The notes under the pieces: generated by a model | Database searches by the model: none | What the model saw: the letters and a program-made list of their open reading frames with translations, nothing else | Told to the model about the DNA's origin: nothing | Source: an uncultured Alphaproteobacteria bacterium | GTDB lineage: Bacteria > Pseudomonadota > Alphaproteobacteria > HIMB59 | Reading direction: 5' to 3' | Assembly: GCA_902575065.1 (NCBI GenBank) | Contig: CACGPU010000002.1 | Span: forward strand, 124,001 to 188,000 | Length of the DNA: 64,000 nucleotides | Part shown: piece by piece, positions 1 through 64,000 of the stretch | How the letters are laid out: every line of letters begins with the position of its first letter | Position numbering within the stretch: the first letter of the stretch is position 1 | Position numbers and translations under genes: made by a program

Positions 1-2
1 TG

Positions 3-338
<336 letters not shown>

Positions 339-1433
339 CTAAGATAAATGCTTATAAACAGTCGTTCTCGAGATATTTAAAGTTCTTGAAACACTGCTAA
401 CTTTTTCGCCAGTTTGCTTATATGTTTTTTGAATAAGGATACACTGCTTTTCTTTAATTGCAGATCCTTCGCAATTAACACAAGGCTTATATGGCTGTTT
501 TAAATTATTATTTACCCTATTATAATTTGATACTTGTCTTTGAAATAGCTTAATAAAAAGACTTGAGCCCAACCAATCTTTTACTTTTAAAACTTTATCT
601 AAATTTAAATCATAAGCAATTTTATGATACGGAGTAGTAAAGATATTAAAAAAATCATTAGTTGTATCTTTAAAAATACCACTTAGCATAACTCTTGCGT
701 TAGAATTTACTCCTTCTATTTCTCCATCATCATTAACAGCAATCAAACCTATACTGTTCGTATTAAGGTATTCACTTCTTGGGTGAAAAGAGTAAATATT
801 AGTGTGCTGAAATGAATTCAAAAATAATTTCTGTTCTACAGATTTTGCAGATAGCTTAACAAGAGCCAAAGTATGATCTTGTCTTGATGATGTATCAGTT
901 GAAGCGTCTATTATACCAACAATATTTTGGTTATGATCAAAAATTGGACTTGCAAAACAGGAAAGGTGACAATGTTCATTAAAAAAATGTTCACCTCCAG
1001 CAACTATTGATGCAGACTTTGTTTTAAGTGTTAATCCTAATCCATTTGTTCCTCTATACTCTTCTTTCCAAACTGAGCCAGGTATTACAACCTTTCTTGC
1101 TTTACTATTATAAAATTCATTATCATAGAGTGTGTCGAGAACAACTCCCTCGTTGTTTGCAAAAGCAACCATAAAGTTTGTTCCAGCAATTTGAGAATGA
1201 AGAAGTTCTAATTCTGGTAAAATAAAACCTCTGATATCGTTATACTCATCTTGGAGTTCATTTAATCTTGACGCACTTATTACACTTTCAATAGAATTTC
1301 TCTCAGGACTTAAACCATTTTCAAAACATCTAATCCAACTATCAACAATTTTTTTATCTGTAAAATCTAAGGATATGTTTCTATCCTTTTCCAAAAGACG
1401 AGTTCTTTCAATTAACTGTCTGTAAGATTGCAT
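339..1433 (-). CDS. AcoR-like transcriptional activator without the AAA+ domain
   Basis: A 364-residue regulator. Residues ~75-205 form a GAF-type sensor with the AcoR pattern (EYRGTNGLG, GGEHFF, LSCFASPIFD, GIIDAS). A PAS-like segment follows at ~225-315, and a Fis-type helix-turn-helix closes the protein (VSSVSRTLNISRTTVYKHL). Full-length AcoR proteins carry a sigma-54-interacting AAA+ ATPase between sensor and HTH. No Walker A or GAFTGA motif is visible here, so it probably does not activate sigma-54 promoters in the usual way. It is divergent from the alcohol dehydrogenase gene across ~160 bp, which makes control of that gene the simplest guess (inference). Confidence 0.8.
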   Translation of the reverse strand: MQSYRQLIERTRLLEKDRNISLDFTDKKIVDSWIRCFENGLSPERNSIESVISASRLNELQDEYNDIRGFILPELELLHSQIAGTNFMVAFANNEGVVLDTLYDNEFYNSKARKVVIPGSVWKEEYRGTNGLGLTLKTKSASIVAGGEHFFNEHCHLSCFASPIFDHNQNIVGIIDASTDTSSRQDHTLALVKLSAKSVEQKLFLNSFQHTNIYSFHPRSEYLNTNSIGLIAVNDDGEIEGVNSNARVMLSGIFKDTTNDFFNIFTTPYHKIAYDLNLDKVLKVKDWLGSSLFIKLFQRQVSNYNRVNNNLKQPYKPCVNCEGSAIKEKQCILIQKTYKQTGEKVSSVSRTLNISRTTVYKHLS

Positions 1434-1596
1434 TTTTGAAAATTAGCAATTTCATAAAATTATTACAACTTCTAAGATTGTTCAAAAAATGAACAGTTTT
1501 TTGTTTTTTTTCTTTCAAATAAGAGTATGCATCAATTTTGAACATTGGATATGTGGACTTTTTATAGTTAAATAAATGTAATTTTGGGAGGAATTG

Positions 1597-2658
1597 ATGA
1601 AAGCACAAGTATTACATAGCTATGACCCTGAGATGAAACAGGACGTTTGGGTAAAGGAAGAGGAAGTTCCAAACCCAAAACTTGAAAAGGCATCTGACGT
1701 CATTGTTAAGATTGGAGCAGCAGGTGTCTGCAGAACAGATTTACATGTCATCGAAGGTGAGTGGAGACATATCCAGGACCCTGATGATAAACTTTTACCA
1801 TGTGTAATGGGTCACGAAAACGCTGGATGGATTGAGGAAGTTGGAAGTGATGTAGAGGGATTTAAAAAAGGTGACTCAGTTATTCTCCATCCAATTATCT
1901 CTGGAACCAATGGCACTTGTTTAAGTTGTAGAAAAGGTTTAGACACTCACGCCGAGAACGGAATTTTTCCAGGATTAAATGTTAAAGAAGGTGGATACTC
2001 TGAATTATTAAAAACAAGTGTAAGAAATCTTATAAAGATTCCGAACACACTAACCCCTAAGGATGTTGCACCATTTTCTGATGCGGGTTTAACTGCATAT
2101 CGTGTTGCAAAAAAAGCAACAAGACATCTTTTACCAGGTGAGAACTGTGTTGTAATAGGTGCAGGTGGTTTGGGTCACATAGCTATCCAATGTTTAAAAG
2201 CAATGTGTGCTGCAAATATAATTATTGTAGAAAAATCTGAAACTGCACTTAAGCATGCTATGCCTCTTGGTGGAGATCATGGTGTTTTAATTGATGGCAA
2301 TGAAGTAGAGAGAGTTATGGAGTTAACTAAAGGTCTTGGTGCTGAAGCAGTCATCGATATGGTGGGGGAAAAAGGTTCAACTTCAATGGGTCTTAGTATG
2401 ACTAAAAACACTGGGTCTTATTATATAGTTGGTTACGGAGAAGATATTAAAATCAAATCCGTTGATATGATTATTTCTGAGAGAAATATCATAGGAAATT
2501 TAATTGGTACATGGTCCGAACTTTATGAGCTAATGGAATTAGCGAATAAAGACCTAGTAAGGTTATCCATGCAGGAGTACAAGCTTAGTGAAGCCAATAA
2601 AGCTCTGCATGATCTTAATAACGGTCTTGTAAAAGGAAGAGCAGTTTTAGTACCATAA
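1597..2658 (+). CDS. Zinc-dependent alcohol dehydrogenase (MDR family)
   Basis: A 353-residue medium-chain dehydrogenase that oxidises alcohols with NAD(P)+. Catalytic zinc ligands are visible as Cys45 (GVCRTDLH) and His73 (GHEN), and the Rossmann motif GAGGLG lies at ~188. The structural-zinc lobe is incomplete: only Cys108 and Cys111 remain, and the usual last Cys (HCEN in relatives) reads HAEN. The ATG at 1597 is preferred over the TTG at 1594 because GGGAGG lies five bases upstream. It sits between the AcoR-like regulator and the first sugar importer, which suggests oxidation of an imported polyol or sugar alcohol (inference). Confidence 0.9.
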   Translation: MKAQVLHSYDPEMKQDVWVKEEEVPNPKLEKASDVIVKIGAAGVCRTDLHVIEGEWRHIQDPDDKLLPCVMGHENAGWIEEVGSDVEGFKKGDSVILHPIISGTNGTCLSCRKGLDTHAENGIFPGLNVKEGGYSELLKTSVRNLIKIPNTLTPKDVAPFSDAGLTAYRVAKKATRHLLPGENCVVIGAGGLGHIAIQCLKAMCAANIIIVEKSETALKHAMPLGGDHGVLIDGNEVERVMELTKGLGAEAVIDMVGEKGSTSMGLSMTKNTGSYYIVGYGEDIKIKSVDMIISERNIIGNLIGTWSELYELMELANKDLVRLSMQEYKLSEANKALHDLNNGLVKGRAVLVP

Positions 2659-2716
2659 AAAGTTTGTTATCAGATTAAGTTCTGAGCAAAAACGAAGTAT
2701 TAAGGGAGGGAAATAT

Positions 2717-4243
2717 ATGAAACTTAAAACTTTGATAAGCGCCTTGGCGTCTGTCCTCTTGATAGGCAGCCAAGTTGCACACGCAGACAAGTGGGGAGAT
2801 CAATTTCCACACATCGCTGCTACAGGAGACATTCCTGGAATGTGTTCTTATGAGTCTATGTCTCAAAAGGACTATAGCGGAAGAACACTTACTATAAATA
2901 CACACGCTATCCCTGTTATGGGAGAGCCAACCGCTCTTCACGCAGAGCAGTTTGAAAAATTAACAGGTGCTAAAGTAGAAGTAACACATACTCCTGCTGG
3001 TGACCTTTACTCAAAGGCAATGGTTCCTTTCCAAGCTGGTCAGGCTCCATATGATATTGTCTTTGGTTTCTCAAACTTTATCAATGACTGGAAAAGATAT
3101 TTAGCGCCCGTGCCACAAGAATATGTGGACCAAATGGATGGTGTATCAGCCTCACACAAGGCTATCGCTTCATGGGACGGTGTTATGTATCAGTATCCTG
3201 TTGATGGTGACAGACACTATTTAAAATATAGAAAAGATGTCATCGATAATCCTGAGATGCAAGCTAAGTATAAAGCTGATACAGGCAAGGAATTAAAAGT
3301 TCCAACAACTTGGAAAGAGTACGGAGAAATGGCTTCTTACTTTAATGGTTGGGACTGGGATGGTGACGGAGAACTAGAATATGGCTCTGCTGAGGTTATG
3401 AAAAAAGATGATCTTATGTATGCTGCTTTCTATTCTCGTTCAGTTGCTTACGCTAAAAATGAGAGTACCCCAGGAGGTTTCTTCTTTGATTTAGAAACTA
3501 TGGAACCACTAATTAATAACCCTGGATTTGTTGAAGCTCTTACAGATTGGGTTGATGCAGTTAACTATGTACCACCTGGTGGAATTAACTTTGGTCTAGG
3601 AGATGAAATTAACTCTTTCGGTGGAGGCCAGACCTTATTTAGTTTCTCTTGGGACGATGCTTTTGTAGCAGCAATGCAACCAGATAGTCCAATTGCAAAC
3701 CAAGTTGGTGCCGCACAACTTCCTGGTGCTGATAAAGTATGGAATAGAGACAATGGAATGTGGGATGCTAAATACAATCAAGCTCCTTTCTTCGTTTGGG
3801 GATGGGCAGTTGGTGTTGCAGGAAAGTCAGAAAATAAAGATGTCGCTTTTGATTATCTATGTTTCTTTGCAAATGGTGCTAACCACCAAGCAGATATCGG
3901 AATTGGTCGATTTGGTGTGAACCCATTTATGGAAGAGGACTTTAAAGCTGATGTTTGGACACAAATTGGTTGGGATGCAGACATTGCTCAATCATATGTC
4001 GACACACTTGCTGATATGGAAAAAAGTACTAACAGAGTATTTCCATTAAGAGTTCCTGGTACTTTTGAGTTCAACAGTGCATTAGCAACTGGAACGGCAA
4101 AAGCTTTAGCAGGACAATTATCTCCTCAAGAGGCACTTGACGAAGTTTATGCTGAGTGGGTATCAATTCTCGATAGAGTTGGTGCTGATAACGTTAGAGA
4201 TGCATACGCTGTTGGTGTCAAAATGGAAGATAACGAATTATAA
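2717..4243 (+). CDS. Sugar/polyol ABC transporter substrate-binding protein
   Basis: A 508-residue periplasmic binding protein. The N-terminus is a classic Sec signal peptide (KLKTLISALASVLLIGSQ, cleaved after AHA). The mature part has the family-1 extracellular solute-binding fold pattern (LTGAKVEVTHTPAG, PYDIVFGFSNF). It is longer than MalE-type proteins and resembles the GlpV-like group, which fits the two GlpS/GlpT-like ATPases downstream. A strong GGGAGG precedes the ATG. It is the first gene of the importer operon running to ~8.2 kb, and a stem-loop follows it. The substrate is unknown; the alcohol dehydrogenase and sugar dehydrogenase on either side suggest a polyol or aldose. Confidence 0.88.
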   Translation: MKLKTLISALASVLLIGSQVAHADKWGDQFPHIAATGDIPGMCSYESMSQKDYSGRTLTINTHAIPVMGEPTALHAEQFEKLTGAKVEVTHTPAGDLYSKAMVPFQAGQAPYDIVFGFSNFINDWKRYLAPVPQEYVDQMDGVSASHKAIASWDGVMYQYPVDGDRHYLKYRKDVIDNPEMQAKYKADTGKELKVPTTWKEYGEMASYFNGWDWDGDGELEYGSAEVMKKDDLMYAAFYSRSVAYAKNESTPGGFFFDLETMEPLINNPGFVEALTDWVDAVNYVPPGGINFGLGDEINSFGGGQTLFSFSWDDAFVAAMQPDSPIANQVGAAQLPGADKVWNRDNGMWDAKYNQAPFFVWGWAVGVAGKSENKDVAFDYLCFFANGANHQADIGIGRFGVNPFMEEDFKADVWTQIGWDADIAQSYVDTLADMEKSTNRVFPLRVPGTFEFNSALATGTAKALAGQLSPQEALDEVYAEWVSILDRVGADNVRDAYAVGVKMEDNEL

Positions 4244-4265
4244 ATTATTAATTTGATTTAACTTA

Positions 4266-4293
4266 GTGATCGCTCATAATACTGAGCGATCAC
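4266..4293 (+). promoter_or_regulatory. Stem-loop between binding-protein and permease genes
   Basis: A perfect 11-bp inverted repeat, GTGATCGCTCA and TGAGCGATCAC, surrounds a 6-base loop. It starts 23 bases after the binding-protein stop and is not followed by a run of T. It therefore looks more like a 3'-end stabiliser or partial terminator that favours the binding-protein transcript than a full terminator (inference). Confidence 0.75.
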
Positions 4294-4328
4294 CCCAAAG
4301 ATTAATTTTATAAAATATTTACTACTGA

Positions 4329-5192
4329 ATGAACTTTAAACACAAATATGTATTTTTACTTCCCGGTTTAATAGTTTTAATTGGTATACTAATTTTTCCA
4401 ATAATTTTTACTGTAAGATTGAGTTTATCAGGATGGAATAGTTTTAACCCTGGATTAGATTTTATAGGTCTAAAAAATTATATTCGATTATTTACTGATG
4501 ACCCACGTTTTTGGCAGTCATTCTTTAGATTAAGTTTTTTAGCAATAACTACGGTTTTTCTTCAATATATAATTGGGTTTGCTTTGGCTCATATGGTCTG
4601 GAAGGACATTAAGTTTAAAAGATTTTTTAGAGTATTGTTTCTAATTCCTATGATGACTACTCCAGTAATTATGACTGTTATTTGGAGAACTTTTTTTCAT
4701 GAGTCATTAGGGCCTTTAAATGATTTTCTGAGTATTTTTGGAGTACAGCCCCCATGGTTATCTAGTCCTGGTTTAGCAAAAGTTTCGATTATTGTAGTAG
4801 AAGTTTGGCAGTGGACATCGTTTATGTTCCTATTAATGTTGGCTGGACTTTTAAGTTTACCTAAAGAGCCTTTTTTAGCAGCAGCTGTTGATGGCGCCTC
4901 CCCATTTAAAAAATTTATATATGTCACTTTTCCCTTGATGGCACCCATATCTATTGGTGCAATAATAATAAGACTTATTGAAGCTTCTAAAATTATGGAT
5001 ACAGTTTTTGTTTTGACAAGCGGTGGTCCGGGCACGTCTACGGAAACATCTAGCTTTTTCATTTTCATAAAAGGGCTTCGCGAATTCCAAATGGGATACG
5101 CCGCAACCGCCTCATTTACTTACCTTATTATCATGATCATAAGTCTGACAATTATTGTTAAAGTCTTAACTAAGGTTTTGATGAGAGAATAA
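4329..5192 (+). CDS. Sugar ABC transporter permease (MalF-type)
   Basis: A 287-residue inner-membrane protein with about six hydrophobic helices, beginning with a helix at residues ~7-28. The EAA loop that contacts the ATPase is visible (AAAVDGASPFKKFIYVTFPL). It pairs with the next permease to form the channel of the importer. It lies 35 bases downstream of the stem-loop that follows the binding-protein gene. The next gene begins one base after its stop codon. Confidence 0.9.
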   Translation: MNFKHKYVFLLPGLIVLIGILIFPIIFTVRLSLSGWNSFNPGLDFIGLKNYIRLFTDDPRFWQSFFRLSFLAITTVFLQYIIGFALAHMVWKDIKFKRFFRVLFLIPMMTTPVIMTVIWRTFFHESLGPLNDFLSIFGVQPPWLSSPGLAKVSIIVVEVWQWTSFMFLLMLAGLLSLPKEPFLAAAVDGASPFKKFIYVTFPLMAPISIGAIIIRLIEASKIMDTVFVLTSGGPGTSTETSSFFIFIKGLREFQMGYAATASFTYLIIMIISLTIIVKVLTKVLMRE

Positions 5193-5193
5193 A

Positions 5194-6042
5194 ATGCCTA
5201 AATTATATACATTTTTGAAATATTTCTTTGTTGTACTATGGGCTTGCTTTGTTATAGCACCTTTTCTTTGGGCCATATCAACCTCTTTTAAGGATTTTAA
5301 TTCAGTGACAGGTGGAGCGACTTATATCCCTTGGTTGCAGTTTGAACCAACGTTAGATGGATGGAGTGTTTTATTTAAGCCTGGTTCCCAAGGTGGAATA
5401 AATATTATCGGACCATATTTCAATAGTATTTTTGTTACACTAACAGCAAGTTTGATCAGCATTGTTTTGGGCACATTAGCTGCATACGCTTTATCTCGTT
5501 ACACCTTCAAAGCTGGAATTGTTAAAAATAATGATATTACGTTCTTTTTTATATCACAAAGAATTATGCCACCTGTTGTATTGTCGATTCCTTTTTTTAT
5601 TTTTTTAAGCTCCTTAGGGCTTCTAGATAGTCTCGCTGGTTTAATTCTAGTTTATATTGTTTTATTAATGCCAATTGCTGTTTGGATTATGGTTGATTTT
5701 TTTAATCGTGTTCCCAGAGAAATTGATGAAACAGCTTTAATTGATGGATGCAACCCATTTCAAGCTTTTTTTAAAGTCGTTCTTCCTAATTCAGTTCCGG
5801 GTATGTTAGTAGCAGGTTTGTTTTGTATTATCTTTGGTTGGATTGATTTTTTCTTTGCCTTTATTTTAACTTTTACAAAAGTACAGTTACTACCAGTTAA
5901 AATTGTAGCATTAAACTCTTCAATCACACCATGGTGGAGTTTATCCGCAGCAGCACTCGTATCAGTCGCTCCGTTAATAATCGTAGCATTTATTGTAGAA
6001 CGCTATTTATCAAAGGGTAATTTATCTGGGGCTTTAAAATAA
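5194..6042 (+). CDS. Sugar ABC transporter permease (MalG-type)
   Basis: A 282-residue membrane protein with six predicted helices and the EAA loop (ETALIDGCNPFQAFFKVVLP). It is the second channel subunit of this importer. Its stop overlaps the start of the first ATPase gene by one base (TAATG), which indicates translational coupling within the operon. Confidence 0.9.
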   Translation: MPKLYTFLKYFFVVLWACFVIAPFLWAISTSFKDFNSVTGGATYIPWLQFEPTLDGWSVLFKPGSQGGINIIGPYFNSIFVTLTASLISIVLGTLAAYALSRYTFKAGIVKNNDITFFFISQRIMPPVVLSIPFFIFLSSLGLLDSLAGLILVYIVLLMPIAVWIMVDFFNRVPREIDETALIDGCNPFQAFFKVVLPNSVPGMLVAGLFCIIFGWIDFFFAFILTFTKVQLLPVKIVALNSSITPWWSLSAAALVSVAPLIIVAFIVERYLSKGNLSGALK

Positions 6043-7112
6043 TGTCTTTATTGCTTAATAAAATATCCTTTAAACCTACAGAGGAATATCACCTAAATGA
6101 TATTAGTCTGAGATTTGACTCAGGCAAAATGTATACAATATTGGGTAGAACCTTGTCAGGAAAAACCACACTTTTGAAAACTATCGCTGGTCTTCAAACA
6201 CCTGACTCGGGATCTATAAATTTTGATGATACAGATTTTTTGTCAATTCCTGTTTGGAAAAGAAACGTAGCCATGGTTTACCAGCAATTTATAAATTATC
6301 CACATTTAAATGTCAGAGATAATATCGCTTTCCCTTTAAAACAAAGGAAAATGGATGAAAATTTGATTGAAAGTGAAGTTCAAGAAGCAATGGAGAAAGT
6401 TGGTTTGATTGGTTTTGAGTCAAGAAAAATTCAAGAACTATCCGGAGGACAACAACAAAGAGTAGCTCTTGCAAGGTCTTTGGCAAAAAAAGCAAAAATA
6501 CTTTTATTAGACGAACCTCTCGTTAACCTTGATTACAAATTAAGAGAAGGTCTTCGAGAGGAGTTTAAAAAACTTTTTAATGTTTCTGACGAGTCAAACT
6601 CAATTTTAATTTATGCTAGCACAGATCCTTTGGAGGCGATGCAACTCAACGGTGATATTATTGTAATTGATGAAGGTAAAATACTCCAATCAGGTACAGC
6701 TAAAGATGTATTTGAAAATCCTGCAACTGCTAAAGTTGCTGAAATAACTAATGACCCCGCAATGAATATTAATAAATGTCTTATACAAGATAATTCTTTG
6801 ATTATGAATGATAGTGTTCAAATCCAAATCCCTGATCAACTTAAATCAATACCTAATGGAAAGTATCTGGTAGGCATTAGAGCCACAGATATATACCTTG
6901 ATGATCAAGGTTTTGCTTTTGATTTAGAAATTTCAGAAATATCAGGCTCAGAGACCTTTCTCCACTTGCGTAATAATAACTTAAAATGTGTAGCTACAAT
7001 TGAAGAGGTAAAAACTTATAATACAAATGAGGTTGTAAAAATTAATTTTGATAAATCGAAAATTTATTTGTTTGAGGAGTCAGGGGAACTGCGGCATTCT
7101 CCTTATCAATAA
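6042..7112 (+). CDS. ABC transporter ATPase, GlpS-like, lacking the H-loop histidine
   Basis: A 356-residue MalK/UgpC-class ATPase. Walker A is GRTLSGKT (35-42), the Q-loop lies around YQQFINYP, the signature LSGGQ is intact (133-137) and Walker B reads LLLDEP. The switch region, normally YVTHDQ, reads YASTDP, so the histidine is replaced by Thr194. A TOBE-like C-terminal domain follows from ~240. DEPLVNLDYKLRE is the form I recall for GlpS-type subunits, which work as a pair with a different ATPase. The next ATPase gene follows after two bases. Confidence 0.88.
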   Translation: MSLLLNKISFKPTEEYHLNDISLRFDSGKMYTILGRTLSGKTTLLKTIAGLQTPDSGSINFDDTDFLSIPVWKRNVAMVYQQFINYPHLNVRDNIAFPLKQRKMDENLIESEVQEAMEKVGLIGFESRKIQELSGGQQQRVALARSLAKKAKILLLDEPLVNLDYKLREGLREEFKKLFNVSDESNSILIYASTDPLEAMQLNGDIIVIDEGKILQSGTAKDVFENPATAKVAEITNDPAMNINKCLIQDNSLIMNDSVQIQIPDQLKSIPNGKYLVGIRATDIYLDDQGFAFDLEISEISGSETFLHLRNNNLKCVATIEEVKTYNTNEVVKINFDKSKIYLFEESGELRHSPYQ

Positions 7113-7114
7113 TA

Positions 7115-8185
7115 ATGGCTAAAATAATTCTAGATAACATTGCACATACTTATGAACCTAATGTAAATAATCCAATATTTGCTCTGAAAGAAATGTCTCT
7201 TTCTTGGGCAGATGGTGGACGTTATGCGTTGCTTGGTCCCTCTGGTTGTGGAAAGACTACAATGTTAAATATTATGAGTGGATTGGTGAGACCCTCTCAC
7301 GGAAAAGTATTTTTTGACGAAAGGGAAGTTACCTCAATGATTACCGAAGATAGAAACATTGCTCAAGTTTTTCAATTCCCAGTAATTTATGGAACAATGA
7401 CTGTATATGAAAATCTTGCCTTTCCTCTGAAGTGTCGACAATTTCCAGAGAATCAAATAGAAAGAAAAGTTAGAGAAGTTGCAGAAATACTGAATTTACA
7501 GGATTATTTGAGTAATCGAGCAAAAGGATTAACAGCAGATCAAAAGCAATTAATTTCTCTTGGAAGAGGTTTAGTACGAGAGGATGTAGCTGCTATATTA
7601 ATGGATGAGCCACTGACTGTTATTGACCCTGATTTAAAATTTCGACTTAGAAGAAAGCTAAAAGAAATTAATGATAAATATAAGACAACATTGATTTATG
7701 TAACCCATGATCAAAATGAGGCAATGACATTTGCAGATAATATTATAGTCATGGATCAAGGTGAAGTTGTACAGGCAGGATCACCTAAGGATCTTTTTGA
7801 GAGGCCTCAAACAACATTTGTTGGTTATTTTATTGGTTCACCTGCAATGAATTTATATAAATGCTCCGTAAGCTCTCAAAACGAAATTAGTATCGGTGCA
7901 AAAGCATTCAAAGTTCAAACAAATATTAATTCTGGTTCAGATAACCTTAAACTAGGAATTCGTTCTGAATATATTACAGTTGAGAGTGAACATAGTGATA
8001 ACTCATTAGAAGCAGATGTAATTGAGGTTGAAGATTTTGGAAATTATAAACTTATCACAGCATCTTTTGACTCATTAAAAATTAAAGCTAAAGTTAAAAG
8101 AGAATTAGATATACCTTCAGAAAAAGTTATTTTAAAATTGCCAGCGGAACATTGCTGTATATATGAAAACAATAAGCTTATCTAA
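7115..8185 (+). CDS. ABC transporter ATPase, GlpT-like, degenerate signature motif
   Basis: A 356-residue partner ATPase. Walker A GPSGCGKT (41-48), Walker B LMDEP and the H-loop YVTHDQ (His198) are normal. The signature, however, reads LTADQ (139-143) instead of LSGGQ, and the D-loop reads VID. GlpT-like ATPases of alphaproteobacterial glycerol-phosphate importers share this TAD form (recalled from family knowledge). With the preceding subunit it should form a heterodimer with one canonical and one weakened ATP site. Its 3' end overlaps the next gene by 23 bases. Confidence 0.88.
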   Translation: MAKIILDNIAHTYEPNVNNPIFALKEMSLSWADGGRYALLGPSGCGKTTMLNIMSGLVRPSHGKVFFDEREVTSMITEDRNIAQVFQFPVIYGTMTVYENLAFPLKCRQFPENQIERKVREVAEILNLQDYLSNRAKGLTADQKQLISLGRGLVREDVAAILMDEPLTVIDPDLKFRLRRKLKEINDKYKTTLIYVTHDQNEAMTFADNIIVMDQGEVVQAGSPKDLFERPQTTFVGYFIGSPAMNLYKCSVSSQNEISIGAKAFKVQTNINSGSDNLKLGIRSEYITVESEHSDNSLEADVIEVEDFGNYKLITASFDSLKIKAKVKRELDIPSEKVILKLPAEHCCIYENNKLI

Positions 8186-9245
8186 TAAATTTTTTTTATA
8201 TACAATTTTTTTATTATTTCTTAGTACTCATACTTATTCCATAACTTTAGAAAAGACATCAGTATTATTAAAAAATCCTTGGGGAATGAGTTGGATAGAT
8301 GATCACTTATTGATCACTCAAAAATCAGGTGAAATTTTCCTTGTGAATACAAACGATTATTCACAAACAAAAATTGATCACAACATTCCTTTTGTTCAAC
8401 ATGGGCAAGGAGGACTTTTAGATATTATAAGTGAGAAGAATTATATTTGGGTTACTGGATCAATTAAGAAAAATGGCAAATACACAACTGCGGTGTATTC
8501 TGCTGAGCTTAAAGAAAATAAGCTCATTAATGAAATTCTCATATATGAGGCTTTACCATATTTTGGTAATGGAAAACACTTTGGTTCTCGAATAGAAATT
8601 CTTGATGATTACCTTTATATAAGCATTGGTGAAAGAGGGAAAGGCATGATTGCTCAGGACTTCTCAAATTCAATTGGATCAATAATCAGAATACATAAAA
8701 ATGGTGAGCACCCTAAAGATAATCCTTTTATATCCGGTAATGATTGGCTTCCTGAGTTATTTCAAATTGGTATTAGAAACCCTCAAGGGATGACTTTGGA
8801 CCCTCATACTAAATCTATTTATATATCTAATCATGGGCCTAAAGGAGGAGATTTTATAGGTAAAGTTGTTAGTGGCTCTAATTATGGTTGGAAGAAAATA
8901 GGATGGGGAGGAACAAATTACTCTGGAACTAAAATTGGAGATGGCAATGCATGGGAGCCTGGTTTTCTAAAACCTGATTTTATTTGGGTGCCTTCAATTG
9001 CAGTTAGTGGTATCAAATTTTATCAAGGAGAAGCTTTTCCAGAGTGGCAGAATTCACTTTTGGTTTCCTCATTAAAATTCAGATACTTATCTGTATTGCA
9101 TAGAGAAAATGATAAATTTGTTAAAGAGGAAATTATATTTCAAGATAAAATTGGGAGAGTTAGAGATATGGAAATAGATACATCGGGGAATATATATATT
9201 ATTGCTGATGAGAAAAACTCAAATTTATTTGTTTTAAAACCATAG
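8163..9245 (+). CDS. PQQ-type aldose sugar dehydrogenase (soluble GDH family)
   Basis: A 360-residue exported protein with a signal peptide (KFFLYTIFLLFLSTHTYS). It has the beta-propeller pattern of YliI/Asd-type sugar dehydrogenases: NPWGMSW near the mature start, HFGSRIEI, RNPQGMTLDP and SNHGPKGGD, the last two around the cofactor site. Family members oxidise the anomeric carbon of aldoses in the periplasm using PQQ. No PQQ synthesis genes are in the window. The 23-base overlap with the ATPase gene places it in the importer operon, suggesting oxidation of the same substrate class. Confidence 0.82.
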   Translation: MKTISLSNKFFLYTIFLLFLSTHTYSITLEKTSVLLKNPWGMSWIDDHLLITQKSGEIFLVNTNDYSQTKIDHNIPFVQHGQGGLLDIISEKNYIWVTGSIKKNGKYTTAVYSAELKENKLINEILIYEALPYFGNGKHFGSRIEILDDYLYISIGERGKGMIAQDFSNSIGSIIRIHKNGEHPKDNPFISGNDWLPELFQIGIRNPQGMTLDPHTKSIYISNHGPKGGDFIGKVVSGSNYGWKKIGWGGTNYSGTKIGDGNAWEPGFLKPDFIWVPSIAVSGIKFYQGEAFPEWQNSLLVSSLKFRYLSVLHRENDKFVKEEIIFQDKIGRVRDMEIDTSGNIYIIADEKNSNLFVLKP

Positions 9246-9265
9246 CTTTAATTTATCCTAATCAT

Positions 9266-9568
9266 ATGAGAAAAATTTTACTTTTAATTTTCATATTTTT
9301 TTGTAATGGTTTATATGCATATGATGAGAATGAAATTATTTGTATCGCGACTTATGAGTTAGCTTCAGAATTTTTTTCATCGATGAAAGATGAAAAAACT
9401 TCGCAGGAGATGTTTGCAAAAAAACAGGAATTATTAGATAAATACGATGATGGCCATTTTCCTTTGGATGATATTGAGTTTATGAAAACAGAAATACATT
9501 ATGCTTGGTCAAACAATTTTGACTTCCTTCCCCCGATTTTAGAAAATTGTATCCAGAATATTAAATAA
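9266..9568 (+). CDS. Small secreted protein of unknown function
   Basis: A 100-residue ORF starting 20 bases after the sugar dehydrogenase gene. It begins with a clear signal peptide (RKILLLIFIFFCNGLYA), and the acidic mature part has two cysteines (in IICIATYE and ENCIQNIK) that could form a disulfide. No family was recognised. It probably shares a transcript with the upstream operon. It resembles in style, though not obviously in sequence, the small secreted proteins near 34-40 kb. Confidence 0.65.
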   Translation: MRKILLLIFIFFCNGLYAYDENEIICIATYELASEFFSSMKDEKTSQEMFAKKQELLDKYDDGHFPLDDIEFMKTEIHYAWSNNFDFLPPILENCIQNIK

Positions 9569-9687
9569 TATTAGCTTATAAATTACACAATTACACAGCT
9601 ATTTTACTGTATCAATAGATTAATTTTATTGTAATAATAGGGTTGCTTAATTAAGTAAGATCTATTTTAGATTAGTAGGAGGATAAA

Positions 9688-10929
9688 ATGAAAAAAATCA
9701 TAGCTACTTTAACAGCTATTTTAGCTATGGGGTTTTCTTCTTCATTCGCAGGAACATTAGTCATTAATACCGATTTGACTGATCCAGCTCCTAAAGCAGC
9801 GTTTGAATGGGCTTTTAATAAATTCCAAGAGGAAAATCCTGACGTTACAATTGAAGTTAATAACTTTGATCATGAAGGATACAAACAAGCAATTAGAAAT
9901 TTTTTAACCACAAGTCCCCCTGATGTTTTCAATTGGTATGCAGGAAACAGAATGCTTCCATTTGTAAGAGCAGGACTTGTTGAGGATGTATCAGATATCT
10001 GGTCAGATACTGGATGGGTTGATGGAAACTTAACAGAGGGTATGTCTCACGCTAAGAAACCAATGACTATTGGTGGCAAACAGTGGGGTATTCCATACAC
10101 ATATTACCAGTGGGGTGTTTATTACAGAAAAGATATTTTTGCGGCCAACGGAATTTCAGTACCCACAACTTGGGATGAATTTGTTGCTGCCTGCGCAACA
10201 TTGAAAGCCGCAGGTGTTACACCAATCACGATTGGATCAAAGTATCTTTGGACAACAGCAGGTGTCTTTGACTATTTAAACTTAAGAACAAATGGTTATG
10301 AGTTCCACATGGCTTTGACAAAAGGTGAAATACCTTACACTGACCCTAGGGTGCATGCTGTATTTGACAAGTGGGATGAGTTAGTTAAACCAGGTTATTT
10401 TCTTGAAAATCATGCATCACTTGCTTGGCAAGAAGCAATTCCGCCAATGATTAATGGAGAGGCGGCGATGTATGTTATGGGTAACTTCTCAGTTGCATTA
10501 TTCAAAGAGGGTGGATTAACAAATGACAACCTCGGCTTTTTCCAATTTCCAGAAATAACTCCTGGTATTCCTATGGCTGAAGAGGCACCAACTGATACGA
10601 TGCACATTGCATCTGGAGCCAAAAATAAGACTGATGCTAAAAGATTCTTGATCTTTTTAAGTAGAGCAGATGTTCAAGAGGAGATGAATAAGACTCTGGG
10701 ACAACTGCCAGTCAATAGTGGCTCTAAAGTTGATCCAGATCCATTTTTAGAAGCAGGTTTGAATATGTTAAATAATGCATATGCAATGGCGCAATTCTAC
10801 GACAGGGATGCCCCTGCTGAAATGGCCTCTGAAGGAATGAAGGGTTTTCAAGAATATATGGTTAATCCTGATAGAAGAGATAAAATTCTTGAGCGTTTAG
10901 AAAAAGTACGCCAAAGAGTTTATAAATAA
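9688..10929 (+). CDS. Carbohydrate ABC transporter substrate-binding protein (galactoside operon)
   Basis: A 413-residue family-1 solute-binding protein with a signal peptide ending at SFA. Typical features are NPDVTIEVNNF, PDVFNWYAGN and an aromatic-rich ligand face (YTYYQWGVYYRKD). TAGGAGG precedes the ATG by five bases. It opens an operon with two permeases, a GH4 glycosidase, GalT, GalK and a lactonase, so an alpha- or beta-galactoside or free galactose is the likely ligand (inference from context). The 119-bp spacer upstream is A+T-rich and should hold the promoter. Confidence 0.88.
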   Translation: MKKIIATLTAILAMGFSSSFAGTLVINTDLTDPAPKAAFEWAFNKFQEENPDVTIEVNNFDHEGYKQAIRNFLTTSPPDVFNWYAGNRMLPFVRAGLVEDVSDIWSDTGWVDGNLTEGMSHAKKPMTIGGKQWGIPYTYYQWGVYYRKDIFAANGISVPTTWDEFVAACATLKAAGVTPITIGSKYLWTTAGVFDYLNLRTNGYEFHMALTKGEIPYTDPRVHAVFDKWDELVKPGYFLENHASLAWQEAIPPMINGEAAMYVMGNFSVALFKEGGLTNDNLGFFQFPEITPGIPMAEEAPTDTMHIASGAKNKTDAKRFLIFLSRADVQEEMNKTLGQLPVNSGSKVDPDPFLEAGLNMLNNAYAMAQFYDRDAPAEMASEGMKGFQEYMVNPDRRDKILERLEKVRQRVYK

Positions 10930-10941
10930 TCAATTTCAATT

Positions 10942-10962
10942 GGGGTGGTTTTCAACCACCCC
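10942..10962 (+). promoter_or_regulatory. Stem-loop between binding-protein and permease genes
   Basis: GGGGTGGTT and AACCACCCC form a perfect 9-bp stem around a 3-base loop, starting 12 bases after the binding-protein stop. It lacks a long T tail. Its position matches the hairpins in the other two sugar operons of this window although the sequence differs. Confidence 0.78.
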
Positions 10963-10972
10963 ATTTCTTAAC

Positions 10973-11890
10973 GTGCCTAATTCAACACAAATTACTTATA
11001 GAAAGTCATCATGGTGGAAACTTAATCAACAAAGGTTAACACCATGGATTTTTTTGTTTCCGGGTTTGTTACTTTTTTTAGTCTATGTAATCTGGCCAAT
11101 TTTTAATTCTTTATATATTTCTTTATTACAATGGGACGGACTATCTCCAGCAATTTACGTTGGATTATCAAATTATATAGAATTATTGGACGACGAGTAT
11201 TTTTATATTTCATTAATGAATAATCTTAAGTGGTTAATTTTATTTATGTTAGCTGTTCCGATAGGATTAGGCTTAGCCATATTTTTAAATCAAACGATTT
11301 TTGGAATAAGACTCATCAAATCTCTTTTCTTTTTCCCTTTTGTAATTTCCCAAGTTGTTATCGGAATTATATTTTCATGGTTTTACAATCCAAGAGGGGT
11401 TATCGGACCTTTTTTAGATAAATTAGGTCTCAGTAATTATGCCATATTAGCAGATGAGAATTTTGCTACCTATGGAATTATTTTTGCAGGAATTTACCCA
11501 CAAATTGCATACTGTATGATCTTGTATTTAACGGGCTTAAACAATCTTAATACAGATCAAATTGAGGCAGGTAGAATGGATGGTGCAAAAGGTTTCTCTT
11601 TATTTAAAAATATTATTTTACCTCAATTGAAGCCAGCCACTTTTCTAGCAATTGTTGTAACTGTGATCGGATCTCTGAGAAGTTTTGACATGGTTGCTAT
11701 CATGACACAAGGAGGCCCCTATGGTTCAACTAATGTTTTAGCCTATTATATGTTTGAGACCGCTTTAAGCGAGTATGGATATAGAATGGGTTATGGTTCA
11801 GCTATTGCTGCAGTTTTATTTACCATAATGATGTTCTATATATTATTTTTTATTTATCGGATGTACCAAAGTGAGAAAAAAGGACTTTAA
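10973..11890 (+). CDS. Sugar ABC transporter permease (MalF-type)
   Basis: About 305 residues with six predicted membrane helices, the first near WIFLFPGLLLFLVYVIW. The EAA loop is present (EAGRMDGAKGFSLFKNIILP). The frame is open back to a TTG at 10940, but that codon abuts the intercistronic stem-loop, so the GTG at 10973 is chosen. No good ribosome site is visible for either, so the start is uncertain. It works with the next permease, which starts right after its stop codon. Confidence 0.85.
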   Translation: MPNSTQITYRKSSWWKLNQQRLTPWIFLFPGLLLFLVYVIWPIFNSLYISLLQWDGLSPAIYVGLSNYIELLDDEYFYISLMNNLKWLILFMLAVPIGLGLAIFLNQTIFGIRLIKSLFFFPFVISQVVIGIIFSWFYNPRGVIGPFLDKLGLSNYAILADENFATYGIIFAGIYPQIAYCMILYLTGLNNLNTDQIEAGRMDGAKGFSLFKNIILPQLKPATFLAIVVTVIGSLRSFDMVAIMTQGGPYGSTNVLAYYMFETALSEYGYRMGYGSAIAAVLFTIMMFYILFFIYRMYQSEKKGL

Positions 11891-12742
11891 ATGTTTCCCA
11901 TACCAATTCAAAAAAGACCTTTAATTAACAGGATTTCATACAAAATACTTGTACCTGTATCTTTGTTCGTTTGGTTGATCCCTCTAATAGGGATTATGCT
12001 TACTTCAATTAGAGGTTTAGGAGATATCACTGCAGGAAATTATTGGGGCATACCTAGTGAATTTTTATTGTTTAGTAACATTAAAGATGTATTTCAAAAT
12101 ACCCCAATGTTGTCTTACATAATTAATAGTTTTAAAATAACCATCCCTACTGTAATAGGTGCTGTTGCTATAAGCTGTATGACAGGTTTTGCTTTAGCGT
12201 CATATAAATTTAAAGCAAATCTTTTTATCTTTTTCACGTTTATTGCTGGAAATTTTGTTCCCTTTCAAATTTTAATGATACCAGTTCGAGACCTGACTTT
12301 CCAAATGGGTTTGTATGATACAGTTACAGGTTTAGTTTTATTTCATGTTGCCTTTCAAACTGGTTTTTGTACTTTATTTATGAGAAATTTTATTAAAGCT
12401 TTACCAAATGAGTTATTCGAGGCCGCAAGAATTGATGGTACTTCGGAGTTTAATATATTCTTGAAGATAGTAGTTCCCCTTACAAGACCTGCTATTGCTG
12501 CTCTGTCTGTGCTAATATTTACATTTATATGGAATGACTTTTTTTGGGCAACTGTTTTAATTCAAGGACAACACGCAATGCCAATTACTGCAGGTTTGAA
12601 ATCTCTAAATGGTCAATGGGTTACTGTCTATCATCTTTTATCAGCTGGATCAATAATTGCAGCAGTTCCTCCTGTGATAATGTTTTTTCTAATGCAAAAA
12701 CATTTTATTGCTGGTCTTACACTAGGCGCTAGTAAGGGATAG
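11891..12742 (+). CDS. Sugar ABC transporter permease (MalG-type)
   Basis: A 283-residue inner-membrane permease with six hydrophobic segments and the EAA loop (EAARIDGTSEFNIFLKIVVP). It begins immediately after the stop of the partner permease and is followed two bases later by the GH4 gene, so it is inside the galactoside operon. No ATPase gene accompanies this pair; a shared MalK-type ATPase must energise it. Confidence 0.9.
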   Translation: MFPIPIQKRPLINRISYKILVPVSLFVWLIPLIGIMLTSIRGLGDITAGNYWGIPSEFLLFSNIKDVFQNTPMLSYIINSFKITIPTVIGAVAISCMTGFALASYKFKANLFIFFTFIAGNFVPFQILMIPVRDLTFQMGLYDTVTGLVLFHVAFQTGFCTLFMRNFIKALPNELFEAARIDGTSEFNIFLKIVVPLTRPAIAALSVLIFTFIWNDFFWATVLIQGQHAMPITAGLKSLNGQWVTVYHLLSAGSIIAAVPPVIMFFLMQKHFIAGLTLGASKG

Positions 12743-12744
12743 AA

Positions 12745-14073
12745 TTGGCTAAAATTACATTTATAGGTGCGGGCAGCACTGTCTTCATGAAAAGTATTTT
12801 AGTAGATATTTTACTTGAGCCGGAATTAAACTCGTTTGATATTGCCTTACATGACATAGACCCTAAAAGATTAAAAACATCACAAATAGTAGCTGACAAT
12901 ATATGTAAGTCGCTAAAAGCTCCGGCATCAATAAAAACTACGTTAGATAGAAAAGAGGCACTAAAAGGGGCTGATTTTGTAATAGTTATGATACAGGTTG
13001 GAGGTTATGAACCCTCGACTGTTATTGATTTTGAAATACCAGCTAAGTATGGACTTCAACAAACAATTGCAGACACGCTAGGTATTGGAGGCATTATGCG
13101 CGGGTTGAGAACTGTTCCTGTTTTAGTTGAAATAGCCAAAGATATTATAGAACAATGCCCAAATGCATGGATGCTTCAATATGTAAATCCTATGGCAATC
13201 AATTGTCTAGCTCTCTCAGACTTTGTTCCTGAGCTTCAATATGTAGGACTTTGTCATTCTGTCCAAGGTACAGCTGCTGATTTAGCGAGAGACATAAATG
13301 AAGATTTAAGCAAAATTCAATATGAGTGCTCCGGAATAAATCACATGTCATTTTTTACAAAGTTTGAAAAAAAATTAGATAATGGTTTAACGGAAGATCT
13401 TTACCCTAAAATTTTTAAGGCAGGAGAGGAAGGGAATTTTGGCACCAATTGGGATGGTTGTTCAAATCACGTAAGATATGAAGTATTGAAAAGACTTGGT
13501 TATTTTGTTACGGAGTCATCGGAACATTTCGCAGAATATACACCTTGGTTTATTAAAAATCACCAAAAAGAATTAATTTCAAAATTTGATATTCCAGTTA
13601 ATGAATACATTCGTCGCTGTAAAAAACAAATTCAAGAATGGGAAATCCAAGAAAAAGAGTTAATTAACAAACCTCAAAATGAATATAAAAAATCTATCGA
13701 GTATGCTTCGAGAATAATTTTATCAATGGTAACTGGAAATCAAGACACTATTTATGGTAATCTTCTTAATAAAAATTTTATACCTAATTTACCTAACAAT
13801 TGCTGTGTGGAAGTTCCTTGTACTGTTCAAAAAAATATCCTCACCCCACAATCAGTACCACCATTGCCTATGCACTTAGCAAATCTAATTCAGACCAATA
13901 TTATTGTTCAACAATTAACAGTTGAGGCTCTTAAAACTCTTAAGAAAGAGAGTATTTACCATGCTGCCATGCTAGATCCACACACCGCTGGTGAACTTAA
14001 TTTAGATCAAATTTGGAAAATGGTTGATGAGCTACTTGACGCTCATGGTTCAATTTTACCTGTTTTCAAATGA
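12745..14073 (+). CDS. GH4 glycosidase, probable alpha-galactosidase (MelA-like)
   Basis: A 442-residue NAD+- and metal-dependent family GH4 enzyme that cleaves glycosides by an oxidation-elimination route. The N-terminal nucleotide-binding motif is ITFIGAGSTVF. The metal-binding Cys-His pair lies in GLCHSVQGT, the form found in MelA-type alpha-galactosidases, and YVNPMAINC is also present. The start is a TTG. It overlaps galT by four bases. In context it would release galactose for the Leloir enzymes that follow. Alpha-glucosidase activity cannot be excluded from sequence alone. Confidence 0.85.
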   Translation: MAKITFIGAGSTVFMKSILVDILLEPELNSFDIALHDIDPKRLKTSQIVADNICKSLKAPASIKTTLDRKEALKGADFVIVMIQVGGYEPSTVIDFEIPAKYGLQQTIADTLGIGGIMRGLRTVPVLVEIAKDIIEQCPNAWMLQYVNPMAINCLALSDFVPELQYVGLCHSVQGTAADLARDINEDLSKIQYECSGINHMSFFTKFEKKLDNGLTEDLYPKIFKAGEEGNFGTNWDGCSNHVRYEVLKRLGYFVTESSEHFAEYTPWFIKNHQKELISKFDIPVNEYIRRCKKQIQEWEIQEKELINKPQNEYKKSIEYASRIILSMVTGNQDTIYGNLLNKNFIPNLPNNCCVEVPCTVQKNILTPQSVPPLPMHLANLIQTNIIVQQLTVEALKTLKKESIYHAAMLDPHTAGELNLDQIWKMVDELLDAHGSILPVFK

Positions 14074-15128
14074 TGGCTAATCTATCGATAAAAAGAATTG
14101 ACAGGGGTGATGGAAAAGAACTTATTTTATTTAGTCAAAATCCCATAAATTACAAAGTTTTTGAAGGCTTATTCCCAATCTCTGATAACAAAACTCATCT
14201 TAGGTACCACCCAACTCGCTCTGAATGGGTAGGATACTCAACATCAAGACAAAACAGAACCTTTTTACCTGAGGCCCTTGAATGTCCATTATGTCCAATG
14301 ATAAATGATGAAACACTAAGTGACATTCCTGTTGACCAATATGAAGTTGCCATCTTTACAAATCGTTTTAGCTCATTCAAATTAGTCGAGTCTGATATAC
14401 CTCATTTAGAAGTAGAAACTAATCAGGCAGTAGGAACTTGTGATGTAATCTCTTATAGTTCAAAACATAATGATGAGTTTTCTAAGTTACCTATCGAGAG
14501 AATTGAGCTAATTATTCAAGCACTATCTAACCGCTCTGAAGAATTATATAATAATTCAAAAATTAAATTTATTTTACCATTTGAAAACAAAGGAAAAGAT
14601 ATCGGGGTAACTTTAGATCATCCTCATGGACAAATATATAGTTTTGGACATATTCCAGAATTGATTAAAAGGCAAGCTATAGTACAAAAATCAAATCCTC
14701 TCGAAAAGTATTTATCGAATATTCCTAAAGAATTAATTTTAAAAAAAAATTCTTCTGCTATATCCTTTGTGCCTCGTTGGGCTAGATACCCCTTTGAAAT
14801 TTGGATAGTGCCTTACCGAAGGACATCTAATATTTTTGAACTTTCAGAAAATGAGCAAAAAGATCTTGCTGAACTTATGCTTGATGCCTCTAAAAGTTTA
14901 GACAAAGTATTTGATGATCCTATGCCGTATACTCTTGCATGGCAACTATCTCCTAAAGGTTATGAGAATTCTCACCATTTTCATATCTGCTTTCAACCTA
15001 TACGCAGATCAAAAACGAAATTAAAATATTTAGCAGGTGTTGAGCAAATTACAGGTTTTTTTATAGTAGATCTTCCTCCAGAACGCTCAGCTCGTATCTT
15101 GAGAGGTGAAGAACTTCCTGATGAATAG
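14070..15128 (+). CDS. galT: Galactose-1-phosphate uridylyltransferase
   Basis: A 352-residue enzyme that exchanges UDP between UDP-glucose and galactose-1-phosphate. The active-site HPHGQ motif is present (TLDHPHGQIYSFG), and CPLCP fits the zinc-binding Cys pair of the family. The conserved second half includes RWARYPFEIWIVP and the ENSHHFHICFQP metal site. ATGATG at 14070 overlaps the stop of the GH4 gene. It is in an operon with galK; no galE or galM lies in the window. Confidence 0.95.
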   Translation: MMANLSIKRIDRGDGKELILFSQNPINYKVFEGLFPISDNKTHLRYHPTRSEWVGYSTSRQNRTFLPEALECPLCPMINDETLSDIPVDQYEVAIFTNRFSSFKLVESDIPHLEVETNQAVGTCDVISYSSKHNDEFSKLPIERIELIIQALSNRSEELYNNSKIKFILPFENKGKDIGVTLDHPHGQIYSFGHIPELIKRQAIVQKSNPLEKYLSNIPKELILKKNSSAISFVPRWARYPFEIWIVPYRRTSNIFELSENEQKDLAELMLDASKSLDKVFDDPMPYTLAWQLSPKGYENSHHFHICFQPIRRSKTKLKYLAGVEQITGFFIVDLPPERSARILRGEELPDE

Positions 15129-16215
15129 TCAGTCTTTATTTAAGCAGCACTTCAACTACTCTGCAGTATCATCATCAGAGGCACATGGAAGAGTAAATTT
15201 AATTGGTGAGCACACCGATTATAACAAAGGTTTCGTACTTCCAACATTAATCGAACAGAAAATTGAAGTGAGTCTAAGTCCTCGATTAGACACTAAAATA
15301 GTTGGTATTTCTGAAGAATTTGGTGAAAAGACTGTATTATCTGACTCAAATACTGATGGTACTTGGATAGATTTTGTTAGAGGAGCTTTATATTATATGG
15401 CAAAGGAAGGGCAATTAATTAAAGGTTTAGATATTGCGGTTGCCTCTAGTATTCCAACAGGGTCTGGATTATCTTCTTCAGCCGCACTTGAAATAGCAAT
15501 TTTGAGGGCCTTGTGCAAAATGGTTGGACATGAACTATCATCAACTAAAATAGCAAAAATAGGACAGCTGATAGAACATCATTTTATAGGAACCTTTTGT
15601 GGAATAATGGATCAAATGTCAACATCAAAATCTAAATTTGGACAAGTATTATTCTTAGATTGTGAAAATTTGAATACAGAAATTGTACCTATCTTTAAAG
15701 ATCATACTTTCATAATTATTCATTCTGGAAATACGCGAAAACTTTCAAAAGGGTTGTATAATGAAAGAAAAAGAGAGACAGAAATAGCTACTAAATTTCT
15801 TAATATCTCGTCATTACGCCATGCAGAAATTTCTGATTTAAATATCATTAAAGATCCTAAAATTTTTAGAAGAGCTAGACATGTAATTACTGAAAACGTT
15901 CGAGTACTAAAGGCTGTACAATTTTTAAAAGATAATAATGCCCAAGCATTTGGAAATTTAATGAACGAAAGTCATATTTCCATGGACAAAGATTATGAAA
16001 TATCCAGCCCTGAATTAAACCATATTGTTAAAACTGCTCAGTCACACGGTGCTTTAGGCGCGAGACTTACGGGAGCTGGATTTGGAGGTTGCACTGTGGT
16101 TTTGTCGTCAAATACCCGAAGAGATGATATTATCAAAAAAACATTAGAACATTGTCCTAAATCATATTTAGTTACCAATATAGGGCAAAATATTGCACCT
16201 AGTAAAAATGAATAA
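15121..16215 (+). CDS. galK: Galactokinase
   Basis: A 364-residue GHMP kinase that phosphorylates galactose at C1. The galactokinase signature GRVNLIGEHTDYN is near the N-terminus, the ATP-binding loop is PTGSGLSSSAALE, and the third GHMP motif is GARLTGAGFGGC. The ATG at 15121 overlaps the end of galT; a GTG at 15106 in the same frame is a less likely start. Its own end overlaps the lactonase gene by eight bases. Confidence 0.95.
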   Translation: MNSQSLFKQHFNYSAVSSSEAHGRVNLIGEHTDYNKGFVLPTLIEQKIEVSLSPRLDTKIVGISEEFGEKTVLSDSNTDGTWIDFVRGALYYMAKEGQLIKGLDIAVASSIPTGSGLSSSAALEIAILRALCKMVGHELSSTKIAKIGQLIEHHFIGTFCGIMDQMSTSKSKFGQVLFLDCENLNTEIVPIFKDHTFIIIHSGNTRKLSKGLYNERKRETEIATKFLNISSLRHAEISDLNIIKDPKIFRRARHVITENVRVLKAVQFLKDNNAQAFGNLMNESHISMDKDYEISSPELNHIVKTAQSHGALGARLTGAGFGGCTVVLSSNTRRDDIIKKTLEHCPKSYLVTNIGQNIAPSKNE

Positions 16216-17080
16216 ATTAAAAGTTACAACAATGCTTAAATGCAAAAATTTACTTGGCGAAAGTTGTTTTTGGGACCCAAGATATAACTGCTTAGTTTGG
16301 ACAGACATAGAAGCAAAGAAGGCATGGATGCTTGATGATAACAATCAAAGCTTTGTTTTTAATTTACCAGATAGGGCAGGGTTTATTCTTCCAAGGAAAA
16401 AAGAGGGATTTATTATTGGATTTCCCAAATTTATTGCTATCTCTGATAAAAATTTTTCTTCATTTGAAAAAATATGCGAAGTTGAAATCACAAATAATCA
16501 AACTCGAATTAATGATGCAAAAGTAGATCCTTATGGAGGCATAGTATTTGGTACTTATAATGAAGATCCGGATAAAGTAAAAAGAAAGCCTATTGCGAAT
16601 CTCTATAGACTTGCGCCAAACTTATCTTTAACAAAACTTTTGTCAAACATCACAGTTTCTAATGGAATAGCCTTTTCAGAAGATGAAAATATCATGTATT
16701 TTGCTGATACTCCAACTGGTCGAATACAAAAATTCGAGTACACTAAAAATTTCAATAGGTTTTATGAATTAGAAACAAATATGATCTTTAAAAATGTTGG
16801 TGAACCTGATGGAGCTACTGTAGATATAGATAATAATTATTGGTCAGCAAGAGTCAGAGGGAAATGCATTATTTGTGTTGATACAAAAGATGAAAAAATT
16901 ATAGAAAAAATTAGTCTTCCAACCAATACGCCTACATGTGTAACTTTTGGTGGCGCTAATTTAAACAGTCTTTACATTACATCTTTAAGAGCAGACCCTA
17001 ATACTGATAATGAAGGTGGAAATCTTCATAAAATTGAAACTAGTACTCAAGGCCGTGCTCAACTTTTGACTGATATTTGA
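16208..17080 (+). CDS. SMP-30/gluconolactonase-family sugar lactonase
   Basis: A 290-residue six-bladed propeller enzyme of the regucalcin/gluconolactonase family. Metal-ligand positions are visible: the Glu in LLGESCFWD, the Asn in RINDAKVDP, the Asn in VSNGIAFSED and the Asp in EPDGATVD. The family hydrolyses aldonolactones. Placed last in the galactoside operon, it could act on a galactonolactone made by oxidation of galactose, giving a second route next to GalT/GalK (inference). It converges with the next gene, with only two bases between stop codons. Confidence 0.85.
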   Translation: MNKLKVTTMLKCKNLLGESCFWDPRYNCLVWTDIEAKKAWMLDDNNQSFVFNLPDRAGFILPRKKEGFIIGFPKFIAISDKNFSSFEKICEVEITNNQTRINDAKVDPYGGIVFGTYNEDPDKVKRKPIANLYRLAPNLSLTKLLSNITVSNGIAFSEDENIMYFADTPTGRIQKFEYTKNFNRFYELETNMIFKNVGEPDGATVDIDNNYWSARVRGKCIICVDTKDEKIIEKISLPTNTPTCVTFGGANLNSLYITSLRADPNTDNEGGNLHKIETSTQGRAQLLTDI

Positions 17081-17082
17081 TT

Positions 17083-18045
17083 TTAAAGAAATTTCTTATT
17101 AACTAAATTTTCCATGTTTAATTTCGTCATATTTTTTAGATAGTAGAATATATTTTGTGATGCCTCTAGAGACATTCTCTCTCTGCATTCCAAAGTTAAT
17201 GCAGCATTATGCGGCGTTAATAAAATATTATCTAACTTAAAAAAAGGATGATTAGCCTCTGGAGGCTCAGAGACAAAAACATCCATTCCTGCACCTAGGA
17301 TTTTTTTTGAGCTAAGGGCTTGATATAAATCATTTTCATTTACTATCCCACCTCTAGATGTATTTACTAGAATTGTTTTCTTTTTCATAAGATCTAATTC
17401 TGTTTGCGATATGAAATTTTTCGTGTTTTCATTTAATGGTAAATGTATGCTAACAAAATCGGCTAATATTAAACCATCATTTTTTTCTATGGGTATACAG
17501 CCACTTTTTTTTATTAAATCACTATTTAAAAATGGATCATAAACATATACTTCCATATCAAAACCGAGACATCTCTTTGCAACTTCTTTTCCTATTCTTC
17601 CAAAACCAGCTATAAGTAATTTTTTTTTATATAATTCAAAAAAGTTTGGTAGTTCAGACCTTTGAGTAAAATTACCTCCTTTCACTAATTTATCAGATAA
17701 AGATAAATTTTTCGTTAAATACAAAAAAAACGACATTACATGCTCAGCAACACTTACGGCATTAGATGTTGATGTAATACAAAGAGCAATTTTTTTCTTA
17801 TTTAAATAATCTAAATCAACATTGTCATAACCAACACCATGTCTTGAAATAATTTTTAAATTTTTACAATATTCTAAAACATTTTGATCTAGCCTTGATG
17901 TTCTTAGTAGGATTGCATCAACATCCTTTAATTCTTCTTGTAGGTTTTGATTGTTAAAATTCGTTACCTCGACTATTTCTAGCTCATTTTCTTTTAAAAA
18001 TTCTAACCCTTTTGGGTGAACTGTTCCTAATATTGCAATTTTCAT
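17083..18045 (-). CDS. D-isomer 2-hydroxyacid dehydrogenase (SerA/GhrB-like)
   Basis: A 320-residue NAD(P)-dependent dehydrogenase. The Rossmann motif is GFGRIGKEVAKRC. The catalytic Arg lies in NTSRGGIV, the Glu in VFVSEPPEA and the His in LTPHNAAL. Family members interconvert 2-keto and D-2-hydroxy acids such as glyoxylate, hydroxypyruvate or 3-phosphoglycerate; the C-terminal ACT domain of classical SerA is absent. It is divergent from the IolD gene across 113 bp, so the two may share control of a sugar-acid or cyclitol pathway (inference). Confidence 0.88.
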   Translation of the reverse strand: MKIAILGTVHPKGLEFLKENELEIVEVTNFNNQNLQEELKDVDAILLRTSRLDQNVLEYCKNLKIISRHGVGYDNVDLDYLNKKKIALCITSTSNAVSVAEHVMSFFLYLTKNLSLSDKLVKGGNFTQRSELPNFFELYKKKLLIAGFGRIGKEVAKRCLGFDMEVYVYDPFLNSDLIKKSGCIPIEKNDGLILADFVSIHLPLNENTKNFISQTELDLMKKKTILVNTSRGGIVNENDLYQALSSKKILGAGMDVFVSEPPEANHPFFKLDNILLTPHNAALTLECRERMSLEASQNIFYYLKNMTKLNMENLVNKKFL

Positions 18046-18158
18046 TTTATTCTCTGATTAAAAGTTATGTCAAAAAAGTGTCAATTTTAAAAGGTTTTTC
18101 ATTCAAATTATTTTTCTATCATGTAAGATCTTTAATAGGTTTAGTTTTTGGAGGAATA

Positions 18159-20003
18159 ATGAAAACCATCAAATTGTCTTGTGCACATGCACTGTTTAAA
18201 TATTTAATTGCACAAAAAACTATTATTGATGGTAAAAAACTACCATTATTTCCTGGAGCATTTGCAATTTATGGTCATGGTAATGTGGCTTGTCTAGGTC
18301 AAGCAATGGAAGAATTTCAGTCTGATCTCCCAGGTTACAGAGGACATCATGAACAAAGCATGGCATTGACTGGTATTGGCTATGCACGAGCCATGAGAAG
18401 AAAGCAAATTTTTATTGCTACCTCATCTGTTGGTCCTGGAGCTACAAATATGGTTACAGCGGCAGCAGTAGCTATGAGTAATCGTCTTCCAATTTTACTT
18501 CTTCCAGGAGATACATTTGCAAGTCGATTTCCTGATCCTGTATTACAACAAGTTGAAAATTTCAACTCTCCTATAGAAACAGCAAATGATACCTTTAAAT
18601 CTGTTTCCAAATATTTTGATAGGATTACTAGACCAGAGCAAATTCTTGCATCTCTTCCTCAAGCAATTCAAGTGATGCTTGACCCATCAGATTGTGGTCC
18701 TGCTACTATTGCCATGTCTCAAGATGTTCAAGGGGAGTCTTTTGATTATCCTGAGGTTTTTTTTGAAGAAAAAATCCATCAGTTAAGAAGAGTTTACCCT
18801 GATCCAAATCAAATTAAAGAAGCAGCTGATAAATTAAAAAATTCAAAACAACCTATAATAATTTCAGGAGGTGGTGTTCTATATTCTGAGGCAGAACAAA
18901 CGCTTTCTAATTTTGCAAAAAAACACAATATCCCCGTAACTTCAACTGTGATGGGAATTGGATGTATGACTAAAGATGACCCTTATTACATTAGTGCTAT
19001 TGGCGCTCTAGGAGAGGGTTCCTCCAACAACTTATCTAAAGACACTGATTTAGCTCTAGCTGTAGGTACAAAACTTGCAGATTTTACAACAGGCTCATGG
19101 GCAAATTTCGAAAATCCTAATTTTAAACTAATCTCAGTTAATACAGCCCGCTATGATACCACTAAGCATTTAGCGACGCCTGTTATTAGTGATGCAAAAG
19201 TGGGTTTGCTACAAATATCTGAAGCTCTTGGTGATTGGAGGGCCCCTGATATTTGGTATCAAAGAGCAATTAAAGAGAGAGATGGATGGGAAGCATACGT
19301 TGCAAAACAAAGTGGCCCTACAAATCAAGAGGAGCCATCTTACGCTCACGCAGTTGGGGCAATTTATAGAAATTCAGATCCAAGTGATATCGTTGTAACA
19401 GCAGCCGGAGGCCTTGTAGGAGAGGTCGTTCAAGTTTGGAAGCCAAAGGAACTTAATACTTTTGAGACTGAATGGGGTTTTAGCTGTATGGGATATGAAA
19501 TATCAGGAGCACTGGGAATTAAAATGGCTAAACCAGATCAAGATGTCGTTGTATTTGTTGGAGATGGTTCTTATCTACTTAATAATAGCGATATATATAG
19601 TTCGGTTCTCTATGATCAAAAACTAATTATTATTATTTGTGATAATGGCGGACATATGGTTATCAATCGTCTTCAACTAGCTAAAGGAGGTAAGGAATAC
19701 ATTTGTAATCTTCGTGCTGCAAGAGCTACCAATCTTAAATTTGTAGATTTTGAAAATCATGCTAAAAGCATGGGAGCGAATGCTGAGACAGTAAGTTCGA
19801 CCTCAGAGTTAGAGGCTGCTTTCAAAAGAGCTAAAGAGTCTGATAAAACATATGTCATAGCTATAAAAACTCATGGCTATGAATGGTTAGATGGGACAGC
19901 TTTTTGGGAAAGCCCAACGCTTCAAGATCCTATAACTGAAGAAAACAAAAAAGCATTAGATGACTTTGAGTCGGGAAAGAGTAAACAACGTAAAGGCGTT
20001 TAA
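18159..20003 (+). CDS. iolD: 3D-(3,5/4)-trihydroxycyclohexane-1,2-dione acylhydrolase
   Basis: A 614-residue ThDP-dependent enzyme that opens the ring of the diketo-inositol intermediate in myo-inositol breakdown. The match to IolD runs through the whole chain: IYGHGNVACLGQA, SSVGPGATNMVTAAA, RLPILLLPGD, DPVLQQVE, GFSCMGYEISGALG and FVGDGSYLLNNSDIY (ThDP/Mg site). GGAGGAATA just before the ATG at 18159 fixes the start; the open frame extends further upstream. No other iol genes are in the window. The SDR gene follows two bases after the stop. Confidence 0.92.
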   Translation: MKTIKLSCAHALFKYLIAQKTIIDGKKLPLFPGAFAIYGHGNVACLGQAMEEFQSDLPGYRGHHEQSMALTGIGYARAMRRKQIFIATSSVGPGATNMVTAAAVAMSNRLPILLLPGDTFASRFPDPVLQQVENFNSPIETANDTFKSVSKYFDRITRPEQILASLPQAIQVMLDPSDCGPATIAMSQDVQGESFDYPEVFFEEKIHQLRRVYPDPNQIKEAADKLKNSKQPIIISGGGVLYSEAEQTLSNFAKKHNIPVTSTVMGIGCMTKDDPYYISAIGALGEGSSNNLSKDTDLALAVGTKLADFTTGSWANFENPNFKLISVNTARYDTTKHLATPVISDAKVGLLQISEALGDWRAPDIWYQRAIKERDGWEAYVAKQSGPTNQEEPSYAHAVGAIYRNSDPSDIVVTAAGGLVGEVVQVWKPKELNTFETEWGFSCMGYEISGALGIKMAKPDQDVVVFVGDGSYLLNNSDIYSSVLYDQKLIIIICDNGGHMVINRLQLAKGGKEYICNLRAARATNLKFVDFENHAKSMGANAETVSSTSELEAAFKRAKESDKTYVIAIKTHGYEWLDGTAFWESPTLQDPITEENKKALDDFESGKSKQRKGV

Positions 20004-20005
20004 TC

Positions 20006-20737
20006 TTGATTTCTAAAAAAAAAATTGTCCTGATAACCGGGGCTGAGTCTGGTATTGGAAAAAGTACATCTAAAATGTTTGCCAATAATGGTTATAGAGT
20101 ACTAGGAACTTCACTCAAAAAAATTAATTACAAAATTAAAGATATTGAATACTATCAAGTAGATATAACCAATAATTCTCATTGGAAAAGTTTATCGAAC
20201 ACTATCAAAAAAAAGTACGGAAAAATTGATGTTTTAGTTAATAGTGCCGGTGTGAGACTGAGCGGAAATTTAGAGACAACCTCGATGAGTGAATGGACTT
20301 ATCACTTTAATAACAATGTGACTGGCACTTTTTTAGCTTGCAAATATGCATTACCATTGCTCAAAAAAAGTAAGAAATCTTCCATAGTAAATTTAGCTTC
20401 AATAAATAGCATTAGAGGAGCAAAAAATATGTTGGCTTATGCAACATCAAAAAGTGCGATAATATCTTTTACGTCATCTTTGGCTTTGGACTTGTCTAAT
20501 TTCAATATTAGAGTTAATGCTGTTGCTCCAGGTGCTATTGATACCCCAATGCTAGCCTCTTTTAAAAAGGATTTAACAAAAAAGGAATTTGAAAAAAGGA
20601 TGCGTGAAAATCATCCTATTGGAAGGATTGGAAAACCGGCAGAAGTTGCAAGTGTAATTTATTTTCTTGCAAGTGATGCTTCAACTTTCATGACAGGATT
20701 GACCATTCCTGTAGATGGAGGAAGAAGCATAAGATAA
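20006..20737 (+). CDS. Short-chain dehydrogenase/reductase
   Basis: A 243-residue SDR with the classical cofactor motif TGAESGIGKS, NSAG, the catalytic Ser (NLASINS) and YATSK (Tyr/Lys), and a C-terminal GLTIPVDGG. It starts with TTG two bases after the iolD stop, so the two are almost certainly co-transcribed. A role as a cyclitol or sugar-alcohol dehydrogenase feeding IolD is possible; the specificity cannot be read from the sequence. It converges with the GH42 gene. Confidence 0.85.
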   Translation: MISKKKIVLITGAESGIGKSTSKMFANNGYRVLGTSLKKINYKIKDIEYYQVDITNNSHWKSLSNTIKKKYGKIDVLVNSAGVRLSGNLETTSMSEWTYHFNNNVTGTFLACKYALPLLKKSKKSSIVNLASINSIRGAKNMLAYATSKSAIISFTSSLALDLSNFNIRVNAVAPGAIDTPMLASFKKDLTKKEFEKRMRENHPIGRIGKPAEVASVIYFLASDASTFMTGLTIPVDGGRSIR

Positions 20738-20740
20738 CTT

Positions 20741-22690
20741 TTATTTATTGATTTTTAAAATAGTTACATCCGCTTGTTTCATATTTTTTGATCCCAACAG
20801 AATTTCACCTTCAAAAGAGTCAGGTATAACAACATTTTTTTTTCCATAATTGGTAAAAAATAATAGATCACCTCTTTGCCTTACTCTTAAATATTCTGGA
20901 AGTGTAATTGGTTTTAAACCTGCCATAGCCATTTGTTCTTTCATTATTGAACTTAACAATGCTTCATCTGGCCATCCACACAAATAACTTCCTTGGTTCC
21001 CGCTAGTGATAACAGGAAATCCATCTTCTGATTTACCTTCAGAGATGCCTGAGCTGTCTCCTTGTTCTCTCCATACGTGTAACTTTCCCTTCTGACCTTT
21101 CCATTCTACTTCTACAGGAAGTTCATAGGGAAGGGCATCCACTCTTTTAACTTTATAACCAAGTCCCTCTAAGCTTAAGTTTTCCGGAATTTGAAAATTT
21201 CTATCTTTTAATCCTGTTCTTGGACCAGCCAAAATTTTTGCTCCAGAAGAAACCATTTTTTTAAAAGTTTCTGTTTCAAGATGCACAAATGAGGGAACAA
21301 TAATTAGTTTATACCCAGCAAAATCAGCATTCTTTCCAACAATATCCAGAGAGCCACCATTAACTCTAACTGATTTATAAAAATCAATCATCAGACGCGT
21401 GTAGTGGAAATCTTCTGTTTGTCCATCCAGCTCAGTTATCCAACAAGCTTCATAATCATGCAATAACGCAATTTCGGATTTTTGTGTTTCTGGTAAATTG
21501 AGCATTTGTATCTCATTACTTACTTGCATGGCCTCGTGACTACCGATTGCTGGTGTATTATTACGGTACATTAGTCCCGCATGCATTTGTTCTTGGGCAA
21601 AGGGTGCTTGTCTCCAACGAAAATAACTTACAACCTCAGCGTCGTGAGCAAATGCCTCCCATGTCCACATCCTTACAGCACCAGCTACTGGAATAGGATT
21701 ATATCTACCCCAATTAACTGGACCAGGTTGCTGTTCCATTATCCAAAGACGACCCATCCCTCTATAAAGGTCATGATGGTAAGATTGAAAATCAGGATCA
21801 CCAATATTGTAACAATCCTCAAGAAGTTTTTTATCCCCTCTGGCGATAGTTTGCATGTTTTGAAGAAAGCCTAAAGGATAATTGTCCCAAGCAGCAATAT
21901 TTAAATCTTTACATATTTCCCGGTGATCAAATTCTGTAAAGTGACCCATAAAGTTATGACTAATGGGCCTTCCAGGAGAGTAATCATTTAATATTTTCAC
22001 CTGTTGGTAATTAAAATTTTTTACTTGGTCTGAACTAAACTTTCGAAAATCAAAATTATGAGAAGGATTTGCCTCAGTAACTGTTAAGTTAGGAAGTTCG
22101 ATCTCCTCAAAAGAGCGATATTCCATAGACCAGAAAACATTTCCCCAAGATTTATTCAACTCATCTATGTTTTGATATTTTTTTTTAAGCCAAATTCTAA
22201 ACTCTCGCAAAGTAGACAAGCACCAAGAGTATGTTGTTTCATGGCAACCAAACTCATTATCTATTTGCCATGCTTTCACAAAATTATTTTGTCCGTATCT
22301 CTCTGCTAAAGCTTTAGTTATACGTTGACTTTCTTTTTGATAACCAATATGAGAGAAGGAGTAGTGTCTTCGAGATCCAAATTTTCTAGTCTGGCCATTT
22401 TTATCTATGGCAACCATGTCAGGCATTTGGTCAACCAGCCATTTAGGAGGAGTGGCGGTAGGAGTGCACATTACAATCTTTAGACCATTATTTCCTAATA
22501 TATCGACAATCTTATCCAGCCAATTCCATTCAAAAACACCGGAACTTGGCTCGATACGAGACCAAGCAAATTCAGCAATTCTTACCCAACTGATACCATT
22601 TTTGTGCATATTCTCAGCATCGATTATCCACATTTCTTCAGGCCAGTGCTCCGGGTAATAGCATACCCCTAATTCAGGACTCTTAGACAT
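20741..22690 (-). CDS. GH42 beta-galactosidase
   Basis: A 649-residue family GH42 enzyme. The N-terminus has the typical LGVCYYPEHWPE; the acid/base is Glu146 in WQIDNEFG, and the nucleophile is Glu318 in WIMEQQPGPVNW. There is no signal peptide, so it acts in the cytoplasm on imported galactosides. The frame extends upstream into the ATPase gene, but the ATG at 22690 lies two bases after the ATPase stop and matches family length. It is the last gene of the minus-strand glycoside operon. Confidence 0.93.
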   Translation of the reverse strand: MSKSPELGVCYYPEHWPEEMWIIDAENMHKNGISWVRIAEFAWSRIEPSSGVFEWNWLDKIVDILGNNGLKIVMCTPTATPPKWLVDQMPDMVAIDKNGQTRKFGSRRHYSFSHIGYQKESQRITKALAERYGQNNFVKAWQIDNEFGCHETTYSWCLSTLREFRIWLKKKYQNIDELNKSWGNVFWSMEYRSFEEIELPNLTVTEANPSHNFDFRKFSSDQVKNFNYQQVKILNDYSPGRPISHNFMGHFTEFDHREICKDLNIAAWDNYPLGFLQNMQTIARGDKKLLEDCYNIGDPDFQSYHHDLYRGMGRLWIMEQQPGPVNWGRYNPIPVAGAVRMWTWEAFAHDAEVVSYFRWRQAPFAQEQMHAGLMYRNNTPAIGSHEAMQVSNEIQMLNLPETQKSEIALLHDYEACWITELDGQTEDFHYTRLMIDFYKSVRVNGGSLDIVGKNADFAGYKLIIVPSFVHLETETFKKMVSSGAKILAGPRTGLKDRNFQIPENLSLEGLGYKVKRVDALPYELPVEVEWKGQKGKLHVWREQGDSSGISEGKSEDGFPVITSGNQGSYLCGWPDEALLSSIMKEQMAMAGLKPITLPEYLRVRQRGDLLFFTNYGKKNVVIPDSFEGEILLGSKNMKQADVTILKINK

Positions 22691-22692
22691 CT

Positions 22693-23724
22693 TTAGTCGA
22701 TTGAAACACCAGAGGAGTCGAAAAAGTGCTGATGATTTTGATGCCAATCTAGATGAATATTTTCATTAATTTTGATACTACTATTTACATCAAGTTTAGC
22801 TGTGATCTCATTATTCTTTTCCAAGTTTATGTAACATAATAAGTGCTCACCTAAATTCTCTATATGTCTTATAGTTCCTTTGAGTTTACTAGAGTTATCA
22901 TTTGACACATTGAGATGCTCAGGTCTAATTCCTATTTTGGTTGCGCCACTTGGAATATTTAAAGTAGTCATATTTAATTTATGCCCATCCTTTAAATTTA
23001 TCATATTCATTTTTGGAGAACCAATAAACTCAGCAACAAATTGATTTTTCGGAGAGTTATAAAGCTCAATAGGTGTCCCAACTTGTTCAATAATTCCCTG
23101 ATTGATAACAACAATTCTATCTGCTAAAGTCATTGCTTCAACTTGGTCATGTGTTACATAAATCATTGTTGCAGCTAATTGATTATGAAGCTTAGCTATT
23201 TCTATTCTCGTTTGAACGCGAAGTGCTGCATCTAAATTAGATAAGGGCTCATCAAATAAAAATACTTTTGGATTTCTTACTATAGCTCTTCCAATAGCAA
23301 CACGTTGTCGTTGACCACCTGATAATTGTTTAGGTAGTCTTTCAAATAAACTTTCAATTTGCAAAATCTTTGCTGACTCTAAAACTCTACTTTTGATTTC
23401 GTCAATAGGAGTTTTAGCTTGTTTTAATGCAAATGACATATTGTCAAAAACTGTCATGTGAGGGTACAATGCATATGATTGAAAAACCATCGCAACACCC
23501 CTCTCCGCAGCAATAATTTTATTTACAACCTCTCCACCTATAGATATTTCTCCTTCAGTTATATCTTCTAGTCCGGCTATCATTCTAAGGAGTGTGGATT
23601 TACCACAACCAGATGGTCCAACAAAAACAATGAACTCACCAGAGTTAATATCAAGGTCTACTCCATGAATCACTTCAGTTTTATCATAAGATTTTCTTAC
23701 ACTTTTAAGGTTTACTTTAGCCAT
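22693..23724 (-). CDS. Sugar ABC transporter ATPase (MalK/UgpC-type)
   Basis: A 343-residue ATPase with all canonical motifs: Walker [10 protein letters not shown], the signature [14 protein letters not shown], Walker B VFLFDEP and the H-loop VTHDQVEA. It ends in a TOBE-like domain with GIRPEHL. It lies directly upstream of the GH42 gene. The agl-like importer already has an ATPase of its own (25100-26176), so this copy is a good candidate to serve the galactoside importer at 9.7-12.7 kb, which has none (inference). Confidence 0.92.
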
Positions 23725-23784
23725 AATACCCCGAAAACTTTAGCATTTTTTGTGTAAATATACATCAGTGACTGTAGATTTAAT

Positions 23785-25107
23785 TTAGGCTAAATACTTT
23801 GAGAATTCAAAATAAGATTTTTTTGGAGTTCGTTTAAAGCTATCGAAATCAACATAGACTATTCCAAATCTCTTGGAATAGCCAAATGCCCATTCATAAT
23901 TATCAAGCAATGACCAAACAAAATATCCCTTAATAGTTGAACCTTCATTCAAACAACATAAAATTTGTTTTAAATGTAAATTAAAAAATTCTATTCGATC
24001 TTCATCATAAACTTCTCCTTTTGAAGTTAGTTTATCGTTATTTGCCATCCCATTTTCGGTAATATATATTGGAATTTTATTATCATATTCTTCGTTTATT
24101 CTTTTAATAAAGTAGCTCAATCCTTCAGGATAAAATTCCCATCCCATATCTGTCTTTTTTAGTGTTCCACTATTACACTCATAATTAACACCATCGTCTG
24201 ATTTTTTATATTTGATTAATGAGCGGGTATAATAATTCAATCCTATCCAATCAATTGGTAAAGATATTAATTCTAATTGTGATTTATAATTTTCTGGTAA
24301 GTATTTTTCTAGAATAGATAAAGCTAATTCTGGATATTTACCTTTAAAGATGGCATCAGAGAACCATCTATTATGAATTTCATCAAAGAGTTTTGTTGCT
24401 TGAATATTTTCTTCATTACTATCTATGGATTGACCGAACTGATTATTTAAAACAATACCAATCTGATGAGTACCACAGGACCTTATTGCTTCAACAGATT
24501 GCGAGTGTGCAAATAAAATATTATGCATAGTTTTAGCAGCTGATTGGATATTTTTAACTCCTGGCGCATGCTGTCCAAGATAATGACTTAACCAAGAAAC
24601 ACACCAAGGTTCATTAATGGTTGAAATTTTTTCGAATTGATCTCCAAATGTTTTTGATATGAAAAAAGATAAATCTCCAAAATGCTTACATGTTTCTTGA
24701 CTTTCCCAACCTTTAATTTTTTGAAATCTTATGGGAAGATCCCAATGATAGATTGTTGGGAAAGCCTCCAAATCGCAATTATTTATCTCTTCTAATAATC
24801 TCTTGTAAAAATCTACACCCTTAAAATTTACATCTTTGTTGTTGTCTGGAAACAATCTGGGCCAAGCAAATGAGAAACGATATGTCTTAAAACCCGCGTC
24901 TTTTATAAGTTTTATATCCTCTTTGAAATATTCAACATGATTACAAGCAAGCCTACCATCAATGCCATTCAATTTTCTCTCAGCAAAATCGTCCCAAATT
25001 GATTTACCGCAATTGCCGTACATCGTCCCTTCAATCTGATAAGAGGAAGTAGCTACTCCTAATTTAAAATCCTTAGTAAACTCTTGTAGAGGAGATAAGT
25101 TAATCAA
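23785..25107 (-). CDS. GH1 beta-glucosidase
   Basis: A 440-residue family GH1 enzyme without a signal peptide. The N-terminal GVATSSYQIEG is typical, the acid/base is Glu166 in STINEPWC, and the nucleophile lies in YITENGMAN. It hydrolyses beta-glucosides or related beta-glycosides in the cytoplasm. The start is a TTG that overlaps the aglK-like gene by eight bases. This places a beta-glycosidase inside an otherwise alpha-glucoside-type transport operon. A 60-bp spacer separates it from the next ATPase gene. Confidence 0.93.
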   Translation of the reverse strand: MINLSPLQEFTKDFKLGVATSSYQIEGTMYGNCGKSIWDDFAERKLNGIDGRLACNHVEYFKEDIKLIKDAGFKTYRFSFAWPRLFPDNNKDVNFKGVDFYKRLLEEINNCDLEAFPTIYHWDLPIRFQKIKGWESQETCKHFGDLSFFISKTFGDQFEKISTINEPWCVSWLSHYLGQHAPGVKNIQSAAKTMHNILFAHSQSVEAIRSCGTHQIGIVLNNQFGQSIDSNEENIQATKLFDEIHNRWFSDAIFKGKYPELALSILEKYLPENYKSQLELISLPIDWIGLNYYTRSLIKYKKSDDGVNYECNSGTLKKTDMGWEFYPEGLSYFIKRINEEYDNKIPIYITENGMANNDKLTSKGEVYDEDRIEFFNLHLKQILCCLNEGSTIKGYFVWSLLDNYEWAFGYSKRFGIVYVDFDSFKRTPKKSYFEFSKYLA

Positions 25108-26176
25108 TTCTAATATTGTTATTAGAATGAAATAAATTAGTTTTGTTTAAATCAAATTTAATTTTAACATCATCACCAACCTTAATTAAGCTATCTCCTG
25201 ATGTCTCAACTACTATTGGGTCACCCTCGTTATCTAAATAAATAAAAGTGTTTGAACCTAATTTCTCCACAACGAAAGCTTTACCTCGAAAATCATAATC
25301 TGAGTCACTAGTAATAATTATATCCTCAGGTCTAATACCAAAAATTATATCAGTATTTTCATTTGATTTAATTGTTTTTGAAATTGTAATCTTTGAACCT
25401 AAAACATTAATTTCAACTTTATTTTTATCTACTGATAAAATTTTAGCATTGACAAAATTCATCTTTGGAGAGCCAATGAAACCTGCGACAAATAAATTTT
25501 TAGGATTATTATATAATTCTATTGGCTTTCCTTGTTGAGAAATCTCACCTTGATCTAATACAACAATCTCATCAGATAATGTCATTGCTTCAGTTTGGTC
25601 ATGAGTTACGTAAACCATTGTTGCATCTAAGTGATCATGTAATTTTGCTAATTCAATTCTCATTTGAACTCTTAAAGCTGCATCTAAATTAGATAAAGGT
25701 TCATCAAATAAAAAGACCTTAGGTTTTCTAGTTATTGCTCTACCGATAGCAACTCTTTGTCTTTGACCTCCTGATAACTGTTTAGGCTTTCTCAGAAGAT
25801 AATCTTCAATTTGTAAAATTTTTGCAGCCTCATGCACTCTATCGATAACTTCATCTTTAGGTCTTTTTTCTAATTTCAGTCCAAATGCCATATTATCAAA
25901 TACAGTCATATGGGGATAAAGAGCATATGATTGAAAAACCATGGCGATATTTCTTTCTTTTGGAGGGAGATTATTTACTTCTTCTCCACCAATCGCTATT
26001 TTACCCGAATTAGTTTCTTCTAACCCAGCTATCATTCTTAATAATGTAGACTTTCCACATCCAGATGGCCCAACTAGTGTTGTGAATGACTGACTTTTAA
26101 TGTTGAGCGAAAAATCCTTTATCACATGGGTTTTTCCAAAAAATTTATTAATTGAGCTTAGTTCTATGTCCGCCAT
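25100..26176 (-). CDS. aglK: ABC transporter ATPase, AglK/MalK-type
   Basis: A 358-residue ATPase with Walker [36 protein letters not shown] and VTHDQTEA, followed by a regulatory C-terminal domain with FGIRPEDI. Its position after AglE, AglF, AglG and a glycosidase matches the agl operon of rhizobia, where AglK energises alpha-glucoside uptake. Its start codon overlaps the stop of the GH4 gene by one base. Confidence 0.88.
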   Translation of the reverse strand: MADIELSSINKFFGKTHVIKDFSLNIKSQSFTTLVGPSGCGKSTLLRMIAGLEETNSGKIAIGGEEVNNLPPKERNIAMVFQSYALYPHMTVFDNMAFGLKLEKRPKDEVIDRVHEAAKILQIEDYLLRKPKQLSGGQRQRVAIGRAITRKPKVFLFDEPLSNLDAALRVQMRIELAKLHDHLDATMVYVTHDQTEAMTLSDEIVVLDQGEISQQGKPIELYNNPKNLFVAGFIGSPKMNFVNAKILSVDKNKVEINVLGSKITISKTIKSNENTDIIFGIRPEDIIITSDSDYDFRGKAFVVEKLGSNTFIYLDNEGDPIVVETSGDSLIKVGDDVKIKFDLNKTNLFHSNNNIRID

Positions 26177-27495
26177 TAGTTTAGGTATCCTAAAAATTTT
26201 GATTGTTTATATATCATAGTATTTAAAAGTTCCTCAGCTTTAATTGCATCATCAACAATAGGATCTGATAAAAGAGCTAAATACGCACCATGTTTTGACC
26301 TATTTAAAATCGCTTCTGTTGTTAATTGTATGACTCCTGTTTGTGAGTTTAAAAGCGCGCCAAATGTTTTAGGATAATTTTTTAATTTCTTACCATTCGC
26401 ACCTTTCTTGTTAATAATAGCTGGTACCTCTACTACAATATCATTTGGTAAATACTCAATTAAATTATTATTTGGGATATTTACTGCATGTTCAAGTCTA
26501 TTGTCATCTTCAATAATACTCTCAATAATTGGCACAACTCTCTCATCAAGTTTTGGTTTGCTATTATCAAAAAATCTACCATACAAAAAGTCATCTTCAT
26601 AAAAATTTAAACATCTATTTTTATATTTTTTATAAAAATCTGAAATCCCATCGTGATCAGCCACGCTAAAAGCCCATTGCATGTATTCTCCTACATGACT
26701 GTCTGTTGTAATGGGAAGATAAGAATATTTTTTAAATAATTCAAAGAAGACTCCTCTTTCAGCTCCAGGGTCTGACTCAAAACCTTCGTGATCATTAATT
26801 AAGTTAGAGTAGTAGCTATTAAATTTATCTCGAATAATTGGATATCCATCTTTGTTGGTATCTTTATATTTGACATCCAATAGGATACTAAAATGATTTA
26901 GTCCACCTGCTTCAAATTCTATATTGCTGAGTTCAGTATTGAGCAATGTTGGTAATTGTCTTTCCATAGAATGAATTTCGTGGCACAAGCCAATTATGTT
27001 AAGATTTGGAAATTTTGTGGTCAGAGCATGACATATTCTTTGCATTGGGTTAGAGTAATTAAATACAAAAGCATCAGGGCAAATTTTTTCTATATCCTCA
27101 CAAATTTCAATTATCACAGGTATAATTCTTAAAGCATGAAATAGACCTCCAGGGCCTCCGTTTTCTCCATAAATTTGTTTAAAACCATATTCAACTGGTA
27201 TCCCCCAATCTTGTTCCCAGAGTTCAAATCTATTTCCAACTTCAATTGAGATTAAACAAAAATCAGCACCTTTGAGAGCTTCGTCTCTAGAAGTAGTAGC
27301 TTCAATTTGAAAATTTACCTTAAGTTTTTCTTTATAATTTTCAGCAATTTTCCTTGTTTTTTCAACTGCCTCTGGCCTTATGTCATGGAGGACGATAGTA
27401 GATCCTTTAAGGATTTGAGATTTATAAAAGTCTCCAATTATCTTCAAACCAAAGTTAGTGCTTCCTGCTCCTATTATTACAATTCTTTTTCCCAT
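26176..27495 (-). CDS. GH4 glycosidase, alpha-glucosidase/alpha-galactosidase type
   Basis: A 439-residue GH4 enzyme with the NAD motif IVIIGAGSTNFG and the metal-binding Cys-His pair in IGLCHEIHSMERQL, a different form from the CHSVQGT of the other GH4 gene in this window. YSNPMQRICHAL and FEAGGLNHFSI match the family. It takes the place held in rhizobial agl operons by the GH13 enzyme AglA, so alpha-glucoside cleavage is the leading guess. The exact specificity is open. Confidence 0.82.
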   Translation of the reverse strand: MGKRIVIIGAGSTNFGLKIIGDFYKSQILKGSTIVLHDIRPEAVEKTRKIAENYKEKLKVNFQIEATTSRDEALKGADFCLISIEVGNRFELWEQDWGIPVEYGFKQIYGENGGPGGLFHALRIIPVIIEICEDIEKICPDAFVFNYSNPMQRICHALTTKFPNLNIIGLCHEIHSMERQLPTLLNTELSNIEFEAGGLNHFSILLDVKYKDTNKDGYPIIRDKFNSYYSNLINDHEGFESDPGAERGVFFELFKKYSYLPITTDSHVGEYMQWAFSVADHDGISDFYKKYKNRCLNFYEDDFLYGRFFDNSKPKLDERVVPIIESIIEDDNRLEHAVNIPNNNLIEYLPNDIVVEVPAIINKKGANGKKLKNYPKTFGALLNSQTGVIQLTTEAILNRSKHGAYLALLSDPIVDDAIKAEELLNTMIYKQSKFLGYLN

Positions 27496-27515
27496 AATTT
27501 ATTTACCTATTATCA

Positions 27516-28655
27516 TTAGCCTTTTACTGATCCAGCTACAAGCCCCCTTATAAAATATCTTTGAAGGGAAAAGAAAATAAATAAAGGTACCGTCATTGAT
27601 ACAAAGGCACCAGTTGTTAAAATTTCCCAATTTTCTCCTCTCGATCCAAGAAGCTCTTTTAACTTTGCTGTTAAAATAATTTCACTTGGATGCTTGTCTA
27701 AAAAAACTAAACCAACAAGCAAATCATTCCATACCCATAAAAATTGCAATATAAAAATCGATGCAAAAGAGGGTATTGATAATGGCACTACTATTTTTAT
27801 AAAAGTATCGTAATGTGTCGCTCCATCAACTCTAGCTGCCTCGATCATTTCGCTAGGTAGTGTTTTTAGAAAATTCCATAATAAAAAAGTAGTTGATGCA
27901 AGACCAAATCCAGTATGTGCCATCCAAATACCAGGATAAGATTTAGCAGAGACACCGAATAATGCCCCAAAGTCATTGTATATTGTTAGTACAGGTATTA
28001 AGCACATTTGCAACGGAACAACAAGAGAGGCTATTATAGTAGCTAATAAAAGATCTCTACCGTAAAATTTCATCCAAGTAAGTGCATACGCAAAATAAGA
28101 ACAGATAATTAAAGGTATTAAAGTTGCAGGAAGCGCTACTGCAAATGTATTTAAAAACGCCTGCCCTAATCCTTCTTTAAGAAGCACCTCTTTATAATTA
28201 TCAAATGTAAAGCTAGGAGGACTCTTGGCGGATACAAAAATTCTTTTGCCTTTTTTCTTTTTAAATTCTTCTCTTGATTTCCAAACATAATCACCATTTT
28301 CAAAAACTGTGATTTCTGTTTCATCTTTAAATAATGCAGTCTCACCAACCTCATATTCATCAATATTCTTAGAGGTAATTCCAAACCGATAAATCTCTTT
28401 ACCCTGATTTTCATCAAATAAATTACTTTTTATAAAATAGTAATCTCCCTCTTTGATCTGGTCCTCTTTACCTTTTGTCCGATATATTTCATTGACCTCA
28501 GTAGTGGTAAACGAGGTCCACCAACCACTTATAGCTAAAACATCTTTATCTCTCAGAGAGCTGATAAATAGACCAAATGTTGGAACAATCCATGCAATTA
28601 CGAATAACAGTAACAAAAGTTGGGAGAATACTGAAGTAAAGGTTAGTTTTTTCAT
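27516..28655 (-). CDS. aglG: Alpha-glucoside ABC transporter permease, AglG-like
   Basis: A 379-residue permease, about 100 residues longer than ordinary MalG proteins because of an insert (~residues 38-140) between the first and second membrane helices. AglG proteins of rhizobia have the same length as I recall it, so the insert is a family trait and not an error. The EAA loop is EAARVDGATHYDTFIKIVVP. Its start overlaps the AglF stop in an ATGA. Confidence 0.87.
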   Translation of the reverse strand: MKKLTFTSVFSQLLLLLFVIAWIVPTFGLFISSLRDKDVLAISGWWTSFTTTEVNEIYRTKGKEDQIKEGDYYFIKSNLFDENQGKEIYRFGITSKNIDEYEVGETALFKDETEITVFENGDYVWKSREEFKKKKGKRIFVSAKSPPSFTFDNYKEVLLKEGLGQAFLNTFAVALPATLIPLIICSYFAYALTWMKFYGRDLLLATIIASLVVPLQMCLIPVLTIYNDFGALFGVSAKSYPGIWMAHTGFGLASTTFLLWNFLKTLPSEMIEAARVDGATHYDTFIKIVVPLSIPSFASIFILQFLWVWNDLLVGLVFLDKHPSEIILTAKLKELLGSRGENWEILTTGAFVSMTVPLFIFFSLQRYFIRGLVAGSVKG

Positions 28656-29635
28656 ACTTTTTGCTCTTGTTTATGTCTGTATAGGTTCCAAGCTAATATT
28701 GGGATAACTCCAATCAAGATACAAAAAGCAAGAACACTCCCCCTACCTGAGTCGCCACCACCTCTAAACATCCAATCGTACATTAAATTTGCCAGAACCT
28801 CAGTTTGCCACTGACCATTGGTCATTGCATAAATAATGTCAAAAACTTTTAAAACTAGAATTGTAATTATCGTCCAAATTACCAAGATTGTTTGCTCTAA
28901 ATATGGAATGATAATTGACCAAAAAATTTTCAATTCACTTGCACCATCTATCCTAGCGGCGTCTAATGTTTCAATAGGAATACTCCTCAGTGCTGCGCTA
29001 AAAATGACTAGGGCAAGACCAGTTTGTATCCAGATCATAATTGCCATTAAAAAAAGATTATTCCATATAGGTATTGTTAACCATGCTTGTGGTTCAAAAC
29101 CCAAAGCAACTGCTATAGCATTTAAAAGACCAATTTGTTGATCACCAGGCCCTCTGTAGTCATACATAAATTTCCATATCACACCTGCACCAACAAATGA
29201 AATTGCCATGGGCATAAAAATTATTGACTTTGCGATTGATCCCCACCAAATTCTATCTGCTAGATTTGCAATCACTAAACCAAAAAAAGTACTTAAAGTT
29301 GGAACAACAATTAACCAACCTAAATTATTAATAATACTTCTTCTAAAATCAGGATCATTAATAGCCCAGGTATAATTGAAGAGCCCTACAAAGTTTTCAC
29401 CTACTTTGTCGTAAAAACTCAATCTTATAGTTTCAAATACAGGATAAATAATAAAAACAAATAACACTATAAAAGCAGGTGCTATAAAAATAATAACCCT
29501 AACAGAATTTTCAAAAGCAAAATTTTTAGATGCTTTTACTCTAAAATAATCTAGTAAAAAATTTGATAAGTGAAAAAATAATACAAAAAACAGAACGCCA
29601 ACTAAAACAGTAATTGCTAGGGAGAAAATACTCAT
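28652..29635 (-). CDS. aglF: Alpha-glucoside ABC transporter permease, AglF-like
   Basis: A 327-residue membrane protein with an extra N-terminal hydrophobic helix and the MalF-type core. The EAA loop is DAARIDGASELKIFWSIIIP. It pairs with AglG. A stem-loop separates it from the binding-protein gene upstream. Confidence 0.87.
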   Translation of the reverse strand: MSIFSLAITVLVGVLFFVLFFHLSNFLLDYFRVKASKNFAFENSVRVIIFIAPAFIVLFVFIIYPVFETIRLSFYDKVGENFVGLFNYTWAINDPDFRRSIINNLGWLIVVPTLSTFFGLVIANLADRIWWGSIAKSIIFMPMAISFVGAGVIWKFMYDYRGPGDQQIGLLNAIAVALGFEPQAWLTIPIWNNLFLMAIMIWIQTGLALVIFSAALRSIPIETLDAARIDGASELKIFWSIIIPYLEQTILVIWTIITILVLKVFDIIYAMTNGQWQTEVLANLMYDWMFRGGGDSGRGSVLAFCILIGVIPILAWNLYRHKQEQKV

Positions 29636-29650
29636 TGTATTAGAGAGATG

Positions 29651-29682
29651 CTAAGGGCAAATAATACACTATTCGCCCTTAG
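29651..29682 (-). promoter_or_regulatory. Stem-loop between aglE-like and aglF-like genes
   Basis: Read on the minus strand, CTAAGGGCGAATA pairs with TATTTGCCCTTAG: a 13-bp stem with one G-U pair and a 6-base loop. It begins 20 bases after the binding-protein stop and has no strong T run. It is the third example in this window of a stem-loop at exactly this operon position. Confidence 0.78.
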
Positions 29683-29702
29683 TTTAGAAATTAACTATTT
29701 TT

Positions 29703-31013
29703 TTATTGACCAGCTTCCCAGCTAGCTTGGATCTCGTCTGCTACATCTTTAGCTGATTTACCATTAGTATAATCAACCATACCGGTCCAGAAAGATCCTG
29801 CGCCAACCCAACCAGGCATTAAGTCTGATCCGTCAAACCTGAAAGTTGTTGCATTCATTAGTATTTCATGAAGACCTCTAAATGTATCACTAGAGTATTT
29901 GCTAGTATCAACATACTTATGAGGTGTCAAGAAACCACCTTTTTCCATGAATCTTTCGTTAGCTTCAGGGTGAAGTAAGAACTTCATGAATTCGGTAGTA
30001 ATTGGTCTGTCATTAGTTGGGGCCATTAAAGTCCCTGCACCTAAAACAGGCTTACCTAGGTCTTGAGATGCAAATGGTGGAAAGTAAAAGAAATCATAAT
30101 CCACACCAGCTTCTGCACCTTCAGGAAAGAAAGCCGGAATAAAGCTAGCTTGTCTGTGCATCATGCACTCCGCAGGAGAAGTGAACAATCCGTTTGGAGA
30201 GTCTCTAAAGTCAGTCGTTGCAACAGCTTTTGTACCACCATTAACATATGAGTCATTTAATGCAATTGATCCAAAGAAATCCATAGCATCAATAACTCTT
30301 TGATCATTGAACTTCATTTCATTTGAAACCCACTGATCATAAGTGTTTGGCGAGTGTGTTCTCAACATAATGTCTTCCATCCAGTCTGTGGCTGGCCATC
30401 CAGTAGCACCACCTGAACCTAAACCTATACAGAAAGGAGTATTACCATCACTTACCATTTGATCAGCTAATGCTAATAAATCCTCCATAGTTTCAGGTAT
30501 TTCATAACCGTTGTCCTCAAAGTTATCTGGTGAATACCAAACTAAGCTTTTAACATTCACTCTATAAAAGACTCCGTAGAATTTTTCAAATCCAACTGGA
30601 TCTTTATATGTTGTAAGATCAACCCAAGATTGTCCCGCAGCATAATTGTCTAGAACCATTTGTTTGACATCGTCTCCTAATGGAGATAAACAACCGGTTG
30701 CTGCAATATTTGCGGCTAATCCTGGTTGAGGGAATACAGCTATATCTGCTGGGCTACCCGCTTGGCAGTCAATATTAATAATTGATTCAAATTCATCAGA
30801 ACCACCGTACTCGACAGTCGCTCCTGTTGCTGCTTCAAAAATTGATATGACATCCCTGAAATCATCATCTTGTGGTGCCAACCATGGACCAAAGATCGTT
30901 AATTTTTCTCCCGACAGGTCAGGGCCTGTATATGCGTGAGAACCAGCGTTTGCATAGCTTGCTCCAAACAAAGATAAAGCTATCAAAGCCGTAAGTGTTT
31001 TAATTAATTTCAT
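29703..31013 (-). CDS. aglE: Alpha-glucoside ABC transporter binding protein, AglE-like
   Basis: A 436-residue periplasmic binding protein. The frame extends upstream, but the ATG at 31013 is preceded by AGGAGGAGG and gives a perfect signal peptide (KLIKTLTALIALSLFGASYANA). The mature protein has the AglE pattern: GPDLSGEKLTIFGPW, FEAATGATVEYGGSDEFES and GLGSGGATGWPATDW. It heads the operon of permeases, GH4, AglK, GH1, ATPase and GH42. The 177 bp upstream is A+T-rich and should hold the promoter. Confidence 0.88.
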   Translation of the reverse strand: MKLIKTLTALIALSLFGASYANAGSHAYTGPDLSGEKLTIFGPWLAPQDDDFRDVISIFEAATGATVEYGGSDEFESIINIDCQAGSPADIAVFPQPGLAANIAATGCLSPLGDDVKQMVLDNYAAGQSWVDLTTYKDPVGFEKFYGVFYRVNVKSLVWYSPDNFEDNGYEIPETMEDLLALADQMVSDGNTPFCIGLGSGGATGWPATDWMEDIMLRTHSPNTYDQWVSNEMKFNDQRVIDAMDFFGSIALNDSYVNGGTKAVATTDFRDSPNGLFTSPAECMMHRQASFIPAFFPEGAEAGVDYDFFYFPPFASQDLGKPVLGAGTLMAPTNDRPITTEFMKFLLHPEANERFMEKGGFLTPHKYVDTSKYSSDTFRGLHEILMNATTFRFDGSDLMPGWVGAGSFWTGMVDYTNGKSAKDVADEIQASWEAGQ

Positions 31014-31190
31014 AGAAATCCTCCTCCTATAAAAATGTATTATTGAACTTAACAAAATGAGAATGATTTCAAACACATTAAAAGCTTAAACAATATGCAA
31101 TTTACTGATATCAAAAAATCAATATTATCAACATTTAATTATATTAAATCTACTTTTTAGGGATATTTAATAAATTAGCTATGTTTAAAA

Positions 31191-31673
31191 TTAATGTTTA
31201 CTTATGGTATCGTATTTTTTCTGTATTGACTCAGGCCAAACAGATTTCATGTAAGCTAAAATAGACCATATGTCATCGTCATTTAATTTGTCGTTACCTT
31301 GCATTTTACCATCGTAGTTTTCATTATAAATTTTAAATCCATACCTAATTATATTAAAGAGTTGTTCTTGACTGTGATGCCATGTATGACCAGTCCCATT
31401 TAAGGGGGGGGAGAGGTTATAACCATCTTTATCTTTTTTTGTACTCCAGTTAGGTTGACCCTGCAAGTTGTCACCATGACATGATGCACAGTGAGTCACA
31501 TAAAGAGATTTACCTAGGATAATTTGACTAATTAATTTTTCATCTATTGCTATATTTGTAGTTTCCATATTACCACTTTCCTTTTTGTTAGGATTTAAAA
31601 AATACAAAAGAGAAATTATTATTGATGCGAGACCAATAACAAATACTAAAATTCTTTTTAAAAGAAACGACAA
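31191..31673 (-). CDS. Membrane-anchored class I cytochrome c
   Basis: A 160-residue protein with an N-terminal membrane helix (LVFVIGLASIIISLLYFL) and a single haem-binding CASCH motif. The probable axial Met is in GKMQGN, and LNDDDIWSILAYMKS matches the conserved C-terminal helix of cytochrome c. The haem domain would face the periplasm. It starts with TTG five bases after the CsoR-type repressor gene, so it is probably under metal control. A link to copper handling is inference. Confidence 0.85.
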   Translation of the reverse strand: MSFLLKRILVFVIGLASIIISLLYFLNPNKKESGNMETTNIAIDEKLISQIILGKSLYVTHCASCHGDNLQGQPNWSTKKDKDGYNLSPPLNGTGHTWHHSQEQLFNIIRYGFKIYNENYDGKMQGNDKLNDDDIWSILAYMKSVWPESIQKKYDTISKH

Positions 31674-31678
31674 TGTTT

Positions 31679-31972
31679 TTAATTATTAAATTTTCTAAGT
31701 AAATCTTGTAATTCTTCTATTTTTTGTTTTTTTTGTTTGTCGTTTTTTTTCATAGCATCTACAACACAGTGGTCAATGTGCTTATTAAGTATGTTATTTT
31801 CTAGAGATTTTATTGCCGAAGTTATGGCTCTTGTTTGTTGTAAAATTTCAAGACAATATCTTTTTTCAACAATCATTTTTTCAACGCCTTTAAGCTGACC
31901 ATGAATTCTATTAATGCGATGAATATTTTTAATATGATCTGGATTTTTATTTATTTTAATAATATTTGACAT
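31679..31972 (-). CDS. CsoR/RcnR-family metal-sensing repressor
   Basis: A 97-residue all-helical repressor. It has the family pattern RINRIHGQLKGVEKMI, with the metal ligands Cys40 (RYC), His65 and Cys69 (HIDHC), the arrangement of copper-sensing CsoR and not the His-rich one of RcnR. It probably represses its own operon with cytochrome c and perhaps the divergent operon; the palindrome just upstream of its start is the likely operator. Copper is the likely inducer (inference). Confidence 0.88.
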   Translation of the reverse strand: MSNIIKINKNPDHIKNIHRINRIHGQLKGVEKMIVEKRYCLEILQQTRAITSAIKSLENNILNKHIDHCVVDAMKKNDKQKKQKIEELQDLLRKFNN

Positions 31973-31982
31973 AAAATTATTA

Positions 31983-32004
31983 TACTATATACCAGTATAT
32001 AGTA
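31983..32004. promoter_or_regulatory. Perfect palindrome, likely CsoR-type operator
   Basis: TACTATATAC and GTATATAGTA form a perfect 10-bp inverted repeat with a 2-base centre (CA). It lies 10 bases upstream of the csoR start and 13 bases upstream of the divergent DUF4396 start, so a bound repressor could block both promoters. The outer ATAC/GTAT edges recall CsoR operators, but the typical G/C-rich core is missing. Confidence 0.6.
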
Positions 32005-32017
32005 AATATAAAAAATA

Positions 32018-32464
32018 ATGATTGTATCAACTCTCACCAACTTTAATTGGAAATGTAAACACACATGGAAAAAAAGCGGTCATAATACTAAGTGGTGTTT
32101 AATTGGATGTGCCATAGGAGATCTTGGTACGATATTCTATTTTCAAATTAATGAAATTGCTTGGCCTACATTAAATATAATGATTTTAGCAATTATTAAT
32201 GGACTGATTACTAGCATCATCCTGGAAACAATAATTCTTTTAAGACAAAATTTTTCTCTAAGACAGGCAATTAGCACTGCTCTTGGAATGAGCTTTATCT
32301 CTATGATATCAATGGAAATAGCTATGAATGTTACAGATGTAATTTTAACGGGAGGAGCAATGCTTACTTGGTGGGTCGTTCCTATTATGCTTTTTGTTGG
32401 TTTTATCACTCCTTGGCCCTATAATTATTGGCGTTTAAAAAAGTACAATATTGCGTGTCACTAA
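32018..32464 (+). CDS. DUF4396 membrane protein
   Basis: A 148-residue protein with about four membrane helices. The pattern ISMEIAMNVTDVILTGGAMLTWWVVP followed by PYNYWRLKK and a terminal CH is that of DUF4396 proteins. Their function is unknown, but they often occur in metal-related gene neighbourhoods. Its divergent partner is a CsoR-type repressor across a 45-bp spacer holding a palindrome, so it may be metal-regulated. Cys and His residues near the N-terminus (KCKHTW, HNTKWC) could bind metal (inference). Confidence 0.75.
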   Translation: MIVSTLTNFNWKCKHTWKKSGHNTKWCLIGCAIGDLGTIFYFQINEIAWPTLNIMILAIINGLITSIILETIILLRQNFSLRQAISTALGMSFISMISMEIAMNVTDVILTGGAMLTWWVVPIMLFVGFITPWPYNYWRLKKYNIACH

Positions 32465-32922
32465 AATTTTCTATTATTTACCTAATTTTCACACTGTTTT
32501 TACTTGTAAATAACCTATTTGCTTCTCATGTCACTGTAGTTGATGGAGACACAATTAAATTAGGTGATGTTAAAATACGTTTAAGTGGAATAGATGCTCC
32601 TGAAATTGATCAGACGTGTGTTGCAAGTGAAGGGAAGGTTGCATGTGGAAAAATATCAAAAGATATTTTACTTACAAAAGTTACAAATAATAAAATTAGT
32701 TGTACTGATGAGGGAAAAGACTTTTATGGAAGAGTTTTAGGTGAGTGCTTTGTCAATGGTGAGTCTTTGAGTAGATATTTAGTTAGAGAGGGCTTTGCGT
32801 TTGCATACAGAAAATATTCAGACAAATTTATTTTAGATGAGGAGTATGCTAAATCAAATAGGCTTGGAATGTGGTCTATGAAATTTCAATTTCCATGGGA
32901 TTACCGAAAAAGTAATAATTGA
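32455..32922 (+). CDS. Secreted thermonuclease-like (SNase) protein
   Basis: About 155 residues with a signal peptide (SIIYLIFTLFLLVNNLFA) and one staphylococcal-nuclease domain. VVDGDTIKLGDVKIRLSGIDAPE holds the Asp and Arg positions of the active site, DFYGRVLGECFV follows, and a C-terminal NRLGMWS completes the fold. Such proteins cut DNA or RNA in the periplasm using Ca2+. The open frame begins at 32428, but the GTG at 32455 gives a better signal peptide and a 10-base overlap with DUF4396. Confidence 0.85.
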   Translation: MSLKFSIIYLIFTLFLLVNNLFASHVTVVDGDTIKLGDVKIRLSGIDAPEIDQTCVASEGKVACGKISKDILLTKVTNNKISCTDEGKDFYGRVLGECFVNGESLSRYLVREGFAFAYRKYSDKFILDEEYAKSNRLGMWSMKFQFPWDYRKSNN

Positions 32923-34142
32923 GAGATAATAAACAAATTGCAGTAATTGGCGCTGGAATTGTTGGTCTGAGCACCTCTTATTATTTACAGTCATCAGGCC
33001 ATCAGGTTACAATATTTGATCAGAATGATCCTGGCTCAGGAACTTCGAGAGGACATGCAAGTGTGATTGCAGATTACGGTGTTCCTGCATTAAATCAGCC
33101 TGATATTTGGAAAAATTTATTTCGATATACTTTTTCTAACAACTCTCCCTTATCTGTAAAATGGTCTTATTTACCTAAAATGTTTCCTTGGATCTTTAAA
33201 TTTCTTCAAAATTGTAATTCAAACTCAATGAACTATACAGCAGAGCATATGACAAGCCTTTTAAAGAATGCTTTACAGTCTTATGAGACATTGCTTCGTG
33301 AAATTGGGGCTACGGATTTAGTGACACATAAAGGAGTTTTATATGTTTGGATTAATGAAAAAGAAAAACCAACTTATGACCAAATAGAAATAAGAAAAAA
33401 AAATAATGTTGAGCAAGTTAGTCTCTCCAAAGATGAGATCATAGATCTCGAGCCAAATTTAAGTAGCAGTATTAGAGGAGGTTGGTATTTTCCTCGCGCA
33501 AATCATACTTTAAATCCAGATAAGATTTTAAATAAGTTATTTTTAAAGTTTACTGAAAAAATGGGAAAATTTTTAAAGGAAAAGGTTGTATCAGTAAATC
33601 ATAGTTTTGGAAAATTCAGTATCAATAATAAAAATTATGACTGTTTGATTGTTTGTGGAGGAGCTTTTTCAAAAGATTTAGTTAATCAACTAGAAAATAA
33701 AAGTATACCTCTTGAAACAGAAAGAGGTTACCATTTAGAGTTTCTTGGAACTCAAGATTACTTAACTCGTCCGACCTGTCTGGTTGACTCAGGTATGTAC
33801 TTAACTCCTCTTGAATATGGAATTAGAGCCGCAGGTACAGTGGAACTAGCCGGTACAACAAAAAAGGTGAATAAATCAAGGCTTAATTATATTCATCATT
33901 ATGCACAACAATTAATTCCAAAACTTCAAGAATTTCAAAATTCATGGTTAGGCTACAGACCAACTCTCCCAGATTGTTTGCCAATAATTAGTAAGTCCCC
34001 AAGTCTTGAAAATCTTTATTACGGTTTTGGACATAATCACTTAGGTTGGACTTTAGGCCCAATCACTGGAAAAGTAATTACTGGGCTAGTGAACGATGAG
34101 ACACCACATAATCCAGCTTTCTCGATTGATAGGTATTTATAG
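32919..34142 (+). CDS. FAD-dependent amino-acid dehydrogenase (DadA-like)
   Basis: A 407-residue flavoprotein of the DAO superfamily. The N-terminal dinucleotide fold is IAVIGAGIVGLSTSYYL, followed by GTSRGHASVIADYG. The C-terminal FAD-binding part reads WLGYRPTLPDCLPIIS and FGHNHLGWTLGP, as in D-amino-acid dehydrogenase small subunits. The family oxidises D-amino acids or related amines and passes electrons to the respiratory chain. The start is a TTG overlapping the nuclease gene by four bases. Confidence 0.87.
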   Translation: MRDNKQIAVIGAGIVGLSTSYYLQSSGHQVTIFDQNDPGSGTSRGHASVIADYGVPALNQPDIWKNLFRYTFSNNSPLSVKWSYLPKMFPWIFKFLQNCNSNSMNYTAEHMTSLLKNALQSYETLLREIGATDLVTHKGVLYVWINEKEKPTYDQIEIRKKNNVEQVSLSKDEIIDLEPNLSSSIRGGWYFPRANHTLNPDKILNKLFLKFTEKMGKFLKEKVVSVNHSFGKFSINNKNYDCLIVCGGAFSKDLVNQLENKSIPLETERGYHLEFLGTQDYLTRPTCLVDSGMYLTPLEYGIRAAGTVELAGTTKKVNKSRLNYIHHYAQQLIPKLQEFQNSWLGYRPTLPDCLPIISKSPSLENLYYGFGHNHLGWTLGPITGKVITGLVNDETPHNPAFSIDRYL

Positions 34143-34711
34143 TGAATTTAAAATCTTTAATTCTCATTGTTGCTTTTTTAATTCCATTAAAGTTACTTTC
34201 TAATTCACTAGATCAAGATTACTGTGTTGGCTACTTAGAGGAAGTATACTGGTCTTTAGATCCTATTGAAGAGGTTGAAATACGAGAAAAAATAATTGAA
34301 TTCTTCAACGATAATTTTGAAGGTGCAAAAAACTTAGATTATGACTTATATTATGACTCCCAATCTAAGCAATTTTTAATTGATTTGGACGGGGTAGATA
34401 TTAGTAAATATAAAAAAGTCAATTATCCTAATTTTGAAATCTTAGTATTAGATGCATATATCAATCTATTTAAGGGAGATGGAATAAACTATTGTCCTGC
34501 ATTTTGGGATAATTGTAGTGAGGAGTCATTGAAGTCTTTTTTTCAAGCCTCTGAGGATTTTAGTCGATCTTGGAGTGGCGAGGAAAATGCAATGAAATAT
34601 CTCACAGATCACTTCATCAATCATCATTGCACCATGTATCTTGATACGTCTATTGATCAAAAGACTTTCATAAGCGATCTCAATATCTTAATTAATGAAT
34701 TGACCAAATAA
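34142..34711 (+). CDS. Secreted protein of unknown function
   Basis: A 189-residue ORF starting at a GTG that shares one base with the stop of the oxidase gene. A signal peptide is evident (LKSLILIVAFLIPLKLLSNS). The acidic mature region has four cysteines (DYCVGY, NYCPAF, NCSEE, HHCTMY), consistent with disulfides in the periplasm. No family was recognised. It is probably the last gene of the operon that begins with DUF4396. Confidence 0.7.
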   Translation: MNLKSLILIVAFLIPLKLLSNSLDQDYCVGYLEEVYWSLDPIEEVEIREKIIEFFNDNFEGAKNLDYDLYYDSQSKQFLIDLDGVDISKYKKVNYPNFEILVLDAYINLFKGDGINYCPAFWDNCSEESLKSFFQASEDFSRSWSGEENAMKYLTDHFINHHCTMYLDTSIDQKTFISDLNILINELTK

Positions 34712-34784
34712 TTTATTAACAACTTTTTTAATTTATGCGTAACTTCTATAAAAGATCGATCCATATGTATGATATTTATCATCA

Positions 34785-34997
34785 ATGGGCTGGTGGAATG
34801 GTAAAGAGGAGTTATTTGAAAATAATGAAATTCCTTATAATAAGTGTTCTGAATGTGGTGACTACAAGGAAGTCTCAAAGAAATATATCAATAAAATCAG
34901 GGATGAAATGATTACGATTTGCTACGATTGTAGCAAAAAGCGCTATATTGAGTCGTTAATGGTAGTTTCTGCTATTGATGGATTTGACGACTTTTGA
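34785..34997 (+). CDS. Small zinc-ribbon-like protein
   Basis: A 70-residue ORF with two CxxC pairs (KCSECGDY and ICYDCSKK) about 22 residues apart, a typical treble-clef or zinc-ribbon spacing. It has no signal peptide. The arrangement of Cys pairs makes chance coding unlikely, but no family was recognised. It stands alone between two operons on opposite strands. Confidence 0.55.
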   Translation: MGWWNGKEELFENNEIPYNKCSECGDYKEVSKKYINKIRDEMITICYDCSKKRYIESLMVVSAIDGFDDF

Positions 34998-35129
34998 TGG
35001 TCGTAGGTTAAGAAAAAAAATAAGATTATATACGCGTATAATAAGACACCTACTATTACCACTATAGGGATGAAACCGCTTTGATAAGACATCAAAGAAA
35101 CAAAGACTAGAACACTCATAGAACTTTTT

Positions 35130-35579
35130 TTAAAAATACAAATACAGATAATCTTGAGCGATAATTTTTGAAGCAATAAAAACCTTTTCTGGTGGAAGCT
35201 CATCGTAGCTGCTCCAACCGATGTATTTCAGAGAACCATCTAGACCAACGAGTTGGCGGATTTCATCTAAAGACCGAAGAGGATGACCCTCTAAAGAGAG
35301 ATCGAGAAGATATGAATGGTTTTCATTTCCTTGGACATGCAAACTCACAACCTGCCATTCATTTTGATTTTGATAGGGAAACACATATATGTTCGACTGT
35401 GTTTCTATACTAATTGTTTGAGCGTAATTGTGTATTTGGTCATAAATTGTTTCTTTAAATAATTGCTTTGTTTCTTTATCTAAACTACCTAGCACAAAAA
35501 TCTTTGACTGATTAATTTCTGCTTTAATTTGTAAAGAAAAGGTTAGGAATATGACTACAAATAATAATTTTTTAATCAT
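35130..35579 (-). CDS. Secreted protein of unknown function
   Basis: About 149 residues. The ATG at 35579 overlaps the stop of the preceding gene in an ATGA and gives a good signal peptide (IKKLLFVVIFLTFSLQIKA); the frame itself opens five codons earlier. The mature part has no cysteines and no recognised domain. It is the last gene of a three-gene minus-strand operon headed by an HTH protein. Confidence 0.65.
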   Translation of the reverse strand: MIKKLLFVVIFLTFSLQIKAEINQSKIFVLGSLDKETKQLFKETIYDQIHNYAQTISIETQSNIYVFPYQNQNEWQVVSLHVQGNENHSYLLDLSLEGHPLRSLDEIRQLVGLDGSLKYIGWSSYDELPPEKVFIASKIIAQDYLYLYF

Positions 35580-36103
35580 GTCCACCCCTGGCAAGTATCC
35601 AGAGCGCTGTTAAGGGCAGAACTGAGTCCATTAGCTTTCATTTCTATCTCTTGTTTTTCAAATCTGTTGAGCGGATCATTGATTGAAAATGAAATTTGTC
35701 CTCTTTTGGACAACAGGTCTTCCAGCTTGGAGAAGTGATGTTTATAAAAACTCATTAACTCCCAACGAACGTATCCATCGGCATTCAATCGGCTCGCGTT
35801 TGCGCCTTCATAAGATTGACCTGAGAGCTTCCAATCAAAAGTTTCACCGCTCATAACGTCAAAATCTTTGGGCTCAAATTCTCGATTGGTGTAAACTAAA
35901 CGAGCATCACAACTTAAGTTTGGATCGACAATAAAAATAATCATTTGATCTTGGTTTTCCAAACTAAAGACTAAGTCTAAGTTTTCTTCTTTAGCCTCCA
36001 TATGTATCCAATTATCAAATTCATGATGCATAGGGCTACCTTCTGCTTTTAGAGAACAATTAGTTAAAAAAACACTGATAAATAACAATAATAATGCTCT
36101 CAT
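35576..36103 (-). CDS. Secreted or lipid-anchored protein, channel-cluster family
   Basis: A 175-residue exported protein with an N-terminal hydrophobic stretch ending in LTNCS, which could be a signal peptide or a weak lipobox. The mature part has two cysteines, one central (NLSCDARLV) and one near the C-terminus (ALDTCQGW). The same layout, a tryptophan near the mature start, a central Cys and a final helix ending in Cys, recurs in the genes at 38604 and 40002. Function unknown. It is coupled to genes on both sides by start/stop overlaps. Confidence 0.65.
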   Translation of the reverse strand: MRALLLLFISVFLTNCSLKAEGSPMHHEFDNWIHMEAKEENLDLVFSLENQDQMIIFIVDPNLSCDARLVYTNREFEPKDFDVMSGETFDWKLSGQSYEGANASRLNADGYVRWELMSFYKHHFSKLEDLLSKRGQISFSINDPLNRFEKQEIEMKANGLSSALNSALDTCQGWT

Positions 36104-36423
36104 TACTTTTTTTCTCCTGGTTTGAAATGGCTCATTAAAAATTGCTGAGGAAAGGGCACTTTAAGATAAGAGGCATATTGCCTAGTAAAAAAGTAATTTA
36201 AGGGATACTGAATAAATTCTAGATTACCATCCTCAAGAGCATCAAGAGTGCTACGAGAATAATTCAAATGCTGCATCACATCCTCAACTGAAATATTATT
36301 TTCTTGTCTGATTTGCGCTAAACAACGCAAATACTCTTCAATATCTCTTAAGGATTGTGGTTCATTATTTTTATTAGAGGATAACTTTCTACCTAAAGTA
36401 GGAGTAATATAATTAGACTTCAT
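36103..36423 (-). CDS. Helix-turn-helix protein, RodZ-type HTH
   Basis: A 106-residue cytoplasmic protein. Residues ~29-95 match the HTH found at the N-terminus of RodZ and related proteins (IRQENNISVEDVMQHLNYSRSTLDALEDGNLEFIQYP, then TRQYASYLKVP). The membrane and periplasmic parts of RodZ are absent. It is likely a DNA-binding regulator of its own operon and of the divergent channel operon. Confidence 0.7.
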   Translation of the reverse strand: MKSNYITPTLGRKLSSNKNNEPQSLRDIEEYLRCLAQIRQENNISVEDVMQHLNYSRSTLDALEDGNLEFIQYPLNYFFTRQYASYLKVPFPQQFLMSHFKPGEKK

Positions 36424-36458
36424 GATAACAATAATGAGGAATAATATTTCTACAAATA

Positions 36459-36483
36459 GTCCAAAGCTTTTTTACTTTTGGAC
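36459..36483. promoter_or_regulatory. Inverted repeat in the divergent promoter region
   Basis: GTCCAAA and TTTGGAC form a 7-bp inverted repeat with an 11-base spacer, midway between two divergent HTH genes. It is a candidate operator for either protein. A TATAGT box lies only six bases before the ATG at 36529, which would give a nearly leaderless transcript if used. Confidence 0.4.
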
Positions 36484-36528
36484 ATAGATTATTGATTACC
36501 CGCTTAACATAAATTGCTATAGTAAGGT

Positions 36529-36993
36529 ATGTCTAAAACAAAAGAAATTATCACCATTGAACATACTCTAAAAGAAGTTCTTAAAAATTTAAGTGATCAA
36601 GACATTCAAGATATCACTGGAAAGTCTAAGTCTTATATATACAAATGTGCTGACCCTGACGACAGTGATAGGAATATTCAATTTAGAACTGTCATACGTT
36701 TAGAGCATGCTATGCATAAAATTTACCAAAAAACTCCCTTCAGTAATTTTTTAAAAGATTATCTGGCAACCGCCCAACCTGAAAAACCTGCTAGTGAAAG
36801 CGAAGTACAATCAGAGATATTAGCAATAGGCGGAAGATTGGGAGATTTAATGGATGCTGTACGTGAGTCAATGGATGAGAAAAGTTCAGGGGGGTCAAAA
36901 ATAGTTCCTCATGAAAAAGAGAAAATTTACCAAGACATCCAAAAATTAGATGATCAGTTGAGTAAAATTAAGAGTGTGTTAAAATCACTCTAA
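36529..36993 (+). CDS. Putative HTH regulator with C-terminal coiled coil
   Basis: A 154-residue cytoplasmic protein. The first ~65 residues look like a helix-turn-helix (LSDQDIQDITGKSKSYIYKCADPDD, then FRTVIRLEHAM), as in phage-type or CII-like regulators. A polar linker follows, and the last ~35 residues form a probable coiled coil (IYQDIQKLDDQLSKIKSVLKSL). It lies one base upstream of the channel gene, so it may regulate or be co-made with it. Confidence 0.6.
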   Translation: MSKTKEIITIEHTLKEVLKNLSDQDIQDITGKSKSYIYKCADPDDSDRNIQFRTVIRLEHAMHKIYQKTPFSNFLKDYLATAQPEKPASESEVQSEILAIGGRLGDLMDAVRESMDEKSSGGSKIVPHEKEKIYQDIQKLDDQLSKIKSVLKSL

Positions 36994-36994
36994 T

Positions 36995-38347
36995 TTGTTT
37001 TTAAGGGGGATTATTTTAGGATTTTGGGTTTTTTTTTCCAGTGTTAGCTGGGGAGCAGAAATTTGTGAACGACTTTTAAAAAAAGACTTCAGAGAAACGT
37101 CTAACATAAGGCTTGCTTATAACGACAGCGGTGTAGTTCTTGAGCAAAATCAAGCTATTATCAACAAAAAACGCTTTGGTTCTTATGCTTTTAATACTCC
37201 TCTTAAGGCGGGAGACCGCATCTTAGCTGTTGATCAAAAACCTGTTGCTTCCGATGATGCTGATGCCTACTTGTATTTATCCAACCTACTAGAGACATCA
37301 GCAATGAGAGATCTCTCACTAACTGTTCAACATTTAGATGGGGAAGTGGAGATGGTTGACCTTAAGAGAATTCCTTATCTAGGTCACCCTATAGTTGAGG
37401 CAGATATAATATTAAATGATTTTGAGGTGATTCAACAAAGTAGTAAATCAAATTTGAATTTAGAGGTGAATTTGCAGTGGCAAAATGAAGACTTAATACA
37501 TAATTTTTTCAATTTAACAGAACTTGATAAATCACCTATTAAATGCATTTTTAGGAAGTCAGCAGAGCTTGAAAATATTTTACAAAAAATTTGGTATCCT
37601 ACATTTGAAACTACGCAAACAGGATCTTTTATAAATGATATAACCTTTAAAAGTTTACTTATCACAAACGATAAATCTGATCCTTTTAATTTTGTTCTCA
37701 AACAACAAATTAATTATCAAGTTACTAATTCCTCAGATTTTAAAAAATTTCCTTTTGATAATATTTCCACATCAGCTGATTTTATCTTCCAAGACATTGA
37801 TTTAAGCACGTCTTCGTTATACGACCCAGAAATTATTATGAAGGGTGGTAATGAAATTTTGTATGAATGGCAAATTAATGAGCACACTTTAAATTGCTGT
37901 GATTCTCAAATTTATGGACAAGGAGTGCTCCAAAAACTGGAATACAGTTTTGATCTTAATCGTAAATCCTTTTATTATATCCTAAAGATAATCTTACCTG
38001 TCATATTTTTGGTTTATTTATCATTTATGGTTTTCTGGATACCTTCACGTGAGCTAGAGTCTAAATTAGCTGTTAGTCTCGGATCTTTACTTACTTTAGT
38101 GGTATTTCAATTTACATTTGGAGATGATGTGCCGAAAATAAATGACTTCACCGTTTTGGACACAATGATATTAGCCTCATACTTATTTACGGGGATTTCA
38201 ACGTTTATCACCATTATAAATTATGTTTTTTACTCTCCATCAAAAGAGAGTACAACCCATAAAAATTATGACAAAAATCTTTTCTTTATTTTGTGTTTAA
38301 CCTATCCAGTTGTAACCACTTTATTTGCCCTAATCGTTTATAATTAG
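36995..38347 (+). CDS. Pentameric ligand-gated ion channel homologue with N-terminal PDZ-like domain
   Basis: A 450-residue exported membrane protein. A signal peptide (~1-20) is followed by a PDZ-like domain (~45-128, with LKAGDRILAVDQKPV). The next ~190 residues fit a Cys-loop-type extracellular domain: IWYPTFE (199-205) matches the conserved W-x-P loop, and KFPFDN (251-256) matches the FPFD Pro-loop. Four membrane helices follow: M1 ~327-349, M2 ~354-377 (LESKLAVSLGSLLTL, then DDVPK), M3 ~385-412, M4 ~429-449. The acidic residue at the -2' position of M2 resembles GLIC, suggesting cation flow. The start is a TTG right after the upstream stop. The ligand is unknown. Confidence 0.82.
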   Translation: MFLRGIILGFWVFFSSVSWGAEICERLLKKDFRETSNIRLAYNDSGVVLEQNQAIINKKRFGSYAFNTPLKAGDRILAVDQKPVASDDADAYLYLSNLLETSAMRDLSLTVQHLDGEVEMVDLKRIPYLGHPIVEADIILNDFEVIQQSSKSNLNLEVNLQWQNEDLIHNFFNLTELDKSPIKCIFRKSAELENILQKIWYPTFETTQTGSFINDITFKSLLITNDKSDPFNFVLKQQINYQVTNSSDFKKFPFDNISTSADFIFQDIDLSTSSLYDPEIIMKGGNEILYEWQINEHTLNCCDSQIYGQGVLQKLEYSFDLNRKSFYYILKIILPVIFLVYLSFMVFWIPSRELESKLAVSLGSLLTLVVFQFTFGDDVPKINDFTVLDTMILASYLFTGISTFITIINYVFYSPSKESTTHKNYDKNLFFILCLTYPVVTTLFALIVYN

Positions 38348-38425
38348 AAATATTTCAAAACTTATTTTATTGTCCAAAAAATTTTAATATATCCCCAATC
38401 TTTATTTTTAAAATTTAATATCTTT

Positions 38426-38607
38426 GTCTTCAGTGATAAGACCTCTCTCTTCCTTTCTGTTTTCTAGTTACTCCTTCTCTAAGTCATTTCCTACCAGGTT
38501 GATAAATGACAAACAAAAAAAAGAGAGAGGAAAAATTGAGGTGGTTTTTTCATGGTTCCTTTCTGTGCTACGGCTAATCCCATCCTCCTGTACATTAGCC
38601 GTGGTGC
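38426..38607 (+). other. Multi-hairpin intergenic segment, candidate structured RNA or leader
   Basis: Between the channel gene and the next ORF several complementary pairs occur in order: GTCTT/AAGAC (38426-38442); CCTCTCTCTT (38442-38451) with AAGAGAGAGG (38521-38530) enclosing GTCATTT/AAATGAC (38483-38510); and ACGGCTAAT (38570-38578) with ATTAGCCGT (38594-38602), extendable by G-U pairs. The last hairpin overlaps the proposed GTG start of the next gene. An 11-base direct repeat TTCCTTTCTGT lies at 38450 and 38556. No known RNA family was recognised. Confidence 0.4.
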
Positions 38608-39203
38608 AAAGAGGAAAATACTTAATACTAATAATTACCTCTCTATTTTTATTCTCCTTAAGTTCAGCGATGACTTTGGAAAAATTTCATGGTTGGAATA
38701 TTCAATTATTGGAGGAGGAAATGATTGCAATCGAGCGTAGTGGCGACGTTGAAGACTCAGAAAATATAATTTTTGTTATGACAAAAAATAATTGCGATCG
38801 TGTGCTTCAATTTTTTGAATTATTTACCTTATCAGTTCACCCTGATCTTACAAAATTATTAGATAAAGAAATTGAGCTCCAGGAAAATGGTCATTTAACA
38901 ACTGGAATGGTGCATGAAATATATCCATATAAGAACGGACACATGATTTTAATTGGGATGGGCTCTTACAATCATGAAACAATAAAAGAATATTATACTT
39001 TTCACAAACGCTCTCGCTTAACAGTCACTGATGTCCCATTTGAGGAACCAGTAGCTTTAAGAACATTCATAGACTTGCCAACAATTCAGTGGGCCATGCC
39101 TCAAGTAGAGGAGGCGATGGATAGAGCTCATAGGCACTGCAAAAAAATACCTGACCCCATTTCAGCTAGCCTAAAAAATTCTCAGAAAGGACTAAAAACA
39201 TGA
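38604..39203 (+). CDS. Secreted protein of unknown function, channel-cluster family
   Basis: The frame is open from 38424, but the first 60 codons are unlike a protein and lie in the hairpin-rich region. A GTG at 38604 gives about 199 residues with a signal peptide (KYLILIITSLFLFSLSSA). The start is not certain. The mature part begins with EKFHGWNIQLL, has a central Cys (NNCDRVLQFFEL) and a C-terminal helix ending in Cys (AMDRAHRHCKK). This layout resembles the proteins at 35576 and 40002. Its stop overlaps the next ATG. Confidence 0.65.
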   Translation: MQRGKYLILIITSLFLFSLSSAMTLEKFHGWNIQLLEEEMIAIERSGDVEDSENIIFVMTKNNCDRVLQFFELFTLSVHPDLTKLLDKEIELQENGHLTTGMVHEIYPYKNGHMILIGMGSYNHETIKEYYTFHKRSRLTVTDVPFEEPVALRTFIDLPTIQWAMPQVEEAMDRAHRHCKKIPDPISASLKNSQKGLKT

Positions 39204-39427
39204 CTTTTTTACATTTTTTAGCTGCAGTTATATTCTTGTATGTTGCAGATGAGCAAAATCACAGCCAACTTCATTTTGGTAAGAAGTGCTTTCAAAATGA
39301 AAACGGGGATATTATTTTTTCACACATCTGGGTAACACGCCCTTTTGATGAATTACCCGCTAACAAAGAGCAATGTACATTGCCAGAGGAGCCCGAGCCC
39401 CCGGTAGTTCCTAAATATGGAAAATAA
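39200..39427 (+). CDS. Small secreted protein of unknown function
   Basis: A 75-residue ORF whose ATG overlaps the previous stop (ATGA). It starts with a short hydrophobic segment (TFLHFLAAVIFLYVA), probably a signal peptide, and has two cysteines (KKCFQN, EQCTLP) followed by a proline- and glutamate-rich tail. No family was recognised. Translational coupling to the upstream secreted protein supports it as a real gene. Confidence 0.5.
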   Translation: MTFLHFLAAVIFLYVADEQNHSQLHFGKKCFQNENGDIIFSHIWVTRPFDELPANKEQCTLPEEPEPPVVPKYGK

Positions 39428-39456
39428 TATTTTCGATGAAATTAAAATTTACTTAT

Positions 39457-39546
39457 GCGGCCTTAGCTTAAATGGAAAAGCGTCCCACACTGAGATTTCT
39501 TGCGGGAAGGGAAGATGCAGGTTCGACCCCTGATCCGGCTGCACCA
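39457..39546 (+). tRNA. tRNA-like element, probably degenerate
   Basis: A 90-base segment starts with GCGGCC and ends with GGCTGC plus ACCA, giving a 6-bp acceptor with one G-U. It has a clean D arm (GCTT/AAGC with a GG-containing 8-base loop) and a T arm (CAGG, TTCGACC loop, CCTG). The middle does not fold into a normal anticodon arm: the best stem (TCCCAC with GCGGGA, one mismatch) leaves a 13-base loop, and two extra bases separate T stem and acceptor. No anticodon can be assigned. It is likely a decayed or disrupted tRNA gene. Confidence 0.4.
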
Positions 39547-39588
39547 AAACTATTTGGGGAGTTTTCAAAAAAACTTATAATACCTCTT

Positions 39589-40002
39589 ATGGGTCATAGC
39601 TATTTTATTGAATGTCAAAAATGTGATTACAAATCTGAGGAGATTACCATGGGTGTGGGCTTTTTATTTGGAAATATTGATGACATACTGCATGCACTGA
39701 GAGGTAATGATAAAAAAACAGTACAACTCCTAAAGCACCGTAAACAAATTCACACCCACTATTCACGAGGTTACTCTCTTTATCAGTGTAGTAAATGTCA
39801 CTCATTAGAAAATAAGTGTCATCTTACATTGTACAATCAACAAGGAGATCTTATATTTCAAACAGAGTCCTATTGTCGTTCATGTCAAAAGGCAAGAGAG
39901 TATATGCCAGAGGATAGTGATAATGAAACTATTCCAGATCTGTGCTGCCCTAAATGTCATCAGCAGGATCTTAAAGTTTTATTAGGAATACTTTGGGACT
40001 GA
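39589..40002 (+). CDS. Zinc-binding protein with several CxxC pairs
   Basis: The frame opens at 39472 inside the tRNA-like element, so the ATG at 39589 is chosen, giving 137 residues. CxxC pairs are seen at ECQKC, QCSKC, YCRSC and CPKC, with a conserved-looking middle containing HTHYSRGYSLYQC. This suggests two zinc ribbons. There is no signal peptide. The stop overlaps the next start in a TGATG. Function unknown. Confidence 0.65.
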   Translation: MGHSYFIECQKCDYKSEEITMGVGFLFGNIDDILHALRGNDKKTVQLLKHRKQIHTHYSRGYSLYQCSKCHSLENKCHLTLYNQQGDLIFQTESYCRSCQKAREYMPEDSDNETIPDLCCPKCHQQDLKVLLGILWD

Positions 40003-40544
40003 TGTACTATTCAAAGATGATATTTAAATATATTTTAATTTTCTTCATTTGGCTGACACCAACTTTTCTTTTTGCTGATCCATGGCAAATAGATCAAGAT
40101 GAAAATTTCATCACACTAAAAAAAAATGGCGAAATTCAACATGGAAATAATATTCATTTTAATTTTGATAAAGACAACGGTTGCAAATTTAATGTTTTTT
40201 TCTTCATTTACACTATGCAAGACAACCCATCACCTTTAAAGGAAATCTTTGAAGATCCAAAAATTTATTTGAATTTTGGTGGTCAAGATATCCTTGCGAG
40301 CGTTGGCTTTACGTCACCATTTGGTCTAGGAGAAATTGCGGGCATCTACGTCGCTACAAACATTCCCCTATCAAATGATTTCATCCAAATGAATGAAGAT
40401 ATGCTGCAAGACAATTTAATGACCATGACCATACAAAAAGAGTATGCGAAGTATTTTGATATCCCCGAAGAAAATTGGAGTTTTGAAAATTTTGGAGACA
40501 AAATGCATGAAGCTCATAATACCTGTATAGCTAATCAAGTTTAG
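40002..40544 (+). CDS. Secreted protein of unknown function, channel-cluster family
   Basis: A 180-residue exported protein starting at the ATG that overlaps the upstream stop. The signal peptide is KYILIFFIWLTPTFLFA. The mature part has DPWQID at its start, a central Cys (DNGCKFNVFFFIYTM), a PFGLGEIAGIYVA segment and a C-terminal helix ending in Cys (MHEAHNTCIAN). It shares this architecture with the proteins at 35576 and 38604. It is the last plus-strand gene of the channel cluster. Confidence 0.65.
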   Translation: MYYSKMIFKYILIFFIWLTPTFLFADPWQIDQDENFITLKKNGEIQHGNNIHFNFDKDNGCKFNVFFFIYTMQDNPSPLKEIFEDPKIYLNFGGQDILASVGFTSPFGLGEIAGIYVATNIPLSNDFIQMNEDMLQDNLMTMTIQKEYAKYFDIPEENWSFENFGDKMHEAHNTCIANQV

Positions 40545-40624
40545 AATTTCCTAATTACAATTTTTTTTATAATTTTAATTATCTATATAATTGCCAATTA
40601 TAGAATTACGTACTGGTAAAATAT

Positions 40625-40891
40625 TTAAAAATTGTGGTTTGATTTGATTAAACTTTTAACTACCAAACAAGTAGGAATTAAAAGAAGTATTAAAATCATG
40701 TCAGGTATATGACCCACAAAATAAATCCAATATATCGGTGGTTCTAAAAATGAATACTTGAAATCCCAAAGTTCTGGTCCTTCGATGAAGTAAAGCATTT
40801 GTATGTAATCAACAAAATTATAATATAAATAGAATAAAACCCCGAAGGCTATAAGCAGAGAAGATATTATAACTTTGATGTTATAAACCAT
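40625..40891 (-). CDS. Small membrane protein of unknown function
   Basis: An 88-residue ORF with two or three hydrophobic segments (IISSLLIAFGVLFYLYY, then YWIYFVGHIPDMILILLLIP). There is no recognised family. It is isolated between A+T-rich spacers. Confidence 0.45.
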   Translation of the reverse strand: MVYNIKVIISSLLIAFGVLFYLYYNFVDYIQMLYFIEGPELWDFKYSFLEPPIYWIYFVGHIPDMILILLLIPTCLVVKSLIKSNHNF

Positions 40892-41022
40892 TAATTAATC
40901 ATAAGAATTATCATCATAATTTAAAGAGAAATCTATATTGAGAATATTGACTATGTTGGCAATCATATAGTTATGAAGAACTTCGCTCATAAACAACATT
41001 AGTGTTGGGTTTATATCAAAAT

Positions 41023-41208
41023 TTAATACTTAATTTTCCAACCTTGTTTTTGAAGGGCTTTGATTAAGATTTCTAGTTTTTCATCTCTAGACATTTCAGG
41101 TTTTATTTCAGTGAGAAATATATTTTTTGAACCTGTATCTTTCTCTCTTTGTTTAATAAAGTCCTCTTTTGATTTTACCTTATAGATTTTAATATTTTGT
41201 TCTGACAT
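41023..41208 (-). CDS. Small lysine-rich protein of unknown function
   Basis: A 61-residue cytoplasmic ORF rich in Lys, Glu and Ile (NIKIYKVKSKEDFIKQ, then LEILIKALQKQGWKIKY). AGAGG lies upstream of the ATG. It is third in a run of tiny overlapping minus-strand ORFs. Function unknown. Confidence 0.5.
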   Translation of the reverse strand: MSEQNIKIYKVKSKEDFIKQREKDTGSKNIFLTEIKPEMSRDEKLEILIKALQKQGWKIKY

Positions 41209-41332
41209 AATTAACCTCTTTTCTTTTATTTACTGTCCTTATATTTCTTCCAAAAATTATTCCTGTTTTATACTTTAGTTTGACTAAATCTTCAGGTTTC
41301 CTAGCAATTATAGCTTTTATGACTCTAACCAT
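41189..41332 (-). CDS. Possible very small basic protein
   Basis: A 47-codon ORF, MVRVIKAIIARKPEDLVKLK at its start and ending VRTKY, lies between two other tiny minus-strand genes. It overlaps the upstream one by eight bases and the downstream one by 20. AAGGATGG precedes its ATG. The chained overlaps and ribosome sites favour a real gene, but its length makes this uncertain. Confidence 0.35.
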   Translation of the reverse strand: MVRVIKAIIARKPEDLVKLKYKTGIIFGRNIRTVNKRKEVNYVRTKY

Positions 41333-41480
41333 TTTTACCATCCTTTGGTTTATTGGCGTCATTCAAAAACTTTTTAAGTTTATGATTGGATAATGGTTTT
41401 TGATGAACTTGGATATAAGAGCGACGAGTGGGTAGCCCTAATTCTTTCCATTCTTTCAGTGTTAATTTTTTAATTGGCAT
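41325..41480 (-). CDS. Small basic protein of unknown function
   Basis: A 51-residue ORF from the ATG at 41480, chosen over an upstream start because AAAGGAGG lies just before it. The sequence is Lys-rich (LTLKEWKELGLPTRRSYIQV, then HKLKKFLNDANK). It is first in a run of three tiny overlapping ORFs. The style is that of phage or plasmid accessory proteins, but no family was recognised. Confidence 0.5.
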   Translation of the reverse strand: MPIKKLTLKEWKELGLPTRRSYIQVHQKPLSNHKLKKFLNDANKPKDGKNG

Positions 41481-41554
41481 TGTTAACCTCCTTTGGTTTA
41501 AACAAGGCAACTAGTATGGGAATTAAATATTCACCGTTTTAGCTGCATTTATAT

Positions 41555-41583
41555 AGCACTCGCAATAGGTTCAAATCAGTGCT
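41555..41583. promoter_or_regulatory. Short inverted repeat upstream of a zinc-finger gene
   Basis: AGCACT and AGTGCT, six bases each, are separated by a 17-base loop in the 137-bp spacer between divergent small genes. It could be an operator or a 5' leader hairpin for the gene at 41618. Nothing more can be said. Confidence 0.25.
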
Positions 41584-41617
41584 TAATTAACTTATACATT
41601 TGAACTATGATATTTCA

Positions 41618-41884
41618 ATGAGTATTTGCACTAATTGTGGCAATGAAATACCTAATCAGCGTTTAGATTTATTTCCAGAAACTAATTTATGCTCAGCAAA
41701 ATGTATAGAAAATATAATTGAAAATGAAAAAAATGTTCATATAGATGCCGCACCTCCAGCCCCAACAGGTGAAAAAGCTACTTGTTCAAGATGTAAAAGT
41801 AGACTCGAGGTAAGAAAGGGACCAACAGGTTGGTTTTTAGGATGTACCAGATATCCTATGTGTAAAGCTACAAAGCAATTGTAA
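41618..41884 (+). CDS. Two-zinc-finger protein: DksA/TraR-type plus topoisomerase-type finger
   Basis: An 88-residue protein. The first half has the DksA/TraR C4 finger pattern (CTNCGNEIPNQRLDLFPE, then CSAKC). The second half has the C4 finger found at the C-terminus of topoisomerase I (CSRCKSRLEVRKGPTGWFLG, then CTRYPMC). The coiled-coil tip of DksA is absent. It may bind RNA polymerase or nucleic acid; this is inferred from the domains only. The ATG at 41618 is preferred over a TTG at 41600. Confidence 0.68.
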   Translation: MSICTNCGNEIPNQRLDLFPETNLCSAKCIENIIENEKNVHIDAAPPAPTGEKATCSRCKSRLEVRKGPTGWFLGCTRYPMCKATKQL

Positions 41885-41896
41885 GTAAAATTTGAT

Positions 41897-42352
41897 ATGA
41901 CTGAATTATGGAGTGAAGATAAAAAAGATTTAGAAATTAAAGCTAAAATTATTAGTGATTGTGCTTATCTTCCAGAATTTTTTCCAGAATTTCCTGATAA
42001 AGATTTACCAAAAGAAGAATTAAATAAGTACATGGATAATTTTGTAGAAATATTAACAGATAAGGCTGAAACTGTTTATTCTACTAATCGAGAGAAGAAT
42101 ATAGTGCGAGTATTTTTTACAATCTATTGGAAACAATTAAGCAATAATCCTAAGGTTAAAATGTACTGCATCTCCTATTTATGTGCTGAATATTTTAGGA
42201 AGTCAAAAAAAGATAGAACAGACAATGTTTTAAAGCATTTTCAAACTTTCTTTAGTGCTTTTTTTACTAAAGATAGAATTAGTAAATTAAAAGAGGAATA
42301 TGGGAAAGAACATTATGATAATCTCATTAAGAAATATTATGAGTTAAATTAA
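41897..42352 (+). CDS. Cytoplasmic protein of unknown function
   Basis: A 151-residue acidic, probably all-helical protein with no signal peptide and no recognised domain (IVRVFFTIYWKQLSNN, then MYCISYLCAEYFRKS). It is 12 bases after the zinc-finger gene and one base before the next gene, so all three are likely co-transcribed. Confidence 0.6.
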   Translation: MTELWSEDKKDLEIKAKIISDCAYLPEFFPEFPDKDLPKEELNKYMDNFVEILTDKAETVYSTNREKNIVRVFFTIYWKQLSNNPKVKMYCISYLCAEYFRKSKKDRTDNVLKHFQTFFSAFFTKDRISKLKEEYGKEHYDNLIKKYYELN

Positions 42353-42353
42353 A

Positions 42354-42704
42354 ATGACAAAAATAATTGAATTCAAACCAAAAAAGAAAAAAGCACCTGT
42401 TAGAAGAAATGCTAGAAGAGGTTTATCTATTATTGATAAATTTAAAGAAATTAATAAACAATGGCATGAAAATGAGAAAAAATTTATGCCTCATTGGAAT
42501 GATTTTAAAGGACCTGAGAGAAAGTATTGGAAGGAAGCATTTAGAATATACAGAGCTCAAAATAAATTATTAAGATTAATTGCAACAAAAACAGAACTTA
42601 AAAAACAAATAAAAGATGACCTTCTAAGATATGAAAAGAATTTTATTAAACAGAATAAAGGTTATTACAAATTCATAGAGTCAATAAAGAGGTTAAATAA
42701 ATAA
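42354..42704 (+). CDS. Basic protein of unknown function
   Basis: A 116-residue strongly basic protein. Its N-terminus is a Lys/Arg patch (FKPKKKKAPVRRNARRG) and the rest is helical. The charge suggests nucleic-acid or ribosome binding, but no domain was recognised. Its ATG lies one base after the stop of the preceding gene. Confidence 0.55.
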   Translation: MTKIIEFKPKKKKAPVRRNARRGLSIIDKFKEINKQWHENEKKFMPHWNDFKGPERKYWKEAFRIYRAQNKLLRLIATKTELKKQIKDDLLRYEKNFIKQNKGYYKFIESIKRLNK

Positions 42705-42760
42705 TACTCTTTAAAGCTTAATTATATCCACATTTTATTAACAGTTAAATTTTAAGTCTG

Positions 42761-42780
42761 TGCCCTCTTATAAAAGGGCA
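42761..42780. terminator. Inverted repeat between operons
   Basis: TGCCCT and AGGGCA pair, continued by TTA/TAA after a mismatch, giving a compact near-palindromic hairpin between the basic-protein gene and the FtsB-like gene. The flanks are A+T-rich but there is no clear T run, so a terminator role is only likely. Confidence 0.35.
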
Positions 42781-42806
42781 ATGTTAAAATTTCATTGAGA
42801 AGAGTA

Positions 42807-43091
42807 ATGAGTTTTTTTAATTCAAAAATATTATTGAATATAATTTTTATTTTTTTTCTCGTTTATCTTGCTTACCACACTTTTAATGGAAAATACAATC
42901 TACAGAATTACTTTATAAATAAGTTTGAATTAAAATTGTTTCAAGACTTTCATTATAACCTGAAGCAAAAGTCATTAGCTATCGATATGGATTTAAAAGC
43001 TTTATACTATGAAAAAGATGATTTTTTAGATGAGCTCTCAAAACAATTTTCTGAACCTGAAAACGGAGAGACCTTAATAAAATTAGATTAA
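42807..43091 (+). CDS. FtsB/DivIC-like septum formation protein
   Basis: A 94-residue protein with one N-terminal membrane helix (LLNIIFIFFLVYLAYHTF) followed by the alphaproteobacterial FtsB-like pattern: YNLQNYF, a coiled coil, then DLKALYYEKDDFLDELSKQ and GETLIKLD. Family members join FtsL and FtsQ at the division site. The ATG at 42807 is preceded by GAGAAGAG and is preferred over a TTG at 42795. It stands alone between unrelated genes. Confidence 0.68.
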   Translation: MSFFNSKILLNIIFIFFLVYLAYHTFNGKYNLQNYFINKFELKLFQDFHYNLKQKSLAIDMDLKALYYEKDDFLDELSKQFSEPENGETLIKLD

Positions 43092-43124
43092 CGTTTAATT
43101 AGCTGCCATCAAACTACCATCAAA

Positions 43125-43550
43125 TTAATAGTTATTATCTATCTCATCAAAAAAATTCACTTCAAACATTTTACTAAACATAGTAATTAAGCTTTCATAA
43201 CCATCAGGGTAATAAACTTGACCATGTGAATGTACTTTTTTATTTTTATAAGAAGCTTTCAATTCCCACAAATCTCCGTCCATAATCCTTCCAAAACCTG
43301 CGACCTCATTATAATCTTTGGGCCAATTCCAAATATTATTTTTATCAAAGGTATCAGAGATTATTTTTTTTATTTCATCATTTAGATCAACTTTTTTTAA
43401 ATAAAATTCTTCTTTCATTTCTTTTGGAATTTCTGAGAGATTTAAACCGAATGGTTCTTTTTTAAAATAAAGGTAACTGGTTCTGGTGTTTATATTTATT
43501 TCTCCACCATTGTTTGGATAAGACATAGAGTAATGAAATTTGATTTTCAT
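43125..43550 (-). CDS. Protein of unknown function
   Basis: A 141-residue cytoplasmic protein. Recognisable features are only a mixed alpha/beta composition and a conserved-looking core (WELKASYKNKKVHSHGQVYY, then PDGYESLITMFSKMFE). It follows the next gene upstream by eight bases, and the pair may work together. Their place beside a restriction-modification system suggests accessory-island genes. Confidence 0.5.
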   Translation of the reverse strand: MKIKFHYSMSYPNNGGEININTRTSYLYFKKEPFGLNLSEIPKEMKEEFYLKKVDLNDEIKKIISDTFDKNNIWNWPKDYNEVAGFGRIMDGDLWELKASYKNKKVHSHGQVYYPDGYESLITMFSKMFEVNFFDEIDNNY

Positions 43551-43558
43551 TAAAAGAT

Positions 43559-43921
43559 TTAATTAAGTTTATCTTTTGCCTGGGCTTCAGCAATTCTTTT
43601 GATGGCATCCATGAAGGAAGAGTCGTCATAGAAATATTTTTCAGGTAGATTTTTAAATGGTTCGGTATTGCCATAAAATTTTTTTCCTATTTGTACCTCT
43701 CCATTTTCTTCAATGAGCTTCTCGCAGAGCCACTTCTTAAACTTCATCGGTATCTCTTGGTCGAGGTCTTTATTTTTTTTAAAATCCTCATCAATTCTCC
43801 AAGGTAATTGGAGATTAAAGCAACTACTTAATGCATCAAGATATTCTTCTCTATCTTCAGGTTCAAAACGACCTGTGAAATAGTCAAACATCCTATAAAT
43901 ATTGTCTATTGCTTTGCTCAT
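43559..43921 (-). CDS. Protein of unknown function
   Basis: A 120-residue acidic cytoplasmic protein (IDNIYRMFDYFTGRFEPE, then FNLQLPWRIDEDFKK). No domain was recognised. It is first in a two-gene minus-strand unit, and its start faces the methyltransferase gene across 106 bp. Confidence 0.5.
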   Translation of the reverse strand: MSKAIDNIYRMFDYFTGRFEPEDREEYLDALSSCFNLQLPWRIDEDFKKNKDLDQEIPMKFKKWLCEKLIEENGEVQIGKKFYGNTEPFKNLPEKYFYDDSSFMDAIKRIAEAQAKDKLN

Positions 43922-43972
43922 TTCAGAAATTAATCAAACAACTCATTTAATTTTAATAAAATCATATTTAGT

Positions 43973-44012
43973 ATAGATAATTAAAATCTATGAATCTAAT
44001 ACTAATGAGTAT
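43973..44012. promoter_or_regulatory. Two short inverted repeats upstream of the methyltransferases
   Basis: ATAGAT/ATCTAT (43973-43991) and ATACT/AGTAT (43999-44012) lie just upstream of the first methyltransferase start. Paired short repeats here would suit a control site for the restriction-modification system, but no controller gene is present. They may be chance in A+T-rich DNA. Confidence 0.25.
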
Positions 44013-44027
44013 AATACAAAAAATTTA

Positions 44028-44951
44028 ATGAATATTTTAAGTCTTTTTGATGGTATTAGCTGCGCAAGAATAGCAATAGAAAAGTCAGGCTATAAAGTAA
44101 ATAAATATTTTTCTTCTGAACTTGACCTTAAGTGTTGTGAAGTCTCCAAAAAAAACTATCCAGACAACATTTTTTTAGGAGATGTAAATAAAATTGAGTC
44201 AAACGCCTTACCAAAGATTGATATTTTGATTGGTGGAAGCCCTTGCCAAGATATAAGCCATGCCTTTAAAGGCTCTGGTCTTGATGGTTTAAGATCATCC
44301 TTATTTTATAAATTTGTAGATTTAAAGAATAAATTAAATCCAAAATACTTTTTGTTAGAGAATGTCAAAAGCAAATGGAACACGATGATGGATGATGCCA
44401 TAGGTGTTGAAGGTGTAGAGATAAACTCCTGTTTTTTTTCAGCTCAATTTAGACCTCGTGTTTATTGGACTAATATTAATTTACCTAATATTCCAAATGA
44501 AATTTCAGATGATAAAATTGATGACATTCTTGATAAATCTGTAAAAGACAAAAAATATTTTTTTAATCCATCTATCGACAAGTATTTCAAAGACTCACCA
44601 TTATCTTTTTATAAAACACAAGGAGGCATATTAAAAGTAGGAGAGATTCCGAGAAAATTATTAAAGGATAATGAACGACAAAGAAGAGTATACTCTATTA
44701 AAAGCAAATCCCCAACTTTACTTGCTAGAGCTGATACGACTAAGATATTATATAAAAATAGAGTAAGAAAGCTTACCCCATTGGAATGTGAAAGGCTTCA
44801 AGGTATTCCAGATAATTTCACATCTGGTTTTAGTGATACAAGGAGGTATAAGATGATAGGTAATGCCTTTACCGTTCAAGTGATTTGCAAAATAATATCA
44901 AACATTGGAAAAAAAAATTCTAAACCTCGACAAGTAGGACTATTTGCTTGA
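44028..44951 (+). CDS. DNA (cytosine-5) methyltransferase 1 of a restriction-modification locus
   Basis: A 307-residue C5 methyltransferase. SAM-binding motif I is LSLFDGISCARIA; the catalytic Cys73 is in GGSPCQDIS (motif IV); ENV at 111 is motif VI; SAQFRPRVYW is motif VIII; and RKLTPLECERLQGIP and MIGNAFTV are motifs IX-X. The central recognition region is short. It methylates cytosine in a specific sequence, protecting DNA from the partner nuclease. Its stop overlaps the second methyltransferase start (TTGA). Confidence 0.92.
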   Translation: MNILSLFDGISCARIAIEKSGYKVNKYFSSELDLKCCEVSKKNYPDNIFLGDVNKIESNALPKIDILIGGSPCQDISHAFKGSGLDGLRSSLFYKFVDLKNKLNPKYFLLENVKSKWNTMMDDAIGVEGVEINSCFFSAQFRPRVYWTNINLPNIPNEISDDKIDDILDKSVKDKKYFFNPSIDKYFKDSPLSFYKTQGGILKVGEIPRKLLKDNERQRRVYSIKSKSPTLLARADTTKILYKNRVRKLTPLECERLQGIPDNFTSGFSDTRRYKMIGNAFTVQVICKIISNIGKKNSKPRQVGLFA

Positions 44952-45928
44952 AGTTCATAGATTTATTTTGTGGATTAGGTGGCTTTAGATACGCTCTAGA
45001 AAAACATGGAGCAAGGTGCGTATTAAGTAGTGACAATGATAAATATGTTGCTGAGTCATACTATTTGAATTTTAAAGATAATCCCTTAAATGATATTACT
45101 AAAATATTAGTAAAGGATATACCCGAATTTGATTGTTTAACAGCTGGTTTCCCTTGCCAACCTTTTAGTATAGCTGGTCATAGAAAGGGTTTTGAAGATG
45201 TAAGAGGCACATTATTTTTTGATATTGTTAGAATTTTAAATGAAAGAAAACCTGAATATTTCATTTTAGAGAATGTAAAAGGTTTAATTAATCACGATAA
45301 GGGCAGAACTTTTAAAACAATGCTTAATACTTTAGCTTCTAAAATTAACGGTGTGGAGAACTCATTCGTTCATAAAGACTGTCTAGATTATAATGTTTTT
45401 TGGAGTGTCCTTAATGCTTCTGACTATAACGTACCTCAGAACAGGGAAAGGGTTTTTATAGTCGGTTTTAGAAATAAGATTGTCAAATATCAGTTCCCAC
45501 AACAAGAAAGACTCAAAAACAAACTTGAAAATATTATTGAGGACAGACCTAATCAATTTAAACAAATCTCAGATTTATCTTATAAATACATAATTAAGTA
45601 TTTATCAGAGCATAATAAATATAATGAAATTAAAAATCTGAAATATCTAGTCGCTTCTGAGATCAGAAGGAGCAGGGTAAATTTCCGTTTTGACAACATA
45701 TCACCTTGTTTGACTACTAAAATGGGTACCGGGGGAAATAATGTGCCTTACTTAGTTAATCAGAAAAGGTTTTTTACTTTAAAGGAGTGTCTTTCTCTTC
45801 AATCTTTTCCCAAAAACTACAAGTTAGTTGATAATTATTCTGAGTCTTTAAAGCAACTAGGAAACACAGTTGTAATCAAAGTAGTAGAAAAAGTTTTTTC
45901 TAATATGATTAGATATTCTTCTACTTAG
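44948..45928 (+). CDS. DNA (cytosine-5) methyltransferase 2 of a restriction-modification locus
   Basis: A 326-residue C5 methyltransferase of the Dcm/HhaI class: motif I FIDLFCGLGGFRYAL, catalytic Cys70 in AGFPCQPFS, ENV at 108, VPQNRERVFIVG (motif VIII), the target-recognition region at ~180-270, and LGNTVV (motif X). It differs clearly from the upstream enzyme. Two C5 methyltransferases in tandem are typical when the recognition site is asymmetric and each strand needs its own enzyme. It converges with the nuclease-like genes with an 8-base overlap. Confidence 0.92.
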   Translation: MKFIDLFCGLGGFRYALEKHGARCVLSSDNDKYVAESYYLNFKDNPLNDITKILVKDIPEFDCLTAGFPCQPFSIAGHRKGFEDVRGTLFFDIVRILNERKPEYFILENVKGLINHDKGRTFKTMLNTLASKINGVENSFVHKDCLDYNVFWSVLNASDYNVPQNRERVFIVGFRNKIVKYQFPQQERLKNKLENIIEDRPNQFKQISDLSYKYIIKYLSEHNKYNEIKNLKYLVASEIRRSRVNFRFDNISPCLTTKMGTGGNNVPYLVNQKRFFTLKECLSLQSFPKNYKLVDNYSESLKQLGNTVVIKVVEKVFSNMIRYSST

Positions 45929-46673
45929 GTTTTATCACTATTGTTGGTGATTTTAATCTCCCAGATCCAGTAGTGACAGTAAAGTCATAAGGTCTTAACT
46001 CTGTTATTTTCCCTCTTTCGTACAACCAAGATGCACAGTATGGTTCTTCAAAATACCCCTTCCCGGAGAAAATATAATTTAATTTATTTTCATTACTAGT
46101 TATTATTAGTTTTATTTGTTCATTACTTAATTTCTTAATTTCTGATAATTCAGTCTCATTTAATTGATCAAATTTTTTTAAAACAAATTTGTGGTACTTC
46201 ATAAACTCAGCTTCTTCACATCTCCAAATTTCTAAAATTTTTCTATTAAATTTCGTTTTATCACCTTTAATATAGATAGAACTACCAGCAGCTAATGCAG
46301 GAATATTAATAAACTTAAGAAATGAACTAACTGTAAATTTATGTATTTGATATTTTTTTGAGTCTTCTCTTTTTATTGAAATTCCTGAATTTAAAAGTTT
46401 TTTTAGATTTAGCTCTTTTGTGTTTTTTTCATTTAGTAGGTAGTTATGTTTATTTAAAAATTCACTGTTAAGATTACTATCTACTAAATATACATCAGAT
46501 TTGGGCAATACCTTGTTATTAGACAGAACAGAATAATGTTTTTCTTCAACTCTGACAGCATAAATGGATTGTTTAATATCAAATTTTTTTTTAAATTCCG
46601 AAAAAGAACCTCTATTAAAATTTATAACAAATTTTTTTTCCTCTTCTGTTCCTTCTTTGGTGCCTTTATTCAA
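45921..46673 (-). CDS. Candidate restriction endonuclease subunit (PD-(D/E)XK-like)
   Basis: A 250-residue protein without a recognised full-length family. NKGTKEGTEEE at the N-terminus, LPKSDVYLV (Asp60) and GISIKREDSKKYQIHKF (Lys101) fit the D...(S)xK spacing of PD-(D/E)XK restriction enzymes. It starts with a TTG that overlaps the companion gene by eight bases. Its convergence with two C5 methyltransferases supports a restriction role. Assigned from motif pattern and context, not from a clear homologue. Confidence 0.6.
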   Translation of the reverse strand: MNKGTKEGTEEEKKFVINFNRGSFSEFKKKFDIKQSIYAVRVEEKHYSVLSNNKVLPKSDVYLVDSNLNSEFLNKHNYLLNEKNTKELNLKKLLNSGISIKREDSKKYQIHKFTVSSFLKFINIPALAAGSSIYIKGDKTKFNRKILEIWRCEEAEFMKYHKFVLKKFDQLNETELSEIKKLSNEQIKLIITSNENKLNYIFSGKGYFEEPYCASWLYERGKITELRPYDFTVTTGSGRLKSPTIVIKPK

Positions 46674-47448
46674 TTATAAATTCCCCAATATCCTTTGATT
46701 TAAACTGTATATCTAATCGATGTTTTTTACCTATTTTTTTTGGACAACTAGCGTCACATTTATGAGATGGATGCCCATGATCTTGACCTTTTAAACAAGC
46801 CCAACAATTCTGAAATGTTAAAAGGCCTATACTTCCATTGCTTTCAGTCATATTTAGGTGTTGATATAAAATTTTATCAAAATTTATAAGTGAGGGCTTG
46901 CTATTAATGTTATCTACATGAATGAGGTATTGAGGTTTATTTTTTGAACCAACCCATACTCTAAAAAAAATTTCCTCTTTGTAAGTCCTTAAGGTTTCCA
47001 TATATTTTTGGTACTCAATAGGGAACATATTCTTAAATTTAGTTTTATTTACTCTGTCTTTAATTGAACCAGTATTGTCTAGTGTGCCATCACACCAATG
47101 AAATTTGTTTATTAGATTAATTTCATATTTACTTAGTTTTTTTATATTGTCTAGAAAGGAGATAAATGTTGATAAAGCCTCCTGATGAATTGAATTTTGA
47201 TTGCCGTGCTTAAGACTTGTATTTATTCTCCGCCCATCAATTTCAAATGTTAAATCATTTTTTTTCTCTAATTTGATGCCCTCCTTCTTGATACACTTAA
47301 CTATTGAAGAGTTATTTATTTCATAGCCAAACATTTTGTTGATTAAGGGTTTGTAAAAAGGACTTAAATCACATATTTTTTTGTTATGTATCTCTTTTTG
47401 TATTTTCTTTTCAAAATTAAAGCCTTGATTTTGACCGATTACTCTCAT
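46666..47448 (-). CDS. Candidate restriction endonuclease subunit (second)
   Basis: A 260-residue protein. It has GQNQGFNFEKKIQKE at the N-terminus, then NDLTFEIDGRRINTSLKHG (Asp65, Lys80), read as a PD-(D/E)XK-type active site, followed by NSIHQE, a pattern I associate with Type II enzymes. A Cys/His cluster near the C-terminus (CWACLKGQDHGHPSHKC, then ASC) may bind zinc. With the overlapping 250-residue protein it may form a two-subunit restriction enzyme. Confidence 0.6.
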   Translation of the reverse strand: MRVIGQNQGFNFEKKIQKEIHNKKICDLSPFYKPLINKMFGYEINNSSIVKCIKKEGIKLEKKNDLTFEIDGRRINTSLKHGNQNSIHQEALSTFISFLDNIKKLSKYEINLINKFHWCDGTLDNTGSIKDRVNKTKFKNMFPIEYQKYMETLRTYKEEIFFRVWVGSKNKPQYLIHVDNINSKPSLINFDKILYQHLNMTESNGSIGLLTFQNCWACLKGQDHGHPSHKCDASCPKKIGKKHRLDIQFKSKDIGEFIIE

Positions 47449-47496
47449 GTATTTGATTCACAGTTTTGAGTATTATTTTAATTGAAATATAAATTG

Positions 47497-48126
47497 ATGG
47501 CCAAAAGTAATTTAAATTTTGATAAAATAAAAAAATATTTATTTGAAAAAGACCCGAAATTAAAAAGAATTATACTGGATAAAAATTGTATTTTTTTTTT
47601 TGATCAGACTAAGTTTTCTAATCTTACACTTTCTTTACATATTTGTGAGTCTATCGTAGGACAGCAACTTTCTGTTAAATCAGCAAAATCTATTTGGAAA
47701 AAAATATATTTGAAAAATAATAAAAATACTCTTAAAACAATTTCTAAATTTTCAATCAATGATTACAAAAAAATAGGTCTCTCAAGAAGTAAAATCTCTT
47801 TTATTCAAGATATAGCTAGAAATACTCTTAATAAAAAAATTAATTTTAATAAATATTATTATATGGCAGATGATCAAATAATTGAGGATCTTATAAAAAT
47901 CAGGGGTATTGGCAGTTGGACAGCAGAAATGTTTTTAATTTTTTCAATGAGAAGAATAAATGTATTCTCCAAAAAAGATAATGGACTTATAAGTGCAATT
48001 AAAAAATTATATAAAATCAATAATCTTAACGAAAACAGATTAAATCTAATTATAAAAAGGTGGGAGCCATATAAGTCTATAGTTTCTATATACCTTTGGA
48101 GGGCTTTAGATAGTAAAATTATTTAA
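47497..48126 (+). CDS. HhH-GPD DNA glycosylase (AlkA-like)
   Basis: A 209-residue DNA-repair glycosylase that removes damaged bases. SIVGQQLSVKSAKSIWKK is the AlkA-type signature, the helix-hairpin-helix is LIKIRGIGSWTAEMFLIF, and the catalytic Asp161 lies in FSKKDNGL. It lacks the N-terminal AlkA domain of E. coli, as do many bacterial forms. It is divergent from the restriction gene across 48 bp, so it may travel with that system. Its 3' end overlaps the EVE-like gene by eight bases. Confidence 0.88.
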   Translation: MAKSNLNFDKIKKYLFEKDPKLKRIILDKNCIFFFDQTKFSNLTLSLHICESIVGQQLSVKSAKSIWKKIYLKNNKNTLKTISKFSINDYKKIGLSRSKISFIQDIARNTLNKKINFNKYYYMADDQIIEDLIKIRGIGSWTAEMFLIFSMRRINVFSKKDNGLISAIKKLYKINNLNENRLNLIIKRWEPYKSIVSIYLWRALDSKII

Positions 48127-48553
48127 CTTCACTATTAATGATTAGTTCAAAATCATGCCTTTGAATAATTTTAACTCCTCCAATTAAGTCTAATCCATAG
48201 TATTTTGGTTTTCTGATAAAATTTAGTTTTTCTTTTATCGATCTTATATCGATTGGTTTTGAAAATAACTTTGTAACCTTAAAAGTTATAAATTGACTTA
48301 CATACTGATTATATTCTGGGTCATAAAAATCGTCCGATTTTTCAATTTCTTGAATTTCGCCAATTGCATAAAAGCTTTTTGAGAATTTGAATTTTCCAGC
48401 GATATAGAAAATTATTTTAGTGCCTATAGTTAAATGTTCTTTATCACGGGTTTTGTCAAATATTAACCACTTCTTTTCATCAATTCTTTCATTAAGTATT
48501 TCAAATGCTATCTTTCCTTTAAAATCTGATGTAACAAAAATAGCGTAGTTCAT
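48119..48553 (-). CDS. EVE/PUA-like domain protein, copy A
   Basis: A 144-residue protein. IFVTSDFKGKIAFEIL, KKWLIFDKTRD and GTKIIFYIAGKFKFSKSFY, with the C-terminal KLNFIRKPKYYGLDLIGGV, suggest the EVE branch of the PUA-like fold, whose members read modified bases. It is a clear paralogue of the divergent gene 20 bases away. The family assignment rests on pattern, not on a full match. Confidence 0.55.
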   Translation of the reverse strand: MNYAIFVTSDFKGKIAFEILNERIDEKKWLIFDKTRDKEHLTIGTKIIFYIAGKFKFSKSFYAIGEIQEIEKSDDFYDPEYNQYVSQFITFKVTKLFSKPIDIRSIKEKLNFIRKPKYYGLDLIGGVKIIQRHDFELIINSEVK

Positions 48554-48573
48554 GTATAATTTTAATTATCTAA

Positions 48574-49005
48574 ATGAAACATATCATTCTTATAACTTCT
48601 GACTCTCATAACGGACAAGCTTTAGATACATTAGAATCAAGATTACTATTAAAAAAATGGGAAATATACCAAAAAACAAATCTTAGAAGGCAGTTCGAAG
48701 TCAATGACATTGTTTTATTTTACATTGGTGGAGTTGGTAAGCTATCACAACATTTTTATGGCGAGGGTATTATAAAAAATATTACTTTAGAAAATGAGTC
48801 ATACAGTGAAACTTCAAATGTTAATCTCTATAGCACTCTCTCTCTTTATAAAATCAGAACATATGAAAACCCTGTTCCAATTAAAAATATATTGAATAAA
48901 CTTAATTTCATTAAAAATAAATTATACTATGGCGTATATTTAAATGGTGGTGTTAGAATAATTAATCAAAAAGAATATGAATTGATTTCTAAATATAAAG
49001 CCTAA
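48574..49005 (+). CDS. EVE/PUA-like domain protein, copy B
   Basis: A 143-residue paralogue of the divergent gene: ILITSDSHNGQALDTL, KKWEIYQKTNLRR, VLFYIGGVGKLSQHFYGEG, and KLNFIKNKLYYGVYLNGGV. Identity is highest in the core strands and the C-terminal KLNFI block. The two genes share a 20-base promoter space, so they must be co-regulated or have overlapping promoters. A role in recognising modified DNA near a cytosine methyltransferase system is inference. Confidence 0.55.
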   Translation: MKHIILITSDSHNGQALDTLESRLLLKKWEIYQKTNLRRQFEVNDIVLFYIGGVGKLSQHFYGEGIIKNITLENESYSETSNVNLYSTLSLYKIRTYENPVPIKNILNKLNFIKNKLYYGVYLNGGVRIINQKEYELISKYKA

Positions 49006-49107
49006 AAAGTATTTAATTTAAATAAAAAATAATGTTATCGTAACAAAGTAAAAAAAGCACTTGGGCTTTTATTGATTTAAAAGCCCATTCAAATTAAATA
49101 TTATAAA

Positions 49108-49866
49108 GTGCCCAAAAAAAAACCACTATATACCCCTCATCAGAATGAAGCTTTTGAATTAAGTCGCTCTAAACTTCAACTTTTTATGGAGTGTCCTAGA
49201 TGTTTCTATTTAGATAGATCTGAAAGGTTTAGAAAAAGTAGACCAAGTGGGCCAATGTCTTATATTCCCACAGCTATAGATTTACTTTTGAAATCTGATT
49301 TTGATAAATATAGAAAACTTCAACAATCTCATCCCTATTTAATTTCAAATAAAATTAATCTAGTGCCATTCAACCATGAGGATATTGACGATTGGAGAAA
49401 TAATAGAAAAGGAGCAAGATATCACGACTTCGATACTAATCTCATAATTTATGGTTCAATTGATGACTGTTGGTTTGATATTGAAAATAATAAATTGCAT
49501 TTAGTGGATTACAAAACCACAACTGCCTCATATGAAAAAGACGCATCAATTAAAAAGGTTGATCTAGATGAAAAAGGAGCACCACATAAATTTTGGTATA
49601 AAAAACAAATTGAAATTTATAGTTGGATCTTCAAAAAGAAAGGCTTCGACATATCTGATACTGCTTTTTTTTTATTTTGCAGTGCTCTTTACAAAGGAAA
49701 AGAAAGTTTCGATAATAGATTAGATTTTAAAATCGATATAATTAAATATCAAACTAACGATAGTTGGGTAGATGATACTATTAAGTCTGCAAAAAAAACT
49801 CTTGATTTGAATGAACCACCTGAAGTTAATACTAAGTGTACATATTGCAACTATATAAACAGCTAA
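49108..49866 (+). CDS. Cas4/RecB-like PD-(D/E)XK nuclease
   Basis: A 252-residue nuclease. LSRSKLQLFMECPRCFYLD is the RecB/AddB/Cas4 N-terminal pattern with Cys29 and Cys32. The active site is IIYGSIDDCWFD with VDYKTT (Asp134-Tyr-Lys136). CTYC near the C-terminus would complete a 4Fe-4S cluster of the Cas4 kind. No cas genes or repeats are nearby, so this is a stand-alone member, common in alphaproteobacteria. It starts with GTG. Confidence 0.8.
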   Translation: MPKKKPLYTPHQNEAFELSRSKLQLFMECPRCFYLDRSERFRKSRPSGPMSYIPTAIDLLLKSDFDKYRKLQQSHPYLISNKINLVPFNHEDIDDWRNNRKGARYHDFDTNLIIYGSIDDCWFDIENNKLHLVDYKTTTASYEKDASIKKVDLDEKGAPHKFWYKKQIEIYSWIFKKKGFDISDTAFFLFCSALYKGKESFDNRLDFKIDIIKYQTNDSWVDDTIKSAKKTLDLNEPPEVNTKCTYCNYINS

Positions 49867-49880
49867 AAATTGAATATTAA

Positions 49881-50081
49881 ATACCTGTAAGTTCCAAAAT
49901 AATAAAAAAAGAATTTGGACCTAATCAAAAAATATACTTCTTAGAAATAGCTTTTAGTAAAAATTTCAAGATTATAGGCCTTGCAACACTGAAGATAACC
50001 TTCAATCAACATTTCTTCACTTACAGTCCTTATCTTGATTACGACTTCACTGTTGGTGCTGGATATATCGCTTTGAGTTAG
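49881..50081 (+). pseudogene. Possible fragment of an outer-membrane barrel gene
   Basis: The 361-bp spacer 49867-50227 has no intact gene. One frame is open for 66 codons without a clear start, and its end (YFLEIAFSKNF, then YLDYDFTVGAGYIALS) has the alternating pattern of beta-barrel strands. It may be the decayed end of a porin-like gene or chance. The rest of the spacer is A+T-rich and should hold the promoter of the beta-oxidation genes. Confidence 0.25.
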
Positions 50082-50227
50082 TTTACAAAATCAAAAGGAT
50101 GTCAAAAAAGTATGAATAATAACAAAATCATTTATTTAGATACCCCTTAGTTGTTTGAAATATTTTGAAATTTCTGTCGATTACTCTTAACACTATTGTT
50201 CTTTTTGCTATTATCTCGTGTTTAATC

Positions 50228-52567
50228 ATGTCTAAGTTTAAAAAAATCGTTGTAATTGGTGCTGGTACTATGGGCTCAGGCATTGCTGCTCACTTAGCCA
50301 ACTCTAACTGCCAAGTAGTTTTGCTCGATCTTAAAGGCAAAGACAAACCCAACCAAATTTCTGAAAATGCCATCGACATTATTAAAAAGTCAGATCCGCC
50401 TCTTTTAGTAGAGAGGTCTCGAATTGATCATATCAAACCAGGTAATCTCGATGATGATTTTGATGAAATCAAAGATGCTGATTGGGTTATCGAAGCTGTA
50501 GTTGAGCGTATTGATATCAAACACAAACTTTACTCCCAAATTGATAAAGTTCGCAGCTCCAACTCTATTATTTCATCTAATACTTCGACAATTCCTCTTT
50601 CAATTCTGACACAAGAGATGTCAGATAGCATGAAAGCAGATTTTTGTATTACTCACTTTTTTAATCCTGTCCGATTTATGAGATTATTAGAGATCGTTGA
50701 AACACTAACTATCAATAAAGACAAGATGGACGGACTTCGTGATTTTTGTAAAAATGAGCTAGGTAAAGGAATTGTCAATTGTAATGATACTCCTGGTTTT
50801 ATTGGTAATCGAATTGGCGTGTATGCAATGCAGGTTGCGATGTATGAAGCATTAGAGCGAGGCCTTCCAGTAGAAATTGCAGATGCATTATTTGGCCGAC
50901 CATTAGGAATTCCTAAAACAGGCGTTTTTGGACTGTATGATCTCATTGGAATTGATTTGATGAAAGATGTGCTTGCAAGCTTTAAAAAAGAATTACAAGA
51001 AAATGATCCTTTTATGGATGTGGTGAAACCTCATCCTCTGGTCGAGAAATTACTAGAAAAAGGTTTTAATGGAAATAAGGGCCCTGGTGGTTTTTATCAA
51101 ACAACAATCGTTGAGGGCGATGAACATGTTAAAGCCATGAATACTTCAGACATGAGTTATTATGATTTTGATAAAGTAGATTTGGAAATCGCTAGAAGAG
51201 TTGAGAAAGAGGGCATCAAAGCACTCCTTGATGATGATAGTGAATATGGTCGATATGCTTTTGCAGTCCTAGCAAAAATCATTAATTATAGCGCTTTTTG
51301 TATTCCTGAAGTTTCATCAAAAGTAACAGATATAGATGACGCCCTCCGCATGGGATTTAACTGGAATGAAGGGCCATTTGAATTATTAAATGAGTACGGT
51401 CTCACCAAATTTGTCCAACGACTTCAAGATGAAAAACAAGAAGTACCAGAATTATTAACAACAATGATTAGATTAAAACAAGAGCCTTATGATTCTACTT
51501 CTTCACGCGCCTATAATCATGAAGCAGGTATGAAGTTTATCTCTAGAGGAGCGGGAGTTCGCCGATTAGGTGACCACAAAAAATATGCAAATCCATTATC
51601 TCGAAATTTTGCTGCAACTATTTGGCAATTTAATGATGAACCTCGAGAACAAAAGATACTGTGCTGCGAATTTCACACCAAGGCAAATGCTTTAAACGTT
51701 GATGCAATGAAAATTCTAGAGGAGTCAGTCAACCGTCTTGAACAAGATAATTATCAAGGACTAGTTGTTTATAATGAGGCTATGAATTTTTCTGCAGGAG
51801 CTGATTTAAATACCATGATTGGTTTAGCTGACGTGAAAGATTGGAAAGGTATCGATAAATACCTATCTGATTTTCAATCTGCATGTATGAAAATGAAATA
51901 TGCATCGAAACCAACAGTCAGTGCCGTTGCTGGATTAGCTATTGGTGGTGGTTTTGAAGTAGCGTGTCAAACTTCTAAGATGGTTGCTCACATGAATAGT
52001 ACTTTAGGCTTAGTTGAAACAGGTGTCGGCCTTGTTCCAGGTGGCGGTGGGTGTAAAGAATTATTATGGAGATGGGTACAAGACAAGAAATATATTAATG
52101 ACCATGATCAAGCAGCTCTTCAAGTATTTGATATAATAGGATATGGCCTAATGGCCCACTCCCCATTGCAAGCTAAAAAGCATAAATTTTTTCTTGATGA
52201 TGATATTTTTGTTTTAAATAGAGACAATCTTCTTGTGGAAGCCTTTAATCAAGTATCATTATTAAAGAGTGGATATTCAGCTCCCAAAAAGCCAAAGTTC
52301 ACACTAAGCGGACCTGAAGTAAAAGAGAAAATGCACCAAGTTTTATTGGATTTAGAGCAAAAAAAGATCATTTTTGGCTATGATGTTGATATTGGTCTTC
52401 ATTTAGCAACCGTACTTAGCGGGGGTGATACAACTAAATCAAAAGAATTGTCGGAAGCTGATCTTTATAATTTAGAGCGACAGTCTTTGATAAATTTAAT
52501 ACAATCCAATAAGACTAGGGATAGGATCCATGCAATGTTGTCTACGGGGAGAAGGCTAAAAAACTAA
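50228..52567 (+). CDS. 3-hydroxyacyl-CoA dehydrogenase / enoyl-CoA hydratase fusion (FadN-like)
   Basis: A 779-residue beta-oxidation enzyme. The N-terminal half is a 3-hydroxyacyl-CoA dehydrogenase (IVVIGAGTMGSGIAAHLA; SSNTSTIPLS; THFFNPVRFM). The C-terminal part is a crotonase domain (NFSAGADLNTMIGL oxyanion loop; LGLVETGVGLVPGGGG). This order is the reverse of FadB/FadJ and matches Bacillus FadN. The ATG at 50228 is the natural start; the frame extends 21 codons upstream. The next gene, an acyl-CoA synthetase, shares one base with its stop. Confidence 0.9.
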   Translation: MSKFKKIVVIGAGTMGSGIAAHLANSNCQVVLLDLKGKDKPNQISENAIDIIKKSDPPLLVERSRIDHIKPGNLDDDFDEIKDADWVIEAVVERIDIKHKLYSQIDKVRSSNSIISSNTSTIPLSILTQEMSDSMKADFCITHFFNPVRFMRLLEIVETLTINKDKMDGLRDFCKNELGKGIVNCNDTPGFIGNRIGVYAMQVAMYEALERGLPVEIADALFGRPLGIPKTGVFGLYDLIGIDLMKDVLASFKKELQENDPFMDVVKPHPLVEKLLEKGFNGNKGPGGFYQTTIVEGDEHVKAMNTSDMSYYDFDKVDLEIARRVEKEGIKALLDDDSEYGRYAFAVLAKIINYSAFCIPEVSSKVTDIDDALRMGFNWNEGPFELLNEYGLTKFVQRLQDEKQEVPELLTTMIRLKQEPYDSTSSRAYNHEAGMKFISRGAGVRRLGDHKKYANPLSRNFAATIWQFNDEPREQKILCCEFHTKANALNVDAMKILEESVNRLEQDNYQGLVVYNEAMNFSAGADLNTMIGLADVKDWKGIDKYLSDFQSACMKMKYASKPTVSAVAGLAIGGGFEVACQTSKMVAHMNSTLGLVETGVGLVPGGGGCKELLWRWVQDKKYINDHDQAALQVFDIIGYGLMAHSPLQAKKHKFFLDDDIFVLNRDNLLVEAFNQVSLLKSGYSAPKKPKFTLSGPEVKEKMHQVLLDLEQKKIIFGYDVDIGLHLATVLSGGDTTKSKELSEADLYNLERQSLINLIQSNKTRDRIHAMLSTGRRLKN

Positions 52568-54192
52568 TGAATAATTTTGAACAGGGAATGCATAAAAATG
52601 ATGCAAACTTTGTTCCTTTGACTCCCATCAGTTTCCTTGATCGAATAAAAGATGTTTACCCCGACTATGAAGCCATAGTTTATAAAGAGAGAAAATATTC
52701 TTGGAGAGAAGTTTACGATCGATGTACTCGATTTGCTAGTGCCTTAACTAAAGTTGGAATTGGCAAAGGTGATGTTGTTTCTATTATGGCAGCAAACACT
52801 CCTGAATTATTTGAAGCGCATTATTCTGTTCCTATGACAGGAGGTGTTGTTAATACAATTAATACTCGTTTAGACACCAGAACAGTTGCTTACATACTAG
52901 ATCATAGTGACTGTAAAGTTTTTATAGTGGATCGACAATTTCACAATGTAGCAATTGATGCTATTGCTAAAGTTAACAGAGAGATCATCGTTATTGATAT
53001 TGATGACAAACAAGCAGGTTTAGGAGATATTCCATCAATCGGGAAATTAGAGTATGAAAGTTTCCTGCAAACAGGTGATGAGGGGTTTGAATGGATAAGA
53101 CCTGATGATGAGTGGCAGGCTATTTCACTGAACTATACATCTGGAACAACAGGAAACCCAAAAGGTGTTGTGTACCATCACAGAGGGTCCTATTTAATGT
53201 CAATGGGAAGTATCACTGCATGGAATATGCCTAACCGGCTAACATATTTATATACAGTGCCAATGTTTCACTGCAATGGCTGGGGGTATCCATGGACTTT
53301 GGCGATGCTCCATGCCCGTGTAATATTTATACGAAATATTGTTGTTAAAGAAATTTTCGATTTAATTGATAAATATGAGGTGACTCACTTTGGAGGTGCT
53401 CCTATCGTATTAAATATGATAGCAAATGCTCCTTCAGATGATCAAAAAGCACTGAAAAATAAGGTTTATGTTATGACTGCTGGTGCACCGCCCCCTAGTT
53501 CAATTCTTCAAAAAATGGAGTCTTTAGGCTTTGAGGTTATGCATGTATATGGACTGACTGAAACTTACGGTCATGTTGTTCATTGTGCTTGGAATAAGGA
53601 CTGGGATAATCTAGCAGATGAAAAGCGATCTGAGCTCAAAGCCTATCAAGGAGTTCGCTATCCGCACACAGAAATGGTATCGGTCATGAACCCAGAAACA
53701 CTCGAACCTGTCCCTTCCGATGGAGAAACTATGGGGGAGATTATGATCCGAGGAAATACTGTCATGATGGGGTACTACAAAAATGAAGAGGCCACTAAAG
53801 AGTCGATGAAAAGTGGATGGTTTCACTCGGGCGACTTAGCAGTAATGCACCCTAGTGGATATATTCAAGTTAAAGATCGATCAAAAGATATTATCATTAG
53901 TGGTGGTGAAAATATATCATCTGTAGAAATTGAAAATATTATTACAAAGCACCCTGCAGTATCATTAGCAGCAGTCGTTGCTAGACCTGATGAAAAATGG
54001 GGTGAGACACCCTGTGCTTTTATAGAATTAATTGAAGGTCAAACGGTAGAAGAAGATGAGTTAAAGAAATTTTGTAGAGAGCACTTAGCTGGTTTTAAAA
54101 TGCCTAAAACTTTTGTATTTCAGGTCCTACCAAAAACATCAACTGGAAAAATTCAAAAGTACGAGTTAAGAGAAACAGTGAAAAATCTTTAA
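52567..54192 (+). CDS. Acyl-CoA synthetase (AMP-forming)
   Basis: A 541-residue ANL-superfamily ligase that activates a carboxylic acid with ATP and CoA. The P-loop is YTSGTTGNPKGVV; further motifs are YGLTETYG, GWFHSGDLAV, RSKDIIISGGENISS and PKTSTGKIQKYELR (catalytic Lys). Overlap with the FadN-like gene indicates fatty-acid breakdown. The closest relatives by eye are medium/long-chain (AlkK-like) and DmdB-like ligases; DmdB cannot be excluded. Confidence 0.9.
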   Translation: MNNFEQGMHKNDANFVPLTPISFLDRIKDVYPDYEAIVYKERKYSWREVYDRCTRFASALTKVGIGKGDVVSIMAANTPELFEAHYSVPMTGGVVNTINTRLDTRTVAYILDHSDCKVFIVDRQFHNVAIDAIAKVNREIIVIDIDDKQAGLGDIPSIGKLEYESFLQTGDEGFEWIRPDDEWQAISLNYTSGTTGNPKGVVYHHRGSYLMSMGSITAWNMPNRLTYLYTVPMFHCNGWGYPWTLAMLHARVIFIRNIVVKEIFDLIDKYEVTHFGGAPIVLNMIANAPSDDQKALKNKVYVMTAGAPPPSSILQKMESLGFEVMHVYGLTETYGHVVHCAWNKDWDNLADEKRSELKAYQGVRYPHTEMVSVMNPETLEPVPSDGETMGEIMIRGNTVMMGYYKNEEATKESMKSGWFHSGDLAVMHPSGYIQVKDRSKDIIISGGENISSVEIENIITKHPAVSLAAVVARPDEKWGETPCAFIELIEGQTVEEDELKKFCREHLAGFKMPKTFVFQVLPKTSTGKIQKYELRETVKNL

Positions 54193-54389
54193 TTTAATTT
54201 TTTATTTTTATTTTCAGTATTTATCACTTTAATAGCTTTTAGTTTTTTATAACACATGTAACAGACAAGATTATGATGACTTTTAATTAAATTTTGAACT
54301 TTCTTAGGTGCTGTTCGAATTTCAGATTCAATATACACACTGTCCATGACTGATAACTCTCCCTCGCAATATTTGCATTTCTCAGCCAT
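54189..54389 (-). CDS. Small zinc-binding protein
   Basis: A 66-residue protein with two CxxC pairs (KCKYCEGE and VCYMCYKK) spaced ~35 residues apart, as in small zinc ribbons, and a basic tail. Its stop overlaps the end of the acyl-CoA synthetase gene by four bases. It lies two bases after the photolyase N-domain gene and may belong to that operon. Function unknown. Confidence 0.6.
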   Translation of the reverse strand: MAEKCKYCEGELSVMDSVYIESEIRTAPKKVQNLIKSHHNLVCYMCYKKLKAIKVINTENKNKKLN

Positions 54390-54391
54390 GA

Positions 54392-54787
54392 CTAATATTT
54401 TAAATTTTTCTTAATTTTGTTCCAATACTGAAAAAATCTTTTTGCCGGATGAAGATAATTCACCTGCAATAAGAAGTAATCGGGCAACTGCTCTAAATCA
54501 TATATTTCACCTAATTTTTGAAATAAATTTTGGTAAATAGGTCTAAAAGTAGATTTTGTTATAATTTTGGATATGGTGTTTTGGTTATGAATTTCTTGCA
54601 ATATCTCGTATGTATTACCTCTATAGATTTCAGCCCCTGCCTCTTTGGCTAAAAAGTATCTATTTTCAATGATTTTGTCACTAAGCTCATAGCCTTCAGT
54701 TAAAGTATTATCAAAGATGTAAACAGGATTACCCTCAATACCGGCTGGCACTCTCATGAACTCGTCATATAAATAAATTAAGTTCAT
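54392..54787 (-). CDS. Photolyase N-terminal (antenna) domain as a separate protein
   Basis: A 131-residue protein that looks like the alpha/beta domain of DNA photolyases: NPVYIFDNTL, then IIENRYFLAKEAG and AEIYRGNTYEILQE with ITKSTF following. In normal photolyases this domain is fused upstream of the FAD domain and holds an antenna pigment. Here it is a separate downstream gene overlapping the FAD-domain gene by four bases. Assigned by pattern and neighbour. Confidence 0.65.
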   Translation of the reverse strand: MNLIYLYDEFMRVPAGIEGNPVYIFDNTLTEGYELSDKIIENRYFLAKEAGAEIYRGNTYEILQEIHNQNTISKIITKSTFRPIYQNLFQKLGEIYDLEQLPDYFLLQVNYLHPAKRFFQYWNKIKKNLKY

Positions 54788-55521
54788 AAATTGGGAAAGA
54801 GCCTCGAGCTAATTTCTTCATAGCTGCCATCTATTTCTTGATTCTTCTCAGGTATAATATCTATGCTTCGGTGACAGTATTTGTGAACATTTTCTAAATT
54901 AAATATATAAGGTTTTCCTGCAAAGGTACTCGCGATCCACTGCCAAGAGAAGTTATTACTTGCAATATCTCCATCCAGTAAATGACTCATAAAAAACTTC
55001 GCTCCAGCTTGCCACTTCACTCTTCTAAAGTGAATAATATAAGAAGCCAAATACATACGTGCATGGTTATGAAGGTACCCAGTATTTGTGAGTTGCTCGA
55101 TGAAAATATTAATAATTTGTGTTGGTGTTGCTGCTGATATAATATCCTCAGGCAAGTTATCTTGATATTCTTGAGCTTGAAATCCAGTTTTATATTCTTC
55201 TACATCTGTCCATAGTTGATCAGGATGATGGTAGGCATAGCTTCTCCAAAAATCTCTCCATGCTAATTCTTGAATAAACTTTTCACTCTCAACAAAATTA
55301 TATTTGTCTCGAATATATTGATAGAGCTCTTTGTTAGTGATGATTCCATATTTTATATGGGCTGATAATCTTGAAATTTGTCCATTCAAAAAGTTTCTTG
55401 TTTTAGCATAGAGAACAGGATTAAAAGAATTGAATTTTTCCAGCGCATCTTGTCTTGATAACATGGAGATATTCGAGTTTTTCGATGTTGGTATTAGATC
55501 TTGAACACTTGAGATTTTCAC
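54784..55521 (-). CDS. Photolyase/cryptochrome FAD-binding domain as a separate protein
   Basis: A 245-residue protein holding only the helical FAD domain of photolyases: SRLSAHIKYGIITNKELY, LAWRDFWRSYAY, TGYLHNHARMYLASYIIHF and LDGDIASNNFSWQWIASTFA (FAD and tryptophan-chain region), ending with KPYIFN. The first ~200 residues of a normal enzyme are missing, but their equivalent is the next gene. Together they could repair UV pyrimidine dimers. The domain order is the reverse of the fused enzymes. Confidence 0.85.
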   Translation of the reverse strand: MKISSVQDLIPTSKNSNISMLSRQDALEKFNSFNPVLYAKTRNFLNGQISRLSAHIKYGIITNKELYQYIRDKYNFVESEKFIQELAWRDFWRSYAYHHPDQLWTDVEEYKTGFQAQEYQDNLPEDIISAATPTQIINIFIEQLTNTGYLHNHARMYLASYIIHFRRVKWQAGAKFFMSHLLDGDIASNNFSWQWIASTFAGKPYIFNLENVHKYCHRSIDIIPEKNQEIDGSYEEISSRLFPNL

Positions 55522-55545
55522 TTTTAATTATACATAAAATCTGTG

Positions 55546-56424
55546 CTAATAGATTGTTTGTAAATCAAAGGTAATTTTGGTTCCAGGGGGAAGCTGAGAG
55601 ATTCTTGAAATATCTACTTCATTTAAAATTGCAATTTTTGGATATCCTCCAGTACAAGGAATGTCCCGCATTAATACAATGGGTTGCCCATCACTTGGCA
55701 CTTGAATAGACCCAGGTAATATTCCTTCAGACAAAATATCATGAGACTCAGAACTAATGAGACTCTCACCTTTGAGCCTGATACCCATTCGATCACTTTG
55801 ATTAGTTATTGTAAAAACACCACTAATAAAAGATTGTAGAGAATTGTCTGAGAAATATTGAAGTTGAGGACCGGGATAAACTTTGAAATTGGTTACCTTT
55901 TCTAAATCAGGCTTTGGTATAGAGATAAGATCCCAAGAGCTTACATCTTTGCTAATGTTAAATATATCTTCATCATTTAAAGGTCGATTAATCGAACCTA
56001 TCCCTGCTTTTGTGTCAGTAGAGTAGCTATTAAGACAAGGCTCTAACCCAAGTCCATGCTCAAAAGCTATGTATCCATATACTGAGTCTATTGTATTGTG
56101 AATAATCAATTCATCGCCCTCAAATAAATTAATACTTTTATAGGGCTGGCACTCAAGCTGAGTGTTGTTATTTTTCTGAATGCTCATATTACAATTACCA
56201 CCAACACAAATCTTAACAGACCCTTCTTTTACTTTTATTGAGGGTCCAACGTAAGCAAATTCTAGAAATTGATTTTGATGATTGGGTATAATTTTTTGTA
56301 ACCCTGAAATAATTCTTTGGTCCATCGCTCCACTTGGTGAAACTCCTAAGTGTTGATATTGAAATCTACCAAAGTCTTGAATCGTTGAATGAGTTCCTGC
56401 ACGAGTGATTATGATTGAGTTCAT
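55546..56424 (-). CDS. pxpC: 5-oxoprolinase subunit C (KipA/carboxyltransferase family)
   Basis: A 292-residue member of the biotin-dependent carboxyltransferase-like family. The N-terminal pattern AGTHSTIQDFGRFQYQHLG and GVSPSGAMD is diagnostic; SDRMGIRLKG and PSDGQPIVLMRD are conserved further on. With PxpB and PxpA it makes the ATP-dependent 5-oxoprolinase that opens pyroglutamate to glutamate. Its ATG overlaps the PxpB stop (ATGA). Confidence 0.9.
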   Translation of the reverse strand: MNSIIITRAGTHSTIQDFGRFQYQHLGVSPSGAMDQRIISGLQKIIPNHQNQFLEFAYVGPSIKVKEGSVKICVGGNCNMSIQKNNNTQLECQPYKSINLFEGDELIIHNTIDSVYGYIAFEHGLGLEPCLNSYSTDTKAGIGSINRPLNDEDIFNISKDVSSWDLISIPKPDLEKVTNFKVYPGPQLQYFSDNSLQSFISGVFTITNQSDRMGIRLKGESLISSESHDILSEGILPGSIQVPSDGQPIVLMRDIPCTGGYPKIAILNEVDISRISQLPPGTKITFDLQTIY

Positions 56425-57140
56425 GACGAGTATTCCTTGATCAAGTCATTTAATGAAAAATTATATTTTTTTATTTTTTTAAACTCTGGAAGAGATATAG
56501 AGAAAAATTTTACTTCATCACCTGGAAGAAAAAGGGAAGGCTTAGGACTTTGTAAATCAAAAATATCAAATGGTATTTGTCCAATTATATTCCAACCACC
56601 AGGAGAAACTTTCGGATATATACAGGTATGATTTTTTGCTATACCAATGGATCTAGCAGGAATTTTTACCCTTGGAGTAGCTAACCGCGGTGTAATTAAT
56701 TGGGAGGGAACATCCCCTAAATACGGAAACCCAGGCATGAAGCCAATATAATATGTATAGTAATTAACGGATGAATGAAGATTGATAACCTCTTCTTTTG
56801 AAATTTTATGAAGTTTTTGGATTATCTTTATATCTAACGCAAAATCTTCATCATAACATGCCGGTATTTTCCATGTTTTAGTAACTTTTTTGTTACTTTG
56901 AGATTTTGTTTCATTCATTTTTATATTAATTTTGTCTTTGTTTTGATCTCGTATGTGAGAATTTTCAAAAATTACAACAATTTTATTAAATGAGGGGACA
57001 ATATTAAGTGATTGAAGATTAAGGTTTGAAATATTTAAAAATGCGTCGTTTACCTCCTGTGATATAGATTTTGAGGTTTCATTTCCAAAATCTAAGACCA
57101 AACCCCGATCCCCATAAGAATTTATTCCTTTGAAATACAC
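56421..57140 (-). CDS. pxpB: 5-oxoprolinase subunit B (KipI family)
   Basis: A 239-residue protein with the KipI/allophanate-hydrolase-subunit-1 pattern: GDRGLVLDFG at the N-terminus, IPACYDEDFALD, YYIGFMPGFPYLGDVPSQL, PRLATPRVKIPARSIGIA and GWNIIGQIPFDIFD. It forms the ATPase part of 5-oxoprolinase with PxpC. Its start faces that of PxpA with only 23 bases between, which is unusually tight for divergent promoters. Confidence 0.9.
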   Translation of the reverse strand: MYFKGINSYGDRGLVLDFGNETSKSISQEVNDAFLNISNLNLQSLNIVPSFNKIVVIFENSHIRDQNKDKINIKMNETKSQSNKKVTKTWKIPACYDEDFALDIKIIQKLHKISKEEVINLHSSVNYYTYYIGFMPGFPYLGDVPSQLITPRLATPRVKIPARSIGIAKNHTCIYPKVSPGGWNIIGQIPFDIFDLQSPKPSLFLPGDEVKFFSISLPEFKKIKKYNFSLNDLIKEYSS

Positions 57141-57163
57141 CCTAATATCATAATGTAACTTTA

Positions 57164-57937
57164 GTGCATTTGAATAAGATTAATTTAAATTCTGATATCG
57201 CAGAAAAAGACCTCAGTTTTTTTGAAACTGTTGATATGCAGCTAATAAATAAAATTAGCTCTGCTAATCTTTCTTGTCTATATCATGGAGGGTCAAAAAA
57301 CGTCGTTTTTAAAGCACTAAGTTACTGTAAAACAAAACATGTTTCAGTTGGTGCGCATATTTCTTTTTTAGATAGAGATAATTTTGGTCGCACAAAAATT
57401 TATTGGAACAAAAAATTAATTCAAGAAATTGTCAGAGACCAATTAATTTTTATTCATAATCTTGCCTCTAATATTAATTTTCCAGTAACACATGTTAAGC
57501 TTCATGGGGCTTTGAGTAATATGGCATGTATTGACCAAGACCTTTCTAGTGAAATAGTAGATGTTTTAAAAAAAAATTATCCATCAATAATATTACTTGC
57601 GCCAGCTTTAAGTGAACTTGCTAAAATTGCTGTGAAAAGCAACATACCCACTGCTCTTGAGGTTTTTGCAGATCGCACTTATGAAGATGATGCTACTTTA
57701 ACACCTCGTTCCATTGATGATTCTTTGATAACAGATCCTATAAGTGCCAGGGAACATGTAAAAGCCATGCTTATTCAAGGAGGAATTATTTCACGTAATG
57801 GGAATACTCTAAAAACAAACATTCATTCAGTGTGTGTTCATAGTGATACGCCAAATAGTGTTGAAATTTCTGAACAAATTTGCATACTCCTTCATGAAAT
57901 GAAGATAAAAAAAGCAGCTCTTCCAGAATTTTTCTAA
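57164..57937 (+). CDS. pxpA: 5-oxoprolinase subunit A (LamB/YcsF family)
   Basis: A 257-residue protein. INLNSDIAE, ISSANLSCLYHGG, VSVGAHISFLDRDNFGR and HVKLHGALSNMA match PxpA, though the usual GFHAGDP reads YHGGSK here. It binds 5-oxoproline and works with PxpBC. The start is a GTG (or the TTG two codons later); there is no ATG. It is unusual in being divergent from pxpBC, which are normally in one operon with it. Confidence 0.87.
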   Translation: MHLNKINLNSDIAEKDLSFFETVDMQLINKISSANLSCLYHGGSKNVVFKALSYCKTKHVSVGAHISFLDRDNFGRTKIYWNKKLIQEIVRDQLIFIHNLASNINFPVTHVKLHGALSNMACIDQDLSSEIVDVLKKNYPSIILLAPALSELAKIAVKSNIPTALEVFADRTYEDDATLTPRSIDDSLITDPISAREHVKAMLIQGGIISRNGNTLKTNIHSVCVHSDTPNSVEISEQICILLHEMKIKKAALPEFF

Positions 57938-57944
57938 GACTAAA

Positions 57945-58442
57945 ATGAATAATTATTTTTTTTACGGCACTCTTCGCTCTATTGCAATATTAGAGAAGGT
58001 TATAGGAAGTAAAACTGAACACTTAAAAATAACCCCAGCTTTTGCACCAAAAAGTGAATTGCGTTTAGTCGTTAATGAAAACTTCCCTGTAATAATTTTC
58101 GGTGAAAATTATTCTGGCGTTGAGGGTATAGTGGTTAAAGGATTAACCGAAGAAGATATCGCACGAATACGTTTTTTTGAAGATGTAGAGTTTTCTACTA
58201 AAACAATGATTATAGACATAGGGGGAATTCAAGAAGAGGTTAATTATTTTTCACAAAAAGGAGTTGATCCCTCTTTAGACCCTTGGATCTATGATGAGTG
58301 GAAAGAAAAAGAGGAAGCTTTGTCCTTAGTGACAACTGATCTTTGGATGCAACTTTATGGAAAATACACAGCTGAAGAGGCAGATCAATATTGGAATGAC
58401 GTAAAAAAGCAGGCATATCATCAATACCTCTCACAACAATGA
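57945..58442 (+). CDS. Gamma-glutamylcyclotransferase-like (AIG2/GGCT fold)
   Basis: A 165-residue protein with the GGCT-fold start YFFYGTLRS (YGTL motif), followed by FPVIIFGENYSGVEGIVVKG and IRFFEDVEF. GGCT enzymes convert gamma-glutamyl peptides to 5-oxoproline, the substrate of the PxpABC genes just upstream; this is a strong functional link. The fold also includes other activities, so the reaction is inferred. Its end overlaps the next ATG. Confidence 0.78.
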   Translation: MNNYFFYGTLRSIAILEKVIGSKTEHLKITPAFAPKSELRLVVNENFPVIIFGENYSGVEGIVVKGLTEEDIARIRFFEDVEFSTKTMIIDIGGIQEEVNYFSQKGVDPSLDPWIYDEWKEKEEALSLVTTDLWMQLYGKYTAEEADQYWNDVKKQAYHQYLSQQ

Positions 58443-58996
58443 AAATTGTTAATTTCTTTTTCTTAATGTCTCTTTTTTTTACATTTAATTCTTTATCTGA
58501 TGAAACAACAAGTTGGGAATTATTAAAAGAGGGCGGTAAAATAGTTTTTATTCGTCATGCATATGCTCCTGGAGGCGGTGATCCCAATAATTTTGAATTA
58601 TACGATTGTTCAACACAAAGAAATTTAAATGAACAAGGAATTAATCAATCTAAACGAATGGGTATATTATTTTCTAAATATTTTATTCCAATAGACTCTG
58701 TTTATTCCAGCGAATGGTGTCGCTGCAAAGAAACCGCTCGTCTGGCATTTAAAAATTTTGAGAGTTTAAGTGCCTTAAATTCAACATTTTCAGCTGATTA
58801 TCAAAAAAACCATTCAAAGCAAATGTATGAATTAAATCAATTCATTAAAAATTGGGACGACAGTCAAGGTAATTTAATTTTTGTAACTCATTATGTAATT
58901 GTTGGTGGTTTTCTTGATTATTATCCAAGTTCAGGAGAAATGGTGATAACAGATAAATCTCTATCAGTTCTTGGCACTATTAAAATAAATTTTTAA
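58439..58996 (+). CDS. Secreted histidine phosphatase family protein
   Basis: A 185-residue protein with a signal peptide (FFFLMSLFFTFNSLS). The catalytic motif is FIRHAYAPGGGDP (RHA in place of RHG), the second Arg is in SSEWCRCKETARLAF, and the second His is in FVTHYVIVGGF. The layout fits small periplasmic histidine phosphatases; the substrate is unknown. Its ATG overlaps the preceding stop, so it is co-transcribed with the 5-oxoproline genes. Confidence 0.87.
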   Translation: MKIVNFFFLMSLFFTFNSLSDETTSWELLKEGGKIVFIRHAYAPGGGDPNNFELYDCSTQRNLNEQGINQSKRMGILFSKYFIPIDSVYSSEWCRCKETARLAFKNFESLSALNSTFSADYQKNHSKQMYELNQFIKNWDDSQGNLIFVTHYVIVGGFLDYYPSSGEMVITDKSLSVLGTIKINF

Positions 58997-60093
58997 AAGA
59001 ATACTCTTTCAATAAACCAATATAAACCAATCATTGAAATTATAATCGAAATAGGAATTTGCAAAAATACTCTATACCAACTCTGACGTGAAGGTATTAT
59101 AAAGATAATTGATGCTAAGATAATAATTGCTATCTGTGCTATTTCTACACCAATGTTAAATGAGATTAAACTTAAAACAAGTTGACTAGTATTTAACCCA
59201 ATATCTCCCAGCACAAACGCAAAACCTAAACCATGAATTAATCCAAAAATAAAAATTATTAAATACCGAAGTAAAGTTGAACGTCTTTGAAATATATTCT
59301 CAATTGCAACATAGCTTATAGACAATGCTATTAACGGTTCAACAATAGTAGCAGGTATAAAAATTAAATTAAAACTAGCTAGTATAAGTGTGATCGAATG
59401 CGCAACTGTAAACATTGTGACTTGAAGTAATAAAGGTTTAAATTTGATGGCGTAAAAAAAGATACCTATTATGAATAAGATATGGTCAAGTCCCTTAGGA
59501 ACAATATGCTCTATCCCTAAAACTAAATATTCAATTGTTGTACTTAAAGCTGAAGACCGTGTCTGTTGAGATATGAGTGATGATCTTTCAGCAGGTTGTA
59601 AATAAGTTGTAAATAAAACAGACTTTTTTGATAAATCCTCAAAATGTCTAATTACCACGGGACCCAATTCTTTTTCAAATTGAATGGTAAAAGACTCATC
59701 TTTTATTTCAAAACCTATGTTTAAAGTTGTATCTCTGGGAAATTCATCGTTTATTTCTTGAAAAGTATCTACATTTCTTAAAGAAAGCGGAATAGTTTCA
59801 TCTCCGATATTGATTTTAATCTTATCTGTAAATTTGTTTTCATTTTCTATGATCATTTTCTCTACTTCTTCAGTGGAAAGGGCCCGTAACGCATCATATT
59901 TTTTAGATTGAGGTGAGTCGTTGGTATCCTGATATAAAGAGGCATCTATTTCAGAAAGAACAGTTTCTGCATTTAATTTAAATTCGATTGATGCATTTCC
60001 TTCAATAATGGTAATATCCATCATCGCGGGTTTAATTTCGTGTGAATGCAGAGGAGAGCTTAATATTAAAATTAGAAATAAGTACTTAATCAT
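58993..60093 (-). CDS. HupE/UreJ-like membrane protein
   Basis: A 366-residue protein. A signal peptide and a periplasmic N-terminal region (HEIKPAMMDITI) are followed by ~six membrane helices with the HupE/UreJ pattern: GIEHIVPKGLDHILFIIG, FTVAHSITLILA and FGLIHGLGFAFVLG, with the histidines likely handling metal. Known relatives transport nickel or cobalt. The ATG at 60093 is chosen for its signal peptide. It is divergent from the DUF4198 gene by six bases. Confidence 0.82.
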   Translation of the reverse strand: MIKYLFLILILSSPLHSHEIKPAMMDITIIEGNASIEFKLNAETVLSEIDASLYQDTNDSPQSKKYDALRALSTEEVEKMIIENENKFTDKIKINIGDETIPLSLRNVDTFQEINDEFPRDTTLNIGFEIKDESFTIQFEKELGPVVIRHFEDLSKKSVLFTTYLQPAERSSLISQQTRSSALSTTIEYLVLGIEHIVPKGLDHILFIIGIFFYAIKFKPLLLQVTMFTVAHSITLILASFNLIFIPATIVEPLIALSISYVAIENIFQRRSTLLRYLIIFIFGLIHGLGFAFVLGDIGLNTSQLVLSLISFNIGVEIAQIAIIILASIIFIIPSRQSWYRVFLQIPISIIISMIGLYWFIERVFF

Positions 60094-60099
60094 TCGGTC

Positions 60100-60933
60100 A
60101 TGTTTACCAAAATTCATCTAAAAATTCTTTATATTTTTTTGCTCCTTATTGCTTATTCTATTAGAGCAAACGCTCATGAATTTTGGATCGAGCCTACGCA
60201 ATATCAACTTAATGATGACTTAATAAATGCTCACTTGAGGGTAGGACAAGAATTTCAAGGTATGGTTTTAATGTATAATCCACAAGATTTTAAAACCTTT
60301 AAAATATTATCTGGATCCAAAAATAAAAAAGAAAAAATAAAGGGCATACTAGGTGATGTGCCTGCAATTAATATAACGACTAATTTAGACAATTTATTAA
60401 TTATTTATCATGAAACTAAAGATAAATATGTTGATTATAAAAAGTTTCAAAAATTCGAGGATTTTGTTAATGAAAAAGGTTACCAGCAACTAATCAATAC
60501 TCATTTTGAGAAAGGATTTCCCGAAAGTAATTTTATTGAGAGTTATCGTCGTTATGCAAAATCTCTTATTACACTAAATGGCAGTGAGGGGAAGGATAAA
60601 AAAACAGGACTTCTATTTGAATTTGTTTTAGACCAAAATCCTTACAAAGAATTGAATCTAAAGCAAATGAGTGGAACTTTATATTACAAAAAAAAACCAC
60701 TAAAAAAAAATCTTGTTACAATTTTTTCGAAATATAAAAATACAAAGTTATCAATTGTAAATACCATAACGGATAATAAAGGAAAATTCACTTTTGATAT
60801 TGAACCAGGAAGGGAATATCTTTTAGACTCAGTTGTGATTTATCCATTAAAAGCAGACCCAGAAAAAAATGAGCCAATCTGGCATAGTGATTGGGCATCA
60901 ACAACTTTCTTAATACCTGAAAATAATCTTTAA
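60100..60933 (+). CDS. DUF4198-like periplasmic protein
   Basis: A 277-residue exported protein. The signal peptide ends at RANA and the mature protein begins HEFWIEP, the typical DUF4198 start. The C-terminal part has the carrier-type pattern (DNKGKFTFDIEPGREYLLDS, then WASTTF). DUF4198 proteins are found beside nickel/cobalt importers. Here the partner is the divergent HupE-like gene, so metal uptake is a reasonable guess. Confidence 0.75.
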   Translation: MFTKIHLKILYIFLLLIAYSIRANAHEFWIEPTQYQLNDDLINAHLRVGQEFQGMVLMYNPQDFKTFKILSGSKNKKEKIKGILGDVPAINITTNLDNLLIIYHETKDKYVDYKKFQKFEDFVNEKGYQQLINTHFEKGFPESNFIESYRRYAKSLITLNGSEGKDKKTGLLFEFVLDQNPYKELNLKQMSGTLYYKKKPLKKNLVTIFSKYKNTKLSIVNTITDNKGKFTFDIEPGREYLLDSVVIYPLKADPEKNEPIWHSDWASTTFLIPENNL

Positions 60934-60963
60934 TTATTATTAATTAGTATAAAATAGATAATT

Positions 60964-61299
60964 ATGATTTTTGCTTTAAAAGTTTTATTAGCTGCTCTTG
61001 TGATTGCATTTGCAAGTTGGCTTTCCGGTAAAAAACCTGAGCTATCTGGATTTATTATTGCTCTTCCAATAGCAAGTATAATAGCCATAGCCTTCTCTTT
61101 CTTAGAGCATAAAAATACTGAAAATACTGTAATATTTGCAAAAAGCATTCTTATTGGAGTACCTGTCTCATATTTATTTTTCTTACCTTTTTTCTTTGCA
61201 AAAAATCTCAATATGAATTTTTGGTTAATTTACTTGATTGGATTGACTTTACTCGTAATAGGATATTTTGTTCATAAATATATTATGAGTTTAATTTGA
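60964..61299 (+). CDS. Small membrane protein (DUF3147-like)
   Basis: A 111-residue protein with four membrane helices. The segment GKKPELSGFIIALPIASIIA resembles DUF3147 proteins. It ends one base before the GST gene, so the two are coupled. Function unknown. Confidence 0.6.
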   Translation: MIFALKVLLAALVIAFASWLSGKKPELSGFIIALPIASIIAIAFSFLEHKNTENTVIFAKSILIGVPVSYLFFLPFFFAKNLNMNFWLIYLIGLTLLVIGYFVHKYIMSLI

Positions 61300-61914
61300 A
61301 TGTTTGAGTTATTCGCAGACTCAACTCCAAATGCAAGAAAAATTTCAATAATGTTAGAGGAGATTAATGAGAGTTATGATTTGACTTTAATTAATTTAAA
61401 TAAGGGTGAACAATTCAACGAGGAGTTTAAAAAAATTTCTCCATTTTCAAAAATTCCTGTTTTAAGACATAATAATAAGACCATATTTGAGTCTGGTGCT
61501 ATCTTAATTTACTTGGCAAATTTATCTGGAGAATTTTATGGCTCAAATCAAAGTTTAACAACCCAGTGGTTGATGGCTCAAATGGGTTATATAGGCCCTA
61601 TGTTAGGTCAGCATCATCAATTTCATCATTATAATCCTGGTAAAAGTGATTTTGGTGAGGATAGATATTTTAAAATTGCAGAAACGATATACAAAAATTT
61701 AGATGATCATTTATATATAAATGAATATTTGGCAAATGAATATTCAATTGCAGATATTGCAACATTTCCTTGGATCGCTAGACACCCAATTCATGATATA
61801 GGTCTGAATAAATACATCAATCTATTGCGTTGGTATAATCAAATATCACTTAGACCTGCTGTCTTAAAGGGATATGATCTATTTAAAGATGGCTCAATAC
61901 CACCACCCGCGTAA
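61300..61914 (+). CDS. Glutathione S-transferase
   Basis: A 204-residue GST. The N-terminal thioredoxin-fold domain has FADSTPNARKISIMLEE and the cis-Pro/glutathione region SKIPVLRH and ESGAILIYLA. The helical C-terminal domain has SIADIATFPW. It resembles the bacterial YghU/GstB group. The ATG follows the preceding stop directly. The next gene begins five bases downstream. Confidence 0.9.
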   Translation: MFELFADSTPNARKISIMLEEINESYDLTLINLNKGEQFNEEFKKISPFSKIPVLRHNNKTIFESGAILIYLANLSGEFYGSNQSLTTQWLMAQMGYIGPMLGQHHQFHHYNPGKSDFGEDRYFKIAETIYKNLDDHLYINEYLANEYSIADIATFPWIARHPIHDIGLNKYINLLRWYNQISLRPAVLKGYDLFKDGSIPPPA

Positions 61915-61919
61915 TCAAA

Positions 61920-62255
61920 ATGAAAGTATACTTTAATGGTTCATGTAATATTTGTAATGCAGAGATAAGTCACTATAAAAAGAAAACCTTAGATATAAAC
62001 TATGTTGATATTTCAAAAAACAAAGATGAACATATAAATCATCTCTCCAAAAAAGATTTATTTAGAAGAATGCATGTATATCATGATGGAAAAATTTTTT
62101 CTGGATCAGAGTCCTTTTTAGTTTTATGGGATACAATTCCAAGATGGAGATACCTGTCTTTATTGTTGAAGCTACCATTATTTAGACAACTATGGAAAAT
62201 TGCATACGAAGGGTTAGCTTTACTGCTTTATTTAAAGAACAAAAGTAAAATTTAG
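61920..62255 (+). CDS. DCC (DUF393) thiol-disulfide oxidoreductase-like protein
   Basis: A 111-residue protein of the DUF393 family: VYFNGSCNICNAEISHY holds the CxxC motif (DGxCxxC in most relatives, with Asp replaced by Asn here), then FSGSESFLVLWDTIP and WRYLSLLLKLPL. Family members are predicted thioredoxin-like oxidoreductases. It probably belongs to the operon with the GST. Confidence 0.82.
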   Translation: MKVYFNGSCNICNAEISHYKKKTLDINYVDISKNKDEHINHLSKKDLFRRMHVYHDGKIFSGSESFLVLWDTIPRWRYLSLLLKLPLFRQLWKIAYEGLALLLYLKNKSKI

Positions 62256-62256
62256 T

Positions 62257-62292
62257 AGAACCATTCTTGAAGAAAACCACAAGAATGGTTCT
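62257..62292. terminator. Bidirectional hairpin between DCC gene and folC
   Basis: AGAACCATTCTTG and CAAGAATGGTTCT form a perfect 13-bp stem with a 10-base loop, just past the stop of the DCC gene and ahead of the convergent folC end. T-rich flanks are weak on both strands. A terminator serving both directions is the likely role. The ~110 bp from here to folC show nothing else. Confidence 0.6.
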
Positions 62293-62404
62293 GGAGGATT
62301 AAGGTTAGTTATTAATTATTACTTTTCTGCGAAAATTTAGATCAATCAATATATTTTTATAAATGAGGATATTTTTGCTATTTGGCACCATATAGCGAGA
62401 AAAT

Positions 62405-63652
62405 CTAATTTTTTAAACGATTTAATTTTATCACTTCACCAATAAAATATAATGATCCTCCAAAATAAATTGTGGTCTGATTTGATGAGAGTTTATTAAT
62501 CATTTTAAATGAATCTGTAAGGGAATTTGCAAAAGAGAGCTTAAGGTATTTGGGTAGCAGATCCTCAGTAATAGAGTTTTCCTCGTTCATTTTAACAACA
62601 ATTATTTTATTAAAATGATTTGATAAGTTAGAGAGCATTTGAGTATATTTTTTATTATTTAAAAAAGAGCATATGAGTATCTTCCTATTTTTTGGTAATG
62701 ATTTAAGTAATGCTTTCATGCCATCGATATTGTGAAAGCCATCTAAATAAATATTCTTATATTTCTTTATTTTTTTATTTAAAAGTCCGCTCTTAATTTG
62801 CTGCAATCTCCCAGGCCACATACAATTCATCAATGCTTTTTCTGTTTTTTCTATTACAAATTTTTCTTTCAATATATTCCTCGCTAAATGTATTGCTAAT
62901 CCAGCATTAATTAATTGATGTGATCCTAATAAACTTAATTTTGATAAATTAACTCTTATATCATTCGATAAATAAAAATTAGATTTTATTTTCCAATGAG
63001 TATTAAATAGATTTGCAGTTAATTTTCTTTTTTTTAATTGTGACTTAATAAATTTCATAACATTTGTTTTCTGTCGGTTAATAAAAATCGTACTTTTTGA
63101 ATTTAATATTCCTAATTTTTCAAAAGCAATTTGATACAAAGAATTTCCTAAATAATCTTGATGATCTAAAGAAATTGGAGTGATAGCTGCATACTTTGAT
63201 TTTTTTAAAATATTCGTAGCATCAAATCTTCCTCCAAGTCCAACCTCTAATATAAGATAGTCAGCTTTATGCTCTTGAAAAGCTTTAAACGCCGCAGCAG
63301 TAGTAATTTCAAAAAATGTTATCAAATTTCCTTCATTTTTATCTTCGCAAAACTTTAAATATTTTAATAATTTTTGATTTGAAATTTCCTTAGATCTTAA
63401 TTGAATTCTTTCATTAAATTTTACTAGGTGAGGAGTGGAGTATACGTGTGTTGAGTAATCATGATGATTGAGAATTGATTTCAAGATTGCTGCTGTTGAG
63501 CCTTTACCATTAGTACCAGCTATATGAATGACTTTTGGCAGTGAATTTTCATCAAAATGTATTTTCTTTAAAAGTTTTTTAATTCTCCCTAAAGATAAAT
63601 CTGAAAATTTTGGATGTAGATTTAATAGCCTTTGAAAAATGGGATCTTTCAA
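62405..63652 (-). CDS. folC: Folylpolyglutamate/dihydrofolate synthase
   Basis: A 415-residue Mur-ligase-family enzyme that adds glutamate to folates. The P-loop is HIAGTNGKGSTAA; YSTPHLVKFNERIQL, EVGLGGRFDATN and ITPISLDHQDYLG are diagnostic FolC blocks. It lies four bases after accD, the usual proteobacterial accD-folC order. The C-terminal domain is complete. Confidence 0.95.
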   Translation of the reverse strand: MKDPIFQRLLNLHPKFSDLSLGRIKKLLKKIHFDENSLPKVIHIAGTNGKGSTAAILKSILNHHDYSTHVYSTPHLVKFNERIQLRSKEISNQKLLKYLKFCEDKNEGNLITFFEITTAAAFKAFQEHKADYLILEVGLGGRFDATNILKKSKYAAITPISLDHQDYLGNSLYQIAFEKLGILNSKSTIFINRQKTNVMKFIKSQLKKRKLTANLFNTHWKIKSNFYLSNDIRVNLSKLSLLGSHQLINAGLAIHLARNILKEKFVIEKTEKALMNCMWPGRLQQIKSGLLNKKIKKYKNIYLDGFHNIDGMKALLKSLPKNRKILICSFLNNKKYTQMLSNLSNHFNKIIVVKMNEENSITEDLLPKYLKLSFANSLTDSFKMINKLSSNQTTIYFGGSLYFIGEVIKLNRLKN

Positions 63653-63656
63653 GAAT

Positions 63657-64000
63657 TTATTTTTTTACGAATGATAGAACATTTGAAAGTGTTTGACTTA
63701 ACTCTTTTCGATGGACGACCATGTCAACCATTCCGTGTTCAAGAAGATATTCGGCTGTTTGAAAATCCTCAGGCAATTGTTCTTTGATAGTCTCTTCGAT
63801 AACTCTTTTTCCAGCAAAACCAATCATACTTCCTTTTTCAGCAATAATAATATCACCCAACATAGCAAATGAAGCACTTACACCTCCTGTAGTAGGATGT
63901 GTTAGAACACTCACGTAAGGAATTTTATGTTGGTCTAGCATATTCACAGCTGCAACTGTTTTAGGTAGTTGCATTAAACTTACAATACCTTCTTGCATCC
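63657..64000 (-). CDS. accD: Acetyl-CoA carboxylase carboxyltransferase subunit beta (C-terminal part)
   Basis: The last ~114 residues of AccD are in the window and the rest lies beyond the right edge. [20 protein letters not shown] followed by [20 protein letters not shown] and [20 protein letters not shown] are diagnostic. The enzyme transfers carboxyl to acetyl-CoA for fatty-acid synthesis. Its order before folC is conserved. Confidence 0.95.

Follow-up and report, generated by a model that had tools for sequence, protein, structure and literature searches.

A conserved tRNA-like element without a normal anticodon arm at the end of a patchily distributed gene block in HIMB59 Alphaproteobacteria

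A 90-nt sequence with the ends of a tRNA and no normal anticodon arm lies at positions 39,457 to 39,546, on the plus strand, of a 64,000-nucleotide stretch of DNA (the window) from an uncultured HIMB59 alphaproteobacterium (G000), whose 1.25-Mb draft genome is 85% complete. The question that it raises is whether it is a decayed tRNA, a tRNA disrupted by an insertion or a tRNA-like RNA with another role, the three options that the first-pass annotation had left side by side. The element combines a cloverleaf-like architecture and an enlarged loop with purifying selection, compensatory changes and a constant genomic position, and normal tRNAs are encoded elsewhere. The last of the three options fits best, and we put at about one half the probability that the element is a small RNA gene in its own right, tRNA-like but non-decoding: a pseudo-tRNA recruited to another use. 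It would then be an old, strongly selected tRNA-derived RNA outside decoding, and since its genus has more than 50 genomes, the constraint on each of its parts can be read by comparison.

Architecture of the element

The acceptor stem pairs 39,457-39,463 with 39,536-39,542 (GCGGCCT with CGGCTGC), giving six pairs, among them G3:U70 with its G at 39,459, and a U-C mismatch at 7:66; the 3' strand runs on through the discriminator A into an encoded CCA (39,536-39,546), the element ending in ACCA. Between the two strands lie the D arm (39,466-39,481, GCTT..AAGC), a short stem in the anticodon position (TCCC at 39,483-39,486 and GGGA at 39,504-39,507) and the T arm (39,518-39,532, CAGG-TTCGACC-CCTG), all on the plus strand; the junction between T arm and acceptor carries a G-A mismatch and two extra bases (TC). 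The 90-base length, the D arm, the TTCGACC loop, the CCA end and the two extra bases are as first described.

Among the usual marks of a tRNA, the 7-bp acceptor (7:66 being U-C in 22 of 28 copies), the T arm with a TTCRA loop, the CCA end and the D arm (eroded in two diverged copies, those of G012 and G014) are present, and a 5-bp anticodon stem with a 7-nt loop is absent. The anticodon loop is replaced by an enlarged one of 17 nt (39,487-39,503, plus strand). Adding one more C-G pair, between positions 32 and 46, leaves the 13-base loop originally reported, a figure that depends on that pair; the pair is not C-G in four of nine aligned representatives, nor in the clade-A copies of G009, G154 and G157, so that in comparative terms the loop is about 17 nt. 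A second GGGA, at 39,509-39,512, is an alternative partner for TCCC. As judged from this architecture, the element cannot decode normally.

Standard annotation misses the element, which scores below tRNA cut-offs and lies within a predicted open reading frame. ARAGORN makes no tRNA call in the window, an Rfam scan finds no family over cut-off at 39,457-39,546, and the Rfam tRNA model, when aligned to the element, gives 17.5 bits against a cut-off of 29. The folding energy is ordinary and no better than that of shuffles (z -0.17); that the element is more than chance is established by its conservation and covariation, to which folding energy adds nothing.

Distribution among genomes

A covariance model (R1), built from nine copies in an alignment whose G002 row runs one base beyond CCA, was used to search the order and the class. 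It scores the element of G000 at 115 bits and finds it in at least 26 of the 52 genomes of the genus, at 83.7-116.7 bits among the matches listed, with ordinary 76-77-nt tRNA matches in the same run at no more than 45.9 bits among those listed. Among the matches listed for the 110 genomes of the sister family there is no element-like score, ordinary-length tRNA genes again reaching at most 45.9 bits; in a class-wide sample of 385 genomes, scores above 55 bits occur in members of the genus only, the others being 76-77-nt matches at about 54 bits.

Synteny adds two diverged copies, which occupy the corresponding place in the surrounding gene block, past the end of a further gene, F24; R1 scores these copies at 29 bits (G014, E 7.6e-6) and 25.4 bits (G012, E 6.9e-5). 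Both have the acceptor GCUGCUG/CAGC(G or A)GC and the T arm ACAGG-UUCGAUU-CCUGU and end in an encoded ACCA; their D arm is reduced, and a loop of about 20 nt is closed by a short stem. The search for the same element in relatives, which had been proposed as a check, thus ends with carriers in at least 28 of 52 genomes, a minimum since the stricter filters of the model search can lose weak matches; 23 contigs overlapping relatives' genomes were kept out of the counts. The genome G147, with a fragment of the block's channel gene (F2, below) at a contig end, may be a further carrier.

No copy was obtained from 24 of the 52 genomes, many of which are incomplete, and the element is therefore dispensable. 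The ten genomes of the genus that are at least 90% complete divide into five carriers (G140, G016, G004, G017, G157) and five without the element (G129, G133, G135, G142, G156). Two exact patterns matched no contig in IMG/VR and the element had no blastn match to phages and plasmids, so that a phage or plasmid origin was rejected as far as tested. The literature searched, in which subscription journals were mostly outside coverage, listed no report of the element.

Conservation and compensatory change

Among 22 clade-A loci (of 23, G154 being left out for its short upstream sequence) the element has a mean identity of 98% and 77 of its 90 columns never vary, as against 64% identity and 10 of 53 invariant positions at the four-fold synonymous sites of an upstream gene, F0, and 79% identity in the 29-nt spacer between gene block and element. 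The first-pass annotation had held that a lack of conservation would count against the element, which is instead conserved. Position by position, in 21 loci (without G154 and the 93-nt copy of G144), the mean frequency of the commonest base is 0.994 in the element and 0.989 in the loop alone, falling to 0.884 in the 30 nt upstream and 0.817 in the 30 nt downstream, with the drop at the 3' side coming within four bases past CCA. The odd loop is constrained as much as the stems. Between G016 and G004 the element is identical, as are 22 of the 28 ordinary tRNA kinds that they share; it is therefore held about as tightly as working tRNAs.

The changes that do occur respect the fold. In nine distinct copies, 3 of 19 pairs have changed on both sides with pairing kept, one each in the D, anticodon-position and T stems, compared with a mean of 1.3 in shuffles, a control inflated by relatedness, and zero when partners were slid. 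Thus a U-A pair of the D arm in clade A is C-G in clade B, an A-U pair of the T arm becomes U-A, and U27-A in the anticodon-position stem becomes U-G and C-G across clades.

Six of the seven acceptor pairs are invariant in the nine-copy set. Across all 28 copies, pair 3:70 takes four standard forms (G-U in 25; A-U, U-G and U-A in one each) and 6:67 is C-G in 26 and U-A in two; pairing is kept throughout, and the acceptor is therefore maintained as a helix, with the alanine signal lost in three copies. The presence of G3:U70 in 25 of 28 suggests alanine charging, which is not a family-wide need because the pair is missing from G144, G012 and G014; its loss and the varying discriminator (A in 22, G in six) argue against a strict aminoacylation identity. 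The G144 copy (L105, 1501-1593), which has A3:U70, is unusual in other ways as well: it is 93 nt long, its D arm is enlarged and 7:66 is restored to a G-C pair.

Relation to tRNA and tmRNA

The relatives G004 and G016 have 34 and 32 ARAGORN tRNA calls, respectively, which together serve all 20 amino acids; Glu is missing from the first list and Lys from the second, both drafts being 94% complete, and Ala(GGC), Ala(TGC) and Gly(TCC) are present in both. The full set of normal tRNAs that the first-pass annotation had thought telling does exist in these relatives, and the element RNA is therefore extra. It is close to none of the 33 resident tRNA kinds, the best full-length match having about 61 identities and many gaps, and a recent copy of a resident tRNA was rejected. 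So was the idea that an integrated element had left it behind as a tRNA fragment, for want of a parent among the 33 kinds and of a repeated 3' end in the window. A sequence that does look like such a remnant is found in G016, where ARAGORN calls a second tRNA-Cys (L038, G016:C3, 11986-12059, minus strand) about 1.9 kb from the real one (13904-13977); its 3' half is that of the real gene, and it is probably a fragment.

With no usable anticodon and scores below tRNA cut-offs, the element could be taken for a decaying pseudogene. Decay should not, however, leave 77 of 90 columns without variation across 22 loci in which 10 of 53 four-fold sites are invariant, and mainly for this reason, together with the compensatory changes, the earlier suggestion of a decayed tRNA is contradicted and has very little probability left. 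It is similarly improbable that the element serves as a decoding tRNA, its extra bases being either tolerated or taken out. The idea draws on the G018 copy, which, in a by-eye reading with 13 nt between positions 40 and 41 set aside, yields a 76-nt cloverleaf in which a 5-bp stem (CCCGG/CCGGG) closes the loop GTTCCAA (UCC). ARAGORN, in its intron mode only, calls just two copies, as tRNA-Phe(aaa) in G018 and tRNA-Trp(cca) in G002, which conflict with each other. Against decoding, no reading found for clade A offers an anticodon in a 7-nt loop with U33. Relatives encode tRNA-Gly(TCC) and every other kind, and the element resembles none of the 33 resident kinds. The G018 reading does suggest that the element arose from a tRNA that had gained a small insertion, so the idea of a tRNA disrupted by an insertion may describe where the element came from; the insertion is old and has been kept.

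G3:U70 is a trait of tmRNA too. The element shares a tRNA-like end with CCA with the alphaproteobacterial (permuted) tmRNA (RF01849), and the diverged G012 and G014 copies have weak, sub-threshold Rfam tmRNA scores. It differs in having a D arm, and in seven of eight genomes tested the alphaproteobacterial tmRNA is a separate gene over cut-off, the exception being G000, 85% complete. No tag reading frame was identified in the element. On the strength of the separate genes, a tmRNA or a piece of one was rejected.

The gene block and its insertion site

The element always terminates the same block of genes, whose presence is patchy. In the regions compared the order is F3, on the opposite strand, then F1, F2, F0, F6 and the element. 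In the window F3 (36,103-36,423, minus strand) encodes a helix-turn-helix (HTH) protein (Pfam HTH_25) and F1 (36,529-36,993, plus strand) a 154-aa protein, with a weak PADLOC capH match (15.7 bits) that is not relied on. F2 (36,995-38,347, plus strand) encodes a homologue of pentameric ligand-gated ion channels, with Neur_chan_memb over cut-off at 36.4 bits; its N-terminus may include a PDZ-like part (PDZ below cut-off), and among solved structures it is closest to a proton-gated channel (GLIC entries, 1.2e-14). F0 (38,424-39,203, plus strand) and the 75-aa F6 (39,200-39,427, plus strand), which stops 29 nt before the element, are predicted by eye to be secreted. Defence-system labels for the block were rejected, the PADLOC matches being weak.

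Close homologues of F0 (at least 47% identity) and of F2 (at least 50%) occur in exactly the 26 model-found carriers, and G012 and G014 have distant ones. In five diverged carriers F24 is added to the block; it has homologues in five of 162 genomes of the order and one weak match (7e-4, inside a 569-aa frame) in 385 genomes of the class, and on these counts a wider family reached through F24 was rejected.

Downstream of the element the content differs, with a zinc-ribbon-like gene in 18 of 26 carriers; in others, different genes follow or the core gene F18 comes next. Seven of the 12 element-free regions fetched (G142, G156, G013, G152, G146, G151, G137) have F8 and F18 side by side with no gene between; of the rest, G145, G160 and G129 have other genes and the contigs of G130 and G005 end nearby. 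In G009 the block fills the F8-F18 gap, its right junction lying no more than about 6 nt from CCA. F18 is at least 93% identical to that of G000 in clade-A carriers where it was found, 81-84% in the three B carriers and 67% in G012, with no match in G014, G015 and G148; each identity tier also includes genomes without the element. Distribution and F18 tiers fit long vertical keeping with many losses, and exchange between species may also be part of the element's history.

Flanking reading frames

The zinc-ribbon-like gene (F13, 39,589-40,002, plus strand; CxxC pairs, no Pfam family over cut-off) has an open frame that extends back to an ATG at 39,472, in the D loop at element position 16. In clade A the frame is open to this D-loop ATG, G144 excepted, where only TTG codons precede the element; the residues before the next zinc-ribbon ATG look similar between clades (FSKKLIIPL). 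The gene may start inside the element in clade A (39,472-39,588), and in G002 and G139 there is an ATG just after the element. On the other side, the stop codon of F24 lies inside the element in all five F24 genomes (G002, G139, G018, G012, G014). Excision of an RNA from such a transcript could affect both neighbouring genes.

Coding does not explain the conservation, because the element is intact where the zinc-ribbon frame is broken (G141) and where no such start was found (G143 and G011); it is likewise intact in the eight of 26 model-found carriers that lack the gene. Scans for a promoter-like site directly before the element and for a terminator after it stayed at or below shuffle level.

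Alternative roles of the position

Two explanations would draw the conservation from where the element lies. Islands often use the 3' ends of tRNAs, and the element might be an attachment site, the end of a mobile block kept through recognition by a recombinase. The empty F8-F18 sites in seven of 12 element-free regions, the G009 junction about 6 nt from CCA and the hypervariable downstream content would all suit such a boundary. Yet the window holds no second copy of the 3' end at up to three mismatches, the block and island proteins scanned include no integrase, the printed empty sites show no tRNA-like end, and all 90 nt are conserved, D arm and loop included, with compensatory changes, neither of which a crossover site needs; this explanation is quite unlikely.

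The other, also unlikely, is that the tRNA-like fold shows where a polycistronic transcript is to be cut. A cut at the 5' end would deprive the F24 message of the diverged clades of its stop, excision would remove the zinc-ribbon start, and maturation would so control the flanking genes. In its favour are the five F24 stops inside the element, the position of the only upstream in-frame ATG covering FSKKLIIPL at 39,472 in clade A (except G144), and the lack of a terminator-like site between. Clade A, however, has no F24, and the element is invariant where the zinc-ribbon gene is missing or broken; punctuation alone, moreover, would not fix the sequence of the loop. A cis role on the zinc-ribbon gene, which the first-pass annotation had entertained, is not required, because conservation stops at CCA, the downstream content differs and the element outlasts loss of the gene; as the main role it finds no support.

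A candidate non-decoding RNA and its possible partners

If the element is a pseudo-tRNA put to other use, it would stand last in a block, mobile or patchily kept, whose other genes encode an HTH regulator, secreted proteins and a GLIC-like ion channel, and would be transcribed with that block. RNase P and 3' trimming would release the RNA at its encoded CCA, the tRNA-like body giving stability and perhaps charging, and the conserved open loop would present a working surface to an RNA or protein partner acting in trans. One 14-mer complementary to the loop, sought in the element's own genome with up to one mismatch, matched only the element itself, and an antisense target for the loop was rejected on this result.

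The nearest described case is the Bacillus cereus tRNA-Other, which its report (PMC3399842) presents as a pseudo-tRNA outside translation, found beside an island in a narrow group, and for which a structural role within a regulatory RNA has been proposed. The element is likewise tRNA-like and found beside an island in a narrow group, and it is conserved and has no usable anticodon arm. The two differ in that tRNA-Other has a Trp anticodon and has been studied by experiment, whereas the element has no anticodon and is known from sequence. A departure from the 76-nt cloverleaf is shared with tRNA-Sec, allo-tRNA and mitochondrial tRNAs, but these, as described in PMC7609411, keep their anticodon loop for decoding, the very part that the element has replaced.

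More speculatively, and with low odds, the block could be a new patchy multi-gene system in which the RNA, charged or uncharged, is the working nucleic-acid part alongside the HTH regulator, the secreted proteins and the GLIC-like channel with its N-terminal addition, the fixed open loop of the RNA serving as sensor, bait or guide. We know of no precedent for a tRNA-derived RNA as a component of a membrane-channel system in bacteria; were the link to the ion-channel block functional, it would point to tRNA-like RNA being put to a new use in ocean bacteria. Further along in G017 there is an F2 paralogue, accompanied by an F1-like gene on the opposite strand. Within the window, at 44,028-45,928, neighbouring ORFs of 307 and 326 aa group together, the first being a C-5 cytosine methylase; they are possibly a tandem pair in a variable island.
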